Assembly: GCA_015057165.1 (NCBI GenBank) | Contig: SVEY01000013.1 | Location: forward strand, 1 to 64,000 | Source of the DNA: Lachnospiraceae bacterium | GTDB lineage: Bacteria > Bacillota > Clostridia > Lachnospirales > Lachnospiraceae | DNA length: 64,000 nt | Direction: 5' to 3' | In this document: piece by piece, positions 1-64,000 of the stretch | Layout of the letters: every line of letters begins with the position of its first letter | Position numbering within the stretch: position 1 is the first letter of the stretch | The notes under the pieces: generated by a model | Seen by the model: only the letters and a program-made list of their open reading frames with translations | The model's database searches: none | Told to the model about the DNA's origin: nothing | Program-made: the position numbers and the translations under genes

Positions 1-16
1 ATTATATATAAAGAAA

Positions 17-50
17 CAGACCTGCATTGGCAATGGCCAATGCAGGTCTG
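17..50. terminator. Strong hairpin, probable bidirectional rho-independent terminator
   Basis: cagacctgcattgg / ccaatgcaggtctg inverted repeat with short loop, AT-rich flanks, downstream of the minus-strand acyltransferase. Confidence 0.6.
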
Positions 51-112
51 CTATTTAGAGACTATTTTTACAGCCTCCTTTTTTATAGATTCACATATCC
101 AAAAAACAATTA

Positions 113-1144
113 TCAAGAAATCATTTTCCCAATATAAGGTATTTTTTTTAATAGATAAGACACCAATGTGCTTATACACAAAACAATCAACACAAGTAGT
201 GGAATAGAAATCAAATATATACAAATATTAATATCTAGTCCTAAATAACTCAATATATGAATAATTAACACATGACATCCATATATCCCTAATGATTCCT
301 TAGATACTAATTCTATTATTTTAAAATGAAATCGCTGCTTTGAGCACAAATCTTTAATAAAAACAAAAAATGCAATACTAGAAAGATAAATCGCCGGCAT
401 AGTATATACCCAAAACCTCTCACTAGCTGCTTGCACAAACATATTATCCGCAATTACAAGGCCTATTGTAGTAAGTGTAGCAACTATTCCACATACATAT
501 ATAGCACGTTTATATTTCACTTCATATTTCCCCAAATATGCACCTAACAAGAAATAGCCAAAATAACCTACAGAAAAGCCCTTATTAATCTTATTTATGT
601 TTATTGAAATAAAATCTAATTGTTGGAAATAGGAAAAGAACTGAAATCCCCCGCCAAGTATAACAAGTAATACTAAAAGCACTACAAAAGTTTTTCTGTC
701 TATATTGTTACATAGCATCCGAAGAACTGGCACAAACAAATATACACCTATCAACGCATAAATATACCATAAATGATGAGGAGTGTCCCCATATAAAATA
801 CTAGTAAAGCATTTTAAAAATTCGCCTTTAGAATAATTTTTCTGTTCAAAAAAAGAAAACACATTATATACAATAGACCATGTCAAAAGAAACACCACTA
901 ATCGAAGTATTTTCTTTATCATCACAGGATAGTTGTATTCCTTCGACGAATTCAAAAACAAATTCCCCGATATCATAAAGAAGATTGGGACAGAAACCCT
1001 AGATACACATTCTAATACAGTTGCTACAACCCAATTAAAAGAGCAAACATTTCCATACCATCCATTAGTACAAACATGTATTATTATTACGCCAACTGCA
1101 GATAAAGCCCTTAACACATCTAAATAATATTTTCTTTCCGCCAC
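113..1144 (-). CDS. Acyltransferase family 3 membrane protein
   Basis: N-terminal RKYYLDVLRALSAVGVIIIHVCTNGW, H-containing first TM, about 10 predicted TM segments. Confidence 0.8.
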   Translation of the reverse strand: MAERKYYLDVLRALSAVGVIIIHVCTNGWYGNVCSFNWVVATVLECVSRVSVPIFFMISGNLFLNSSKEYNYPVMIKKILRLVVFLLTWSIVYNVFSFFEQKNYSKGEFLKCFTSILYGDTPHHLWYIYALIGVYLFVPVLRMLCNNIDRKTFVVLLVLLVILGGGFQFFSYFQQLDFISININKINKGFSVGYFGYFLLGAYLGKYEVKYKRAIYVCGIVATLTTIGLVIADNMFVQAASERFWVYTMPAIYLSSIAFFVFIKDLCSKQRFHFKIIELVSKESLGIYGCHVLIIHILSYLGLDINICIYLISIPLLVLIVLCISTLVSYLLKKIPYIGKMIS

Positions 1145-1148
1145 AGTA

Positions 1149-2462
1149 TTATTTCACCTTCTCAACCTTTGTATCTGAATTCATATCATAAAAGCCTACT
1201 GTATTCTTATCAGATATTACAGTTACATTTAATACATCATACAATCTATGATATGCAACAAGTTCGCCTGCATCATTATATCCAGTGCAGCTTATTGATA
1301 ACAAGTATTCACCACCTTGCAGATTCATCTCCTGGGTAAAACTTGCTACATATTCTTCACCAGATTTTGCTATTTCAACATACTTTTTTTCAAACATAGT
1401 GTTTGTTCCAGTTATGTCCACTCCCTTAATACTTTTAAATGTAAAGGTAAATATTGGATTTTTAATATCTTCATTAAAGTGGACTTTTGATTTAATTGTA
1501 AACAAATCACCTTTAATAATCGAATTAGTAAGAAGCCCATCACTGTCAACTATTGCAAAATCAATAATCTCTGCCTTCTTAGAACCATATTCATTTAGGT
1601 TAGGATTGATAACAAAATGACTTCTCCACAAATCTCCATCTGTTAAACCCACGGTAGAACCAGAGGTCTCTCTCAATTTTTCATTAATATCATTTTCTTT
1701 GCTTATTGCTAAAGCATCCTCCACAGCAGTTCCAGTCATCAATTTCTTATAGATATTAATCATATCTTTAGGTGAACCTTCTGCAAGCTTTTTGCCATGA
1801 TCTAATAGAACAACTCTATCACAATACTTAGATATACTGCCCAAATCATGACTAACAAAAAGAATGGTCTTACCAAGCTTCTTAAAATCGTCAAATTTCT
1901 TATAGCATTTATTTTGAAAGAACACATCACCTACAGACAATGCCTCGTCAACAATTAATATTTCAGGATCAATATTGATTGCTACCGCAAAAGCAAGACG
2001 AACAAACATACCCGAAGAATATGTTTTGACTGGTTGATAAACGAAATCTCCGATATCTGCAAATTTCAGTATATCATCCATTTTCTGGTCTATTTCTTCT
2101 CTTGTGTATCCCATCATAGTTCCATTAAGATACACATTTTCAATACCAGTATATTCTTGATTAAATCCCGCACCAAGCTCTAATAATGCCGAAATTCTAC
2201 CGTCAATTTCTACATCTCCACTAGTAGGATTAAGTACGCCAGTGATTATCTTAAGAATAGTAGATTTACCTGCTCCATTAGTTCCAATTATTCCTACTGT
2301 CTCACCACGTTCTACATCAAATGACAGTTCATTTAAAGCATAATGCTCTCTATATCTAGGTTCTTTAGATAACCCAAAAGCATCCATTACTCTGTCGCGA
2401 TTCCGATTATATAGTTTATACATCTTACTTACGTCTTTTACACGTATTGCATAATCTGACAT
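1149..2462 (-). CDS. ABC transporter ATP-binding protein, polysaccharide/teichoic acid export (Wzt/TagH type)
   Basis: Walker A GTNGAGKST, signature YSSGM, Walker B ILIVDEALSVGD, C-terminal Wzt-like domain. Confidence 0.88.
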   Translation of the reverse strand: MSDYAIRVKDVSKMYKLYNRNRDRVMDAFGLSKEPRYREHYALNELSFDVERGETVGIIGTNGAGKSTILKIITGVLNPTSGDVEIDGRISALLELGAGFNQEYTGIENVYLNGTMMGYTREEIDQKMDDILKFADIGDFVYQPVKTYSSGMFVRLAFAVAINIDPEILIVDEALSVGDVFFQNKCYKKFDDFKKLGKTILFVSHDLGSISKYCDRVVLLDHGKKLAEGSPKDMINIYKKLMTGTAVEDALAISKENDINEKLRETSGSTVGLTDGDLWRSHFVINPNLNEYGSKKAEIIDFAIVDSDGLLTNSIIKGDLFTIKSKVHFNEDIKNPIFTFTFKSIKGVDITGTNTMFEKKYVEIAKSGEEYVASFTQEMNLQGGEYLLSISCTGYNDAGELVAYHRLYDVLNVTVISDKNTVGFYDMNSDTKVEKVK

Positions 2463-2473
2463 CTTAATTCTCC

Positions 2474-3838
2474 TTAAAGAACATCTGCAAAATGTTGCTG
2501 TAGTTTTCTAAATATTGCCATTCCACCTATCGTTACAACAATGGTGAATATCCAAAAATACGCCGTCATACCCGGTCTCTCCCAAAACCACATATTATTA
2601 TATAAAGCATCTCTATAACCATTAACAATATAGTACATCGGATTCAGTTTAAGTATTGTCATTGCCCATCCCGGAATTCTATTAGCCATAGCATCCATAT
2701 TCCACATTATAGGTGTCATCCACATTCCTATCTGAAGCAATACATTTACAATCTGCGATAAATCCCTAAAGAAAACCATTATAGCAGAAAACGCATATAT
2801 TAGTCCTAGACTCAACACAAACATACAGAAGGAGTAATACAATAACTGCAATGTATATAAAGAAGGGAAATAACTATAACAACTATACAGTATTATAGTA
2901 AACACTACGAAAAACATATGTACAAATAAACTTGAAATTGACTTTACAACAGGAAGTGTACTTATCTTGAACACAACTTTCTTAACTAGATAGTTATATT
3001 CAATGAGACAATTTGTTCCACTTGATAATACTTCTGAGAAGAAGAACCAAGGAACAAGACCTGCTATTAACCAAAGTACAAAAGGAATACCTATACCAGC
3101 TTTAGTTGATTGAGTTCCAACGTTTAGTGCTTTCTCAAAAACGAACCAATACACTAGTACAGTTATAATTGGTTGAACAAATGCCCAGACAGTTCCAAGA
3201 TACGAGCCTGCAAATTTTTGCTTAAAATCATTCTTAGCAAGGCTCCCTATTAGTTTTCTATTAGAAACTACATCCTTAGGTATAGTGGCAATACTATCTA
3301 GTTTGATCCAAATAACAATAAGTAAAATATCTATAATTAGACAGACAAGAATCTTCATTATCAAATTGCGAAGATATCTTGCATTTGTAACGACTTCTGC
3401 ACTCTTTGCAGAATCCACCTTCCATGAATAGTATTTCTCAATATCATTGTAGTTATCTGATGATAATTGATACTCTTCAATTACATTATCTTTATAAGCA
3501 AGATAAACCTTTTCATATTTTATTTTATCCATAAGAACATGTTCAGGATTAATTCTAATAGATGATGTATCAGCTGGAAGTGCTAATTCATAATCATTAA
3601 CACCCTCTTCTGCCTTTGCCGGAACACTAACCACGTGGCTTTGTGAGAACTCTTCTTTGTTTTCATAGTCAACTTGTTTGAAATATGCTTGAATATTAGT
3701 ATCATTTTCAACTTCTGCAACAACATGAAGTGCTATACCAATTTCTTGAATATTTTCCTTATGAAAGACAGTCAAGATATTTGTTCCAGCCATTATGATT
3801 AAGAACAGTATTCCAACAACAATTTTCTTCTTATTCAT
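2474..3838 (-). CDS. ABC-2 type polysaccharide export permease (Wzm/TagG type) with a long N-terminal extension
   Basis: C-terminal half KQKFAGSYLGTVWAFVQPIITVLVYWFVFEKAL typical of ABC-2 permeases; adjacent to the ATPase gene. Confidence 0.85.
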   Translation of the reverse strand: MNKKKIVVGILFLIIMAGTNILTVFHKENIQEIGIALHVVAEVENDTNIQAYFKQVDYENKEEFSQSHVVSVPAKAEEGVNDYELALPADTSSIRINPEHVLMDKIKYEKVYLAYKDNVIEEYQLSSDNYNDIEKYYSWKVDSAKSAEVVTNARYLRNLIMKILVCLIIDILLIVIWIKLDSIATIPKDVVSNRKLIGSLAKNDFKQKFAGSYLGTVWAFVQPIITVLVYWFVFEKALNVGTQSTKAGIGIPFVLWLIAGLVPWFFFSEVLSSGTNCLIEYNYLVKKVVFKISTLPVVKSISSLFVHMFFVVFTIILYSCYSYFPSLYTLQLLYYSFCMFVLSLGLIYAFSAIMVFFRDLSQIVNVLLQIGMWMTPIMWNMDAMANRIPGWAMTILKLNPMYYIVNGYRDALYNNMWFWERPGMTAYFWIFTIVVTIGGMAIFRKLQQHFADVL

Positions 3839-3962
3839 ATTCTGTTATTTCTCCTATACATACTTGTATCAATCCATCCTGCACATTATACAACATTATT
3901 TTTTAATAAAATTATTAGAATTAAATACATCCAGCACATATTATATAGTCATATGGCACAAT

Positions 3963-6446
3963 CTAACTCTGCCTTATAGCAAAATCAGCTCTATCTAAGG
4001 CCAAATTAACATTATAATACGGATCCCCATCCCGAAGAATATCTGCCCATCGTTCTTGGAACATCCTTATCTCATCAGCAAAACGCTGTTTCTTCTCGGG
4101 AGTATCTTCTGCACCACGGCTCTTTGATTCGTAGTGGGTAAGGGCAGCAAAAGAATTATACACAACCTTCTTATCAAGCTGTCTTACTCGAAGGCAATAG
4201 TCAATATCATTAAACGCAACCTTAAACTCCTCGTCAAAGCCTCCAACTTTATCAAATATTTCCTTCTTAGTTAGAAGACAAGCAGCCGTTACAGCGCTAT
4301 AATCCTGTGTAAGCATGGCTCTTCCAAATGCTTTACATTCATCAGGATGAAGGCCTACAAAAGCGTGACCTGCAATTTCGCCAAATCCAATCACAACACC
4401 AGCATGCTGTATTATTCCATCAGGATAAAGAAGCTGTGCGCCAACGATTCCCACATCATCTCGTTGGCAGAAGCCTAACATTCTATCAAGCCAATCATTA
4501 TTAATTGCCTCGATATCATTGTTAAGGAACAAGAGATATTCGCCTTTAGCTTCTTTTACTCCAAAGTTATTAATACTAGAGAAATTAAACTCTCCTGGCC
4601 ATCTTAGCACCTTAGCCTTAGGACATACGCTTGTAATATTCTTATAGTACTCTTCAGTCTCAGGCTCAGTACTATTATTCTCTACCACAATAACTTCGTA
4701 GTTATCATAGGTATTTTTCATAATTGATTTAAGACACATATCAAGATCTCTCGTATGGTCTTTGTTTGGAATTATAATTGACACAAGAGGGGTGCCCTTG
4801 ACAATATGTCTAGCATGATACTGACCATATTGAATTCCATCCTCCATCTCTACTTCAATTCCCTTGGTGTCAAAATACTTTTTAACTGCTTTCTTACCAT
4901 TCTTAAATGCATATAATTTACTCTCTGGATTCTCTGCTGTAGAATTCTTATGACTTCTCCAATGATATAAAATCTTAGGAATATGATATACATTATCAAC
5001 TTCACTTACACATTTAAGTATAAAGTCATGATCTTGCGCTCCATCATATTCAGAGTCAAATCCACCTACTTTATCTGCAATTTCTTTCTTAACGCAGAAA
5101 AGGTGACATACATAATTATTAGAGCAAAGCAAATCAATATTAAATCCCGACTTAAAGTATGGTTCAAATCTGTCCTTACCGTTAATATCTATCTTATCTT
5201 CGTCTGAATAAATAACTTCTGCACCATATTTATCAATCTGAACCATTAGTTCATATAAAGCATTAGGCGCCAAAACATCGTCATGATCTGCTAACACTAT
5301 ATATTCTCCAACTGCAAGTTTTAGGGCTTCGTTAGTATTTTCAGAAATACCTTTATTCTCTTCAAGATGTCTATAAGTTATTCTACCTTGATAACTTCCG
5401 TCATCAATATGCTTCTTAATATGTTCAGCTACTTTATTATTGCTACTTCCATCAGCAAAGCAAAGTTGCCAATTAGGATAAGTCTGTGCTTCTACAGACT
5501 TAACAAGCTGGTCTAAGAAATTAAGAGGGGTATTGTATAATGGCACAATAATACTGAATTTCACACCATTCTCAAACATTTGATTTCTTTGGAATTCAAG
5601 TTCATCTTCTTTGACATCGTATAATTCCATCCACTTCTCGTAGCGATTATCATTACCGCCCATGGTCATTTCAAATAGCTTCTTAAGACCATGATTGATA
5701 AATGATTTGAGGCCATTATTATTATAATATCTCATTGCCCTATGCCATCTGTTAGTTGGATCAAATGCCAGTGCTTTATCAAGATCAACTACTTCCACAT
5801 TTTCCTTACCATCTCGTATGATATGAACTTTAACCTTCTTACTATTTCTGCTAAATGTTGATAGAAAACCTTGCTTTTTGCTACGTTCACCTTCTGGAAT
5901 ATGGCTAAGTTCAGGAAATTGAGTCTCAATATCTTTTCTTACCACATATTCTGTTTTTGAATCTATTCTATTACCTACTTCATCAGCTATATACACTTCT
6001 AATGACTCTGTATTCACACCCCATCCTCGTATTGAAACATCACTTGAGTCTTTAGAAACATCAACAGAATCCACCTTAACCATCCCTTGGCCGAGAGAAT
6101 TCTTAATCTTAGTCACACTAATATCAAAGCATCTATTAATTACATTCCCTTCTTCATCACAAATAGCCACAGATACTTTTCCTCTGCCATCTATTAGCAT
6201 CTTAGGAATATTAATAAATACTTCAGCTATCGGATTATGTCCTGGCACATCGTACTTATCCCATATAAAGCGATCATCTCTAACAAGAATATCAACCCCT
6301 TCATATGTAAACTTCTCGTTATCAATAAACACGACAACGCACTCCATTGGAGTGCGTACATCTACCTCTATAGCTTCAATAGTAATAAACTTATCACTAC
6401 AAGCATTTTCTCTTACTTTGTGAAATACAATGTTTGCTTTAGACAA
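3963..6446 (-). CDS. Large two-domain family 2 glycosyltransferase with N-terminal beta-rich domain
   Basis: Two GT2 modules: FSIIVPLYNTPLNFLDQLVKSVEAQTYPNWQLCFADGSS and VSIIIPNKDHTRDLDMCLKSI with DHDD and FNDIDYCLR motifs. Confidence 0.88.
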   Translation of the reverse strand: MSKANIVFHKVRENACSDKFITIEAIEVDVRTPMECVVVFIDNEKFTYEGVDILVRDDRFIWDKYDVPGHNPIAEVFINIPKMLIDGRGKVSVAICDEEGNVINRCFDISVTKIKNSLGQGMVKVDSVDVSKDSSDVSIRGWGVNTESLEVYIADEVGNRIDSKTEYVVRKDIETQFPELSHIPEGERSKKQGFLSTFSRNSKKVKVHIIRDGKENVEVVDLDKALAFDPTNRWHRAMRYYNNNGLKSFINHGLKKLFEMTMGGNDNRYEKWMELYDVKEDELEFQRNQMFENGVKFSIIVPLYNTPLNFLDQLVKSVEAQTYPNWQLCFADGSSNNKVAEHIKKHIDDGSYQGRITYRHLEENKGISENTNEALKLAVGEYIVLADHDDVLAPNALYELMVQIDKYGAEVIYSDEDKIDINGKDRFEPYFKSGFNIDLLCSNNYVCHLFCVKKEIADKVGGFDSEYDGAQDHDFILKCVSEVDNVYHIPKILYHWRSHKNSTAENPESKLYAFKNGKKAVKKYFDTKGIEVEMEDGIQYGQYHARHIVKGTPLVSIIIPNKDHTRDLDMCLKSIMKNTYDNYEVIVVENNSTEPETEEYYKNITSVCPKAKVLRWPGEFNFSSINNFGVKEAKGEYLLFLNNDIEAINNDWLDRMLGFCQRDDVGIVGAQLLYPDGIIQHAGVVIGFGEIAGHAFVGLHPDECKAFGRAMLTQDYSAVTAACLLTKKEIFDKVGGFDEEFKVAFNDIDYCLRVRQLDKKVVYNSFAALTHYESKSRGAEDTPEKKQRFADEIRMFQERWADILRDGDPYYNVNLALDRADFAIRQS

Positions 6447-6541
6447 TTGGTATTCTCCTTAATCTTATAATACTCATATTATAGCAGACTATTCACTAAA
6501 TAATACTATTGATAATTAAAAATATACTTCTAAATTATAAA

Positions 6542-7687
6542 TTATTCATTATTCATTGCTTTATTACTCACAATTATCTTATTAACTAAATTTTTTGCAC
6601 CTCTTTTTATTAAATCAATAATAATCGCAATTAACAATGACATCACAAAAATAATCAAACCATACACTATTACAAATAACACATAGCGCGAAAAAGATAA
6701 TGAATCACCCACAAAATAATCATATAGAACATACCTTATAGAATTATTATAACAATAAAGTGTTCCTAAAATAACGAAATGTATTAAATATATAGGAAAT
6801 GTATACTTAGCTATCCAAATAATAACTTTTTCAAAAAAACTTTCCCTTATCTCAAAAGAAAGAATAAACAATGTAAAACCTGTTGCACAAATCACACCAT
6901 ATACACTACTCCATAGCAAAACATTACTTCCCTTTTGTAAAAAAACTTGAGAATTGTAATAATCATATGCTCTGAGAATATTAAATCCTATAAACACTAC
7001 TAAACCGCCAATTCTAGCAAGCCAATTTCTCTTTATTTTTTCAATATTTCTATATATTTCATCACCAATTAAAACAAACAAAATCGTAGTAGGTATAACA
7101 TTATAATTTTTCAAATTAACTAACATAAAGAATTCAAGTCTATCGCTCAATGTGGTAAGCAATATATATGCAAACGATAATGCCATAAGAACATATTTCT
7201 GAATACAAATTTCCTTATCATTAGAATCAAATCTCTTTATCAACGGAAACCATAACAAAACACAAATGTAAGCACATACATACCACAGGTGCGAACAATG
7301 GGTCACTAATGTCACATTTCCCGATAATAATTCTATGAAAATATATTTTATATCAAGCAAATTAAAACTTAGTACTGATTGAGCAATACTCATTTTTCCG
7401 TTTAACCAACCTGAAAAAACGAGGCAAAAAAGCATTAACAACATAGATGGAACAACCACCCTAAGAAAACCTTTTTTTAGTACAACACCATATTTTTCAC
7501 CTTTCATATAGAAGAATCCCGTTATTATCAAAAAAATAGACACTCCATCAGACAAAAGACAAGATAATACTATTCTTTCAAATGGTTCCTCACTTGGAAT
7601 CAGCATGTTAGGTTTGCTATGCAAAAAAACTACTATTAGGCATGCAATACACCTTAAAAGTTGTACTGATACATCTTTTTTTTTCAT
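6542..7687 (-). CDS. Acyltransferase family 3 membrane protein
   Basis: VQLLRCIACLIVVFLHSKPN N-terminus, multiple TM segments. Confidence 0.8.
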   Translation of the reverse strand: MKKKDVSVQLLRCIACLIVVFLHSKPNMLIPSEEPFERIVLSCLLSDGVSIFLIITGFFYMKGEKYGVVLKKGFLRVVVPSMLLMLFCLVFSGWLNGKMSIAQSVLSFNLLDIKYIFIELLSGNVTLVTHCSHLWYVCAYICVLLWFPLIKRFDSNDKEICIQKYVLMALSFAYILLTTLSDRLEFFMLVNLKNYNVIPTTILFVLIGDEIYRNIEKIKRNWLARIGGLVVFIGFNILRAYDYYNSQVFLQKGSNVLLWSSVYGVICATGFTLFILSFEIRESFFEKVIIWIAKYTFPIYLIHFVILGTLYCYNNSIRYVLYDYFVGDSLSFSRYVLFVIVYGLIIFVMSLLIAIIIDLIKRGAKNLVNKIIVSNKAMNNE

Positions 7688-7708
7688 GCTTACTCCCCTC
7701 TATTTCTT

Positions 7709-8743
7709 TCAAGCAAAAATCTTTTTCGTCCTCTTATCAATTCTATATAGTAATACACTCGCTATTCCTGTGAAAACGCAAGCAATCAAAAAAGCTATGT
7801 AATTCTGACCTATGCCTAAATCGTATCCAGATAACCTCCTCGTATACTCAATTATTATAACATGGTGGGTTAAGAAAATAGCATATCCATATTTAGATAT
7901 CTTTGCACAAAATCCAAAAAATCTCTCAGACTTTATATATGAGCATATCCAACAAGTAAAAACAATAGTTACTATTCCAACTAGGGTATTTCTATATATA
8001 GAAGTATAACGAAACGTCTCTTCACTGAATATTAAATGAAAAGGAAACAGTTGCATAAACATAAGAAATACAAAAGCAATTATCCCGGAAACAAAATTAG
8101 GTTTCTTCCAGTATCTAACGAAATACATTCCGAAAGCAAATTCTGGAATTCTTAACAAGAAAAAATTATTCCTAGGTATTACACCTTTATAAAGGACTGA
8201 TAAAACCGAGTACATAATTATAACAACTACCCCTGTAATAATAGGGTGCTTTTCAATCCCCCACTTCAAAATAGGAAACAGCAAATACAAAAATATCAGG
8301 CAACCAAGAAACCACTCGCCCAAAAGATACCAGTTTTGTCCAAACCACCCAAAGTATCCATCTAACCCTAACACACTCCATATTAATTTCCATTTAGGAG
8401 CATTAGTATAATATCTGCTGTGGTTAACCAAAAAATAATAGCAAAAAGCAATTATCCATGCTATCCAAAACATAGGATAAATACCAAGAAATCGTCTAAA
8501 AAAAAATCTTTTTATATCCAATTTCCCAGAATAAGTATACATTAAAGATATTCCTGATAGTACAAAAAATACAGCAACACCAAAGTCTCCTAGTGTCACA
8601 GAAAAAATCTCATCTGGCAAAATACTATTAACATACAAAACACCTGCATTGTCACATTCTCTTGTCCAATGCCAAGCAACAACTGAAATAACAGCAATTA
8701 CCCTTAATAAGTCAACATATTTTAATCTTTCTCTTTTACTCAT
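7709..8743 (-). CDS. Acyltransferase family 3 membrane protein
   Basis: YVDLLRVIAVISVVAWHWTREC N-terminus, FFVLSGISLMYTY, multiple TM segments. Confidence 0.8.
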   Translation of the reverse strand: MSKRERLKYVDLLRVIAVISVVAWHWTRECDNAGVLYVNSILPDEIFSVTLGDFGVAVFFVLSGISLMYTYSGKLDIKRFFFRRFLGIYPMFWIAWIIAFCYYFLVNHSRYYTNAPKWKLIWSVLGLDGYFGWFGQNWYLLGEWFLGCLIFLYLLFPILKWGIEKHPIITGVVVIIMYSVLSVLYKGVIPRNNFFLLRIPEFAFGMYFVRYWKKPNFVSGIIAFVFLMFMQLFPFHLIFSEETFRYTSIYRNTLVGIVTIVFTCWICSYIKSERFFGFCAKISKYGYAIFLTHHVIIIEYTRRLSGYDLGIGQNYIAFLIACVFTGIASVLLYRIDKRTKKIFA

Positions 8744-8866
8744 TTCTAACCTTCTTTTATATTCAAGAAATAATTCTCTTGATTTTTCATATGTATTATT
8801 CTAATTAAAACAGAAATTCTTTTTAACATTTTGGTATTATACGTTATTCTATTTTACATTAAAATA

Positions 8867-11134
8867 CTACATCTCTCCTCTTTCGATTTCTTCAACTATA
8901 ATAAATCTCTCATCAGGTCTTCTTGGTGAACAATCACCTCTATCGTGTGTCAAATTTGGGCTATAATACGGATCTCCATCTTCAATTATTTCGGCCCACT
9001 TATCTCTGAATCTTTTAATCTCTTTTTTAAACCTAGAAATCTTTTCAGGTGATTCTTCATATCCTCTAGATTTTGACTCATAATGATACATAGTAACGTT
9101 AGGATCTAAAACAATTTTCTTTCCGGCTTTTCTAATCTTTAGACATAAATCCACATCATTTAATGCTACAGCAAATTCTTCATCAAATCCTTCTACATCT
9201 TTAAATACTTTAGCGTCAACCATCATACATGCAGCTGTAACAGCCGACACCTCTTGTTGGACTCTTAGTCTTCCAAAATATCCTACATCTTCCACACCCT
9301 GTCCTGTAAGTATGTGACCTCCAAATCCTCCTACTCCTATAACTATTCCACAATGTTGAACTGTGTCATCTGGATATAATAGTTTAGCACCTACAGCTCC
9401 TACTGAATCATCTACACAATAACTAAGCATTCTATTAATCCAATCAGTTGCAATTACTTCTATATCATTATTAAGAAGAATAAAGTATTCACCTTTTGCA
9501 TATTGAGCACCAAAATTATTTATCTTAGAATAATTAAAATCCTCTCCCCACTTAACCACTTTAATGAAATCGTATTCTTCAGTTATTCGATTGTAATAGT
9601 CAAAGGTTTCTTTTTCTGTAGAATTATTCTCTATAACAATTATTTCATAATTATTATAAATAGTTTTATCAACTATACTCTGTATACACTTATCAAGATC
9701 CTCTATATGATCCATATTAGGAATCAAAATTGAAACAAGAGGGGATTCCTTAAGTTTTCTTGTTGTCTTAAGCATAATAAATATGTCTGTGGCTTCAACT
9801 TCCGCATCAATACCCGTCCTGTCATAGTGCGCTTTAAGAGCATTAACACTAGCATCAATAGCATATTGTTTTGAATCAGCATTTCCTGCAGTCGAATCCT
9901 CATGTGCACGCCAATGATATAGCACTTTGGGGATATGATATATCTTATCTGTCTTCTCAACACATCTAAGAATCATATCAAAATCCTGAGCACCATCATA
10001 CTCTTTTCTAAAACCACCCACTTCGTCCATAATTGACTTTCTAACAAAGAATATATGACAAATATAATTAAGGTGACGAAGCATCTCAAGATTGAAATCT
10101 GGCTTAAACCTATAATTGCTAAATATCATTCCACTTGCGTCAACTAAATCTTCATCTGTATAAATAATATCGATACTCGAATCACTATTTAATACCTTGA
10201 CAATCTCATAAAGCGCACTAATCTCCAACAAATCATCATGATCTGTCAACATTACATACTCACCTGTTGCCATCTCAAGCGCCTTATTAGTATTTCCAGC
10301 AATACCAAGATTCTTTTCTAGATGAACATAATTAATTCTTTTATCCTTCGGATATTTCTCACTTAAATATAGCCCCAATCTTTCATCGTCACTACCATCC
10401 GCAAGACATAGTTCGAAATTAGAGTATGTCTGATTCATTATCGACTTTATAAGTGTTTCAAAAAACGCCATTGGCGTATTATATAATGGAATTGAAATAC
10501 TTATTAATGGATTATAATCGAACTTTTCATTACGTTGTTTCTTATAATCAGCGGTGGATAGCAAATTGTTCTCACGCCATATCGTGTAATCATCTTTTGG
10601 TTCATTAAACTTAGCCATCACATTGTTATATATTTTTTTAGGATTATTTTTGATAAAACGGGCTGTTCTCCTAATTGGTTGATTAGTCAAGAATTCAGAC
10701 ACTTTCCCCCATGTTGTAAAGGATTCGTCAAGTTGTTTAGTATTAATACACACATACATATCTTCTTCGTCCTTCGAAGAAAAAACAATATATATTTTTT
10801 CGCTTTTAATACTTTTTCTATTGAACTTTATCAAAAACTCGCTTTTATGATCGTTTTCCAAATCAAACTTCTTTTTTACATCATGTCGTGTTTTTCTCCA
10901 TATATTGCAATCATCGATTTTTATATTATTACCATATTCAAGTTTGACTTCAATGGGATTACCCTTTAAATCAAATACCCATCCTCTCAGCAAGATATAT
11001 TCATCATCTCTGTCAACATCATCAATATAATACTTATATAAAGCATTATCATCATCCAAATTATGTTTTTTCATGTATTTATAATCCAACATTAAAGCCT
11101 CCCAACGTGACCTATTTATCAAAAACAAAAACAT
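8867..11134 (-). CDS. Large two-domain family 2 glycosyltransferase
   Basis: Two GT2 modules (SISIPLYNTPMAFFETLIKSIMNQTYSNF; VSILIPNMDHIEDLDKC); collinear with the 3963-6446 protein. Confidence 0.87.
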   Translation of the reverse strand: MFLFLINRSRWEALMLDYKYMKKHNLDDDNALYKYYIDDVDRDDEYILLRGWVFDLKGNPIEVKLEYGNNIKIDDCNIWRKTRHDVKKKFDLENDHKSEFLIKFNRKSIKSEKIYIVFSSKDEEDMYVCINTKQLDESFTTWGKVSEFLTNQPIRRTARFIKNNPKKIYNNVMAKFNEPKDDYTIWRENNLLSTADYKKQRNEKFDYNPLISISIPLYNTPMAFFETLIKSIMNQTYSNFELCLADGSDDERLGLYLSEKYPKDKRINYVHLEKNLGIAGNTNKALEMATGEYVMLTDHDDLLEISALYEIVKVLNSDSSIDIIYTDEDLVDASGMIFSNYRFKPDFNLEMLRHLNYICHIFFVRKSIMDEVGGFRKEYDGAQDFDMILRCVEKTDKIYHIPKVLYHWRAHEDSTAGNADSKQYAIDASVNALKAHYDRTGIDAEVEATDIFIMLKTTRKLKESPLVSILIPNMDHIEDLDKCIQSIVDKTIYNNYEIIVIENNSTEKETFDYYNRITEEYDFIKVVKWGEDFNYSKINNFGAQYAKGEYFILLNNDIEVIATDWINRMLSYCVDDSVGAVGAKLLYPDDTVQHCGIVIGVGGFGGHILTGQGVEDVGYFGRLRVQQEVSAVTAACMMVDAKVFKDVEGFDEEFAVALNDVDLCLKIRKAGKKIVLDPNVTMYHYESKSRGYEESPEKISRFKKEIKRFRDKWAEIIEDGDPYYSPNLTHDRGDCSPRRPDERFIIVEEIERGEM

Positions 11135-11264
11135 ATAATAGTATATTATATTTTTAAAAGTTTTTCCATATTTTTACAAAATCATTTTTGTATATGATAA
11201 AACCAATTTACACCAATTACTTAATAATACTATGGAGTAATATTATTAACATATATAAACATCA

Positions 11265-11316
11265 AAAGCCATAATACACATTTAATATTATATAACCAAA
11301 TGTGCGTTATGGCTTT
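11265..11316. terminator. Hairpin terminator downstream of the SGNH-hydrolase gene
   Basis: aaagccataa..cacattt / aaatgtg..ttatggcttt inverted repeat, A/T tracts on both sides. Confidence 0.6.
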
Positions 11317-11341
11317 AGACTATGTCTTTATTCCCCTAATT

Positions 11342-13573
11342 TCAAATAGCAATTCTTCCTTCTTTCTTTCCCCAATTAATATAATGCACATAATAACTAG
11401 TCAAATCAAAGAAGTATACATTTGCAACATCAGGATTATTCTTAGCGTATGCCCAAACATTAAATGTCGCAGAGCCCTGTCGCCCCTCTCTACATCCATT
11501 AGTTAAAAAATGTATAAACGTTGCCACATCATCTCCTTTGAATGCATTTCTGACATCCGAATTATGCTCTATATAGTAATAATAATCATATACTGGCGAA
11601 AAATCCACTCCAAAGAACGAATGAATCGGGTTCTGTAGTGTATTACATCCAACAGCTTGTCTTCCTTCATTAAAACCATATTTAACATAATGCATGTAGT
11701 ACTCTGGTAAGTTATTCCATCCATAGGCTTGTCGAAGATCAGCGCATTGATTTCTATATGAATACACGTCAAATCCTTCGCATCCACGTCGGCCTTCTTT
11801 TACTCCATCAACAAGAAAATGACCAAATATTGCTCCATCGTCTCCATTTAATGCTCTATAAACATCAGGATTATTCTCTATATAATAATAATAATCATAT
11901 ACTGGCGAAAAATCTACTCCAAAGAACGAATGAATCGGGTTCTGTAGTGTATTGCATCCAACAGCTTTTCTACCTTCATTATAACCATATTTAATATAAT
12001 GCGTATAATACTCTGGTAGGTTATTCCATCCATATACTTGTCGAAGGTCAGCGCATTGATTTCTATATGAATACACGTCAAATCCTTCAGACGCACGTCT
12101 ACCCTCCTTCATTCCAGTAGTTAAGAAATGAATAAAGACTTGTGTCTCATCTCCATTATATGCATTGTAAACATCAGGATTGTGCTCAATATAATAATTA
12201 TAATTATATACTGGCGAAAAATCCACCCCAAAGAATGAATTCACTCCATTTTGAAGAGTAGGACAATTTAAAGCATTTCTTCCTTCTTTCTTTCCGTATA
12301 ACCTATAATGATCATAATAGGCCTTAAGGTTATTCCATCCGTATAATTGTCTTAAATCTCGGTATCGATTTCTATATGATACTACATCAAATGTCGCATT
12401 TGCTTGGCGTCCTTCATTCATTCCATATTTAACAAAATGCTCTAATGCTAAGTAAGGTTTGTTCTTATAGGCATCATATAAATCAGCATTATGTTCTACA
12501 TAACAATTAAAATCGTATACTGCGCTATAATCTACTCCGTTATATACTGAACCGCCAGTACGTTTTGAAACGAGATTACTTATATTCCTTGTCATGGTAT
12601 CATCAACAATACCATCATTATTACTATCAATTTCAGCAACAGCTGTATATGTTGCTCGAGGATCTACTTCATCCAAATAGAAGCAATTATTCTTTGACCA
12701 GTTCTCATCATAAATTACTTCTCCACTTGAGCTTGTAAGTTTGAACTTGAAATTAAGACTATCGTAATTTGGAGCATAAGCATTAATCTTTATTATATAA
12801 TGATCATAATCAAGATCTGCTCTTATGCTGTCTATCCCAGTCGTTTTTTCTCCTCTTTTTGCTGATAATGCAGCTATAACTACGTCAGCAATCTTTTGTT
12901 GCCCAGACTCACTAGGATGTAATCCATCTACCGTATTCTCTTCTCCATATCTCATTCTCAAATCAACAAAATAATCCTCATTACTATCTGCAATATTACT
13001 AATGTAATTTGCATATGAGTTAACTAAGGTATTCTTTGATGATGTTGGATCATATTTACTAGTCAAATAATTTGGTGCCATTAGTATCAGTTTTACACCA
13101 TCAAAAAGGTTGTGTAATTTACTTACTAATTGATTATATCTACTATAAAAAAGAGACGCACTCTTGGCAGCATTAGAATCATTAGTTCCGCCATAAACAG
13201 CAATATAATCTGGAGAGCCATTATTGTCTAGATTATTTATTCTGTTTTGATAAAGAAAGGACAGAAAATCACTATCATCTAATGTAACTTGTGCATATCC
13301 AGTTGAAGCGGACCACCCCATTTGACTACTACTTTCACTACTATATATAGACCACCACATCTTTTCCTTATCTATATTATACGCAGCACCAGGACCATAA
13401 CAAGGAAAGCCTTCATTATAGGTACTATAAGAAGAAATAGAATCTCCTAGTACAGAAAAAACTGGTTTTTGAGCAAACAAACTCTTTGTTCTAGCTTCGC
13501 TAGGAAAACCTATTATTCCTAAAGCTAAGACCATTAAGATCGTTGTTATTATAAATATAATATTTTTTTTCAA
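11342..13573 (-). CDS. Secreted SGNH/GDSL-type hydrolase with C-terminal ~100-aa repeats
   Basis: Signal peptide; FSVLGDSISSYSTY, YGGTNDSNAA and DGLHPSESGQQ blocks of SGNH hydrolases; repeated D(F/Y)xxVYxYxYYIExNxDVxxA..HFxxxGxxEGR modules. Confidence 0.8.
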   Translation of the reverse strand: MKKNIIFIITTILMVLALGIIGFPSEARTKSLFAQKPVFSVLGDSISSYSTYNEGFPCYGPGAAYNIDKEKMWWSIYSSESSSQMGWSASTGYAQVTLDDSDFLSFLYQNRINNLDNNGSPDYIAVYGGTNDSNAAKSASLFYSRYNQLVSKLHNLFDGVKLILMAPNYLTSKYDPTSSKNTLVNSYANYISNIADSNEDYFVDLRMRYGEENTVDGLHPSESGQQKIADVVIAALSAKRGEKTTGIDSIRADLDYDHYIIKINAYAPNYDSLNFKFKLTSSSGEVIYDENWSKNNCFYLDEVDPRATYTAVAEIDSNNDGIVDDTMTRNISNLVSKRTGGSVYNGVDYSAVYDFNCYVEHNADLYDAYKNKPYLALEHFVKYGMNEGRQANATFDVVSYRNRYRDLRQLYGWNNLKAYYDHYRLYGKKEGRNALNCPTLQNGVNSFFGVDFSPVYNYNYYIEHNPDVYNAYNGDETQVFIHFLTTGMKEGRRASEGFDVYSYRNQCADLRQVYGWNNLPEYYTHYIKYGYNEGRKAVGCNTLQNPIHSFFGVDFSPVYDYYYYIENNPDVYRALNGDDGAIFGHFLVDGVKEGRRGCEGFDVYSYRNQCADLRQAYGWNNLPEYYMHYVKYGFNEGRQAVGCNTLQNPIHSFFGVDFSPVYDYYYYIEHNSDVRNAFKGDDVATFIHFLTNGCREGRQGSATFNVWAYAKNNPDVANVYFFDLTSYYVHYINWGKKEGRIAI
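11575..12530. repeat. In-phase tandem repeat, 309-bp (103-aa) period, at least three close copies
   Basis: tactggcgaaaaatc(c/t)actccaaagaa begins at 11591, 11900 and (variant) 12209, exactly 309 bp apart. Confidence 0.8.
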
Positions 13574-13711
13574 AATGCTCTCCTTCCAAACGTCCGTTCG
13601 ATGATCTACTACATGTTAACTCAGCATACAATTATAACTTTGATATTATACCAACCAATTAAAATTATGTCCATGCATATTATTAACTAAAAATCATAAA
13701 ATAATCCATTT

Positions 13712-15685
13712 TTATACAGCTATTCTTCCTTCCCTCATTCCGTAGTTAATATAATGCAAGTAATAACTTGGAAGGTCGAAAGAATAGGCTCTTACTATAT
13801 CTAAATTATTATTAGCATATGCCCAAACGTTAAATGTTTTACACCCTTGTCTACCTTCTCTACAACCATTAGTCAAAAAATGTATAAATGTTGCCCTATC
13901 ATCTCCGCCAAAGGCATTTTTAACGTCTTGATTATGTTCTATATAATAATAATAATCATACACAGGTGAAAAATCCGCACCCAAAAATACATGTATCGGA
14001 TTTTGCAATGAATTACATCCTGTCCCTTTTCTTCCTTCTCTTCGTCCGTAGTTTAAGTAATGCATATAATAGTCGCTCAGCCTATCCCATCCATACACTA
14101 GTCTCAAATCCTGATTCTGATTTCTATAAGAATAAACATTAAAATTTGAGCAACTACTTCTTCCTTCATTTAACCCACATGTCAAAAAATGAATAAATAC
14201 CGATACATCATCACCACCGAATGCATTCTTAACATCAGGATTATTATCAATATAATACTGATAATTATATATCGATGAACAATCTATTCCCAAAAAAGAG
14301 TGTAACGGATTCTGCAACGTGTTACAGCCTGTTCCTACGCGGCTTTCCTTTATTCCCCAATTCATATAATGCTCATAGTAAGCTCTTAGATTATTCCACC
14401 CAAATACCTGTCTCAAGTCCGAGTATTGATTTCTATATGACACCACATCAAAAGTTGACTTCGCTTGTCTTCCCTCGTTCATTCCGTAATTAACAAAATG
14501 TGCTATAGCTGCAGTAGAATCATTACCAAATGCATTTCTTAGATCTCCATATTTATTAATATAATAATTATATTCGTATACAGCACTATAATCTATACCA
14601 TTATACCATGTTGTGCCGCCACTAGCGGGTTCACTCCCATAATCATAAGGACAACTCTCTCTTCCCACAGAACTCCAAAAGCCTTCAAGAGTATGAGCAG
14701 CTCTACCTAGTGAAAGCATCGTACTATCACTCTTATTAAAATGTTTATATTTATATGATGCGGTATCATCCCAAGTAACATCAACAGCATACCAGAAATT
14801 GCCAAGCTTAACCTGGTTCCATTCGTGACCTTCGCTTGTTATTGACATAGCAGGTATTCCACGGGCGTAGCAAAGAAGTGCAAATGCTTCAGAGTATCCT
14901 GCGCATACTGTTTCACCACCTGGATTTAGAAATACGGAGGCGCAACTTTGATCATATGGTGTATCAAAACTACCATAATAACAATTATTAATAAGCAAAT
15001 CATGAATTGTCTTCTCTTTATCATATGCACTAGCACTGGTGCTCACCTGGCTTAGATACCCGTTAATCTTTGACTTTATTTGAGAAGCGTAGTTTGCACG
15101 TTGTGTGCCTGTTTGCATTCCATCATACACTCCAATGCGTATTGCTTTTTTGCCAGAAGAACCATCATGAAATACACCAACATATTCGCTAAGATAATAC
15201 AATTCAGGTGTATCATACAGCAAAAGATACGCAACATTTAGCGCTTCATCATTTGAAAGCCCTGAATAAGTTACAATTGGTGTTAAATAGCACCCTCCAT
15301 CATTATAATAAGCAAAGTCTGCTCCACCATCAATTAGCGGAAACAACTTGTTATATAAGTCATTATATAAAGTCCTCTGATTAGCATTTAACCTGCTAAA
15401 AGAATAATTATAATATGGCGAACTAAACTGAGTCCAAAAGGCATCTGTCCCTTTGTAATACTTTTCAACAAACGTTTCTGCATCAGCCTTCTGAGATTCA
15501 TCAGTAAGTTCATTAAATTCTTCTTCTGTAACATCCTTAGTTTCAACTACAGGCTCTTTAAGCCCTGTTGGAAGTTCTTCCTCTGCATACGCATTAAACT
15601 CAGGTACAGCAAACAGCCCTAACACTAATGCCAGAGCCATCGTTACAGCTACTACTCTCTTAATATTTCTTTTTTTCATAGGCAC
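13712..15685 (-). CDS. Secreted transglutaminase-like protein with C-terminal ~100-aa repeats
   Basis: Signal peptide; GGETVCAGYSEAFALLCYARGIPA...HEWNQVKLGNFWYAVDVTWDD Cys/His/Asp transglutaminase-core motifs; same repeats as the neighbouring SGNH protein. Confidence 0.82.
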   Translation of the reverse strand: MPMKKRNIKRVVAVTMALALVLGLFAVPEFNAYAEEELPTGLKEPVVETKDVTEEEFNELTDESQKADAETFVEKYYKGTDAFWTQFSSPYYNYSFSRLNANQRTLYNDLYNKLFPLIDGGADFAYYNDGGCYLTPIVTYSGLSNDEALNVAYLLLYDTPELYYLSEYVGVFHDGSSGKKAIRIGVYDGMQTGTQRANYASQIKSKINGYLSQVSTSASAYDKEKTIHDLLINNCYYGSFDTPYDQSCASVFLNPGGETVCAGYSEAFALLCYARGIPAMSITSEGHEWNQVKLGNFWYAVDVTWDDTASYKYKHFNKSDSTMLSLGRAAHTLEGFWSSVGRESCPYDYGSEPASGGTTWYNGIDYSAVYEYNYYINKYGDLRNAFGNDSTAAIAHFVNYGMNEGRQAKSTFDVVSYRNQYSDLRQVFGWNNLRAYYEHYMNWGIKESRVGTGCNTLQNPLHSFLGIDCSSIYNYQYYIDNNPDVKNAFGGDDVSVFIHFLTCGLNEGRSSCSNFNVYSYRNQNQDLRLVYGWDRLSDYYMHYLNYGRREGRKGTGCNSLQNPIHVFLGADFSPVYDYYYYIEHNQDVKNAFGGDDRATFIHFLTNGCREGRQGCKTFNVWAYANNNLDIVRAYSFDLPSYYLHYINYGMREGRIAV

Positions 15686-15696
15686 TCCTGTCTACC

Positions 15697-16284
15697 CTAA
15701 TCTAGTTTCATGCCCTTCCCTGCGCAATACTCTTTATAACTCTGATTAACTTTATCTTTATCTGATAATATTACATCATCAGGTGTAAGACTATCATTAA
15801 ATGGCCATTCAACAGCAATATCCGGGTCATTCCACATAAGTCCGCCCTCATCATTTGGATGATAGAAATCAGTTACTTTATAGCAGAATTCTGCATAATC
15901 AGACATTACTAAGAAACCATGAGCAAATCCCTTTGGAACAAAGAATTGTTTCTTGTTCTCTGCAGATAATACTAGACCATAGCATTTACCAAAAGTAGGT
16001 GAACCATTTCTAAGGTCAACAGCAACATCATATACTTCACCATTTATTACTCTTACAAGTTTATCCTGTGGATGATTAAGTTGGAAATGAAGTCCTCTAA
16101 GAACACCTTTCTTTGATGCAGACTGATTGTCCTGTACAAATTTGTGATCAATTCCTTCCGCTGCAAAATCATTGTAATTATATGTCTCCATAAAGTAACC
16201 ACGCTCATCACCAAATGCAGTTGGCGTAATTACGTGAAGTCCTTCAATTCCATTAACATTATGTTCTACTGTGATTTTTCCCAT
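15697..16284 (-). CDS. rfbC: dTDP-4-dehydrorhamnose 3,5-epimerase
   Basis: GYFMETYN, VQDNQSASKKGVLRGLHFQ, FFVPKGFAHGFLV motifs. Confidence 0.93.
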   Translation of the reverse strand: MGKITVEHNVNGIEGLHVITPTAFGDERGYFMETYNYNDFAAEGIDHKFVQDNQSASKKGVLRGLHFQLNHPQDKLVRVINGEVYDVAVDLRNGSPTFGKCYGLVLSAENKKQFFVPKGFAHGFLVMSDYAEFCYKVTDFYHPNDEGGLMWNDPDIAVEWPFNDSLTPDDVILSDKDKVNQSYKEYCAGKGMKLD

Positions 16285-16332
16285 CTCATCCTCCTATAAT
16301 CTTATCTATTCATTAAGGTATAAAATTACGTA

Positions 16333-16628
16333 ATACTTTGTCATCAACTATGTATTTATACATTAGTACAAGCTTAGACTATGTTAGTAATTGATTCAGT
16401 GAGGGAAATTCGTGACACGGATGTCACGAATAAGGTTGAGTGGTCCGGATGACTGTCGAAACCTGGTTCCCGACATATGTGGTAAGGGGGGACCATGCGA
16501 AGCATGGTGGATTCCTTATCACACGGCGACATTTCGCGAAGCGAAATGTTGGAATGATTGAATCATCAATTACTTACATAGGCTTAGCGAAGAACTAGCG
16601 TATAAGTACATAGTTGATGACAAAGTAT
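16333..16628. repeat. Structured intergenic element A: long closing stem with internal hairpins
   Basis: Arms atactttgtcatcaactatgta..tata and tata..tacatagttgatgacaaagtat pair almost perfectly; inner hairpins attcgtgaca-cgga-tgtcacgaat, accatgc-gaa-gcatggt, acatttcgc-gaa-gcgaaatgt. Confidence 0.75.
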
Positions 16629-16637
16629 GCACTTATT

Positions 16638-17516
16638 CTATAGACCTTCCGCTACATCTATTAGATATTTTCCATAATCTGTCTTCATAAGTGGCTCTGC
16701 AAGCTTTCTTAATTGATTAGCATCAATAAATCCTCTCTTATATGCAATCTCTTCTATACATGACACATATAGCCCCTGTCTCTTCTGGAATGTCTCAACG
16801 AAATTAGCGGCCTGAAGGAGCATCTCGTGATTACCAGTATCAAGCCATGCAAATCCACGACCAAGTGTCTCAACATGGAGATTGCCACGACTTAGATATT
16901 CATTATTAACAGATGTAATCTCTAATTCACCTCTTGCTGAAGGTTTAACATTCTTAGCAATATCAACAACATCGTTGTCATAGAAATACAATCCAGGAAC
17001 AGCATAGTTTGACTTTGGATGTTCTGGCTTCTCCTCAATTGAAATAGCGATTCCATTTTCGTCAAATTCAACTACTCCATATTCTCTAGGATTTCTTACA
17101 TAATAACCAAATATTGTTGCACCATTCTCAGATTCCGTTCTATTAGCAGTCTCACGAAGTACCCTAGAGAAACTTTGACCATAGAATATATTATCTCCTA
17201 GAACAAGTGCCACAGCATCATTGCCAATAAATTCATCTCCTATAATGAAAGCCTCTGCAAGTCCATTAGGCGCTTCTTGAATCTTATATTCAATATTCAT
17301 TCCAAGCTGACTTCCATCTCCAAGTAATTCTTTAAAGACTGGAAGATCTCTTGGTGTAGAAATAATAAGTACCTCTCTTATTCCAGAAAGCATTAAAGTA
17401 GATAATGGATAATAAATCATTGGCTTATCATATATTGGCATTATCTGTTTTGAAATTGCTTTTGTTAACGGATATAATCTTGTTCCCGAACCTCCTGCAA
17501 GGATGATTCCCTTCAT
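16638..17516 (-). CDS. rfbA: Glucose-1-phosphate thymidylyltransferase
   Basis: [46 protein letters not shown]. Confidence 0.95.
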
Positions 17517-17549
17517 AATGTAATGTCCTCCTTATTTGATATATATGTT

Positions 17550-17787
17550 ATTCTTCATGATACACACTTATATGTCCGAAGCATTAGTTCAAGCTTAGAG
17601 AATATACATGATTAAGTCATTGAAGAGAATTCGTGCCAAGGAGGGCACGAATAAGTTCGAGCCGACAGGATGTCGGATTGAGAACTGGTCTCTGTCCAAC
17701 TTATATATTATTCGATACCTTAATCATATATATTCTCTTAGCGAAGAACTATTAGCGAGGGCATATAAGTGTGTATATACGAAGAAT
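17550..17787. repeat. Structured intergenic element B, related to element A
   Basis: Arms attcttc..atacacacttatatg and catataagtgtgtat..gaagaat pair; inner hairpins attcgtgcc..ggcacgaat and ccgaca-gga-tgtcgg; shares agcttaga, gaattcgtg, cacgaataag and cttagcgaagaact with A. Confidence 0.75.
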
Positions 17788-17790
17788 CAC

Positions 17791-19035
17791 CTATAATAAT
17801 AATGTCTTGTCTTCACCCATTCCAACGCAACCTGTAAGATCATATTTCTTACCAGTCTCGTCACGGATGTATCCTTCTAACTCGCCAAAAGTTATATAAT
17901 AATCAATATTAACAACTCCAGCATGCGTTATCATTGGATTTATACTATACACCTTTTGTGTCAAATTAACCATATCATATTGGTCTTTGATATAAACTTC
18001 CTGATAATCCTTAAAGTCCTTCGTCTCAGGATTTCTCGAAAACTTAACAGGTGGAAGTATACTTGATGTTCCTTCCAACCACAAAATATTCTCATTATAT
18101 CTTGCCTGATCAATGGACTGATTTCTGGTTAGATTGAATGCAAGATACATATCTTCTCCATCAATATTGTATCTGCCCAGAGTTGTAACCCAATCATAAT
18201 GAGCACGCCTTGGATAATAGCCCCTATGATCATCAATTATTGCAACGGTATTCTCATTAGATACCATTTTCTCACCGTTAAATGTTAATTCTCCCTCAGC
18301 CTTGAAGAAATCCTTTTGTGAGTATAAAGGACGTGGTCTCTTCTTGTCAAATGGAATACTTGCCACACACGGATCCGATATACGTGTAAGCTCGACATCA
18401 TAGTCGATAGTCGCTTCACCTACATTTTCTTTCATAGCAGCAACTGCTGTCTTATCTTTTCTAGGAACTGTAATTAGGCACTTACCTTTATGTGAACCGG
18501 ACAGATGCGCTTTACCTTCATCAAAGGTATTAACATATTTTACAAAACTAACATCCGTCTTTGCAAAAGCAACAGATCCTTTAATTAGATTAGGTGCTAT
18601 CTGCGTGTCTTTACTCTTAAGATCAGTATCCCAACAATAAGTGGTTTTAGTTCTCTTATCATAGAACACATTTAATGTCTTGCCAAAAATCCCCATGTCA
18701 CATACAACAGCAAGAAGTATTCCATTATCAAAATGTACTTCTGTTGCCTCCCATAGGGTAAGCTTTAGTCTGTTAAATGCATTTGGCAGTGCAGTAGGTC
18801 CATTTAATTTAAGAAGTTCCATCTCTTCAAACTCTTTGTCAAATGTTCCAAATTCGCAACTACCATCTGGCCTCACCATACTCTTTGGCGTAGGTACTGC
18901 TCTTCTTGTCTCATTAATATATTTACTGTATTCTCCCCTAATTGGTTCTCTCTTAACCATAAGCCTCCCCCTTTCTCTAGTAACATGTCTTGTTATTCTT
19001 ACAACTAAGACATTTGTCAAAATATTTAACCCCAA
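17791..19035 (-). CDS. DUF2804-like protein
   Basis: Recollected similarity (FGTFDKEFEEMELLKLNGP..., WVTTLGRYNIDGEDMYLAFNLTRNQSIDQARYNENILW); likely start at internal MVKREPIRGEY. Confidence 0.6.
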   Translation of the reverse strand: MGLNILTNVLVVRITRHVTRERGRLMVKREPIRGEYSKYINETRRAVPTPKSMVRPDGSCEFGTFDKEFEEMELLKLNGPTALPNAFNRLKLTLWEATEVHFDNGILLAVVCDMGIFGKTLNVFYDKRTKTTYCWDTDLKSKDTQIAPNLIKGSVAFAKTDVSFVKYVNTFDEGKAHLSGSHKGKCLITVPRKDKTAVAAMKENVGEATIDYDVELTRISDPCVASIPFDKKRPRPLYSQKDFFKAEGELTFNGEKMVSNENTVAIIDDHRGYYPRRAHYDWVTTLGRYNIDGEDMYLAFNLTRNQSIDQARYNENILWLEGTSSILPPVKFSRNPETKDFKDYQEVYIKDQYDMVNLTQKVYSINPMITHAGVVNIDYYITFGELEGYIRDETGKKYDLTGCVGMGEDKTLLL

Positions 19036-19117
19036 AGGATAGAATTATCCTTATACATTATTATAACACATTTTAGAGAAAATATGGCTTAAAAGGGGCA
19101 AAAGGAAAAGCACTATA

Positions 19118-19348
19118 TTATTCATCAAACTCCACAACAACATAAAAGCCTTTTTCAGTCTCTTTAATATCAACGACTTTTCCTTCTGAGCTACTAATTC
19201 TCTCGGTGATTTTGAAATTAGCAGACATTGCATAGCTTTTACCTAAAGTATAGTAATATGAATTAGGAAGCTTACTTTCTGTAATGGGAAGAACCTGCCC
19301 TTTTGTAACAAGACCTTCCCTTTCCATTTTAAATTCCTCTTGCCTCAC
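19118..19348 (-). CDS. Hypothetical protein
   Basis: Complete short ORF adjacent to and co-directional with the DUF308 gene. Confidence 0.5.
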   Translation of the reverse strand: MRQEEFKMEREGLVTKGQVLPITESKLPNSYYYTLGKSYAMSANFKITERISSSEGKVVDIKETEKGFYVVVEFDE

Positions 19349-19929
19349 TACTTAATCACCTTCGATTCCACTTCTCTGTCGCCATACACATTCTTCTTAT
19401 ACTTAGAAGCACGAATAGCAACGATTATAGTAGTTATTGCATCTAGAATCAGCATAACTCCAACAACAATTGATACTGCTGTGAACGCACCAAAGGAGCA
19501 GAAGATACAATAGAATCCAAAAACAACACTAAAAATACCAACAATCAGCATTAGCCACCATGTTTTTATTCCCATTGACTTAACGGTAAATGCAGAAATG
19601 ATACTTTGAATACCATGAACAGCAAGCATAACTCCTACTGCAATATATACTATTACTGCAAATTTCAAAGGATTAACAATAATCCATATACCTATTGCTC
19701 CAAGAAGTATTGCCAGAATGATTGCAGGTACCGATAACCCCATTCTATTTGCTATTGCTCCTATAAGCATAAATATTGCAAAAATAAGAACTATAATACC
19801 TACAATAACAGATATAACTGATCCTGACTCTACTGGGAACACCATAAATAGTATACCCATAATAAGAGACATTATTGCCGATATGTAAATATCAAACCTT
19901 ATTGCTTTCATTGTTTCTTTCATCCTCAT
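19348..19929 (-). CDS. DUF308 (HdeD-like) membrane protein
   Basis: Repeated short TM segments with GIxxxxxP motifs. Confidence 0.75.
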   Translation of the reverse strand: MRMKETMKAIRFDIYISAIMSLIMGILFMVFPVESGSVISVIVGIIVLIFAIFMLIGAIANRMGLSVPAIILAILLGAIGIWIIVNPLKFAVIVYIAVGVMLAVHGIQSIISAFTVKSMGIKTWWLMLIVGIFSVVFGFYCIFCSFGAFTAVSIVVGVMLILDAITTIIVAIRASKYKKNVYGDREVESKVIK

Positions 19930-19951
19930 TATCTCCTTTTATTAATAGATT

Positions 19952-21703
19952 TTATGACAACTTACTGATTTCTTCATCTATTCGTTTTCTAATCTCAAGC
20001 ATCTTTTTTCGAATCACTTTTCTTCTCTTCCTATCATATGTATAGAGACCATTTATTTCATTTTCAACATCAGATAGTTGCGTGTAAATACAACCGCACA
20101 TACCTTCCTCTATGACAGGATATACCATTTCTTCGTACATCTCACATATCTTATATGTAAGCGCATTTTCATTTGGGCAGGCACCATAGCCATAACTTGT
20201 ACCCTCGCTTATGTGACCTTCTACTACGTACAAGAAGCCACCACACTCTGACAAAAATAATGGCTTATCAACAACATGTAATTCTTTACTTTTAAAATAC
20301 ACATGTCTGCTGTCAAAATCACTCTTCTTCTGATGAAACCAACCCGAGGTAGAATCATATAATCTGGTAGGATCTTCCTTAGTAAGAATATCATAGAGTT
20401 TATCTGCCTCGAACTGTCCCCAGCCCTCATTGAAAATGGTATAACACAGAATACTTGGATAATTATAAAGCTCTTTTATTGTATCTTTACAATGAGTTAT
20501 AAAGAAATCTTTTCGCTCTCTATCCTTATTCTTTCTCAAATCATCTCTTCTATATTTTCCACCAAATGTTGGAAGTATTGTATCACCCACATAGTGATAC
20601 TTACCTGAGTTAACCATATCCTGGACAACATACATACCAAGCCTGTCACAGGAATAATAGAACTGCGCCGCCTCAATCTTAATATGCTTTCTAAGAGTGT
20701 TAAAACCAAGCTTCTTCATCCTGAGAATATCTCTGTCATATTCCATATAATCAGGAGGAGTCATATTCCCATCAACATAATACCCTTGGTCTAATACACC
20801 ATGCAGAAACGCTGGCTTATCGTTTATACAAAGCCTTTGCACACCATCTGTATTCATAATACATATATTTCTGAATGATATATAAGTATATATTGAATCG
20901 TCTTTGTATGTGATTTTCACAGGATAAAGAGTAGGGGAATGTTCATCCCAAAGCTTTAGTTCATATGGTTCATTAAGATAATCTGATATTACATCTTCAT
21001 CAATGACAACATCTCCCTCTGACTCTTTAGAATAGATTAAACGATCTTCTTGTATATAACTATACAAATCGTACTCTTTTGGCTTAAGTACTACTCCTTC
21101 ATATACTTTATATGTAACTTTGTCATTTTCATTTTTGTTAGTTTCACCATGGCTTACAGAAGAATTGATGTCTACACTAATTCTTACGAAAATATCATTT
21201 GGCGTTATTTTAACATCACTTATATACTCTTTAGATACTACTTCAAGGAATACACTTTTCCATATTCCTGATGTAGGAGTGTACCACATACTATGAGGTT
21301 TCTTGCATTGTTTGCCATAGGGATAAGTTAGATCTAATTTGTCTGTTACTTCTACAACAATCTTATTAATACCGTCTACATTTATAACATTAGTTATATC
21401 AAATTGAAATGATAAATAGCCACCTCTATGCTCCCCTAGGAGTACATCATTGACATATACCTTTGCAATCTGATCAACGGCCCCAAAATGCAGTATAAAC
21501 CTACTATTCTCATCAAACGAAAGCTCATCCACTCTAAAAGCCTTAGAATATGTAAATCTATCTGACACTTCTTTCGAATAACCACTAAGCTTACTCTGTG
21601 GTGGATAAGGCACATTTATCTCATCTCCATCAAGAAGCCATTTACCATCAAGAAGCATTATATTCTCTCTATATAGTTGTGGTCTTGGGTACTGTCTATT
21701 CAT
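19952..21703 (-). CDS. Glycoside hydrolase family 2 protein
   Basis: N-terminal beta-sandwich (VYVNDVLLGEHRGGYLSFQFDIT), GFNTLRKHIKIE, ILCYTIFNEGWGQFE catalytic region. Confidence 0.88.
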   Translation of the reverse strand: MNRQYPRPQLYRENIMLLDGKWLLDGDEINVPYPPQSKLSGYSKEVSDRFTYSKAFRVDELSFDENSRFILHFGAVDQIAKVYVNDVLLGEHRGGYLSFQFDITNVINVDGINKIVVEVTDKLDLTYPYGKQCKKPHSMWYTPTSGIWKSVFLEVVSKEYISDVKITPNDIFVRISVDINSSVSHGETNKNENDKVTYKVYEGVVLKPKEYDLYSYIQEDRLIYSKESEGDVVIDEDVISDYLNEPYELKLWDEHSPTLYPVKITYKDDSIYTYISFRNICIMNTDGVQRLCINDKPAFLHGVLDQGYYVDGNMTPPDYMEYDRDILRMKKLGFNTLRKHIKIEAAQFYYSCDRLGMYVVQDMVNSGKYHYVGDTILPTFGGKYRRDDLRKNKDRERKDFFITHCKDTIKELYNYPSILCYTIFNEGWGQFEADKLYDILTKEDPTRLYDSTSGWFHQKKSDFDSRHVYFKSKELHVVDKPLFLSECGGFLYVVEGHISEGTSYGYGACPNENALTYKICEMYEEMVYPVIEEGMCGCIYTQLSDVENEINGLYTYDRKRRKVIRKKMLEIRKRIDEEISKLS

Positions 21704-21715
21704 ATATTTCTCTCC

Positions 21716-23371
21716 TTATACAAATCCAAGAACACTAACGCAACTCACGTAGCTCGATATTGTTATTAAAATAATAAATAAATTATCCACATTAGGAATT
21801 CTAATTTTTTTCCAGCCACCAAACGAAAGCATCATTATTTGAAGGGTAGGTATAATGTATCTCCCCTGAAATCCCTCAACCTTTGTATCCCATGGGAAAG
21901 TCCAATATAAAAGCATTGCTAGAAAAGTAATAACAACTGGTGCTAATCCTATTAAAAAAGCAAATATTCTATTTCCCGCAGAGAAAACATAGTTTTCCTC
22001 TCTATACCTAATCATAGATAATAGAAGCAAAAGCAAATTAAAAGCGACTATTTTCTTAGTTATAAATATCCTGTAAAACCCAAGAACTCCACCCCCTAGT
22101 TGGTTAAAAATATGGGTTTTCTCGGAAATAATATAATTCTTAAGAAGTGAAAATAATCTGGATGGATTTTGAATATACTCAATAGGTGCCACCCCACTTA
22201 CGCCATTAACTTCTCTAATATTCTGAGGGACCCCCCACAAAAACGCTACAATTCGATCATATCCACCAAAGAAAACTATATATAACACAGCAAGGACAAC
22301 TATTACTGATATTACTAAAATGCTAATATATTTTTTTCTTCCTGCAAACCAATTCCTGTTTACGCAAAGGATAATAGGTAACAGAAATATTATTATATAA
22401 ACCCCTCTTTTTACATTAAGAAGACAAAAAGCACAAAACACATACATTAGTAGTTCTGTTATTGATACTCTAACAACTGGTATCTCTATATTCCATTTCC
22501 AACTACGTCTAGTACTTCTATCACCATATTTAAGAAAAAAGGCTTGAGCACATACCACCATACAACACGCAATAACAATACAATCATAAGAGAATGATGA
22601 CGCTTGTTGCAATGTTATGGGAAGAAGTGATATTACAAGTAAAACTCTCTTACCAAATGGCATCTTATTAATAGCATATGTTGTCATAGCAACATATAAT
22701 AGCATATTAAGCATTGCTCCAAAGGCATATACCCACGAAAAATTCATTCCCAGAACTCTTGCTATTGTAATTCCAACAGCAGGAAGAAAATACATATAGT
22801 ATCCATCCGACGAAGTCTTCCAAATAGCTCTTACAGTAATATCTTGAGACTTATCAATTAAGCCAAAGGAATTCATGAAACTCTCATATTGACTTGTATC
22901 TATCCTATTAGGAAAACTAGAATCCGGAAAATTCGCATCCACATATCTTGCATCTCTAATAAGTATAGTTTTCCCTGTCTCATCTGTACTAATCTGAGGA
23001 TTGTAGTCATTACCAATTATTTCATCTGATATCAGATAGGCCGTATTGAAATGTGTATGTTCATCCGGCGTCTCGAATGCAGGAATCAAAGCAATATACA
23101 CTATACCGAGAGTCAATGCAATCACAGGATATATCTTTTCTATCTTAATCTCTCTATATATCTCAAGATACCCAACAACTACTACAAGGATTCCCACAAC
23201 AATTAAAACGAACCACGAAAATACTCTAAAGCCTGTACTAGCATCCGGGTTATGTCCGAATATGCGGACACATCCAATTGCGAAACAAACAATGGCGACA
23301 GCAACAACTGCCACCATTCTAAGTAGTTTTATTTTATCTGAGTATTTATATTTTGCATATAAATAATTCAT
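21716..23371 (-). CDS. DUF2142 multi-pass membrane protein
   Basis: ALIPAFETPDEHTHFNTAY motif near N-terminus, about 11 TM segments. Confidence 0.8.
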   Translation of the reverse strand: MNYLYAKYKYSDKIKLLRMVAVVAVAIVCFAIGCVRIFGHNPDASTGFRVFSWFVLIVVGILVVVVGYLEIYREIKIEKIYPVIALTLGIVYIALIPAFETPDEHTHFNTAYLISDEIIGNDYNPQISTDETGKTILIRDARYVDANFPDSSFPNRIDTSQYESFMNSFGLIDKSQDITVRAIWKTSSDGYYMYFLPAVGITIARVLGMNFSWVYAFGAMLNMLLYVAMTTYAINKMPFGKRVLLVISLLPITLQQASSFSYDCIVIACCMVVCAQAFFLKYGDRSTRRSWKWNIEIPVVRVSITELLMYVFCAFCLLNVKRGVYIIIFLLPIILCVNRNWFAGRKKYISILVISVIVVLAVLYIVFFGGYDRIVAFLWGVPQNIREVNGVSGVAPIEYIQNPSRLFSLLKNYIISEKTHIFNQLGGGVLGFYRIFITKKIVAFNLLLLLLSMIRYREENYVFSAGNRIFAFLIGLAPVVITFLAMLLYWTFPWDTKVEGFQGRYIIPTLQIMMLSFGGWKKIRIPNVDNLFIILITISSYVSCVSVLGFV

Positions 23372-24492
23372 TATTTACCAAATTCCTCTTCTACACAATC
23401 TAATGCTGCCATAAGAACTTTATCCATATCATAATACTTGTACTGTCCAAGACGGCCACCAAATATTACATTACCTTCTTTCTTAGCTTCAGCAGCATAT
23501 TTCTCATATAAAGCATTGTTCTTATCATTATTAACAGGATAATATGGTTCTACTCCAGGCTTCCACTCAGATGAGTACTCCCTAGAGATAATAGTAGTAG
23601 GCTGTGTTCCAAATTCAAAATGTTTATGCTCAATAATACGAGTATAAGGAACCTCACGTTCTGTATAATTCACAACTGCATTCCCTTGGTAATTATCAGT
23701 ATCTATCTCTTCTGTCTCAAATCTTACGGAACGATACTCTAATGGTCCGAATTTAGAATCAAAATACTCATCAATCTGACCTGTAAATAAAATTCTGTCG
23801 TATTCAACTTCTGTTCCATCTGACAATTTTCCATTCTTCTTGAGTTCAAAGAAATCCTCATTAACTCTTACATCAATTCCATCAAGCATTTTCTCAACAA
23901 TCTTAGTATATCCTCCCATAGGAATACCTTGGAATCTATCATTGAAATAATTATTATCATAAGTAAATCTCATTGGAAGTCTCTTGATGATAAATGAAGG
24001 AAGTTCAGTACATTTTCTCCCCCATTGCTTCTCTGTATATCCCTTAATAAGTTTCTCATATACATCTTTACCAGCAAGCGAAAGAGCCTGTTCCTCAAGA
24101 TTTTTTGGCTCGTCTATCTTATACTCAGCTTTTTGCTTCTCTATTATCTCTTTAGCTTCAGCAGGAGTCTTAATATTCCACATTTTGCTAAATGTATTCA
24201 TATTAAATGGCAAATTATATAATTCATCTTTATACACAGCAACTGGAGAATTAATATAATTATTAAACTCCGCAAATTGATTAATATACTCCCAAATCTT
24301 CTTATCCGAAGTATGGAAAATATGCGCTCCATATACATGAACATTTATTCCAGACTCTTCCTTCGTATACACATTTCCCGCAATATGATCTCTCTTATCA
24401 ATAACAAGACATTTCTTGTTACGTTTCTTTGCCTCATATGCAAATGTTGCTCCAAAAAGTCCTGCCCCAACAACTAGATAATCGAACTTCAT
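23371..24492 (-). CDS. glf: UDP-galactopyranose mutase
   Basis: DYLVVGAGLFGATFA, GAHIFHTSDKKIWEYIN, GYTEKQWGRKCTELP. Confidence 0.95.
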   Translation of the reverse strand: MKFDYLVVGAGLFGATFAYEAKKRNKKCLVIDKRDHIAGNVYTKEESGINVHVYGAHIFHTSDKKIWEYINQFAEFNNYINSPVAVYKDELYNLPFNMNTFSKMWNIKTPAEAKEIIEKQKAEYKIDEPKNLEEQALSLAGKDVYEKLIKGYTEKQWGRKCTELPSFIIKRLPMRFTYDNNYFNDRFQGIPMGGYTKIVEKMLDGIDVRVNEDFFELKKNGKLSDGTEVEYDRILFTGQIDEYFDSKFGPLEYRSVRFETEEIDTDNYQGNAVVNYTEREVPYTRIIEHKHFEFGTQPTTIISREYSSEWKPGVEPYYPVNNDKNNALYEKYAAEAKKEGNVIFGGRLGQYKYYDMDKVLMAALDCVEEEFGK

Positions 24493-24525
24493 TCCTCTTC
24501 CTCCGTTATGTGTTTTAGTACTATT

Positions 24526-25557
24526 CTAACCTCTTTTTGTGTTACCTGTTAATATATATCTCTTTAGCTTGTTATATAAAAATGCTTCCTTATCATTCTC
24601 AGGCTTATAACGAAATCTCAGACTTTTTTTAGCATATTGTCTAAATGGAGAGTTCTTATAAGTCTGATAGTCTGTATTATCAAGCATCTTATCCATTAAA
24701 TCTAATTCCAATTTAACGATAGTCTTCTTTACTGAGTCTATCATTTCATCATCTTCAAATTGTTTTACTTTACCTAGGATTTCAAAATATCCCTTTATGG
24801 CAGTAAGAGCTCTTTCTGTTGGCTTTCCATCTTTGAACTGTAACTTTGCCGCTTCTGACTGTCCCTTAAAAAATGTATAGTGAACATAAGGAACCTGTCT
24901 TACATTCTTGCAATGGGTAAGATATTCAACCAAGAAAAGGACATCCTCATAATAATGAACTCCCTCTTCAAAGCGAATATTATACTCATCTATAATATCT
25001 CTCCTAAACATCTTGTTCCAAATATATCTAAGACTTTCATCACCAGCAAACATCCCTTTTACTACAGATTTGCCATCAAGTACCCTGAACATTTCTTCTG
25101 GTGTAGAATAAACCTTATTGCCATTTTCTATTATCTCGCATCCGCAAATTGACATATCAACTCCTTCAATAGCATTGTACAAACACCTTGTTATTTCGTC
25201 GCTTTGCAAATCATCATCATCCATAAATATCAGAAAATCGCCCTTGGCTTTCTCTATCCCTAGATTTCTTGCTGCTGATACACCTGGTGTAAACTCTTTA
25301 TAAAATCTTATCTGTCTATATTTATTCGCTTGCATACCAGCAAGAGAAGAAGAATCGTCAGAAGAATCATTTTCTACATATAAAACCTCTATATCGTCTA
25401 ATGTCTGACTCACTAGATTCTCTGAAGTTCTAATAATTCTTTCACTTGCATTATATACCGGAATGATAATTGATACTTTTGGTCTTTTCATAAGACAAAT
25501 TAATTTTCCTTTCTTATTTAACTCCAAAAATACATATATTCTTTGAAATTTTATCAC
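24526..25557 (-). CDS. Family 2 glycosyltransferase
   Basis: VSIIIPVYNASERIIRTSENLVSQTLDDIEVLYVENDSSD; likely true start MKRPKVSIIIP near 25491. Confidence 0.85.
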   Translation of the reverse strand: MIKFQRIYVFLELNKKGKLICLMKRPKVSIIIPVYNASERIIRTSENLVSQTLDDIEVLYVENDSSDDSSSLAGMQANKYRQIRFYKEFTPGVSAARNLGIEKAKGDFLIFMDDDDLQSDEITRCLYNAIEGVDMSICGCEIIENGNKVYSTPEEMFRVLDGKSVVKGMFAGDESLRYIWNKMFRRDIIDEYNIRFEEGVHYYEDVLFLVEYLTHCKNVRQVPYVHYTFFKGQSEAAKLQFKDGKPTERALTAIKGYFEILGKVKQFEDDEMIDSVKKTIVKLELDLMDKMLDNTDYQTYKNSPFRQYAKKSLRFRYKPENDKEAFLYNKLKRYILTGNTKRG

Positions 25558-25696
25558 AATTTATAGCAATTATCAAACTGATAAATGACCGAAAAAGAGC
25601 GTAATTTACATTCATTTTTCATATTCTGCACATATTGACTAGTTATATATTCTAGGCTAAAATTCTAGTTGCACGTTTTGTCGAGAGGACTATATT

Positions 25697-27160
25697 ATGA
25701 ATTTTCGAATGATCGTCTATATTGTTGGACAAATTATCAAAATTGAAGGACTTTTATTTCTCGTTCCTACTATTACTTCAGTTTTTTATCAAGAAAGCCA
25801 GGGAATAGTCTATGGCATAATGGCGCTTTCTCTGTTTATAGTAGGAATGCTCATTACATTTAAGAAGCCAAAGAATAACATCTTCTATATAAAAGAAGGT
25901 TGCGTCGCAACTGCTCTATGTTGGATTATTCTTTCTGTACTCGGAGCAATTCCTTTTATTATCACTAAAGAAATCCCTTCATTTACAGACGCAGTCTTCG
26001 AAGTTGTGTCAGGTTTCACTACCACTGGTTCAAGCATACTTAAGGATGTGGAAGTATTATCTCACACCTCTCTTATATGGAGAAGTTTCACACACTGGGT
26101 AGGTGGAATGGGAATACTTATTTTCCTTCTTGCCGTAATACCTCTTACAGGTGGATCAAATGTTAATCTTATGAAGGCAGAATCACCTGGACCACAGGTG
26201 GACAAATCTCTCCCTCAGATAAAAGCCACAACAAGACTTCTATATATAATATATGGTGTACTTACTATTTCTGAATTTGTTCTTCTACTAATAACTGGAC
26301 TTCCTGTATTCGATTCAATCTGTATGGCATTTGGTACAGCTGGAACAGGTGGCTTTGGAATACTTAATTCTTCATGCGGTGCATATCCTATTGCCTCACA
26401 ATGGGTTATAACAATTTTCATGATGATATTTGGAGTTAATTTTAATGTATATGTTCTAATTGTTTTCAGAAGATTCAAAAATGCCTTATCTAGTGAAGAA
26501 GTTATTACATATTTCGCTATTATCGCTACATCAATAACAATTATAACTATTAATATATATAACACATGCGAAGGATTTTTTGACTCTCTGACAAAATCCT
26601 CTTTCCAGGTTGCATCAATTATTTCAACAACAGGATTCTCTACAACGGACTTTAATGAATGGCCCACGATTTGTCGAGTTGTTCTTGTTCTGCTTATGTT
26701 TACAGGCGGCTGCGCCGGTAGTACGGCAGGTGGACTTAAGACTTCAAGAATATGTATTGCCTTTAAAGTATTTGTTAGAGAGATTAATTCCTTCCTTCAT
26801 CCTAGAGAGGTAAAATCAATCAAAATTGATCACAAAATCGTTGATAAAAAGACACTTAGAAGTGTCACAATATATTTTATAACTTATACATTTTTATTTG
26901 TAATATCACTATTTCTAATTGCATTAGATGGTCACGATTTAGTGACAACATTTACATCAGTTGCTACTACTATTAACAATATAGGCCCTGGTCTTGACCT
27001 GGTAGGTCCTACTGAGAATTTCCAATTCTTTAGTACACCTTGTAAATGGGTTCTAATATTTGATATGCTAGCAGGAAGATTAGAATTATTCCCAATGCTG
27101 ATGCTATTCCACCCAAGCATATGGAGAGGAACATTTTTCAAGCATAGAAGGACATATTAA
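25697..27160 (+). CDS. trkH: Trk-type potassium uptake membrane protein
   Basis: VSGFTTTGSSIL, HWVGGMGI, FMFTGGCAGSTAGGLK. Confidence 0.9.
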   Translation: MNFRMIVYIVGQIIKIEGLLFLVPTITSVFYQESQGIVYGIMALSLFIVGMLITFKKPKNNIFYIKEGCVATALCWIILSVLGAIPFIITKEIPSFTDAVFEVVSGFTTTGSSILKDVEVLSHTSLIWRSFTHWVGGMGILIFLLAVIPLTGGSNVNLMKAESPGPQVDKSLPQIKATTRLLYIIYGVLTISEFVLLLITGLPVFDSICMAFGTAGTGGFGILNSSCGAYPIASQWVITIFMMIFGVNFNVYVLIVFRRFKNALSSEEVITYFAIIATSITIITINIYNTCEGFFDSLTKSSFQVASIISTTGFSTTDFNEWPTICRVVLVLLMFTGGCAGSTAGGLKTSRICIAFKVFVREINSFLHPREVKSIKIDHKIVDKKTLRSVTIYFITYTFLFVISLFLIALDGHDLVTTFTSVATTINNIGPGLDLVGPTENFQFFSTPCKWVLIFDMLAGRLELFPMLMLFHPSIWRGTFFKHRRTY

Positions 27161-27163
27161 TAA

Positions 27164-27811
27164 ATGAATAATAGTACTGACTCTACACGTGTACAACAAA
27201 TTCTCCATATTCTTGACGAGACATATGGCAGAGATTATATATGCTATCTAAACCACGAGACACCTTGGCAATTGTTAATCGCTGTTATTCTAAGCGCCCA
27301 GTGTACTGACGAAAGAGTAAATATTGTAACGAAAGATTTATTCGTAAAATATCCTTCTCTTGAAGCATTCGCAAGTGCTAATCCTAAAGAATTAGAGAAA
27401 GACATCTATTCTATAGGCTTTCACAAGAACAAATCGAAGAATATAATAGGCTGTGCTAATAAATTAATAAAAAACTACAACGGCATAGTCCCAAATACAA
27501 TGGAAGACCTTCTAACTCTTGATGGTGTTGGGAGAAAGACCGCCAATGTGATTCTCGGAAATATATATAATATTCCAAGCATTGTAGTTGATACCCACGT
27601 AAAACGAATATCAAATAGACTAGGTTTTACAAAAAACACTGATCCTACCATCATAGAAAAAGACCTCATGTCTATACTCCCCAAGGAGCACTGGATACTA
27701 TATAATATTCAAATAATTACATTTGGCAGGAATATATGCTACGCAAGAAATCCTAAGTGCGAAATATGTCCACTTAACAAATTATGTGATTCAAAAGACA
27801 AAACAATATAA
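27164..27811 (+). CDS. nth: Endonuclease III
   Basis: HhH motif LDGVGRKTANVILGN, VDTHVKRISNRLG, 4Fe-4S loop CxxxxPKCEICPLNKLC. Confidence 0.95.
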   Translation: MNNSTDSTRVQQILHILDETYGRDYICYLNHETPWQLLIAVILSAQCTDERVNIVTKDLFVKYPSLEAFASANPKELEKDIYSIGFHKNKSKNIIGCANKLIKNYNGIVPNTMEDLLTLDGVGRKTANVILGNIYNIPSIVVDTHVKRISNRLGFTKNTDPTIIEKDLMSILPKEHWILYNIQIITFGRNICYARNPKCEICPLNKLCDSKDKTI

Positions 27812-27832
27812 ATACTTTTCAAAGGAGAATAC

Positions 27833-28417
27833 ATGAAAATCTATCTCACACGACATGGACAAACAAACCTAAATAAGCAGGAATTAATGCAAGGACGAAC
27901 TGATGAACCTCTTAATGAAACGGGAATAAAACAAGCAGAAATGGCAAGAAAAAATGTTGAGAACGTTCATTTTGACGCTGTATATTCTAGCCCACTTATT
28001 CGTGCAAAAAAAACTGCATCTATAATTGGCAATATACCAGAGGAAGAAATCATTGTTGATCCTAGAATTATAGAAGCTGACTTTGGTGATTATGAGTTAA
28101 GACAATATAACAGACTTGGAATTAAGCTTACATCATACTGGATGTTCCCTGAGATATTTAAAGCTCCATCATCTGTAGAAACAGTTGAAGAAATGATAGA
28201 ACGAAGCCACTCATTTCTTAGAGAATTAGAGACAAAAGACTATGATAATGTCCTGGTTGTATGTCACGGCGGAATAATAAGGCCAATGTGCGGTTATCTT
28301 ATGAATAAAAAGAGAGGTTTTATTTGGAGACCTCGCCCTACCAATTGTGAAATTCGTGTATTTGAATCAATCATGGGAAAGCACAGATTTGTAGAAAGCT
28401 ACAGATTAGAACAATAA
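27833..28417 (+). CDS. Histidine phosphatase (phosphoglycerate mutase-like)
   Basis: YLTRHGQTNLNKQELMQGRTDEPLNETG, CHGGIIR. Confidence 0.9.
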   Translation: MKIYLTRHGQTNLNKQELMQGRTDEPLNETGIKQAEMARKNVENVHFDAVYSSPLIRAKKTASIIGNIPEEEIIVDPRIIEADFGDYELRQYNRLGIKLTSYWMFPEIFKAPSSVETVEEMIERSHSFLRELETKDYDNVLVVCHGGIIRPMCGYLMNKKRGFIWRPRPTNCEIRVFESIMGKHRFVESYRLEQ

Positions 28418-28427
28418 GGAGGCATTT

Positions 28428-29501
28428 ATGGAAAGTATTAAGTTCTCAATAGTTATACCCATCTACAATAGAGTTGATACACTTGACAAATGTATTCAAA
28501 ACATCCTATTTCAGGACTATAACAACTACGAGTTAATATTAATAAATGATGCATCCTGTGATGGAACAGATGAGATATGTAACAAATACTCCAAAAAATA
28601 CGACAACGTCATCGCAATACATAACAAAAGAAACCTAGGCCCTGGACTTACAAGAAACGAAGGTTTAAAAAAGGCAACAGGTGATTATATTCTATTTCTG
28701 GATTCTGATGACGAATATGATAATGATCTCTTAAGCAAGGTTTATTCTGGCATTATTGGTGATGATGCTAACAACCCAAGAAATCCAGATATTGTTGTTT
28801 ATTCATTATGGGAAGAATACTACAATGCAAAAGGAGACTTAATTCATAGATTCAGCCATTCTATTCCTTCAAAATACTTAACAGATGCCGACGATATACA
28901 TCACACTATTGTACTCCTTGAGGAGGAGACAATGCTTGGCTATCCATGGAACAAGGCTTATAACCTTAACTATATTAGAAAAGCTGGAGCATCATTTACA
29001 GATGTTGAACACATTGAAGATATTCTGTTTAATATCGAAGCATTTGAATATATAGAATCATTATTAGTGCTTGAAGATAAATTATATCATTATCGTAATG
29101 TTTCTAATAACAGACTTACAGAGAAATATCTTGTTAATTATTTCGAGTTACAATGTAAGCGTATATGGGAATTCTATGAACAACAAAAAAGATGGGGCAC
29201 ACTCGACGAGCATGCCCTATGTGTTCTTGCTAAAGAATATTTTAGATGGTTATTATCTGCCGCCGAAAGGCAGCTTAACGAAGGCATTCCAAAGAATGAA
29301 GTGAGGACATTCTTAGCAAAAGAATATAATTCAGTGCTTTATGCTATATTACATGATTATCTAAATGTAGGTCCAAAGTTAAAGGCTTTATATAAGCCTA
29401 TGCTTGAACGAAATACAAAGAAAACTGTTTCACTGGCTAAGAAAATATCAACTATAAAAAGGAAAACACCTCAATTATTCTCAATACTTAAGCAAAGCTA
29501 A
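28428..29501 (+). CDS. Family 2 glycosyltransferase
   Basis: FSIVIPIYNRVDTLDKCIQNILFQDYNNYELILINDASCDGT. Confidence 0.88.
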   Translation: MESIKFSIVIPIYNRVDTLDKCIQNILFQDYNNYELILINDASCDGTDEICNKYSKKYDNVIAIHNKRNLGPGLTRNEGLKKATGDYILFLDSDDEYDNDLLSKVYSGIIGDDANNPRNPDIVVYSLWEEYYNAKGDLIHRFSHSIPSKYLTDADDIHHTIVLLEEETMLGYPWNKAYNLNYIRKAGASFTDVEHIEDILFNIEAFEYIESLLVLEDKLYHYRNVSNNRLTEKYLVNYFELQCKRIWEFYEQQKRWGTLDEHALCVLAKEYFRWLLSAAERQLNEGIPKNEVRTFLAKEYNSVLYAILHDYLNVGPKLKALYKPMLERNTKKTVSLAKKISTIKRKTPQLFSILKQS

Positions 29502-29507
29502 ATATTC

Positions 29508-30794
29508 TTAATTAGAGCCGCCAAGTTTTACATCAACCTTGGCGGTTTCATAATTATTATCAGCTTTAGAAATCGTTATCTTAACAACATCACCATTATT
29601 GTGTGTTGATAGTATATTCTTAATCTGAGACATGCTTGTAACCTTAGCACCGTCAAATCCTGTTATAACATCTCCTTTAGCAATACCTGCCTGTTCTGCC
29701 GAGCTTCCCTCATATACTTTTGCAACATATACTCCTGTAGGTATATCATATTGTTTTGCAGTGGATTGAGATATATCCATACCGGCGATTCCAAGATATG
29801 CGCCCTTGGCGTTGGCATCTTCAACAGCATTTCCATCTGACTTGCTTCCCATTATTTCATTAATAATAGATGTAACAGATGAACTAGGTATTGCATATCC
29901 CATACCTTCTACTCCCGTAGAAGCATACTTAGCTGATACAATTCCCACTACTTCACCCTTCATATTAAGAAGCGGACCACCGGAATTACCTGGGTTTACT
30001 GCTGCATCTGTCTGAATAAGATTATTCATTACAGTTTTTCCACTAGAGTCTGTTGTATTTATCTGTCTATTAATAGCAGATATAACTCCTGTAGTTACAG
30101 ATTGTCCATAACCCAGAGCATTTCCAATAATAATTGCTCCATCTCCCACTACAAGTTCGTTAGAATCTCCCATGACACTAACCTTTATTACCGCAAGCGT
30201 TCCCTGATCTATGTCACTGACCTTAACACATATTACAGCTATATCGGCAGAGTCAGACTTTCCAACTATCGTTGCGGGAACTGCTGCTCCATCTGAAAAT
30301 GTAACAGTAAGAGAATTAGAATTCTCAACAACATGATTATTAGTAACTATATATAAATTATCACTATCCTGACTAAATATTACACCCGTTCCAGCGCTAG
30401 GTGTTTCCTGCACAAAATTACCATATAATGTTCTATATTGAGTCAGAGAAACATTAGTAACAGATACCACTGACGGCAAAGTATTGCTTGCTATATCAGA
30501 TACATCCGATACAGTTGTAGCTGTAGACACCGCCGTTCCTTGAATTGTACTGCCTTGCGCTGTACTTTTTGTACCGGTTATCTTATTTGCTGCATAAGTT
30601 ACTCCAGCAAATACTCCACCAGCAACTAAACCAAATATTACCGCAATTATAACTGCTTTTAATACTTTTTTCCCATATCCATTATTTGAGTACATATTTC
30701 TAGTCGCTCCTTTGTATAATCTTTGTACAAAATATAGTTTAAATATAATATGTGATAAAAATGTGTAGTTAATAGTATAAAAATAAGGTGACAT
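29508..30794 (-). CDS. HtrA/DegP-like serine protease with PDZ domain
   Basis: VTNNHVVE, SADIAVI, NPGNSGGPLLN catalytic motifs, C-terminal PDZ; likely start MYSNNGYGKK near 30695. Confidence 0.92.
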   Translation of the reverse strand: MSPYFYTINYTFLSHIIFKLYFVQRLYKGATRNMYSNNGYGKKVLKAVIIAVIFGLVAGGVFAGVTYAANKITGTKSTAQGSTIQGTAVSTATTVSDVSDIASNTLPSVVSVTNVSLTQYRTLYGNFVQETPSAGTGVIFSQDSDNLYIVTNNHVVENSNSLTVTFSDGAAVPATIVGKSDSADIAVICVKVSDIDQGTLAVIKVSVMGDSNELVVGDGAIIIGNALGYGQSVTTGVISAINRQINTTDSSGKTVMNNLIQTDAAVNPGNSGGPLLNMKGEVVGIVSAKYASTGVEGMGYAIPSSSVTSIINEIMGSKSDGNAVEDANAKGAYLGIAGMDISQSTAKQYDIPTGVYVAKVYEGSSAEQAGIAKGDVITGFDGAKVTSMSQIKNILSTHNNGDVVKITISKADNNYETAKVDVKLGGSN

Positions 30795-30811
30795 ATAAAT
30801 GTCACCTTATT
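30782..30811. terminator. Hairpin terminator between the LCP and HtrA genes
   Basis: aataaggtgacat / atgtcaccttatt inverted repeat. Confidence 0.6.
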
Positions 30812-30831
30812 ATAAATATCTTATCACTGCT

Positions 30832-31926
30832 TTAATCTGGTTCTGCACTCTTCTCAGTTTTACCTGTCATATTAACAATTTCTTTACTTATCTTCTTAAC
30901 CTCTTGTGAAGGCACATAATTCTCTTTGTTAAAGAAGAAGAAATAAAGCTTTGACACATTAGACTCTAATGTACAAGGAACAAGTAAATATCCCTTTGAC
31001 TGGCCTCCATCATATCCAGCTTTGTCAAATGGGAATCCCGTTGTTGCACCAAGAGAATAATCTCTCATTGATTTTGCTAAAATCGCAATCTCTGAAGGAG
31101 AAAGACTTGTGGAAATCTCCTTTAATACATTATCATCTGTTGCTAACTTAAGCGCCTGTGTTGCGCTCATATTCTTAAGCTTATTAACCATCTGAGACAT
31201 GACAGTTCTTTGTCTCTCGGCACGTTTGAAGTCACCACCAGCAGTATAACGTAGTCTACAATATGCTGTAGCCTCAACACCATTCAAAGTCTGAAGTCCA
31301 GGAGCTACACCATTAGATGACTTACCTGTAATCTTAGCAACTTCACCAATGTAATCATTATTCATAAGCTTACATTCTTCAGCTGTAAGATTAATCTCTA
31401 CTCCTCCAATGTCGTCTATTACATCTGAAAGAGCATTGAAATCAACAGCAACGTACTCTTGAATATTTAAGTCAAGATTCCTGTTAAGCATCTCTAATGC
31501 AGCCTCAGGTCCACCATTTTGGTATGCCGAATTACATTTAAGAATCATATCCTTATTCTTAATATTCATCATAAGAGAAGTATCTCTATAGAGTGATATT
31601 ACTCTTACTTCTTTAGTTTCATTATTAATACAGGCAACCATTATACTATCTGAATGACCTGTTGTGTAATCACCATTAGAACGATTATCAACTCCAAACA
31701 ACGCTATACACTGATACCCTTGTAGTAAACCAATTGTTTCATCGTCCAAATCATTCTTTCCAATGTTTTTAAGCTTATTGAAATCAATAAGTCCAAACTT
31801 CAACCAAGCAATCAAGAATAAAACTACAAGAATTAAAACTATTACTTCTATTATAATAAGAATTTTCCTTCTCTTCTTGCGCTTCTGTTTTTTCGTTAAT
31901 GGTTGTTTAATTTTCTTTTTAGACAT
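30832..31926 (-). CDS. LytR-CpsA-Psr family protein
   Basis: ALFGVDNRSNGDYTTGHSDSIMVACINNETKEVRVISLYRDT, LNGVEATAYCRLRY. Confidence 0.93.
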   Translation of the reverse strand: MSKKKIKQPLTKKQKRKKRRKILIIIEVIVLILVVLFLIAWLKFGLIDFNKLKNIGKNDLDDETIGLLQGYQCIALFGVDNRSNGDYTTGHSDSIMVACINNETKEVRVISLYRDTSLMMNIKNKDMILKCNSAYQNGGPEAALEMLNRNLDLNIQEYVAVDFNALSDVIDDIGGVEINLTAEECKLMNNDYIGEVAKITGKSSNGVAPGLQTLNGVEATAYCRLRYTAGGDFKRAERQRTVMSQMVNKLKNMSATQALKLATDDNVLKEISTSLSPSEIAILAKSMRDYSLGATTGFPFDKAGYDGGQSKGYLLVPCTLESNVSKLYFFFFNKENYVPSQEVKKISKEIVNMTGKTEKSAEPD

Positions 31927-31947
31927 ATATAATACCTATATGAACCC

Positions 31948-32190
31948 TTAACACAGTTTCATCCTAATATCTTTAGTAATTATATCTGTATAACTAAATG
32001 ATAATAGTTGTGCCGGTTTCTCATCATCCTTATCTTCAACTAATATAGTGAACACACTAGGATACGCTCCCTTGATAACTCCTTCCTGAATATCAATTTT
32101 GTTTCTTCCTTTATCAAGCTGAATAATAACTTTGCTTCCGCATTGTTGTTTTACAGATGCACGAACCTTATCGAAATCTGAATGTTCCAT
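31948..32190 (-). CDS. Veg family protein
   Basis: VRASVKQQCGSKVIIQLDKGRNKIDIQEGVIKGAYPSVFTI. Confidence 0.88.
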   Translation of the reverse strand: MEHSDFDKVRASVKQQCGSKVIIQLDKGRNKIDIQEGVIKGAYPSVFTILVEDKDDEKPAQLLSFSYTDIITKDIRMKLC

Positions 32191-32299
32191 TTAAATTTTC
32201 CTCCTAACGCGTGTTTTTCAAAAAACATGCTTGCTTATTATAGCACTTCACATTATTTCTGTCAAAAAATACTATGCAAAGCCTATAATTCGTGGAAAA

Positions 32300-33817
32300 C
32301 TAAAGACATTCTTTCATCTTGGTTGCCGCTTCATTAATAGTATCAAGTCTATTTGTCATCTCATTCATACGACCTACATTTTCATTACTCATATTAGTAA
32401 GATTAGTTGTTGACGCAGCAACTTCCTGTGTTGTTGCAGAAAGATTAGTTACTGAATCCATTATCTTAGAATTAGCCTCAACAACATCACGTATTACATC
32501 TGTAATCTCATTAATAGATCTCATAAGATCTACAATATTATTATTAATTACGTCGAATTTATCACCAGTTGTCTCTATCATATCACTTTGTTCTATGATA
32601 CTATCAGAAGTCTTAATCATATTGCCTGTGGCGTCTTCCATATCCTGTGCAAGTTTGGATATTATCTCTGTAATCTTCTCAGTGGAAGATTTTGTTCCTT
32701 CTGAAAGTTCTCTAATCTCATCAGCAACTACAGCAAAGCCTTTACCTGCTTCACCTGCTCGCGCCGCTTCAATAGAAGCATTGAGAGCAAGAAGATTAGT
32801 CTGATTAGAAATATTAAGTATTGCTCCGGTAAATTCCTCGACCTCTTTAATTCTATCCTGTAGACGCTTTGTTGCTTCTACAGTTATCTTATTTATATCT
32901 GCTGTTTCAATAGATTTCTCCTTAAGTCTATTAAGTAAGCTAACACCTTCTTCGACAGCCTTAGATGTCTCGTCGCTGGCTTCCTTCATACTGTTTGCAC
33001 TTTGTTCAGATTCTACTAGCTTCTGCTGAATCTGGGAAGTCATATCAGTCTGCTCTCCGATTGCTTCTGCAGTATTATGAATAGCATTGGATATATCAGA
33101 TGAGGAATCGTTACTTCCTTCAATACCAGCATTTAGTTGATTAACAATATCTGTTGCTTCATTAAGCTTCTCAAGAATAACTCCAGATTCATTAATTACA
33201 TTCTCTGCAACAGCACTCTGATCTCTTGTCTGCTTCTTAAGATACTCTTGCATCTCCTTAGCCTGCTTTTCCATGAAATTAGTAATAAATAAAGCAAGAA
33301 TAGCAGAGGATACGCAGAATATATAACACACAATTTCTGTAAGCATTAATGACTTGTCTCCAATAAAGAAGAAAAGCACAAGATATATAGTATTAACAAC
33401 AATACATGCAATCGCTGAAATAATAGATGTCTTCTTGTCCTGATCCAATATAACAATGTATATCATTAGATACATAAGAACGAACAAATAAGGTTGATTA
33501 ACCGTAAGAAAAAGCCACGTAAATGAAACCGCCATCATAACCAGGCAAATCTTAGAAAGCGCTTCACCGCTTTTCTTCATTATATAACATAGCAGGCAAA
33601 ATAAAGCAGCCACCCCCATAAATGCTGTTCTAATAATCCCATGAATTCCTTCTCCCATATACACAAATGAAAGAATTGCAAAAACAATTAAAGATACCGT
33701 ACGAATCAAAAAGATCCATCGTTCTTTCTCTATCTTCTGTCTCTCATATATAGTCATGTGTTCTCCTCCTTTTACATGCAATACTCTTTGCAAAAAACTA
33801 TATATAGTATACCACAC
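32300..33817 (-). CDS. Methyl-accepting chemotaxis protein
   Basis: [44 protein letters not shown]; likely start MTIYERQ near 33757. Confidence 0.92.
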
Positions 33818-34034
33818 CTTATTAAATATACAACATTTACCAAAAAACTTACTATAATCGAGCCATTATCATTCTCTTTTGTTTTGTTTTTGATGCATTT
33901 TACTCACTTTTCCTTTCAAAAAAGTATTATTAAGCCTAACGTCTTATCGTTGAATTTCCTTTAATCATTTCATATAATAGTTTACAAGTATATGATTTTT
34001 TTATTCTAAAAATATAAAAAAAGGTGGATTAGAT

Positions 34035-35594
34035 ATGGCAAAAAAAATATTTGGGCGAGTAGTTATTGTCCTACCTGCAATTGCACTACAAGTTCTATGG
34101 TATTTATTGGTATTTAGGTTTATTAATTACCTTTCTGATTATCATCTAGCCGATATTATACATGTTATCTTTTCAGTCCTTGCCGTTATTTTTGTTGCAA
34201 GTCTTATCTCTAGGCGAGATGAAAGTTCATACAAACTATTGTGGGTTACCGTAATTGTGGCTATGCCAATACTTGGTTCAATTCTGTATTTATTCTTAGG
34301 AAATAAAAGAACAGGAAAACACCTAGATAGGAATATAGAAGTTGCTTCAGAAGCTCTTGAAAGAAAAAAGTTCTGCAAAGAGGAAAATGTACTAGAAGAA
34401 ATAGACATTTCAAAATACGAAGCCAAAAGGCTTCTTCAGTCCCTTTCTCACATATGCGACGACACCCACTTTCCAATGTTACATAATGAAAGCGTCAAAT
34501 ACTATCCTATGGGTGAATTAGTATTTGAAGATATGTGTAAAGATTTGAAGAAAGCCGAGAAATACGTATACATCGAGTACTTCATTCTACAGGAAGGTAA
34601 ATTCTGGAATACTCTGACAGATATACTTGAAAAAAAAGCAAAAGAAGGTGTTGATGTTCGTGTAATATATGATGACCTTGGCAGTATAGGAACATATTCT
34701 GTTAAAGATGTTGCAGGTCTTAGGAAAAAAGGAATAAAATGTATTCCATTTAACCCATTTTTGCTAATCAGAACACAGTTAAACAATCGAACCCACAGAA
34801 AAATTATGGTAATAGACGGAGAGATTGCCTATAGCGGTGGCATTAACATTGCGGATGAATATATTAACGAAATACACCCTTATGGTGTGTGGAAAGACAT
34901 AGGATTCCGACTTACAGGCAAAGCTGTATATAGCTACGAATTAATGTTCTTGGAATTCTGGAATTCAAGCAAACACAAAGATGAAGTTATTAAAAATGAA
35001 CCTCCATCTCTTAAGGATCGTCATATTATAAATGATATCCCAGAAAATGATGGATATATACTTCCTTATTATGATTCTCCAGAAAGAGACGATCATACAA
35101 GTAATGTATTATATACAGAGATTCTTACTATGGCAACAGATTATGTATGGTTCTATACGCCATACCTTATGCTGGGAGATTCTCTATTTGATGCATTTAT
35201 TCGAGCAGCCAGAAGAGGTGTTGATGTAAGACTTATTACGCCAGGAGTTTCAGACTCCAAACTAGTCCATAGAATTTCAAGGTCTTATTACAAGGACCTG
35301 CTTAATGCAGGTGTTAAAATATACGAATACACGCCTGGATTTGTTCATGCAAAAGCAATGATTTGTGATGACATAGTTGCAGGAATCGGAACTGTTAATC
35401 TAGACTATAGAAGCCTTTTCCTTCATTATGAATGCTCAAGTATATTCTATAAATCAAAGATAATCTTTGACTTAAAGAATGACTATTTAAAGACGCAATC
35501 AGAATGTACAGAAATAGTAAAAGAGAACTGGAACTTTAGCGCATTTCACAGATTCATTGATAACTTGCTTAGACTTATAGCACCATTGCTATAA
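34035..35594 (+). CDS. cls: Cardiolipin synthase (phospholipase D family)
   Basis: Two HKD motifs: HRKIMVIDGEIAYSGGINI and HAKAMICDDIVAGIGTVNLDYRS. Confidence 0.93.
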   Translation: MAKKIFGRVVIVLPAIALQVLWYLLVFRFINYLSDYHLADIIHVIFSVLAVIFVASLISRRDESSYKLLWVTVIVAMPILGSILYLFLGNKRTGKHLDRNIEVASEALERKKFCKEENVLEEIDISKYEAKRLLQSLSHICDDTHFPMLHNESVKYYPMGELVFEDMCKDLKKAEKYVYIEYFILQEGKFWNTLTDILEKKAKEGVDVRVIYDDLGSIGTYSVKDVAGLRKKGIKCIPFNPFLLIRTQLNNRTHRKIMVIDGEIAYSGGINIADEYINEIHPYGVWKDIGFRLTGKAVYSYELMFLEFWNSSKHKDEVIKNEPPSLKDRHIINDIPENDGYILPYYDSPERDDHTSNVLYTEILTMATDYVWFYTPYLMLGDSLFDAFIRAARRGVDVRLITPGVSDSKLVHRISRSYYKDLLNAGVKIYEYTPGFVHAKAMICDDIVAGIGTVNLDYRSLFLHYECSSIFYKSKIIFDLKNDYLKTQSECTEIVKENWNFSAFHRFIDNLLRLIAPLL

Positions 35595-35630
35595 TTAGTT
35601 CTATAGTCAGTCTATTATATTAGTATAAAA

Positions 35631-35675
35631 AAGCTCTGCACTTATTAGTCTTAAATTACTAATAGTACAGAGCTT
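35631..35675. terminator. Bidirectional terminator hairpin between cls and hydA
   Basis: aagctctgcacttattagt / actaatagtacagagctt inverted repeat at a convergent junction. Confidence 0.6.
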
Positions 35676-35711
35676 AAATTATGCGTTATTTATTTTCATT
35701 GAAGCACAATT

Positions 35712-37478
35712 CTAATTAAATCCAACTCTTGCTTCATAAGTTGTATGAAGAAGTTCATGTGCCTTATGCGAATTAGGCTCACCAAGGAACTTATCATACA
35801 GCTCCTTAATCTGCGGATTGTTGTGTGATTGACGAAGTGTGTTTCTCTCATCTTCTGAGTAAAGTGCATCCGCCCTCTTCTGTCTGTATGTATCAACAAT
35901 ATCATTGTCTTCATTAGGAAGGAAGCAACTTCTAACAACCGGCTGTCCACCACCGTTGACGCATCCGCCAGGACATCCCATGATTTCTATAAAGTGATAT
36001 TTGCTCTTGCCTTCTCTTATGTCATCAAGAAGTACCTTGGCATTCTTCATACCGTGAGCAACAGCTACATTAACAACAGTTCCGTCAATATCAAGCGAAG
36101 CTTCCTTAATTCCCTCGAAACCTCTTACAGCCTCGAACTTAATAGCCTCGTGCTCTTTGCCTGTAAGAACAAAGTAAACTGTACGAAGAGCAGCTTCCAT
36201 AACACCGCCTGTAACACCGAATATTACTCCTGCACCTGTATAGTCACCCATAATATCAGAATCATATTCTTCATCAGGAAGTCTGTCGAATAAGATTCCC
36301 GCTCTCTTAATCATTCTTGCAAGCTCTCTTGTAGTAAGAACAGCATCAACATCAGGCAGTCCGTCTACTGCCGCATTTTGTTCTCTCTCTTTCTCGAACT
36401 TCTTAGCTGTACAAGGCATAATCGATACAACGAATATATCCTTAGGATCAATGCCTTTCTCATTGGCATAGTATGATTTGATAATTGCACCCTGCATCTC
36501 GTGAGGTGACTTGCAAGATGACAGATGATCTAACAGATCACCGTAATTATACTCTGCATAGTTAATCCATCCAGGAGAACAGCTTGTTATCATAGGAAGA
36601 ACTCCGCCATTCTTGATTCTTCCAAGGAGTTCTGTTCCTTCCTCCATAATTGTGAGGTCAGCACCAAAGTCAGTATCATATACCTTGTCGAATCCAAGCC
36701 TCTTAAGAGCAGCAACCATTTTACCAGTAACAGGAGTGCCCACTTTCATTCCAAACTCTTCACCAAGTGCTGCTCTAACAGCAGGTGCAGTCTGTACAAT
36801 AACATGTTTGCCAGCCTTCATAGCTTCATCAATCTTAGTAATCTCTGACTTCTCCATCAGTGCTCCAGTAGGACATACACTTACACATTGTCCACATAAG
36901 ATACATGGCGAATCCTTCATTGAACGATTCTCTGCAGGTGCAACAATTGTATTAAATCCACGATTCTCAAATCCAAGAATTCCAAGACCATGTGCATTCT
37001 TACATCTCTCTACACAACGTCCGCATAGAATACATTTTGAAGTATCTCTAACTATAGAAGGTGTTAAATCATCATAAGTTGTAGGTGTCTTAGATCCTTC
37101 AAATCTATCTTCTCTAGCGCCAGTAGCATATGCCACATTTAGAAGTTCACATTTACCATTCTTATCACACTGTTGACAATTCTTATTGTGATTAGAAAGG
37201 AGTAATTCAACTGAAGCTCTTCTTGCTTCTGATGCCTTAGGAGACGATATCTTAATCTCCATACCGTCATTTACCGGATATACACAAGATGCAACAAGCC
37301 CTCTTGCTCCTACCACTTCAACAAGACAAACTCTACAAGAGCCCTGGTTACATTCTCCATGATTAAAAGTACAAAGTGAAGGGATCTCATAACCACATTC
37401 TTTGGCAGCTTCAAGGATTGTAAGTCCCTCTTCTACCTCATATGGGATGCCTTCGATTTTAATATTTATCTTAGCCAT
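35712..37478 (-). CDS. hydA: [FeFe]-hydrogenase catalytic subunit, NADH-linked (HydA type)
   Basis: 2Fe-2S N-terminus, H-cluster motifs TSCSPGWINYAE, SIMPCTAKKFE, MGCPGGCVNGGGQP. Confidence 0.93.
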   Translation of the reverse strand: MAKINIKIEGIPYEVEEGLTILEAAKECGYEIPSLCTFNHGECNQGSCRVCLVEVVGARGLVASCVYPVNDGMEIKISSPKASEARRASVELLLSNHNKNCQQCDKNGKCELLNVAYATGAREDRFEGSKTPTTYDDLTPSIVRDTSKCILCGRCVERCKNAHGLGILGFENRGFNTIVAPAENRSMKDSPCILCGQCVSVCPTGALMEKSEITKIDEAMKAGKHVIVQTAPAVRAALGEEFGMKVGTPVTGKMVAALKRLGFDKVYDTDFGADLTIMEEGTELLGRIKNGGVLPMITSCSPGWINYAEYNYGDLLDHLSSCKSPHEMQGAIIKSYYANEKGIDPKDIFVVSIMPCTAKKFEKEREQNAAVDGLPDVDAVLTTRELARMIKRAGILFDRLPDEEYDSDIMGDYTGAGVIFGVTGGVMEAALRTVYFVLTGKEHEAIKFEAVRGFEGIKEASLDIDGTVVNVAVAHGMKNAKVLLDDIREGKSKYHFIEIMGCPGGCVNGGGQPVVRSCFLPNEDNDIVDTYRQKRADALYSEDERNTLRQSHNNPQIKELYDKFLGEPNSHKAHELLHTTYEARVGFN

Positions 37479-37490
37479 TTTCTCCCCTCC

Positions 37491-39374
37491 TTATTTCTTA
37501 TAAATAGCCTTTAACTTACATGTTGCAATACAAGCGCCACACTTAACACATTTCTCAGGATCAATTTCCATTGCAGGTAATTTCTTACCAGGTGCAACAT
37601 AATCCGTCTTCGAAATAGCGTCAGCCGGACAACCCTTAGCACACATACCACAGCCTACACATTTATCCTTATCAATAGCATATTGCATCAAATTCTTACA
37701 TACGCCAGCAGGACATCTCTTGTCTTGAATATGTGCAAGATACTCATCTCTAAAATGAGCAAGTGTAGAATTAATAGGATTTGCACTAGTCTGTCCTAGA
37801 GCACATAAGGAGTTGGCTTTAACAGTCTTAGATAATTCTTCCAGTTCTTCTAAGTCTTTCATGGTACCATTGCCTTCTGTAATTCTTGTAAGAATTTCAA
37901 GCATTCTCTTAGTACCAATACGACAAGGAGAACATTTACCACATGACTCATCACAGATAAATTCCATATAAAACTTAGCAACATCAACCATACAGTTGTC
38001 TTCATCCATTACTATAGCTCCACCAGAACCCATCATAGAACCCTTAGCAACCAGGTTATCAAAATCAATTGGCTCATCTAAAAATTCTTTAGTAAGACAT
38101 CCACCTGATGGACCACCTGTCTGAATTGCCTTAAATTCCTTACCATTAGGAATTCCGCCACCAATATCATATATAAGTTCTCTAAGAGTAGTTCCCATAG
38201 GTATCTCTACAAGTCCTACATTATTAATCTTACCACCAAGGGCAAATACCTTAGTTCCTTTAGACTTCTCTGTTCCAACAGATGCAAACTCAGTAGCACC
38301 CTCTCTAAGTATAAATGGAACACATGCTAATGTCTCTACATTATTAACTATAGTTGGCTTGCCCCAAAGTCCAGAAACTGCTGGGAATGGAGGACGAGGA
38401 CGAGGCATACCACGCTTTCCTTCAATGGAGTTAAGAAGAGCTGTCTCTTCACCACATACGAAAGCACCAGCACCAAGTCTTATATGAGCTCTAAAACTAA
38501 AGCCTGAACCCATAATGTCATCGCCAAGTAAGCCCTTTTCTTCCATTTGCTTAATTGCAATCTTAAGACGATTAACAGCTACAGGATATTCAGCACGAAC
38601 ATAGAAATATCCATTAGATGCACCAATTGCATAACCTGCAATAATCATTCCTTCAATTACGGCAAATGGATTTCCTTCTAGGATTGAACGATCCATAAAT
38701 GCTCCCGGATCACCTTCATCACCATTACATACAACGTATTTCTCATCATTATCCTGATTAAGAGCAAACTGCCACTTTCGACCTGATGGGAAGCCACCGC
38801 CCCCACGACCACGAAGTCCTGCTTCTAGCACTTCATCCACAACTTCTTGCTGGCTCATAGAAAGAGCCTTCTTAAGACCTTGGAATCCTCCAAATCCAAG
38901 GGCTTCGTCTATATTCTCCGGATTAATAACGCCGCAGCCATGAAGTGCAACACGACGCTGCTTCTTATAGAAATTAATATCATCCTGTTTTGCAACTTTT
39001 TCTTTAGTTGAAGGATCAACATATAACAATCTGTCAACTACCTGTCCACCGATAATATCTGTCTCAATAATCTCTTCAACATCTTCCATCTTAACCAGAC
39101 GATATAATGTGTCTTCTGGATAAATCTTAACAAATGGTCCCTGTGAGCAAAAACCAAAGCATCCAACCTGATTAACTGTTACTTTATCAGATAATCCTTT
39201 TTCCTCTACTAATTTCTCAAATTTCTCCCTAATATCAGCAGATTTAGAAGAAAGACAACCTGTACCACCACATAAAACAATGGCACGCATACCATTTTTG
39301 CCAGATAGTTTTGCATCAAATGCGCTAGTACAATCATGTACTACATTATTCAAATCTTCTTTACTCTTAATCAT
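37491..39374 (-). CDS. hydB: NADH-binding hydrogenase subunit (HydB/NuoF-like)
   Basis: GRGGGGFPSGRKW, GDEGDPGAFMDRSILEGNP, C-terminal 2x[4Fe-4S] domain. Confidence 0.92.
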   Translation of the reverse strand: MIKSKEDLNNVVHDCTSAFDAKLSGKNGMRAIVLCGGTGCLSSKSADIREKFEKLVEEKGLSDKVTVNQVGCFGFCSQGPFVKIYPEDTLYRLVKMEDVEEIIETDIIGGQVVDRLLYVDPSTKEKVAKQDDINFYKKQRRVALHGCGVINPENIDEALGFGGFQGLKKALSMSQQEVVDEVLEAGLRGRGGGGFPSGRKWQFALNQDNDEKYVVCNGDEGDPGAFMDRSILEGNPFAVIEGMIIAGYAIGASNGYFYVRAEYPVAVNRLKIAIKQMEEKGLLGDDIMGSGFSFRAHIRLGAGAFVCGEETALLNSIEGKRGMPRPRPPFPAVSGLWGKPTIVNNVETLACVPFILREGATEFASVGTEKSKGTKVFALGGKINNVGLVEIPMGTTLRELIYDIGGGIPNGKEFKAIQTGGPSGGCLTKEFLDEPIDFDNLVAKGSMMGSGGAIVMDEDNCMVDVAKFYMEFICDESCGKCSPCRIGTKRMLEILTRITEGNGTMKDLEELEELSKTVKANSLCALGQTSANPINSTLAHFRDEYLAHIQDKRCPAGVCKNLMQYAIDKDKCVGCGMCAKGCPADAISKTDYVAPGKKLPAMEIDPEKCVKCGACIATCKLKAIYKK

Positions 39375-39862
39375 TACGCGGCACCTCCTGCATTCCTATA
39401 TGACTCTACAATTGTAGGAACTTTATCAACACTCATCTTAGGATATACTTTTCCATTAATAGATACAGCAGGAGCGATACCACACGCACCTATACAACGA
39501 AGGGCATCTATAGTAAACATACCATCCTTAGTTGTCTCCCCAGGCTTAATATCTAATACCTCTGAGAACTTGTCTATTATCTGCTGTGCACCTTTAACAT
39601 AGCACGCAGTTCCAAGACAACATCCAATAATATATTTTCCCTTTGGCTCTAAAGAGAAAAACGAATAGAATGTTACCACGCCATAAATCTCTGCAACTGA
39701 GATTCCTGTCTTGTCTGAGACAATCTGTTGAACTTCCAAAGGAATATAACCATATTCATTCTGGATATCACTTAAGATCATCATAAGCGGTGTCTTCTCA
39801 TCAACATATCTGTCACAGATTTCGTTAATGGTCTTAACACCATTCTCACTAATTCCTCCCAT
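39374..39862 (-). CDS. hydC: 2Fe-2S hydrogenase subunit (HydC/NuoE-like)
   Basis: YGVVTFYSFFSLEPKGKYIIGCCLGTACYVKGA, LRCIGACGIAP. Confidence 0.92.
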   Translation of the reverse strand: MGGISENGVKTINEICDRYVDEKTPLMMILSDIQNEYGYIPLEVQQIVSDKTGISVAEIYGVVTFYSFFSLEPKGKYIIGCCLGTACYVKGAQQIIDKFSEVLDIKPGETTKDGMFTIDALRCIGACGIAPAVSINGKVYPKMSVDKVPTIVESYRNAGGAA

Positions 39863-40005
39863 AACTAACCTCCTAAATTAATTATTCAACTTATACGTTG
39901 TTATCCCTGTAGAAATAGTATAACAAAAAATACAAAAAATTTTCACACTTTTTTTAAAAAACTTATTATAAAAGACACCTTAAAAGAATTGCGTAAATAC
40001 GCAAA

Positions 40006-40045
40006 CAATCCGGAAACTAATTCTATTATTTCAGTTTCCGGATTG
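40006..40045. terminator. Hairpin terminator
   Basis: caatccggaaact / agtttccggattg inverted repeat followed by T-rich sequence. Confidence 0.6.
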
Positions 40046-40121
40046 TTATTTAATTAACTAATTTCTGTCTTGCATTTTGTGACTTTATATTATGTGATTA
40101 CACATAGTAAATGACCATGAT

Positions 40122-41171
40122 TTAGCTTACCAAATCAACATGCGCCATTGTTCCAGCACTTCCATCTTCATGAAGGAACAAACCTGTCTTTCTAATTAAG
40201 GCATTAGTTTCATTATTATCATTATTTACAGAAAATGTTGTATCAACATTTCCCAGATATAATGCACCAATATCTTTGTCCTTAAGTGTATATAAAGTCT
40301 TAGTTCCATCGGCATTTACCTGCCATAGTCTAAGTTTATCGAACACTTCGTCAGCCTCATCTATCCAACCATTTTTATCTAAATCGTATGCAGACAAATC
40401 TTTGAAGCCATCTCCTGATGATGTTCCAAACAGTTCACTTCCATCATCAATCTCTCCGTTGCCATTCTTATCAAGGGCAAGAAAAGCACTTGTAGAACCA
40501 AGCATTGAAATCTCCTCTTTTTCTCCATCTGAATCTAGATCAAACTCGAATTTCATATCTTCAACACTCGTTGGATTAGAGTCAATATTTATAACAAGTG
40601 GATCTATATATCTTAGTCCCTGGGATACACTCTCACTATATTCTGAAGCAAAACTTCTACTCATTGTTACATCAATACCGAAATCAATCTCTCTTCCATC
40701 TGCAGTAACAACTTTTCCCTGAGTACTGAAACTAGTTGTTTCACTCTCAAAATAGCTACTTGTATGATTCATATTTATCATATATTGCTTTGGTGTGTTC
40801 ATACTGTATTTTGCTTCTAATTCAGCCAGACTTTCTGTACTTCCGCCCATTTGCTTATAAAAAAGCAATCTAAACAGAAAATTCATAGTTTGAAATCTGA
40901 TAAGTGTAAGATCATCCTCAGATAGTCCATCGTAGTCAAACTTCGCCTCTTCTATACTTCCTGGGGCGTAGTTATTTGTTATCTCCTCTTGTTGTCCATT
41001 TCCTCCTAGCTGCTCAATAAAATCTTTGAAACCCTTCTTCTCCGGCTCCACTTGCTGTTTTGATACACTAAAGGTATCTGTCTGCCTTCTAATAAATGTT
41101 CTCTGGCTAGACATTGCCACCTGGCTTTGATTAATAATCATATTCTTCCCTCCCATTATAATAATGGGCAT
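40122..41171 (-). CDS. EF-hand-containing protein of unknown function
   Basis: Ca-binding loops DLDSDGEKEEI, LDKNGNGEIDDGSELF, YDLDKNGWIDEADEVF; likely start MIINQSQVAM. Confidence 0.7.
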   Translation of the reverse strand: MPIIIMGGKNMIINQSQVAMSSQRTFIRRQTDTFSVSKQQVEPEKKGFKDFIEQLGGNGQQEEITNNYAPGSIEEAKFDYDGLSEDDLTLIRFQTMNFLFRLLFYKQMGGSTESLAELEAKYSMNTPKQYMINMNHTSSYFESETTSFSTQGKVVTADGREIDFGIDVTMSRSFASEYSESVSQGLRYIDPLVINIDSNPTSVEDMKFEFDLDSDGEKEEISMLGSTSAFLALDKNGNGEIDDGSELFGTSSGDGFKDLSAYDLDKNGWIDEADEVFDKLRLWQVNADGTKTLYTLKDKDIGALYLGNVDTTFSVNNDNNETNALIRKTGLFLHEDGSAGTMAHVDLVS

Positions 41172-41339
41172 CCGTGCCTATGCTTCCTTGCTTTATGCGA
41201 ATTGCAATACAGAACAAATGAGAAACTATAGAATAAAGTCACAAATAACACGCAAAAAGGACGGGATAAACCCGTCCCTGGTCTTCCATGATCTCGCCAT
41301 TCCTTGGCATATTAAGTTACATTATTATTATCGACAATG

Positions 41340-42236
41340 CTAGGCATTATCATTAGTTTTTATTTTCTTAGATTTCTTAACTAACACTACGCCTAGATAC
41401 GCACCAGCCATTGCCATAAAGAATATTAGATAAAATGCAACAAGTGAACTACCTATTATACTTACATCATAAAATACAAGTCTTGTTACAGAGAATAACA
41501 TATTGCATATTATTGGAATTATAATATTCTCCGTTCTATAATAAACATATCCAAGAATTAACCCAAACAAGAAATAATAAATCATCTGTGTTACATTCAT
41601 TGTAAATATGCCGCAGAGAATAGCTTGCATTAAATTAGCCGCCATAAAATTCATTCTTCTTTCAGCAAAACCCAGTGTCAAACCTCTGAAAACAAGTTCC
41701 TGACATACTGGAGATAAAACCACAAAATAAATGAGAAAAATTACATTCATTATTCCAGATTCACCACTGCTAATTACCGAAACAATATCTACATATCCAG
41801 ACAATAAATCAGGCTTAACCAACGCAACAAAATATGATATGTAAGTTGCGAATATTCCTACCCCAAGAGATATTAGTATAACTCCTGGTATAATCTTCCA
41901 GTTTAATTGTCCTATGATTTTAATTTTATTCCTAAGAGATACATTAGCTGCATGAATTATCTCTTTTCTATACCATAGTAAAAAAACTATTACCAGAATA
42001 AATGTACTTACTACAGAAACAAGAAGTGTAAATTTATCTGAAGCAAGGGATGTCTGATAACCATTCATAAAATCATCATATGATCCACTTGAATAAGTAT
42101 ATCCTTTATAGAAGAATAACAACTGCCCCGCAAAAAGCTGTACCAATATTTGGACACATCCCATTATAGCAACTGGATAAATAAACTTTAGCAAGCTTTC
42201 GTTTTGGCCTAATCCATTTCTATTTTGTTCATTCAT
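41340..42236 (-). CDS. CPBP-family intramembrane metalloprotease-like protein
   Basis: SPVCQELVFRGLTLGFAERR (ExxxR) and late TM segments with conserved N. Confidence 0.8.
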   Translation of the reverse strand: MNEQNRNGLGQNESLLKFIYPVAIMGCVQILVQLFAGQLLFFYKGYTYSSGSYDDFMNGYQTSLASDKFTLLVSVVSTFILVIVFLLWYRKEIIHAANVSLRNKIKIIGQLNWKIIPGVILISLGVGIFATYISYFVALVKPDLLSGYVDIVSVISSGESGIMNVIFLIYFVVLSPVCQELVFRGLTLGFAERRMNFMAANLMQAILCGIFTMNVTQMIYYFLFGLILGYVYYRTENIIIPIICNMLFSVTRLVFYDVSIIGSSLVAFYLIFFMAMAGAYLGVVLVKKSKKIKTNDNA

Positions 42237-42250
42237 AATATAATCTCACT

Positions 42251-43108
42251 TTATTTATTGATATATTCTCTTAATCTTGACATCTTTGCTTTCGCCGATG
42301 CAACTCCATTATCATATAACATTTCCATAACTTCAGTATCAGTCTTATAAGTATTAAGGGGAATCAAAGGCGAAGGGTAATATACGAAAGCCTTCCCTTC
42401 CTTCTCAAGTTTCTTAATCTTATAAAGGGAACGATTGTAATTAAGGTGTCGTCTGTCTAAGGCACGTTTTATATCAGGATATTCCTTTAAGAAACGTGTA
42501 TAAACGCGCTTATGCTTCTGGGGTCTCATAACATAGCCTCTAGGCTTAGACATTAACACAATAAACTTATCACAGCCATCTTCAATCATCTTATTAATAG
42601 GAAGAGAATCTGCAACTCCCCCATCAAAATATTTTACTCCATCTATCTCAATAGGCTTACAAAGAGCCGGCAAAGCTGAACTTGCCATAACCACTTCGTA
42701 ATTATCTTTCTCCATATCTGACTTATCAAAATAAGTAGCTTTCCCTCTCTCGTTTGTTGCAACAACCGTAAGTTGGCATGGGTTTTCAACTAAAGCTTCA
42801 TAATCTAAGGGATCTTTGCCACCTGAATTAGATAAATCTCCGTAAATGTATTGTAGTCCAAATAAAGATCCGCTTTCTACAAGGCTCTTAACCCCAAAAT
42901 ATTCTGGGTCCTTTGAATGTTCACAATAAAACCTCTTGTTGCGCCCCTTCTGCTTTGCAACAAAGGATGCTGCATTAGCAGAACCAGCAGATACTCCATA
43001 ACAACTATCTATGTGAACATCTTCATCTAAGAATACATCTAACACTCCTGCCGAAAATGCGCATTTCATGCCACCACCTTCAACAAGAAGACCTACTTTA
43101 TTAGCCAT
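42251..43108 (-). CDS. Patatin-like phospholipase
   Basis: VEGGGMKCAFSAGVLD, GVSAGSANA (GxSxG), DGGVADSLP. Confidence 0.93.
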   Translation of the reverse strand: MANKVGLLVEGGGMKCAFSAGVLDVFLDEDVHIDSCYGVSAGSANAASFVAKQKGRNKRFYCEHSKDPEYFGVKSLVESGSLFGLQYIYGDLSNSGGKDPLDYEALVENPCQLTVVATNERGKATYFDKSDMEKDNYEVVMASSALPALCKPIEIDGVKYFDGGVADSLPINKMIEDGCDKFIVLMSKPRGYVMRPQKHKRVYTRFLKEYPDIKRALDRRHLNYNRSLYKIKKLEKEGKAFVYYPSPLIPLNTYKTDTEVMEMLYDNGVASAKAKMSRLREYINK

Positions 43109-43160
43109 ATGACTTACTTCCTTCCTTACACAACTAACATATTATAGCACAGATTATTAC

Positions 43161-43235
43161 ATAATTATAGAGTAATATGCCTTTCGAAACGTTAAGCTTT
43201 GCTTAGTTGAGAAAGGTATATTACTCTATAATTAT
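43161..43235. repeat. Long intergenic hairpin, 25-bp arms
   Basis: ataattatagagtaatatgcctttc vs gaaaggtatattactctataattat pair at 24/25 positions; inner taagc-ttt-gctta. Confidence 0.7.
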
Positions 43236-43313
43236 TTTTACTACGTAAATATAAAAAAAGTGTTGAATAATTGATTAAGTTATGGTATCCTATCATTCGT
43301 GTGAAAAACACGT

Positions 43314-43395
43314 GCGGATGTGGCGGAACTGGCAGACGCGCAAGATTTAGGTTCTTGTGTCTTCGGGCGTGCAGGTTCAACTCCTGTCATCCGCA
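43314..43395 (+). tRNA. tRNA-Leu(TAG), also left attachment site of the integrated element
   Basis: Acceptor gcggatg/catccgc; anticodon arm caaga-tttaggt-tcttg (anticodon TAG); long variable arm; T-arm gttcaac; no encoded CCA. Confidence 0.88.
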
Positions 43396-43540
43396 TAAAC
43401 CGTTGAAAACAGTGGGTTTCCCACTGTTTTTCTTTTCTTCAAAAATCATTGAAAAATCGCAAAAATCAATAATTCCACTTAAAATTCCACTTTGCTATGT
43501 CAAAAAGATGCTTTGCAGTTAAAAACGCGAGGTATTACTT

Positions 43541-44464
43541 ATGGACATTAAATTAAAAACCGGCAACAAGATTGTTGATAAAGTTGGTGAGATGAATATT
43601 TCGGGAAATATTATTCCCGAAGCTTGGTATCATACTGTAATTAATAAGAACGGCAAACCAAATGTCCTTGCCATTCTAATCCTAGCTGATATTGTCTACT
43701 GGTATCGCCCTACGGAACACAGAGACGAAATCAACGACAATGTTACATATGTTAAGAGATTCAATAGCGATGATTATCTTCAACGAAGCTACGATCAGAT
43801 CACGGACAAATTCGGCGTCAGCAAAAAGCAAGCAAGAGATGCACTGATTGCGCTTGAAGATCTTGGTGTCATCAAAAGACATTTTAGAAATGTTAATGTT
43901 TGTGGCATGACTTTATCCAATGTAATGTATCTTGAACTTAATCCTTTTGTATTAAAAGAACTAACCTATCCTGACGAATCAGGAAATAAAGGTGTTAATA
44001 ATTATGTAAACACCTCATTACATATTTGTAATGACCCTATAACAGAATCAGAATCACACATTTTCGAAAATGTAGACACATATACAGAGACCACTTCAGA
44101 GATTAATACAGAGATTATCACAACATCAGATTCAAAAATCGAGGTTATGGAAAAAGAGGATGTTGTTGTTGAAGAACTCCGAGGACTCTTATTCGACTAT
44201 GAATTATCCGATCAGGATCTTCATGCTATAGCCAAAGCAGCTGATTATAATATGGCCAAATGCATTACCGCTATAAACATACTTGAAGATCAAAAAGCTC
44301 AGATAAACAATGTTACGGGGTGGCTAATCCATGCTATCAGAAACAATTACAGACTCTCTAAGAAAGCAAAGATACGGAAGGTCAATTCCTTTAACAAATT
44401 CTCCGGACGAAAGTATTCTTCCGAAGACTTTGCCGACATGGAGAGACGCTTACTGTCTTCGTAG
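43541..44464 (+). CDS. Replication-initiator/DnaD-like winged-helix protein
   Basis: YDQITDKFGVSKKQARDALIALEDLGVIKRHFRNV helix-turn-helix; C-terminal DnaD-like NNVTGWLIHAIRNNY. Confidence 0.6.
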   Translation: MDIKLKTGNKIVDKVGEMNISGNIIPEAWYHTVINKNGKPNVLAILILADIVYWYRPTEHRDEINDNVTYVKRFNSDDYLQRSYDQITDKFGVSKKQARDALIALEDLGVIKRHFRNVNVCGMTLSNVMYLELNPFVLKELTYPDESGNKGVNNYVNTSLHICNDPITESESHIFENVDTYTETTSEINTEIITTSDSKIEVMEKEDVVVEELRGLLFDYELSDQDLHAIAKAADYNMAKCITAINILEDQKAQINNVTGWLIHAIRNNYRLSKKAKIRKVNSFNKFSGRKYSSEDFADMERRLLSS

Positions 44465-44635
44465 CCGGGGTTCACTTACTACCCCGGCGCAGCATACCCG
44501 GTTACGGCAAACTGCTTGGGGTAGTAAGGCAAGTTTCGCATAGTGGCAAGCCACTATGCTTAGCTTCAGCAAAAAGCCTTCGGCTTTTCGCTTCGCTAAA
44601 CTTGCCAGGGGCTTCGCCCCTTGGAACCCCCGGCT
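44463..44635 (+). other. Multi-hairpin intergenic region, candidate oriT or structured RNA
   Basis: cttactacccc/ggggtagtaag; ggcaagttt/aaacttgcc enclosing catagtgg-caag-ccactatg and aaaagcc-ttc-ggctttt; ggggc-ttc-gcccc; outer agccggggttc/gaacccccggct. Confidence 0.5.
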
Positions 44636-44668
44636 TCGTATCACATTTTACAGAAAGGATAACACACT

Positions 44669-45043
44669 ATGGGTGAAGTAAAGCGTAAACGAAATAGATC
44701 CGTCACTATCCGTATGAATGATTCTGAATATTCCGACTTCAAAAACAGAGTTAAAGAATCCGGACTCACAGAACAATCTTATGTCATAGATGCAATCCAA
44801 AAAGCCAAGATTACATCTAATGATGAAATTGTTGTTCTTAAAAATATAAGCAAAACATTTTCGGAATATGTAAAACAAGTCCGAGGAATCGCAACTAACA
44901 TTAACCAGATGGCACGTGTCGCCAACAGTCAAGGATTTCTTCCCGGGAGAAATACTCTTAATCAATTATCAAAAGATATTAGCGACATCCGAAAGGATGG
45001 TGAACAGGTATGGCAATTAATAAGGTCGTCAATACATCCGTGA
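44669..45043 (+). CDS. mobC: MobC-family mobilization protein
   Basis: RNRSVTIRMNDSEYSDFKNRVKESGLTEQSYVIDAI (RHH), VRGIATNINQMARVAN. Confidence 0.82.
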   Translation: MGEVKRKRNRSVTIRMNDSEYSDFKNRVKESGLTEQSYVIDAIQKAKITSNDEIVVLKNISKTFSEYVKQVRGIATNINQMARVANSQGFLPGRNTLNQLSKDISDIRKDGEQVWQLIRSSIHP

Positions 45044-46179
45044 AAAGTCATGGTGCTATGAACAATGTCTTGGAATATGTTCTTCAAGATGAGAAAATCA
45101 AAGAAGGCTATGTTACAGTTACCGGACCATATAATGAAGACGAAATTGATTACAAAAAAATATATCAGTCTTGGATTGAAGAAAAAAGGCTATGGGATAA
45201 AGATAATGGCAGGATGTATGCTCATAATATTATTTCATTTCATAAGGACGAAAAAGTAACGCCCTGTGAAGTTCTTGATATAGGGAAAGAATTTGCAGAT
45301 AAATTCTTCGATGGTCACCAATGTGTTATTAGCGTACACCAAGACAAAGATCACTTGCATTGTCATATCGTCACCAATAGCGTGTCCTATATAGATGGCA
45401 TGAAACTTCATCAGACCAAACACGATCTACAGAAGCAAAAGGACTTTACAAATAACCTCTGTCTTGAACGTGGACTTACAGTCGCAGAAAAAGGTCATCA
45501 CTTCGACGGTTCTGAAATTGCGCAAGGTGAAATAACATCTTGGAGCAGGGACAAATACAGCCTACTCACGAGCGATTCCAAGAAGAGTTATGTTGCTGAA
45601 TGTGCCATCGCCATAGTTAATACACTTCCTAATTCTCGTTCTCGAGATGATTTTATATCAGGCATGCAAAAACTTGGATGGGCTGTCAAATGGACTGATA
45701 ATCGCAAGCATATTGTCTATACAAATGAGAACGGGGATAAAGTTCGTGACACTAATATAGAAAAAACGTTTATCGGAATGAAAGCTAATAAGGAGGCTTT
45801 GGAATATGAATTTACAAGACAAAATGAAATCAAATCCGGAAGAATCAACTCAGAAAACCAAGACGCAGAACTCGACAGATATTATAGAGAAATCGAGTCA
45901 GCAGTTGGAGACAGCAGAACTACTGGGAAAGCAATCGGAAGCCATAAGAACTCTAAAGACGCAACTGGTAGAGCAAAGAATCGAATACGAAGAAGAGATT
46001 CAGGCAGTCACATCCGAGAATTCAAATCTAAAGAAAACACTGAAAGAAGTCGACAAAATAATACGCTCTCAAGACAAGCAAATCGCTCAATTCAAGAAAA
46101 ATTACGTGTCGCGGAAAGATTATGTGATTCTAAGCCACCAAAAATCATACGCACAAGAGAAAGCGAACTCAGCTTATAA
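45010..46179 (+). CDS. MobA/VirD2-type relaxase
   Basis: QCVISVHQDKDHLHCHIVTNSVSYIDGMKLHQ (HxDxxHxHxHIVxNSV three-His motif), N-terminal conserved region. Confidence 0.9.
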   Translation: MAINKVVNTSVKSHGAMNNVLEYVLQDEKIKEGYVTVTGPYNEDEIDYKKIYQSWIEEKRLWDKDNGRMYAHNIISFHKDEKVTPCEVLDIGKEFADKFFDGHQCVISVHQDKDHLHCHIVTNSVSYIDGMKLHQTKHDLQKQKDFTNNLCLERGLTVAEKGHHFDGSEIAQGEITSWSRDKYSLLTSDSKKSYVAECAIAIVNTLPNSRSRDDFISGMQKLGWAVKWTDNRKHIVYTNENGDKVRDTNIEKTFIGMKANKEALEYEFTRQNEIKSGRINSENQDAELDRYYREIESAVGDSRTTGKAIGSHKNSKDATGRAKNRIRRRDSGSHIREFKSKENTERSRQNNTLSRQANRSIQEKLRVAERLCDSKPPKIIRTRESELSL

Positions 46180-46324
46180 CAAGCGCATAGAGCTACAAAT
46201 TCTTTTAAAGGAGCAGAAGAAAAAATATACTGAAGACCTTGAGAAAAGGCATAAAATTGAGATTGGTCTTTTCGTGTATAGTGTAGTAATTACAATCGTT
46301 AATGCAATTATATTAATTTGCTAA
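45806..46324 (+). CDS. Coiled-coil protein with C-terminal TM, MobB-like position, overlapping the relaxase out of frame
   Basis: AAGGAGG ribosome-binding site just upstream of ATG 45806; 172-aa ORF ending in a hydrophobic segment. Confidence 0.65.
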   Translation: MNLQDKMKSNPEESTQKTKTQNSTDIIEKSSQQLETAELLGKQSEAIRTLKTQLVEQRIEYEEEIQAVTSENSNLKKTLKEVDKIIRSQDKQIAQFKKNYVSRKDYVILSHQKSYAQEKANSAYNKRIELQILLKEQKKKYTEDLEKRHKIEIGLFVYSVVITIVNAIILIC

Positions 46325-46382
46325 TGGATTCCCATGTAAATGAGGACGGATGTTGGTAATCCGTCCTCAAATCTTCTGATTA

Positions 46383-46526
46383 TTAATGAATCTTACGCCT
46401 TGTTTCCCCAGTCTTTTGATTCAACACATCACAAAAACTTCCCACCAGGTTTTGTTTTTCCGTTTGCATACGAAGATATGCCGTGTTCGTATAGTTATTT
46501 GTTGTTATAGCATTTGATATTGTCAT
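46383..46526 (-). CDS. Small ORF (47 aa), not in the supplied track
   Basis: Hand translation MTISNAITTNNYTNTAYLRMQTEKQNLVGSFCDVLNQKTGETRRKIH*. Confidence 0.35.
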   Translation of the reverse strand: MTISNAITTNNYTNTAYLRMQTEKQNLVGSFCDVLNQKTGETRRKIH

Positions 46527-46550
46527 GTTTTCCCCTCCATAACGTCTATA

Positions 46551-47666
46551 TCACATTCGTTTTTTATCCTGATTATACGTCCGTATCTCAAATAATTCTT
46601 CCATGGTTCTTTGTCTGGCATTATTTATGATTTGTTTTATTTTTTCTTCACTTAAATTCTTTGTCAGGCCTGCCTGCTGACGTATTTGTTCATCCGTAGA
46701 AAACTGGGAATAAGCTCTTGTTACGCCTGTTTGAAAATGTCCATCACACTCCAAAATATCTACCGCGCAATATGGTGGATCATTCAAATCTCTGCGTGTG
46801 ATATTTTCATAATTATAAACAACTGTTTTTAAATACCCTCTCAAGCTCTTTTCAAACTTTTTATCGTTTAAAGCTTTTATCAGAAGATTTTTATCAAGCG
46901 TAATACTCGGAATTCCAGGCTGTGAGAAGCCATCTTTGGTTTGATGAAACGAAAATTCAGACGATATATTATTCGTACCATTTAAATCATCTATCCGAAA
47001 ACTAACATTTGGATAATCCTTACAAAGATCCATATATAGTTCCAATTCATTTGCGTATGTTTTTCCCTTTTGTTTTTCACTAACTCGTTCTAAAACGTCT
47101 GCCAGTTTATTTGCATCCAATGATTGTTCATACGTATTTGGATTGCCCAAATAAGCCTCTGCCATTTGTCGCAGCATTTTAATCCAATCCGTTCTTACGT
47201 TATAACCATCCACGCTCTGTAAATCCGGAAAGTCACCAAAATCTGATGCATTTTGCCCATATACTTTCATCTTATTATATGAACCGAACGTTCCCCGATC
47301 CGTCATTCCGTTTTCATCCATATAAGCAGAAAACGCAAACATCTCAACCGCAGACGCGTTTCTTGGATCCACCTCGTTCACATGAACATCGTAATATCTT
47401 TGTTCACCCCCATAGTTTACGGAGATTTTTATAATAGGATCCTCCTGCGTCGACATATCAGAATCAAACGCAGCCATTCCATAACTCATAGAATCCGAAT
47501 ACGGAAGCATCGTTAATGCCAGCGCATTTCCTTTCGCATGAGATTTTGATTTTTCCGCTGCTGCAGACATTCCGGAATAAAAATCGTCGATCTTTTTATT
47601 TCCGGTCTTTTCATAGGTTAATCTTTCATTTGTAACATTTGATACCGTATTTAATCCTACTTCCAT
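46551..47666 (-). CDS. Hypothetical IME cargo protein (DUF6033-like by recollection)
   Basis: Complete 371-aa ORF, no signal peptide. Confidence 0.5.
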   Translation of the reverse strand: MEVGLNTVSNVTNERLTYEKTGNKKIDDFYSGMSAAAEKSKSHAKGNALALTMLPYSDSMSYGMAAFDSDMSTQEDPIIKISVNYGGEQRYYDVHVNEVDPRNASAVEMFAFSAYMDENGMTDRGTFGSYNKMKVYGQNASDFGDFPDLQSVDGYNVRTDWIKMLRQMAEAYLGNPNTYEQSLDANKLADVLERVSEKQKGKTYANELELYMDLCKDYPNVSFRIDDLNGTNNISSEFSFHQTKDGFSQPGIPSITLDKNLLIKALNDKKFEKSLRGYLKTVVYNYENITRRDLNDPPYCAVDILECDGHFQTGVTRAYSQFSTDEQIRQQAGLTKNLSEEKIKQIINNARQRTMEELFEIRTYNQDKKRM

Positions 47667-48181
47667 TATAACTTACCCCCTATTGCTCTTTCATGTTCTT
47701 CTCTCGTTCTATAGAATTAAATTTCCATAAAAAAAGAGAGTGTTTCTACACCCTCCATGGTTTATATCATAAAATAGCCAGTCCTTAGCTTCATACGTTT
47801 TGTATATCGGATATTTTATCTGTGATTTTAACCCTATTTTTATTTTTTTTCAATTATTATTCCTTTTCAAAGAGAACCCCTCATTCAAATACCACATAGC
47901 TTCTTCTTCCTCTATCGTCGTTTCTTGGGTCATCTGCCCTTGCAAATTAAACTTGCTTATAATTCGAATAACCAAATTCTATATTTTGCTTAAGATTAAT
48001 AGGAATTTCAAACTTTTCCAGATGATAGCAACCGGCAATGAAAATGAGTTTCTTCCGTTCCCTTAATATATAAGTACTAATCACACATTGTTTTCGATTA
48101 GTTCCCTTAAAAAAATTATATAAACCATTATATATATGCTGTCAACTAAGAGATTGTAAATGTAGCTTTTTTTAGCTCCTA

Positions 48182-48310
48182 CTTTCATTTTGCCTCGCAC
48201 ATTTTACATAAAAATACAGAGGCGTCAACTCTGCATTCGCACCACCTATGGTGGCTACGGAGTTGACTCCTCTGTATTTTTACGTTCCAGGCGGACAAGC
48301 AAAATGAAAG
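48182..48310. repeat. 129-bp palindromic intergenic element in the IME
   Basis: Outer ctttcattttgc/gcaaaatgaaag; inner taaaaatacagaggcgtcaactc vs gagttgactcctctgtattttta (22/23 paired); apical ccacc-tat-ggtgg. Confidence 0.7.
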
Positions 48311-48442
48311 GAAAGCTATTGAATTACACATTCACACAGGAATTGTGTTCAAACCATACTCCTTTCTCGAAACAGCTTTATCGCATCTTCATCAATATCA
48401 ATCTTTCCTGCAGAAGACATAAATTAAAAGATTGTTTTAGTA

Positions 48443-48643
48443 TCATTTAGTATCATCATAGATTGATCTGGAACCTATATCCTTAAGCCTCTTTCTCTTT
48501 TCCTCAAGGCTGGCAAATAGTTTTTTACTTTTCTCTATACTTGCTTTTAATTTATCCTCATCAACTCTATAATCGTTTGACGGAACAAACAATTGTAATG
48601 GTTCAAAATTATACTTCATATCATTCAATGCTGTATTACTCAT
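48443..48643 (-). CDS. Small hypothetical protein
   Basis: 66-aa ORF immediately downstream of the JAMM-like gene. Confidence 0.5.
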   Translation of the reverse strand: MSNTALNDMKYNFEPLQLFVPSNDYRVDEDKLKASIEKSKKLFASLEEKRKRLKDIGSRSIYDDTK

Positions 48644-48654
48644 ATTGAACCTCC

Positions 48655-49245
48655 TTAACTATAATACAAGCCCACTTCACTACATTTTGCCAAAAAAGAC
48701 AAGGCAGACAAATACAAATCTTTGGTTGATGACCCTGGTTCTAATTCATGTATACACTCTTTAAATAATTCAAAGGCATCTTCCAAATTATAATTATCAT
48801 CTCTCATTAAATAATGTATCTTCCCTTGATTAGACACCACAACCATAACAGCAATCTTTGTATATTGTAAGAAAAAATGTATATCTTGCAAAGAAAAAGT
48901 TTGAGTAGATGGATGATTATGTAATACTACCACCGCTACCGGCTTTTCAGAAACAATCAAGTGATTAGATAACGTATCCGACAAAATATCGATTTCGTGT
49001 TCGCTTCCGAAAGCAACTCCGACTTCATCAAGTGGATTCTCACGGCTCAAATCACATGTAAACGCAACCTCATTACTATCATTTTCATCCTTAGAAACCA
49101 AAAGTAAATCCATTGCAAGATTCCTCATTATTTCGTTCTTGCTATCGTCAAAGCCTTTGTACTTAACGAATGGGACTTTGCTAATTGCAATATCTGTAAT
49201 ATATACTTTTTTGTCTTTTCTCTTTGCTTGTTCCAATTCCGACAA
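48655..49245 (-). CDS. JAMM/MPN (RadC-like) domain protein
   Basis: VVVLHNHPSTQTFSLQDIHFF resembling the RadC HNHPSG..S..D metal site. Confidence 0.6.
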   Translation of the reverse strand: MSELEQAKRKDKKVYITDIAISKVPFVKYKGFDDSKNEIMRNLAMDLLLVSKDENDSNEVAFTCDLSRENPLDEVGVAFGSEHEIDILSDTLSNHLIVSEKPVAVVVLHNHPSTQTFSLQDIHFFLQYTKIAVMVVVSNQGKIHYLMRDDNYNLEDAFELFKECIHELEPGSSTKDLYLSALSFLAKCSEVGLYYS

Positions 49246-49362
49246 GTGAATAATCTCCGTTCTTTATATCAACTCTTCCAATATTATTATCTTTACCTAC
49301 TACCACATATATTATAACATATATCAATTGATAATAGGATAGTATTATAAAATGTTGTCTCC

Positions 49363-50010
49363 CTAAGAATCCAATTCATCTTTCATCTGTTGTAATTTAT
49401 CAATTTGCTTCTGTAATTGAGCCTTCCTATGTGCCTTATCGGTTTCATCAACCAAGGCTTTAGGATATGTCCACTGCCACATACGATATGACATCATTAT
49501 TTCTTCACGTTCTTCATCTGATGTTGCCGCTTCAAGCTGTGATTTTGTCTGAGTGTAAACCTTATACCACTCTTCCATACGCGAATACATTTCTTCCGTG
49601 TGATTAGCCGAAAGGCAAAATCTCGGTGGCTTACCATCTTCCTGCTCTTCTATTTCCATATTGAAAAGATGCTCTAACTCGAACATAGCATACATAGCGC
49701 CATCATATGTTGTTATGTCAGGATCCATAATGGCATATGCACTAACGCCTAATGCATTCGCTATATTAATAAGCATATCGGTCTTAGGCTTTCTAATGCC
49801 ATTCTCATACTTTTGAACTCTATCCGCATTTAAGCCGATAAGTTCACCGAGTTCTGCTTGTGACAGATTCTTGGCAGTTCTGATACTACGTATTCTCCTG
49901 CCCATCCGCTTTGCAGTGCTATTGGAATCAAACGCTTCTACATCATTTCTTAATTCTGCGTTAAAAAGCATCTTATCTATCCTCCGATTTACCAAGTGTT
50001 TTCTACTCAT
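49363..50010 (-). CDS. XRE-family transcriptional regulator
   Basis: RRIRSIRTAKNLSQAELGELIGLNADRVQKYENGIRKPKTDMLINIANALGVS. Confidence 0.9.
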   Translation of the reverse strand: MSRKHLVNRRIDKMLFNAELRNDVEAFDSNSTAKRMGRRIRSIRTAKNLSQAELGELIGLNADRVQKYENGIRKPKTDMLINIANALGVSAYAIMDPDITTYDGAMYAMFELEHLFNMEIEEQEDGKPPRFCLSANHTEEMYSRMEEWYKVYTQTKSQLEAATSDEEREEIMMSYRMWQWTYPKALVDETDKAHRKAQLQKQIDKLQQMKDELDS

Positions 50011-50223
50011 CTACAATGATTTTATCATAGTTTTATACAAATAAAAAGAACAAAAATGAGCTTTACAAGAACAAAATTTTATAGAATCACAATTTTGTGC
50101 TTGACGCTGACAAAATATCATGATATATTATTATAAGCACTAATACGTGATTGTAAATCACGATAACGTTATGCGTACATTTTACAACATTTCACATCAA
50201 TTACCAAAGGGAGGAAAACAGTT

Positions 50224-50427
50224 ATGAACGAATTATTAAAAGATTACCCACCTGTATTAAGCGTTGAACAAGTCGCTGAGATCCTCGGCGTTGGCAAACA
50301 ACTTGTCAGGAAATCAATTGCTTCTAATGAATTAGGTGCCATAAAACTTGGCAGACTATATAAGATACCTAAGACAGCATTGATTGAATTCTTGAATCAC
50401 ACTCTTAATTACGGGAAAGGCGCATAA
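50224..50427 (+). CDS. xis: Excisionase-family DNA-binding protein
   Basis: LSVEQVAEILGVGKQLVRKSIASNELGAIKLGRLYKIPKTALIEFL. Confidence 0.85.
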   Translation: MNELLKDYPPVLSVEQVAEILGVGKQLVRKSIASNELGAIKLGRLYKIPKTALIEFLNHTLNYGKGA

Positions 50428-50428
50428 T

Positions 50429-51661
50429 ATGGGATTAGTCAAAAAAGAAAAAGGTAAGAACTGGTACTATCAATTTGAATACATAGATGCTAACGGTAGG
50501 AAACGTGGCAAAAGTATCAATACTAACGTACCTAAGAACCACACATCAAAACGAGAAATGTCCAGAGCAGAAGCAATCGGTGTTCAGGCAAAGAACGAGT
50601 TCTTATGTGAACTTGAGAACGAGAAGCTTCGCGTTGTCGGTATCAGGAATGGTATAGATTATTCCTTATACACCATCGCCGATTATTCTGCTCATTGGAT
50701 GGACGAGATACGCCACGAGGTTCGAGACAGCACTGCTTCGTCTTATCAGCAGGAACTTAACGCACACATTATTCCCATACTGGGAGAAGTTAAACTTAAA
50801 GACTTTAACCTTAATACGGTTAAATATTTCTTCGACTTGGAATTCAACGACTGTCTTGATAAGATGAAAAATAATAAGTCGAACTATATGCAATCTATTA
50901 AGAAGCATCTTAACACCTTATCAAGTATGCTTGACTTTGCTGTTGAGGAAAATGCAATTATCGAAAATCCGGTACCTAAGATAAAGAAGCGTCTGCTAAA
51001 AAAGGTCAACAAATATAAAGTAGTCCATGAGGTCGAACCATATTCCTGGTCTGAACTTATGGCTCTTAAAGAAATAACACTTGCTTCAAATACTCATATT
51101 GAAGCAGCTGTTATTATTGCCATTTACACCGGACTTAGACGAGAAGAAGTTCTCGGACTGAGATGGCAGGATGTTGATTTTGACAACAGATTATTACGCA
51201 TCCAAAACACATGCACTAAGGTCGGCACGAAGATAGTGTACGCCGAAGCCACTAAGACGAGACAGTCAAGGCGAAAAGTTCCGATGATGGATGACCTATA
51301 TGATTATCTGTTAGTATTAAGGGCTCGTCAGAATCACCTCAGAAACTTCTTAGGCGAAGGATATATTGATACAGACCTTATATGCGTATGGGATGACGGC
51401 AAGCCAATTAAACCCGATAATCTTTCCAGACGTTTTACAAAACTCATTGAAGATAATAATCTTCGAAAGATAACCTTTCATGATCTCAGACACTCATTCG
51501 GTAGCGTAATATTTAATTATACCGGGGACATCAAAGTTGTCTCAGATCTTCTTGGTCACTCTAACATCAGCACTACATCAGACATATATGTTAAGACTGA
51601 TGAGATGCACAAAAAGGAAGCACTTAGTAACTTTAATAACCAAAGTGGAGCCATCAAATAA
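50429..51661 (+). CDS. int: Tyrosine recombinase/integrase
   Basis: TGLRREEVLGLRWQDVD, HDLRHSFGS, LLGHSNISTTSDIYVK catalytic motifs. Confidence 0.95.
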   Translation: MGLVKKEKGKNWYYQFEYIDANGRKRGKSINTNVPKNHTSKREMSRAEAIGVQAKNEFLCELENEKLRVVGIRNGIDYSLYTIADYSAHWMDEIRHEVRDSTASSYQQELNAHIIPILGEVKLKDFNLNTVKYFFDLEFNDCLDKMKNNKSNYMQSIKKHLNTLSSMLDFAVEENAIIENPVPKIKKRLLKKVNKYKVVHEVEPYSWSELMALKEITLASNTHIEAAVIIAIYTGLRREEVLGLRWQDVDFDNRLLRIQNTCTKVGTKIVYAEATKTRQSRRKVPMMDDLYDYLLVLRARQNHLRNFLGEGYIDTDLICVWDDGKPIKPDNLSRRFTKLIEDNNLRKITFHDLRHSFGSVIFNYTGDIKVVSDLLGHSNISTTSDIYVKTDEMHKKEALSNFNNQSGAIK

Positions 51662-51817
51662 TTCCACGATAATTCCACTTTACTATCAATTTTTTCAAAG
51701 CATTGAAATACATAGCACAGAGAAAAATACAGAATACTACACTCGAAAAACCACGATTTTTTAAGAGATTTAAAGAAATTTAAGAAAAACAAAACCCACC
51801 ATATGAGCGATTACGAA

Positions 51818-51873
51818 GATTTTTTAGGTTCTTGTGCCCTAGTGGTGTGCAGGTTCGATTCCTGTCATCCGCA
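51818..51873 (+). other. attR: duplicated tRNA-Leu 3' end
   Basis: ttaggttcttgtg...gtgcaggttcgattcctgtcatccgca matches the 3' half of tRNA-Leu with changes in the variable loop. Confidence 0.85.
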
Positions 51874-52099
51874 TTAGATTTTATGGTGTTTCATCTTGTG
51901 TGGTGGAACACCATTTTTTGTTGATTTTAAGCCATTTATTGAACATTCAGTTGTTTCGTCAAATTTCATCATATTTCGTCTTTTTAAGTAGTTTTTTAAT
52001 GTTTTGCTAATCAAATTGTTAGTCAAAACTATAGTCAATTAAGCCACACAAGATAAGATATTGATATGGATAAAATTTCTTCAGTCCGACAAAACTTTT

Positions 52100-52579
52100 T
52101 TAACTTTTTTGTGGTGTCTCCAGGATAGAAATGTTAATTCTAACCTGAGAGTTGTTATAATTGAACGCACCTGTAATGCGTACTACCAACTTGTCGTTGG
52201 TAAAACGAATTTCGGTGTAATATTCTTCGCTTCTAATAATAGAAACCTTTGCTTTCTTTCTGAATGTGTGTGGAATGGCGCTCTCAAGTCTCTTTGCTTC
52301 TTCTCTGCAAAGAGATTCCATCATCGATTGTAGCTTATTGCTAGTCTCGAGATAATTGATGCGCATAGATGAAATTATTGAATTGTTAGATATAGTTACC
52401 CTGTCGAAGCACTCCGAAAATGCCTCGTATAAGGCGTATTCGAAGCTTTGTTGCTTGTTAACCTTGAACTTAGGTGTTGGAATGTAATATGACATATTGT
52501 ACCTCCTTTGAGATGCGGCAACACAATTTGTTGCAATAAAATAAGTTCCATGTGGACAGACTCCTAGCGGGTCATCCAT
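52100..52579 (-). CDS. Hypothetical protein
   Basis: ORF; likely start at internal MSYYIPTPKFK with upstream RBS-like tacctcc (complement ggaggta). Confidence 0.5.
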   Translation of the reverse strand: MDDPLGVCPHGTYFIATNCVAASQRRYNMSYYIPTPKFKVNKQQSFEYALYEAFSECFDRVTISNNSIISSMRINYLETSNKLQSMMESLCREEAKRLESAIPHTFRKKAKVSIIRSEEYYTEIRFTNDKLVVRITGAFNYNNSQVRINISILETPQKS

Positions 52580-52795
52580 ATGAAACTTCTACTCTCAAAA
52601 GATATAAATTTGTCTTTACAAATACATTATCGGCATATTTAAAAAAAGTCAAGTGCTTTTTTGAATTTTTAATTTTCCTCTGTCACCTTGACAAAAGGAC
52701 CGTCCCCTGTCAACATTATGGGCGCTTAAGATCAGGCAATGAACATCCCCGTCAATCTTATCTAACTATGTACCATCTAGGTCATATTTCCACAC

Positions 52796-53015
52796 TCACT
52801 TTAGCATCTCAGCGAATGCTTCAATTTCAGCATCCTTTTCTTTTTTCGGCCATCACCGCACTCTTGCCACCCCAAAAGAATTTCGCAAAACCCTTATCGC
52901 GGTAAGCCTTCTTAGGAAGAAGAGATAAACTATCTGCTCCCGTCACAGCCTTAATCTTATCTACAACAAATTCTGTATTTCCTTCCAGTGAATAATAAAC
53001 TATTAAATCCTTCAT
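52796..53015 (-). pseudogene. Flavodoxin remnant, internally deleted and frameshifted
   Basis: N-terminus MKDLIVYYSLEGNTEFVVDKI...GFAKFFWGGKSAVM, then out-of-frame C-terminus-like KKDAEIEAFAEMLK*. Confidence 0.6.
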
Positions 53016-53494
53016 TTTTTGCTCCTTTCAACTTCCTTTTTATGCATTAAATGAATTCCAATATGACCTATACCAAGAATTATCACAGCGATTCCCAATA
53101 AAATGTTCCTACCGTATATCGCCAACATCAAAAAAGCCAAGACTGGAAGTGTTGCACCTGCAACTGGTATCCCAAGCAGACTTCTGTAGAAATCCCCCAT
53201 ACTCTTCGGGCTTCTGAAATATCTAACCCAATAAACTTCGTATAGAATCATCAGTGCAAAAGCCATAATAAGCCACCATGACCAGCCTGACCATATATTT
53301 ATATTAAAATCTTCGAATATCAACACAATGCATGAAACCGATACTTCGCCTACTCTTTCGAATACTTTTAGAACCTTATTTTCATTACAGACATATTTAT
53401 CATAATCTATCGGTTGGTATCTGGTCCAAATAATATTCGGCACAATCAACATCAAAAGAAAAATCAAGCCAACATAGGAAAACCCAAAATGCAT
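53012..53494 (-). CDS. Small multi-pass membrane protein
   Basis: 160 aa, about 4 hydrophobic segments. Confidence 0.6.
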   Translation of the reverse strand: MHFGFSYVGLIFLLMLIVPNIIWTRYQPIDYDKYVCNENKVLKVFERVGEVSVSCIVLIFEDFNINIWSGWSWWLIMAFALMILYEVYWVRYFRSPKSMGDFYRSLLGIPVAGATLPVLAFLMLAIYGRNILLGIAVIILGIGHIGIHLMHKKEVERSKK

Positions 53495-53514
53495 AATCTC
53501 ACCCCCAAGTCATC

Positions 53515-54147
53515 TTATGTTTTATAGTAGTTTTTTAACATTTTCTTTGCTTTAGTACACCATCTCAGATATGCTTCGTATGTTTCAATACCAAAGGATG
53601 TCGTTAGCAAATAGTATACATGATCTTCCACTTCAATGGCTTTTTCCAACGTCTCCTGATACCGCTTTAGAACTATCAAATCCTTCCTTATCTGCTCTTC
53701 AAACACTTCTATGTTATGAATCGATACATCTCTTCCACCTGCTCCACCAAAGAAAAGTTTAAGAAGCGTCTCATATCTAAGTTCATTATGTACCTGTTCA
53801 GCTTTTAGCCAATCTCCAAGTAAGCGTCTGCCATTCTCCGTAATTTGGTAAATGCTCTTTCCTCGCTCACCTACCGATATCTCTCTTTTCGTTATCAAGC
53901 CTTGAGTCTCCATATTCTTCAATGCCGGATAAATATTTCCAAAACTCCCCTTCCAGAAAAAGCTGATTGCACCGTCAATCCTCTTTTTGATATCATAACC
54001 AGTTAAATCTTCATGACTTAACAGCCCCAGAATTACCATGTCTATTTTACGTTCTCTTGCCATATATACCATCCTATCATTAATTTTAATATATCTTTTT
54101 GATATATCATTTTGATATATGATAACAATTTCTAGAAAGGTTGTCAA
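53515..54147 (-). CDS. PadR-family transcriptional regulator
   Basis: MVILGLLSHEDLTGYDIKKRIDGAISFFWKGSFGNIYPALKNMETQGLI; likely start MARERK near 54063. Confidence 0.88.
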   Translation of the reverse strand: MTTFLEIVIIYQNDISKRYIKINDRMVYMARERKIDMVILGLLSHEDLTGYDIKKRIDGAISFFWKGSFGNIYPALKNMETQGLITKREISVGERGKSIYQITENGRRLLGDWLKAEQVHNELRYETLLKLFFGGAGGRDVSIHNIEVFEEQIRKDLIVLKRYQETLEKAIEVEDHVYYLLTTSFGIETYEAYLRWCTKAKKMLKNYYKT

Positions 54148-54261
54148 GCTTTACAATAAAGATTCCTGTCATCCCCATTAAATATTTTCACATTTATTTT
54201 AATCTTTTAGTTTCATTTAAGGTACACATATTATAATCTTCTCAAGAAGGGAGATGATTTA

Positions 54262-55680
54262 ATGAAACTTAACAAGAAAATTACAATTCCGATTATCGCA
54301 CTCTGTCTTGTGGGTGCTACTACAGCATGCGGTACAAAGACAGCAACCACTACTACAACAAATGAGACTACGACTTCGACAGCAAGTACATTTTCACAAA
54401 ACAAGCTGTCTCGCCAAGACATAAATACAAGTAAAACTCTAAAAAATAACAGCGACGGAGAACACGTAATTGCAGTTGATGGTACTACAGAGAATTATTC
54501 TAATACAGAAGTAATCAAGACCGGAGATAGCGATGGAGACGAAGCTGATTTCTATGGTGAAAATGCGGCGATATTTGCAACAAATAAGGGAACTCTCGAT
54601 ATGAGCGAGATGGTTGTGGATACTAACGGAGCACATGCAAATGGTGTGTTTAGCTATGGAGATGGAACTACAGTTAACATTTCCAATTCCTATATAACAA
54701 CCTCTGGGAACTGTTCTGGTGCCCTTATGACAACTGGTGGTGGCACTATGAATGCAACAAACGTAACAGCTGAAACCACAGGTAATTCTTCTGCAACAAT
54801 TCGTTCCGACCGTGGAGGTGGTACTGTTACCGTTAATGGTGGAAATTACAAAACAAGTGGTAAAGGTTCACCAACTATTTACTCTACTGCTGATATTACA
54901 GTTAATGATTCATATCTTGAATCTACTGCATCTCAGGGCGTAGTTGTTGAAGGCAAAAACTCAGTTACACTTAACAATACTAATCTAATGGCCAACAACA
55001 ACACGAAGAACAGTAACAAATCTGATTATTATCAGGCAGTTATGATATATCAGTCAATGTCAGGTGATGCTTCTGAAGGAACTTCAAGCTTTACAATGAA
55101 TGGCGGCTCCCTCACTAATGTAAATGGCGATATATTCTTCGTAAATAACACATCTAGTGATATATCATTATCTAACGCCAACATCACCAATAACGATGCC
55201 AACAGAGTATTCCTTAGAGCTGCAGCTGCAGGATGGGGTACATCTGGTTCAAATGGTGGTAAAGTAAACCTCAAAGCCTCAAGTCAGACGATTAACGGCA
55301 ATATGATTGTTGACAGCATATCTACCCTCAACCTGTATTTAAACGATAATTCAACATTTACAGGTGCTATTAATCCTGACGGCCAGAGCGGAAATGTCTA
55401 TGTTGAACTAAAGAACGGTTCTACATGGACTCTCACAGCCGATTCATATGTAACTTCCCTTACATGCGATGTCAACTCAATTAACTTAAATGGGCACACC
55501 CTATATGTAAATGGCGTTGCTTATAATGAAAATACCATTTCTACAGGAAGTGCAATAGAAATAAAAACTAGCGATTCACAAAGCTCAGATGCAAAGAAAT
55601 CCGACTCAAAAGGAGACAGCCAGGGCAAACCTTCCGATGGACAATCCTCTAAAGGAACTCCACCTAAAAAGCCTGAGTAA
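54262..55680 (+). CDS. Lipoprotein with beta-helix/adhesin-like repeats
   Basis: Lipobox LVGATTAC, Thr-rich linker, GGTxTxxNxxxxTxG repeats, Ser/Lys/Pro-rich tail. Confidence 0.7.
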   Translation: MKLNKKITIPIIALCLVGATTACGTKTATTTTTNETTTSTASTFSQNKLSRQDINTSKTLKNNSDGEHVIAVDGTTENYSNTEVIKTGDSDGDEADFYGENAAIFATNKGTLDMSEMVVDTNGAHANGVFSYGDGTTVNISNSYITTSGNCSGALMTTGGGTMNATNVTAETTGNSSATIRSDRGGGTVTVNGGNYKTSGKGSPTIYSTADITVNDSYLESTASQGVVVEGKNSVTLNNTNLMANNNTKNSNKSDYYQAVMIYQSMSGDASEGTSSFTMNGGSLTNVNGDIFFVNNTSSDISLSNANITNNDANRVFLRAAAAGWGTSGSNGGKVNLKASSQTINGNMIVDSISTLNLYLNDNSTFTGAINPDGQSGNVYVELKNGSTWTLTADSYVTSLTCDVNSINLNGHTLYVNGVAYNENTISTGSAIEIKTSDSQSSDAKKSDSKGDSQGKPSDGQSSKGTPPKKPE

Positions 55681-55683
55681 AGG

Positions 55684-55715
55684 AAAAAGTGCTTCATGAA
55701 AATGAAGCACTTTTA
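55684..55715. terminator. Hairpin terminator
   Basis: aaaagtgcttcat-gaaa-atgaagcactttt. Confidence 0.7.
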
Positions 55716-55729
55716 TATTATTAAGATAT

Positions 55730-56788
55730 TTAATATTTGAAGTCCATATTCTCGAAGTTTTGTTCTACTTCATTTGTCTGCATTTCACTTTTTACCCGAA
55801 CTTCTTTTGTAACCTTACTATTATCTGGCTTTGCACACACATCCTTGCTTACTTTTACTTCTTTAGGCTTTCTATTAATCTCCTGCTGATTCTTTAAATC
55901 AAAGGCTTCTGCCATTACTGACATATTGCCAATATTATCACCTACAGAGTCCATAATTGAACTTGGAATAAATACTTTCGTAGAATTTCCATTTGCAATA
56001 TCTTTCATAGCCTCAATACTCTTCATACGAAGGATTTGGTTAGTAGGCTGCGCTTGATTAAGTCGCTCTAAACCTTGAGCCTCAGCCTCATATACAAGCT
56101 CTATTGACCTTGCTTTACCTTCAGCAAGTGCGATTTGCGCATCTCTCTCAGCCTCAGCAGCAAGTACTTTAGCTGCCTTATCACCTTCAGCTCTCTTAAC
56201 AGCACCTTCCTTGTGAGCTTCTGCTTCAAGAACAGTTTGTCTTCTCTCACGCTCTGCCCTCATCTGCTTACTCATTACATCTAAGATATCCTGTGGTGGC
56301 TGAATTGTCTTAACTTCCACTCTATTAATCTTAATTCCCCATTTATCAGTTGCCGCATCAAGTTCTGCCTCTAGTTGTGAATTAATTTGATCTCTACCAG
56401 AAAGTGTTGTATCTAAGTCCATTGTACCAATAATATTTCTAAGTGTAGTAGCACAAAGGTTCTCAACACCTGCAAGTGGATTCTCAACGCCATAAGTAAA
56501 GAGCTTTGCATCTGTAACTTTCATATAAACTACGGAATCAATATGCATAGCAACATTATCTTTCGTAATTACACCTTGTGGTGGAAAATCAAGCACTTGT
56601 TCCTTAAGTGACACTCTATTAACAACAGCATCAATAAGTGGTGCTTTAAGATGCACACCCGCTCCCCATTCTGCGTGAAACTTACCAAGTCTCTCAACAA
56701 TACTAATCTGTGTCTGTGGCACAATTCTAAGTGACATACCAATCAATATAAGAATTATTACCACAATAATACCAAGTACAATTAACAT
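55730..56788 (-). CDS. SPFH/band 7 (stomatin/QmcA-like) protein
   Basis: IVPQTQISIVERLGKFHAEWGAGVHLKAPLIDAV, GVENPLAGVENLCATTLRNIIG. Confidence 0.92.
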   Translation of the reverse strand: MLIVLGIIVVIILILIGMSLRIVPQTQISIVERLGKFHAEWGAGVHLKAPLIDAVVNRVSLKEQVLDFPPQGVITKDNVAMHIDSVVYMKVTDAKLFTYGVENPLAGVENLCATTLRNIIGTMDLDTTLSGRDQINSQLEAELDAATDKWGIKINRVEVKTIQPPQDILDVMSKQMRAERERRQTVLEAEAHKEGAVKRAEGDKAAKVLAAEAERDAQIALAEGKARSIELVYEAEAQGLERLNQAQPTNQILRMKSIEAMKDIANGNSTKVFIPSSIMDSVGDNIGNMSVMAEAFDLKNQQEINRKPKEVKVSKDVCAKPDNSKVTKEVRVKSEMQTNEVEQNFENMDFKY

Positions 56789-56899
56789 AATATCCCCCCT
56801 ATCAAATATTTGTAACTAAGATTATTGTACATAAAATCATGGGAAATGTACAATAAAAAACGTAAATACGCTATAATACGCATTTACGTCATCTTGAAA

Positions 56900-56945
56900 A
56901 GTGAGACACGGGGGAATCGAACCCATACTATATGCCCTTCTAACC
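56900..56945 (-). other. tRNA 3'-end-like fragment, candidate prophage attachment site
   Basis: Minus strand gggcatatagtatgggttcgattcccccgtgtctca: GTTCGATTCC T-loop core with only part of a T-stem; no full tRNA. Confidence 0.35.
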
Positions 56946-57023
56946 CTTGATATTGCGTATTTTTCAAAAATCTTGGTGCAATTTTGGGTGCAATTCTCAC
57001 CATTAGTCTCAATCCATAGTTTC

Positions 57024-57356
57024 CTAACTAACCAATTCCTCAATCGTTACTCTAAGTGCATCAGCTAATCGCTTCAAATTGTCATAAGATGCACCACTTA
57101 ATTTCCTTGCTCCTTGCTCATAGGCTTGGATTGTTCTAACTGATATTCCAGATGCCTTCGACAAGTCTGATTGCGACATTCCTCTCCAACTCCTAACTTC
57201 CCTCAAGCCGACATCTGCTACCTCATAGAAATCTTCTTCATAGATGCCTTCTTCCTTGTCTTTCGCCTCGAAGAGAGAGAGAACCTCTGCTCCCTCGTCA
57301 TAACTTTTCACTTGTTCAATGATATTTCCTGCCTCTCTATCCCTAATCACTATCAT
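57024..57356 (-). CDS. XRE-family regulator
   Basis: LREVRSWRGMSQSDLSKASGISVRTIQAYEQGARKLSGASYDNLKRLADALRV. Confidence 0.85.
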   Translation of the reverse strand: MIVIRDREAGNIIEQVKSYDEGAEVLSLFEAKDKEEGIYEEDFYEVADVGLREVRSWRGMSQSDLSKASGISVRTIQAYEQGARKLSGASYDNLKRLADALRVTIEELVS

Positions 57357-57368
57357 AATTTCATCTCC

Positions 57369-57554
57369 TTACCATTCTACGTCTTTTCCGTTCTCGTCAA
57401 TAATTGCAACACCACCACCATTGAACTCGTCAAACTCGTTCTCGTGTTCCTCGCTAAAGTCCGATGCAAAATTGATTGCATCTGCTACATCATCAAATGT
57501 TGCCAATGTCTCTCCGTCTCTTCTGCCTGCTACCCAAATTACTTCATACTTCAT
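57369..57554 (-). CDS. Small hypothetical protein
   Basis: 61-aa acidic ORF co-directional with the XRE gene. Confidence 0.45.
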   Translation of the reverse strand: MKYEVIWVAGRRDGETLATFDDVADAINFASDFSEEHENEFDEFNGGGVAIIDENGKDVEW

Positions 57555-57596
57555 ATTCTTCCCTCCTGTTCTGGAAGGGCTTTGTTGCCCTTCCTC

Positions 57597-57773
57597 TTAT
57601 CTGCATTGTCTCCTTGCATCTTTCATACATTCTGCTTTAGTATATCCGAATGCTATTGCATTTCCCCACTCGTTGCGAGCAACCCACTCGGTAACCATTC
57701 CGTTAGCCTTTGCCCTTTCATTGTAAGGGTCATAACTCTGAGTTTTCTCAAAACTTAAATCCTTAATCTTCAT
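57597..57773 (-). CDS. Small hypothetical protein, not in the supplied track
   Basis: Hand translation MKIKDLSFEKTQSYDPYNERAKANGMVTEWVARNEWGNAIAFGYTKAECMKDARRQCR* (58 aa) with upstream aggagga. Confidence 0.55.
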   Translation of the reverse strand: MKIKDLSFEKTQSYDPYNERAKANGMVTEWVARNEWGNAIAFGYTKAECMKDARRQCR

Positions 57774-58023
57774 ATCTTTGTCCTCCTTTGTTGTTCCCTC
57801 TTCTTGATTCTAATATACTACTATTGTAGTATAATGTAAAGCCTTTTCAACAAATTCGTGCATCTTTGCCACCTTGCACAATTTCCCCTGTGGTCTTTTG
57901 TATATATTATACTACTATTGTAGGATAGTGAGAACATAAAAAATAAGAGAGGCTTAGTTCCCCTAAAACCCCTCCCTTTGTGCGCTATTGTATCACAGAA
58001 TTTTAGATGTGTAAATAAAAAAG

Positions 58024-58054
58024 AGCCGGTCTAGGAAAATATCCTAGGCCGGCT
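58024..58054. terminator. Hairpin terminator
   Basis: agccggtctagga / tcctaggccggct inverted repeat. Confidence 0.65.
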
Positions 58055-58104
58055 TATATTATTAACCCTACCACCACGCATGGCTATAGTGATAAGGCTA
58101 ATAT

Positions 58105-58431
58105 CTAATGTCTGTCATACAGATATTCGTTCAGGTCGCTCTTGGCTTCCACCATTTCTTCTGTATTATTACCGTCGATACCATGCGACAACAACGCTCC
58201 TATTGACTTCATTAGCACCTTAGTGCCTTCCTCCAAGTCTTTTATTCTTTCGCTATCATCTGTCAGCTGATTTCTCAGGTCCCTAACTTCCACCTCTAGA
58301 GTACTTATTCTGGTCTCGTGTTGAAGATGTGGCTTATTTAGCTTATCTTTGAATAAGATAATCCTTTCGACGATATTAAGGATTGTTAGCACCAAGCCGA
58401 GGCCCAGTACCAGTATCTCTGTTGTAATCAT
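58105..58431 (-). CDS. Phage membrane-anchored coiled-coil protein
   Basis: N-terminal TM followed by a heptad-rich segment, in the lysis module. Confidence 0.5.
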   Translation of the reverse strand: MITTEILVLGLGLVLTILNIVERIILFKDKLNKPHLQHETRISTLEVEVRDLRNQLTDDSERIKDLEEGTKVLMKSIGALLSHGIDGNNTEEMVEAKSDLNEYLYDRH

Positions 58432-58619
58432 TATTCATATGACTCCTTCACAAAAGTATTGTATACCGGGCATTCGTCCAGTGATAAGTTCATGTGCTTA
58501 TTAAGTATATGCGTATAGTAATCTGCAGCTGCTCTCTTGTCACTGAATACTGTGACAGTAGCTTCTGGATCACCTTTGTCATAATAGCTTACTACCCATA
58601 CTCTATCCATGATCTGCAC
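58431..58619 (-). CDS. Small phage hypothetical protein
   Basis: 62-aa ORF, start/stop contact with neighbour. Confidence 0.45.
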   Translation of the reverse strand: MQIMDRVWVVSYYDKGDPEATVTVFSDKRAAADYYTHILNKHMNLSLDECPVYNTFVKESYE

Positions 58620-58646
58620 CGCCTTATTTCAAAGTACAAAACTTAA

Positions 58647-59681
58647 TTATTGTACGCCTACGCAGAATTTAATCTCGTTAGCGTTGATTCTATCTTGATT
58701 GTTGTAGCAAGCCTTCATGCCATCGCCATAAGTACCGGGTCTCTCAATACCATTCGGAAAGCATCCGTTCATGTAAGCAATGATTTCCATTGCTGTGATC
58801 ATGAACTGTGTTTCACCGTACTCAATATAGTGGTTGTCAAGTGCGGCGTCAGACTTTTCACCAAAATCTTTATCCTCCGCAAGTCTCTCACTGAAGCAAT
58901 TTCTAACATAAGCATTGTCTCCACAGTAATCAAGATTCATTGCGTGTTGCAAAACAGCAATTCTCATGGCTTCGGTTTCCGGGCCGAGTTTGCCATCAAC
59001 TTTGATTTTGCTATGGCCAACGAAAGCGTTTGCTTCAATCTGGCCTTTTCTTATACATTCTGATCTGAATTGAGCGAGGAAATTCCAATCAATATTCTGT
59101 TCCGGCTGATTCTCCACGATGGGTTGAATTTCTGCAGGAGTTGTATAGTCAGTCTGAATATTAGAGCCTAATATACCATTAACAATAGCAGCTCCCATTG
59201 AGTCGGGGTTATAGAGATTAGCATCATCCCAGTTATCGCAGAAGCAACACTCGATTAAGAGAGCCGGAGACTTGGTCTTTTTTAAGACATAAAGACCATC
59301 CCTAACCTTTACGCCTCTATTAGCAAAGCCAAGCCCTGCAATAGAATTAACAATATTCTGAGCTGCATCGTTAGAAGCTGAAGCAGAACTATACACCAAC
59401 ACTTCTGTTCCGTGACCATTTCCATCTGATGCGTTGAAATGAATTGATATATCAAGATCAACAGCGTTAGCGTTACACTTTGCCACTATCTGATACAAGT
59501 TATCATTTACGCTTGGCGCATCATCGACAGTACAATCGAATACTTCATGACCATTTTCTCTTAAGAGTCTTATAACGACATCTTTTACCTGCCTTGCCGC
59601 AGTTGACTCTGTGAAGACTCCACCGGCACCACAGCCGATGTGTCCGTCTGCATTGTGACCTGCATGCACATTAAATCTCAT
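58647..59681 (-). CDS. N-acetylmuramoyl-L-alanine amidase endolysin
   Basis: Amidase_3-like NVHAGHN, DLDISIHFNASDGNGHGTEVLVYS, LLIECCFCDN. Confidence 0.85.
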   Translation of the reverse strand: MRFNVHAGHNADGHIGCGAGGVFTESTAARQVKDVVIRLLRENGHEVFDCTVDDAPSVNDNLYQIVAKCNANAVDLDISIHFNASDGNGHGTEVLVYSSASASNDAAQNIVNSIAGLGFANRGVKVRDGLYVLKKTKSPALLIECCFCDNWDDANLYNPDSMGAAIVNGILGSNIQTDYTTPAEIQPIVENQPEQNIDWNFLAQFRSECIRKGQIEANAFVGHSKIKVDGKLGPETEAMRIAVLQHAMNLDYCGDNAYVRNCFSERLAEDKDFGEKSDAALDNHYIEYGETQFMITAMEIIAYMNGCFPNGIERPGTYGDGMKACYNNQDRINANEIKFCVGVQ

Positions 59682-59755
59682 ATAATCGCCTCCTAATTCT
59701 AATAAATCACTGTTTTTCTGAAATATAGGGTAAAATATATATTCCTTATTTCATT

Positions 59756-59974
59756 TTAATCTTCGTTGTTAGTAGATTCCGGATCCGGAATTGTTGCTAT
59801 GCTGGTAGCAACAGAGAGTATCGCTGCTAATGCCGATGCAGATAATACCTGGATCCAGTCCACATCGCTTATAACGAATGCAGTTCCTATTACTGCAACG
59901 AAAGTCTGGAAAAACGTCTTGATACTACGCTCTGCAACCTTGAGCCACCAGCTCTTATTAGTTAACTTACTCAT
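59756..59974 (-). CDS. Phage holin
   Basis: KVAERSIKTFFQTFVAVIGTAFVISDVDWIQVLSASALAAILSVATSIA, two TM segments, next to the amidase. Confidence 0.75.
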   Translation of the reverse strand: MSKLTNKSWWLKVAERSIKTFFQTFVAVIGTAFVISDVDWIQVLSASALAAILSVATSIATIPDPESTNNED

Positions 59975-59976
59975 AA

Positions 59977-60081
59977 TTATTCACCTGCCTTTTCCATCGC
60001 TTTTAACTCTATCACTTGCACTATCTCTAAGATTAGTTCGAGAAGCTCCGGGATTGTCATATCATATAAGTCTTTATCCAT
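59977..60081 (-). CDS. Very small phage ORF (34 aa)
   Basis: Hand translation MDKDLYDMTIPELLELILEIVQVIELKAMEKAGE*. Confidence 0.35.
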   Translation of the reverse strand: MDKDLYDMTIPELLELILEIVQVIELKAMEKAGE

Positions 60082-60083
60082 AT

Positions 60084-60209
60084 CTAACCTATAATGTAGT
60101 TATATTCATCCTGAGTAATAGTGCCGGCATCAACCATCTCTTGGAGCTTCTTTTTTGTTACTTTACCCTTTTTATAGAGTCTTTTTAGACTCTCAACCAA
60201 TGTCCTCAT
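60084..60209 (-). CDS. XkdX-like phage protein (41 aa)
   Basis: Hand translation MRTLVESLKRLYKKGKVTKKKLQEMVDAGTITQDEYNYIIG*; matches the XkdX pattern. Confidence 0.6.
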   Translation of the reverse strand: MRTLVESLKRLYKKGKVTKKKLQEMVDAGTITQDEYNYIIG

Positions 60210-60210
60210 T

Positions 60211-60474
60211 CTACAGCACCCCTTCCTCTATCAACTCTTCTGTATATGCGTCTATTGCTTCAGACGAGTCTATCTCTTCAATGCTCTTAAGCATCTCATA
60301 TTCTGATACAGTGATGATCCTGCTTTCGCAGACATAATCTGTATATGCTTCCATATCCTCGGTAGCTTCGTGATGCTCTTCTTCAATGTTGCGCCTCTGG
60401 ATATAAGTTTCCGGCGATATCAATTGAAGTTCACTAGGCCGCTCTGCAGAGCGTTCTTCTTTCCATGCTTTCAT
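60211..60474 (-). CDS. Small phage tail-region protein
   Basis: 87-aa acidic ORF overlapping the end of the RT gene. Confidence 0.5.
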   Translation of the reverse strand: MKAWKEERSAERPSELQLISPETYIQRRNIEEEHHEATEDMEAYTDYVCESRIITVSEYEMLKSIEEIDSSEAIDAYTEELIEEGVL

Positions 60475-61597
60475 TCTTTGTCCTCCTTGATATAATCTTC
60501 TTCATCGAGCCTATGTTTACATAGGGCTTAATCTCACATAGATAACAGTCATAAGTATCTGTGCATTTGAACCATCCCATATAAGAGATGATCGCACACA
60601 TATGTTTTGAATATACAAGTTTATTCTCTTCTCTTCGTCTCTTTATTCTTTTGGCAAGTCTCGTTGCATGAATAAGGATCCCTTTTCTGATAGTAGTTAT
60701 ACCTCTACCGAAAGCGAATCCCATAAAATCGATACAACGGCCAATAGTCCGTTTACTCTTGTGATATACAAATTTTGCAACTTGCCAATTGTTCTTTAGT
60801 TTCAACCGGAATCGTCTTCCGATGAACTTCTTAATCTCTATTAGTGCTTCATGTAGCCGCTTCTTATTGTCGGCCATAAAGGTAATGTCATCCATATATC
60901 TTATGTATATATGGAAACCTAACTTTTCATACATAAACCAATCGAGAGGCTCTAACAAGTAATTAGCAAGCCATTGGCTTATATAAAATCCAAGCGGAAT
61001 ACCTTTCTTGAATCCCTTCAGGCATAGCTCGATTATGTATAAAAACCATTCATCCTTAATTCGAATGCGAAGCTCCCTCATCAAGATAGGAAGTCTTATG
61101 CTGTCATAGAAATGTCTAATATCAGCTTTAGTAAAGTTTCTTATACCTTTACCATGTCTAATCCAACGCTCCAACCTTCTTTTAGCCATATGCGCGCCAC
61201 GTTTCGGAAAACTACCGCAGGAATACGGATATGATGTCCGAGTAATTATTGGCTCTAACACCAAAATAATTATGTGATGAAGCCATTGCTCATGGATTTC
61301 CGGCATGTATATCTTTCTTTCCTTACCATGCTCATAGATAATCCTTGGCGTTCTCTTTCTCGGCTTATAAGCAAGCTCCGGATTAGGAACTTCTACGCCT
61401 TCCGGTTTTGTGTTTAGTATCATTAGATACATCATATCGACTTCTTCATCTAGATGTTCGTCGATATATATTATTTCTCTTCTTGTTGTTTTTCCTTTTC
61501 GTAACTTTTTGTATGCTAGTCTAATAAGATCCTTGTCTAGCATCTTAGAATACAGATATTTATATTGTTTCTTGCCTTTAGTTTCAAAGTAGTTCAT
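60434..61597 (-). CDS. DGR-type reverse transcriptase
   Basis: FTKADIRHFYDSI, GIPLGFYISQWLANYLLEPLDWF (LGxxxSQ-like motif of DGR RTs), IYIRYMDDITFMA catalytic YMDD; no maturase domain; adjacent TR/VR. Confidence 0.93.
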   Translation of the reverse strand: MNYFETKGKKQYKYLYSKMLDKDLIRLAYKKLRKGKTTRREIIYIDEHLDEEVDMMYLMILNTKPEGVEVPNPELAYKPRKRTPRIIYEHGKERKIYMPEIHEQWLHHIIILVLEPIITRTSYPYSCGSFPKRGAHMAKRRLERWIRHGKGIRNFTKADIRHFYDSIRLPILMRELRIRIKDEWFLYIIELCLKGFKKGIPLGFYISQWLANYLLEPLDWFMYEKLGFHIYIRYMDDITFMADNKKRLHEALIEIKKFIGRRFRLKLKNNWQVAKFVYHKSKRTIGRCIDFMGFAFGRGITTIRKGILIHATRLAKRIKRRREENKLVYSKHMCAIISYMGWFKCTDTYDCYLCEIKPYVNIGSMKKIISRRTKNESMERRTLCRAA

Positions 61598-61790
61598 AGT
61601 TCTATAAATATAAGATAGTTTTTTCTTCTATCTCCTACGCACAGGCAGGTGCGACCGCTTTACCGTGCGCCCTGTATCGGAATAATTACCACTCCCCTAA
61701 CCAATAAATGGCGGATAAGACGTGTTTCAACGCCCAGAGGTGTAATTGAATGAAGTCTACATTGGGTTAATATTGTCTTGGATAGAATTA

Positions 61791-61901
61791 GGACGCGCCG
61801 ATGTTCCAGTTCGCATTCGTCGAGACATTGTTCAAATTCAGCGCGCCGACGCCATCAATGAGGTCATTGTTGCAATTGCCGAACCGAATGGCCACCGCCG
61901 T
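61791..61901 (-). repeat. DGR template repeat (TR)
   Basis: 111-bp near-copy of the VR in noncoding sequence between RT and target gene; reads in target frame as AVAIRFGNCNNDLIDGVGALNLNNVSTNANWNIGAS. Confidence 0.93.
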
Positions 61902-61990
61902 ACCGAACGGACGCCGCCGTACAGTCGTAGCTTCATCCCCTAGTTTACATAGTTACAAAAATTTATTGTGGGGGAATGCCCCCACACCCC

Positions 61991-63241
61991 CTACGCCGCA
62001 TCTGGAGATGCGCCGACAGGTGGTAGCAGAAGAACGGACGCGCCGACGTTCCAGTACGCAGTCGTCGAGACATAGTTCAAAGACAGCGCGCCGACGCCAT
62101 CAATGAGGTCACCGTTGCAAGCGCCGAACCGACTGGCCACCGCCGTTATCGTGGCGTTGACCCAAAGACCATCGCATCCACCTGTTGATGATGTTCCTCC
62201 ATAAGGCGGAACAGGTATCGTTCCAAACTTTTCAACAACAGCGTACTTATGCGGATAGTTAGCACTTGCTGCAGCTAATTGAATACCTGTGTCTTTATAT
62301 GTTGTTGCCGGTGTAGTTATATCGTATTTATAGTTAGGAGACACGTATACCCTTCCGTTAACACTCTGAGTATATGGATCTCTCTGCCACTGCTGCCATG
62401 AGCCAAGTACGACAGAATGAAGTATCTTGTTAAGATGCTTCTTATCGTCACTTCCAGTTCCATAAAACTGACCGCCACCAACAACCGCATTGGCAAGTAC
62501 ACCATAAGTAGGAGACAGCGACGCGTCATATCCGTAGCAATTACCATAACCATACTTATTCTGGATATCTGAGGTCTTGCCCCACAGAATAAGGAGGTCA
62601 TGAATAGTGTTGATAATAGCACCGCCAAGGAATTTAGCTCTTGACGAGAATGCATCAATAGCGGCCTTCTCCTGTGCCGTTGTCTTACCATATACAGGTT
62701 GAGTACCTGATACAGACATCATTTTGTCATTAACGATTGAACCGTAGAACATAGGGAGCCATACGCCTTCAAGCTCATTATCATCAGAGTCAATAAAGCC
62801 TACTGGCTCGAAGCCATCTCTTGGAGTAAGAGAAAACTTAACATATCTATCACTTCCTACGATATACTCTTTCTTATATATCTTCTGAAGCCAAGAGAAA
62901 GCACCACCGTCATATGATGTATTGGCTACATCTGAAGCGGTCTCTCCGTCAACCTTTTTAGTATAATCCGTAGAGGACAGCTCATAGTCAACATAACCGT
63001 CGCTCTTAACCATATAAGGCTTGTTATTCTTAAGAACCGGGAACTCAGACCAATCTCCGAGAGAAAAGCCACCACCCATAGTAATAGTTATAGGGCTATA
63101 TGCCTTATTAAGACCGATATAGTCAATCCTCTCATCCGGATCTAACACGTCCATATGCTCAACAAAGCCATATACATTTTCTTCGTTAAGTATTTTAGAT
63201 ATCTCATCCACAGCGTACTGTGCTGCCACAAAATCGCTCAT
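61991..63241 (-). CDS. DGR target: phage tail/receptor-binding protein with C-terminal variable domain
   Basis: Immediately downstream of tail-fibre gene; C-terminus AVASRFGACNGDLIDGVGALSLNYVSTTAYWNVGAS is the VR. Confidence 0.88.
   Translation of the reverse strand: MSDFVAAQYAVDEISKILNEENVYGFVEHMDVLDPDERIDYIGLNKAYSPITITMGGGFSLGDWSEFPVLKNNKPYMVKSDGYVDYELSSTDYTKKVDGETASDVANTSYDGGAFSWLQKIYKKEYIVGSDRYVKFSLTPRDGFEPVGFIDSDDNELEGVWLPMFYGSIVNDKMMSVSGTQPVYGKTTAQEKAAIDAFSSRAKFLGGAIINTIHDLLILWGKTSDIQNKYGYGNCYGYDASLSPTYGVLANAVVGGGQFYGTGSDDKKHLNKILHSVVLGSWQQWQRDPYTQSVNGRVYVSPNYKYDITTPATTYKDTGIQLAAASANYPHKYAVVEKFGTIPVPPYGGTSSTGGCDGLWVNATITAVASRFGACNGDLIDGVGALSLNYVSTTAYWNVGASVLLLPPVGASPDAA
61997..62012. 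promoter_or_regulatory. Small hairpin/cruciform just past the VR 3' end
   Basis: cgcatct-gg-agatgcg (or 6-bp stem with 4-nt loop), 23 bp from the VR end, overlapping the last codons of the target gene. Confidence 0.5.
62036..62146 (-). repeat. DGR variable repeat (VR)
   Basis: Aligned to TR at +245 bp offset without gaps; in the 110-bp core 11 mismatches, 10 at template adenines (coding strand). Confidence 0.93.
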
Positions 63242-63255
63242 TTCTTACCTCCTTC

Positions 63256-63981
63256 TTATTCCTGTAAATTCTTCGTGTAAGACTCTGATATGGTCTTACC
63301 GCTTGCCGTCTCAGTTATAACCGTTGTCTTGGTATAATAATAGTCATCGTCTTCCGGCGTAACGACCGTTGTTATAGTCTTAGTCGTTGGCGATGTATCA
63401 ACGAATGTTGTAACAGCTGTAATAGAGTTATCTGTATCCGTCTCCGTGATTTCTCTGTTACCTATCGCATCAAAATCTATTACCGTAGTCTTGTTGCATA
63501 GATTATAAACGTGCTCAAATTCCCACTTAGCTGTCTCATTCTTAAACTCTTCAAAGTCCGACAGTAAGGTATAAGCGGATTCATCTACTATAATGTTAGC
63601 CGATGCGTCGTTACTTAATGTCGTATACCAATCCTGCTCAATAGTCGAAGGTGTCGAACCATTGTAAGCAGGTAAGTAGTCAGGTGTGTTAGCAACAACA
63701 ATAGAATATAGAATCGGATCCGCGAGAGCATCCGATGCATCTTTCGCCCAGATACCTACCTCATTGATATAAAATCCGCTTGTTACTGTTACGTTGGTAA
63801 TCACCGCTTTCAACTTAACTGTAGTATCACTATAAGGTGCTACACTGTTAAATGGGAAAGACAATCTTTGGTTCTTCATGGCCGTCATAGCCTGAAGCGC
63901 CGTCTGTGTCTTTTCTTCAGCCGTGTAAGAACCATCTCCTACAGTTAAGGCCGTAAATTCTAACTTCTTACTGCCTGCCAT
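63256..63981 (-). CDS. Phage tail-collar/tail-fibre-like protein
   Basis: LEFTALTVGDGSYT..., VTVTSGFYINEVGIWAKDASDALADPILYSIV typical of phage tail-collar fibre proteins. Confidence 0.75.
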   Translation of the reverse strand: MAGSKKLEFTALTVGDGSYTAEEKTQTALQAMTAMKNQRLSFPFNSVAPYSDTTVKLKAVITNVTVTSGFYINEVGIWAKDASDALADPILYSIVVANTPDYLPAYNGSTPSTIEQDWYTTLSNDASANIIVDESAYTLLSDFEEFKNETAKWEFEHVYNLCNKTTVIDFDAIGNREITETDTDNSITAVTTFVDTSPTTKTITTVVTPEDDDYYYTKTTVITETASGKTISESYTKNLQE

Positions 63982-64000
63982 AACTTGTGCTAAGAGCGCC

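Follow-up and report, generated by a model that had tools for sequence, protein, structure and literature searches.

The diversity-generating retroelement (DGR) of the Bordetella phage BPP-1 is the prototype of these systems. Its target gene mtd, which carries the variable repeat (VR), is followed by a template repeat (TR), a spacer RNA and the gene of a reverse transcriptase (RT), with Avd encoded between mtd and TR, and changes in VR are directed by the adenines of TR. The spacer RNA folds, recruits the RT and uses an internal adenine to prime cDNA synthesis, and the system has been reconstituted in laboratory E. coli (PMC12875486). Across 948 surveyed DGRs, template T was mostly replaced by C (PMC6642488), and the target site of phage DGRs has been described as a G+C-rich stem of 7–10 bp with a 4-nt GRNA loop, 4–34 bp after VR (Guo et al. 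2011, PMC3240598). A further type has been reported in Faecalibacterium phages, among them FP_Epona (Cornuault et al. 2018, PMC5883640), in which genes for a collar fibre, an Mtd-like protein, the RT, a small ORF, XkdX, holin and endolysin follow one another.

We set out to characterise a cassette near the end of a 64,000-nt stretch of Lachnospiraceae DNA (contig SVEY01000013.1, positions 1 to 64,000), referred to as the window. Judging from its sequence, we propose with a probability of about 95% that the locus is a complete phage DGR of the Epona type, carried by a contractile-tailed prophage. As such it is one more phage DGR of a known type, and its added interest lies in the assignment of the spacer RNA and in an error signature. 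The features are listed below in order of transcription.

63256–63999, minus strand: tail-collar fibre protein gene (PF12571, phrog_7037), upstream of the target; its frame is open at the window edge
61991–63241, minus strand: target gene for a predicted C-type-lectin-like variable tail protein of 416 aa (phrog_5302 tail protein; model with TaqVP match)
62036–62146, minus strand: VR, a direct repeat with TR, at the 3' end of the target gene
62036–62046, minus strand: IMH-like 3' end of VR (TCGGCGCGTCC)
61967–61986, minus strand: G+C-rich inverted repeat TGTGGGGG-CATT-CCCCCACA, about 50 bp 3' of VR, with an 8-bp stem, a 4-nt loop and a T-rich tail
61791–61901, minus strand: TR, a direct repeat with VR; comparative core 61791–61899
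61791–61801, minus strand: IMH*-like G+C-rich 3' end of TR (TCGGCGCGTCC); TR/VR identity 0.99–1.00 in relatives, almost never altered in VR
61781–61787, minus strand: TTCTATC, a few nt 3' of TR, candidate partner strand complementary to GATAGAA
61626–61744, minus strand: full-length RT-4 RNA (Rfam RF03025) in the TR–RT spacer, scoring 117 bits against a gathering score of 73.5
61626–61632, minus strand: GATAGAA, candidate primer strand at the RT-4 3' end, with GATAGA unchanged in 35 of 35
60434–61597, minus strand: gene of the DGR RT, 387 aa, with YMDD and, in motif 4, LGFYISQ
60211–60474, minus strand: 87-aa ORF, a conserved part of the cassette but not Avd-like; overlaps the 3' end of the RT gene
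60084–60209, minus strand: XkdX-like gene
59756–59974, minus strand: holin gene (PF16945)
58647–59681, minus strand: endolysin (N-acetylmuramoyl-L-alanine amidase) gene (PF01520)

The cassette occupies the minus strand at the tail-module end of a prophage in a gut bacterium, and is read as tail-collar fibre, target with VR, G+C-rich inverted repeat, TR, RT-4, RT gene, small ORF, XkdX-like gene, holin and endolysin. The gene order is that of FP_Epona, with which it also shares the RT (61% identical), the 87-aa ORF (61% identical), RT-4 in the spacer and the apparent lack of Avd; the two differ in phage species and host and in the sequences of TR and VR. The nearest match of the window RT in a named genome was to a Lachnospiraceae MAG. 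With BPP-1 the locus has in common the layout of target with VR, TR, spacer RNA and RT, the adenine-directed changes, a structured spacer RNA and a homologous RT (24% identity over 347 columns, E 2e-21). It differs in that no Avd was found in the cassette and in that its spacer is RT-4, whereas that of BPP-1, our positive control, is the Rfam family Phage_DGR (RF03022).

The contig runs on for 18.9 kb past the window through genes for baseplate, tape measure, sheath, capsid, protease, portal and terminase, and stops there, leaving the far end of the prophage outside the contig. Because sheath, tape measure, baseplate, capsid, portal and terminase genes share the contig with the cassette, we assign the prophage to the contractile-tailed phages, and the initial annotation, which had placed the element in a prophage, is borne out by these upstream genes. 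At 56901–56935, beside the outermost prophage genes, the minus strand carries GGTTCGATTCC, which is similar to the 3' end of a tRNA gene and may be the attachment site; ARAGORN predicted no complete tRNA at this position. Relaxase and phage-type integrase genes at 45010–51661 perhaps belong to another mobile element of the host chromosome.

TR and VR align over 111 nt without gaps at 90% identity. Ten of the 11 mismatches fall on adenines of TR (A to G in four cases, to C in three and to T in three) and the remaining one is T to G; with 25 adenines among the 111 TR positions, this distribution has a hypergeometric p of 6e-7. TR is non-coding and occupies the gap between the target ORF and the RT, while VR forms the 3' end of the target ORF. 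In frame, TR reads TAVAIRFGNCNNDLIDGVGALNLNNVSTNANWNIGAS, with nine Asn, and VR reads TAVASRFGACNGDLIDGVGALSLNYVSTTAYWNVGAS; six of the Asn are changed (to A, G, S, Y, T and Y), and I is changed once to S and once to V. The coordinates, 111-bp length and strand that the initial annotation gave for both repeats all hold, as does its count of nine Asn codons of which six are altered. No additional copy of TR or VR was found in the 2.59-Mb genome. When relatives were compared, TR/VR identity fell from 0.99 to 0.22 one base beyond ...GCC/TCC at the 3' limit and from 0.99 to 0.08 at the 5' limit, and these sharp drops therefore delimit a functional core of about 109 bp.

A repeat pair that differs at TR adenines, by which a DGR is recognised, was present not only in the window but across its relatives, of which 75 loci yielded TR/VR pairs. 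In groups from IMG/VR and GTDB that share one TR, the variable VR columns comprised 219 of 430 at A, but 4 of 566 at C, 2 of 593 at G and 12 of 420 at T; some of these groups have identical TRs and identical 500-bp upstream flanks, yet their VRs differ, nearly only at TR adenines. Metagenome groups sharing a TR behaved alike (A 93/152, C 4/145, G 1/159, T 6/113). They include 19 human-gut contigs with a single TR, whose 18 readable VRs are all distinct, the 19th being truncated; this set amounts to a natural record of the error spectrum. Among 86 distinct pairs of relatives, the share of interior TR bases that were changed was 51.3% for A, 0.56% for C, 0.16% for G and 1.26% for T. Comparison of VRs across relatives had been named in the initial annotation as a check on its DGR interpretation. 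That interpretation is now supported by variation lying almost wholly at TR adenines under identical TRs and near-identical flanks, by the adenine-limited mismatches of the window itself, by the clade of the RT and by the match of the target model to TaqVP (see below). Two DGR copies with the same TR and VR were also seen on one contig (ODVR01000082.1), the result of a duplication or an assembly artefact.

While VR diversification in nature is thus evident for the relatives, the two contigs near-identical to the window phage that have complete VRs carry the same VR as the window. This would fit a once-working DGR that has become inactive in the window prophage, TR, VR and RT remaining in place and VR being static, but the near-identical contigs may stem from one host population. 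Moreover, the RT is intact with its motifs, the TR adenines are kept and RT-4 spans its full length; in L256, a close relative whose RT is 88% identical, VR is different and changed at adenines. We therefore regard inactivation as unlikely and infer from the intact parts and from its kin that the DGR is probably still active in the window prophage.

The few interior changes at T followed a pattern of their own. Across the 86 pairs, all 18 were T to G and none was to A or C, although some of these are common by descent and the independent events are fewer; loci bearing them include L008, L017, L018 and L022. This differs from DGRs at large, for which the 948-DGR survey reported a preference for T to C (PMC6642488). 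An overall excess of T changes in the pooled mismatches was considered and set aside: much of it came from the ends of the repeats, where the similarity of TR and VR simply runs out, and the interior retained only T to G. The simplest reading would be that the RT places dC opposite a template U, which would agree with A to G as the most frequent change at adenines.

The spacer between TR and the RT gene scored well above the gathering score of the RT-4 covariance model, and is a full-length member of that family. Of 20 relatives scanned, 19 also have RT-4 in the spacer, and in the remaining one the sequence breaks off before this point; FP_Epona and two relatives from metagenomes carry it there too. 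When 401 genomes, drawn evenly from the order, were scanned, six matches were obtained, the window's included, all beside a DGR-like RT; five of them had an adenine-biased repeat pair and the sixth locus was short. Other DGR loci carry RT-2, RT-14 or RT-18, which start from a few to about 45 bases from the TR end. These families were located at the 3' end of TR or shortly beyond it in L064, L066, L072, L074 and L091, and RT-18 also in L065, where no TR was detected. Because such RNAs follow TRs elsewhere and because the BPP-1 spacer also forms a family in Rfam, RT-4 very probably serves as the template-RNA scaffold of the Epona-type DGR clade.

Alternatively, instead of belonging to the template RNA, RT-4 could be a regulatory leader of the RT gene, acting for example in translation control. 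About 28 nt separate its end from the RT start, which a local hairpin adjoins, as might be expected of a leader. In L072, however, RT-14 begins one base after TR with the RT gene located upstream, which links this RNA to TR and not to an RT leader, and in BPP-1 the corresponding position is taken by the known scaffold and primer, which also has an Rfam family of its own. A leader role thus seems improbable, and we retain that of a scaffold. The minimum free energy of TR plus spacer, folded as a single strand, was no lower than that of shuffled sequences (z 0.31).

The Rfam listing consulted here reads only 'RT-4 RNA', without a function, and none of the papers searched mentions RT-4 by name; the connection of the family (RF03025) with TRs is drawn here. 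The family reportedly goes back to Weinberg et al. 2017, whose authors may already have stated a link to DGRs, and specialists may know of it. A function for RT-4, and probably for RT-2, RT-14 and RT-18, would provide ready-made covariance models for finding DGRs and their template RNAs.

The 3' end of RT-4 could also hold the primer. TCTAT stands just 3' of the repeat in 51 of 54 distinct TR flanks against 5 of 54 VR flanks, and is therefore kept for the template and not for the protein; in the form [N]CTAT[C/T] it follows TR in 33 of 35 cases. Pairing of this element with the GATAGAA at the end of RT-4 would put adenosines beside the TR end. The helix core hardly varies among relatives. The next base pair outward covaries: C-G (13), T-A (6) and T-G (1) stand against A-A (11), with 13 of 33 unpaired; the permutation test for this pair takes no account of shared ancestry, and only about two changes on the RT tree suffice for the C-G state. 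GAUAG can alternatively pair with a nearby UAUC, forming a local hairpin from the same bases. On balance, we give UUCUAUC:GAUAGAA roughly even odds of being the cDNA-priming helix.

The inverted repeat downstream of VR could be a DGR-type target hairpin or a terminator. Its 8-bp stem and 4-nt loop fit the dimensions given by Guo et al. (2011), but its loop sequence, CATT, differs from the GRNA that is the consensus in phage DGRs, and its distance of about 50 bp from VR lies outside the reported range. Similar G+C-rich tetraloop hairpins are present in part of the relatives, and a longer one occurs in the DGR-less locus L168.

From the parts of the cassette, the adenine-limited changes, the family-wide VR variation, the kinship of the RT and the presence of RT-4, all read from the sequences, we infer the following cycle. 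A minus-strand transcript would carry TR, a short linker and RT-4, which would fold and bind the RT. The GAUAGAA at the RT-4 3' end would pair with UUCUAUC just after TR, setting an adenosine beside the TR end, where cDNA synthesis on TR would start; in this priming model, the joint between RNA and cDNA would lie at an adenosine in or just after GAUAGAAGAAAA. The RT would misread about half of the template adenines, and the mutated cDNA would then replace VR in a retrohoming step guided by the common G+C-rich 3' end (IMH/IMH*) and perhaps by the downstream hairpin. The resulting changes in the C-terminal part of the C-type-lectin-like tail protein may alter phage binding. Extended to the other families, the proposal is more tentative, its odds falling slightly short of even: RT-4, RT-2, RT-14 and RT-18 would be scaffolds of different DGR clades, UUCUAUC:GAUAGAA would set the cDNA start of the Epona type, and the RT would have a second error signature, dC opposite U, seen as T to G.

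The RT itself had been described in the initial annotation by its YMDD and IPLGFYISQ motifs, both of which are present in the ORF at 60434–61597, and RT phylogeny had been named as a test of the DGR interpretation. We built a tree of the window RT, BPP-1 bRT, RTs adjoining a TR/VR pair and group II-type RTs from related genomes. A branch with 100/100 support parts the window RT, BPP-1 bRT and all TR/VR-bearing RTs from the group II-type RTs. The latter all have YADD, in contrast to the YMDD of the window RT, which also has the SQ in motif 4 typical of the DGR clade. Its best sequence match in the PDB was 8ub7, a chain of which is BPP-1 bRT itself. No group II intron RNA was detected at 56500–64000, while control locus L083 has one. 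Generic RT models do match the window RT (Pfam RVT_1, PADLOC RT sets and, below its cut-off, group_II_RT_mat), but given the tree and the SQ motif, the adenine-limited TR/VR changes across the family and matches to defence, retron and intron NCBIfam models that all stayed far below their cut-offs, it is hardly credible that this RT is of the retron, group II intron or defence-system kind, with a merely coincidental repeat pair beside it. In L067, from a genome of the same genus, a DGR-like RT gene is seemingly split, and a group I intron was matched where the first of the RT fragments ends.

No Avd was recognised among the cassette neighbours by Pfam bAvd, a model which does recognise the Avd of BPP-1. 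In the whole genome neither bAvd nor PF05635 gave a match, the control of this genome search being likewise silent. The Epona type apparently lacks Avd, and would thus offer a simple test of how cDNA synthesis can start without the known accessory protein. The 87-aa ORF, present in nearly every relative, is modelled as beta strands with one helix, has no PDB match and does not resemble the helical bundle of Avd. We considered it as a DGR-specific substitute for Avd but rejected this role, as the ORF also occurs in a locus without TR or RT, albeit a single one (L168); a helper role is possible. Over positions 1–1202 of L168, a target gene with a VR-like end, a long hairpin and the 87-aa ORF follow one another with no TR, RT-4 or RT between them, which looks like a clean loss (or absence) of the DGR cassette.

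The AlphaFold2 model of the target protein (pLDDT 85.8) had as its best match in the PDB the DGR variable protein TaqVP of Thermus aquaticus (5vf4, E 2e-10), at 13% sequence identity and a TM-score of about 0.46–0.50; Mtd of BPP-1 matched more weakly. Among viral models it matched tail collar fibre proteins, and the FP_Epona relative carries the annotation of a BPP-1-like major tropism determinant. The initial annotation held that the prophage diversifies its host-recognition protein. Diversification by the DGR stands for the family as a whole, and a receptor-binding role of the target is likely because of its tail position, its predicted fold and the Mtd-like annotation of its FP_Epona relative. 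In one relative (L056), the target reading frame contains an in-frame stop codon and is therefore broken or recoded.

Follow-up and report, generated by a model that had tools for sequence, protein, structure and literature searches.

Organization of the retroelement locus

The minus strand of the window, by which we mean the whole 64,000-nucleotide stretch analysed here, almost certainly carries a diversity-generating retroelement (DGR), which sits in a prophage. Along this strand the element consists of a target gene with the variable repeat (VR) at its 3' end, a hairpin, the template repeat (TR), a structured RNA and the reverse transcriptase (RT) gene, downstream of which lie small phage genes, including one for a holin, plus an amidase. 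The features are as follows.

61991..63241, minus strand: target gene, phage tail protein of 416 aa (phrog_5302, tail, E 4e-84; structure model matches TaqVP, 5VF4)
62036..62146, minus strand: VR, codons 366-402 of the target gene, with ten A>N and one T>G relative to the TR
62133, minus strand: exceptional site on the VR side, coding G; ATT (Ile) to AGT (Ser) at residue 370 of the target
61968..61985, minus strand: hairpin of 7 bp (GTGGGGG/CCCCCAC) with a 4-nt loop, directly past the target stop codon; candidate retrohoming hairpin/cruciform
61791..61901, minus strand: TR of 111 nt with 25 template adenines, between target and RT as in relatives
61888, minus strand: exceptional site on the TR side, coding T; column 22 of the Epona alignment
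61626..61744, minus strand: structured spacer RNA, Rfam RT-4 (RF03025), 117 bits, between TR and RT
60434..61597, minus strand: DGR RT of 387 aa with LGFYISQ and YMDD (RVT_1, E 1.8e-15; phrog_1423, reverse transcriptase)

The RT motifs LGFYISQ and YMDD represent the DGR motifs (I/V/L)GxxxSQ (region 4) and YxDD, and both are kept in aligned relatives. The structure model of the target (pLDDT 91) has Thermus aquaticus TaqVP (5VF4) as its best Foldseek match (E 1e-9, probability 1.00), followed by Mtd, whereas a Phmmer search of the target against the PDB gave no useful match. Although TaqVP is a Thermus protein and the target is encoded by a phage tail gene, with 12% identity and a TM of 0.48 between them, the target is predicted from this model to have the C-type-lectin-type fold of DGR variable proteins, with the VR at the 3' end of its gene.

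The element itself is an ordinary, standard DGR, newly added to a known kind, and its close relatives occur mainly in Lachnospiraceae genomes. The nearest named relative, the DGR of Faecalibacterium phage FP_Epona (MG711462), has an RT 61% identical to that of the window and shares the target-TR-RT order, an RT-4 RNA in the same place and lysis genes behind, but it comes from another host and has its own TR sequence and a target only 58% identical. An acidic 87-aa open reading frame (60211-60474, minus strand) overlaps the 3' end of the RT gene and matches phrog_20201, a family of unknown function; FP_Epona has an 87-aa open reading frame at the same place. The DGR of Bordetella phage BPP-1 (AY029185) likewise has target, TR and RT on one strand, adenine changes and a structured spacer RNA between TR and RT; however, its RT is only 24% identical, its spacer RNA is RF03022 rather than RF03025, and it encodes Avd (PF22296) between VR and TR, for which no counterpart was found in the window DGR. 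A PF22296 search that detects the Avd of BPP-1 found no bAvd in the genome of the window or in the clade records searched, leaving room for a very divergent Avd; PF05635 was set aside because it gave no match even in controls.

Hairpins similar to 61968-61985 lie behind the VR in most of the relatives that were folded, and related loci carry a structured RNA at the site of RT-4, where BPP-1 has RF03022 (Phage_DGR). The Rfam families RT-4, RT-14 and RT-18 all occur in this position between TR and RT of DGRs (61626-61744 in the window, 4119-4287 in L366, 3795-3939 in L373 and 2395-2471 in L110). The analysis thereby ties these three families to the DGR spacer position, and they are probably DGR spacer RNAs.

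Template and variable repeats of the window element

TR and VR, which are both read on the minus strand, form an ungapped alignment (offset 245) with 11 differing sites, and an independent repeat search recovered the same pair; no second VR or TR was detected in the rest of the genome. Ten of these sites are template adenines (61802, 61811, 61816, 61829, 61837, 61838, 61867, 61868, 61876 and 61877), changed to G in four cases and to T and C in three each. Changes thus affect 10 of the 25 template adenines and 1 of the 86 other bases (hypergeometric p = 6e-7 for adenines receiving 10 or more of the 11 mismatches). All 11 positions had been listed in the preliminary description of this DNA, whose adenine-specific signature with a single exception is borne out; many non-adenine mismatches, named there as evidence to the contrary, are absent from the recomputed alignment. 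Its count of ten changed adenines also stands, while its span of 61791-61900 with about 24 template adenines becomes 61791-61901 with 25.

The exception, also read correctly in that description, is a coding T in the TR (61888) that appears as G in the VR (62133), turning Ile (ATT) into Ser (AGT). Within the match it is 13 nt away from the 5' end, ahead of the first changed adenine. Three viral contigs carry the window locus nearly unchanged, and two of them include the whole VR, which is identical to that of the window. In these two near-identical loci from other assemblies (L003 and L005) the TR and VR are the same as in the window, T>G included, so the change is no one-off base-call error. 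Elsewhere in the clade, a pair of loci that share one TR and differ in their VRs (L018 and L019) suggests activity. Activity and retrohoming of the window element itself are inferred.

Whether TR or VR had changed at this site had been left to an alignment of homologous DGRs. In that alignment, T is kept in 68 of 70 related TRs while G is found in 9 of 70 VRs, which indicates that the VR, not the TR, changed at this codon, and did so repeatedly. Seven pairs show T>G at the site, whereas T>A and T>C occur there in no pair.

Thymine-to-guanine changes across DGRs

TR/VR pairs were collected at loci whose RTs are relatives of six query RTs, giving 315 distinct pairs. The discovery set (253 unique pairs, four RT groups) was drawn with the window/Epona, BPP-1, Bacteroides phage Versailles and Butyrivibrio phage Arawn queries, and the hold-out set (62 pairs) comprised Vibrio VP58.5 relatives and some loci nearer FP_Brigit; a scan for crAss-like RTs found no relatives. 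Pairs were detected by a scan that took no account of base identity, and the subsequent trimming made no distinction between C, G and T. A pair was kept only when adenines accounted for at least 70% of its mismatches, and cores were trimmed so that fixed differences between TR and VR past the 3' end were dropped. One L056 pair that is no DGR repeat was left out, and the Bacteroides CCGCTT[T]TACCG end cluster was left out of the pooled rates.

Among changes at bases other than adenine, the discovery set contained 70 T>G, 10 T>C, 3 T>A, 15 C>T, 8 C>G, 2 C>A, 7 G>A, 4 G>T and 4 G>C, and the hold-out set 13 T>G, 2 T>C, no T>A and 1 G>T. Pooled rates per 1000 template bases were 10.1 for T>G, 2.3 for C>T, 1.6 for T>C, 1.3 for C>G, 1.1 for G>A and at most 0.65 for the others, with 0.5 for the reverse change G>T. 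Thymine changed to G rather than C in a ratio of 77 to 12, and T>G was seen in every DGR group sampled. When each of 112 TR clusters was counted once, the T>G rate was 6.7 per 1000 (95% CI 4.1-9.6), compared with upper bounds of at most 3.8 for the other classes, and after events had been collapsed by local context, 41 T>G remained, with 10 T>C and 3 T>A. The exception at 61888 is therefore one case of a recurrent, directional T>G class that is also found in the middle of VRs, and is not noise.

It is extremely improbable that these differences reflect altered TRs (G>T) or sequencing errors. Polarity judged from the nearest TRs placed the change in the VR in 59 of 66 cases and in the TR in 7, and only the latter fit a TR change, which at the window's site is further opposed by the T kept in relatives' TRs; TR change was rejected on these two grounds. 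The reverse change serves as an internal control, since sequencing errors, or drift in either copy, should produce G>T as often as T>G, yet 5 and 77 were counted, and T>G also occurs in cultured strains (L081). Sequencing or assembly error was rejected on the TR/VR asymmetry together with the identical loci from other assemblies.

The preliminary description had linked the exception to its position near the 5' end of the VR, where non-template changes were taken to be more likely. On such a view, cDNA would have replaced the 3' part alone and an old point mutation could survive at 61888/62133. Such drift agrees with the location of the site before the first changed adenine and with a somewhat higher density of T>G at 5' ends, but it should yield mostly transitions, and at C and G too, whereas T>G makes up 20 of the 27 non-adenine changes at the 5' ends of VRs. 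The expectation of more non-template changes near the 5' end holds only for T>G, which is modestly raised there, and not for C and G, whose changes do not exceed 1.3 per 1000, the same as in other parts of the VR. Between changed adenines, a region that cDNA must have replaced, T>G is common too (10.1 per 1000, compared with 14.5 before the first changed adenine), and 51 of the 70 discovery cases do not adjoin a changed adenine. With 10 to 30 nt removed at either end, the T>G rate was about unchanged, reaching 12.7 per 1000 at 30 nt. Drift is accordingly an unlikely source of the class, and an end-of-repeat artefact was rejected because the rate holds after core trimming and end-stripping.

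Several T>G changes recur at the same sites, including Epona codon 5, GGC[T]TGCG and, in the BPP-1 clade, GAAC[T]CCG (7 of 22), so local hot spots, selection at sites or shared ancestry contribute to the counts. The repeatedly hit codons, such as those changed from Leu/Ile to Arg/Ser/Gly at codon 5 or from Ser to Ala in the BPP-1 clade, would be expected if selection retained T>G in the VR as improvements of the tail protein. However, 24 of 82 T>G changes are synonymous against an expectation of 2001 of 7578 (29% versus 26%) and codon positions are hit evenly. Since the synonymous share matches expectation, amino-acid selection is not what produces the class, and under selection T>A and T>C should not have been passed over; this explanation is very improbable.

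Origin of the changes and relation to published work

Changes of template thymine depend on the neighbouring base: T>G affected 0.3% of T before G, 1.0% before C and 2.0% before A or T. In the context-collapsed data the effect of the 3' neighbour (p 5e-5) exceeds that of the 5' neighbour (p 6e-3). By the order in which an RT copies its template, the 3' neighbour is the base copied just before, and T>G thus depends on that neighbour. The opposite order applies if T>G arises in second-strand synthesis or integration of the cDNA, made by a host polymerase rather than the RT (e.g., a Y-family enzyme, or insertion of oxidised dGTP opposite A). Oxidised dGTP is known to give rise to T>G, and a host polymerase would yield the identical base change, but its synthesis would pass the 5' neighbour first, and the pattern is common to phages of unrelated hosts, so that a host polymerase is an unlikely source.

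The likeliest cause, to which we assign a probability of about 0.62 from the sequence comparisons, is an error of the RT in the same reverse transcription step that diversifies adenines. In the proposed mechanism, the TR would be transcribed together with its structured 3' spacer (RT-4 RNA), and the RT would copy the TR RNA to cDNA, with misinsertion at roughly half of the template adenines. This cDNA would then replace the VR at the 3' end of the tail receptor-type gene, thereby rewriting the tail protein mostly at Asn codons. At about 0.5-1% of template uridines, the RT would put in dC where dA belongs, and the VR would then show T>G. The adenine errors of bRT likewise depend on the 3' neighbour, and in E. 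coli dC is the wrong base that bRT prefers opposite A (PMC12875486). In natural pairs dC opposite A is also commonest, with 2116 A>G, 1323 A>T and 959 A>C in the pooled data.

Other observations count against an RT error. The published non-adenine error of BPP-1 is just 0-0.5%, as cited in PMC6642488, and VRs with T>G had slightly fewer changed adenines than others (0.52 versus 0.56). A context rule shared by A>G and T>G was tested for and not found, A>G being highest and T>G lowest before G, and this difference, together with the strong site hot spots, speaks against the RT. DGR RTs as a class probably make a second directional error by placing dC opposite template U, with hot spots and at a frequency of roughly 0.5-1% per template T, and DGR mutagenesis would then not be purely adenine-specific. 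Separately, in related loci of all RT groups, template A before G changed to G in about 64% and to C in 0.3%, and template A before T changed to C in 20%, unlike the published figure of 2.5% for E. coli experiments with bRT (PMC12875486).

Non-adenine changes in many TR/VR pairs were also found in the survey of non-A-to-N changes by Yan et al. 2019 (PMC6642488), in which, however, thymine changed preferably to cytosine. The T>G class contradicts this published preference, and some of the counts in that survey may stem from fixed differences at the ends of the repeats. In the parts of Roux et al. consulted, the adenine bias is described as nearly universal and a T>G class is not reported (PMC8144416). 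Our literature search found no report of such a class, with prior mention possible in primary in vitro fidelity work or in the description of RT-4. DiGReF demanded a match at all non-adenine bases (PMC3521204), and programs with this requirement would cut or drop pairs with T>G.

Starting from a single exception in an ordinary DGR, the analysis uncovered a T>G class in natural DGRs that is reproducible and directional. The class is relevant to the way DGR enzymes misread their template and to the output of DGR-based mutagenesis tools. If dC is indeed inserted opposite U, DGRs would sample residues that are out of reach by adenine changes alone, as in Leu to Arg.

Two further observations arose among the sampled loci. 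In L013, L078 and L079, AAC was changed to NNT, with C>T right behind changed adenines in three VRs, perhaps by short slippage. In Vibrio phage VP58.5, the first 44 residues of the annotated RT (gp20, CAX65001; L338 3749-3880) are translated TR, and the annotated RT start looks too early.
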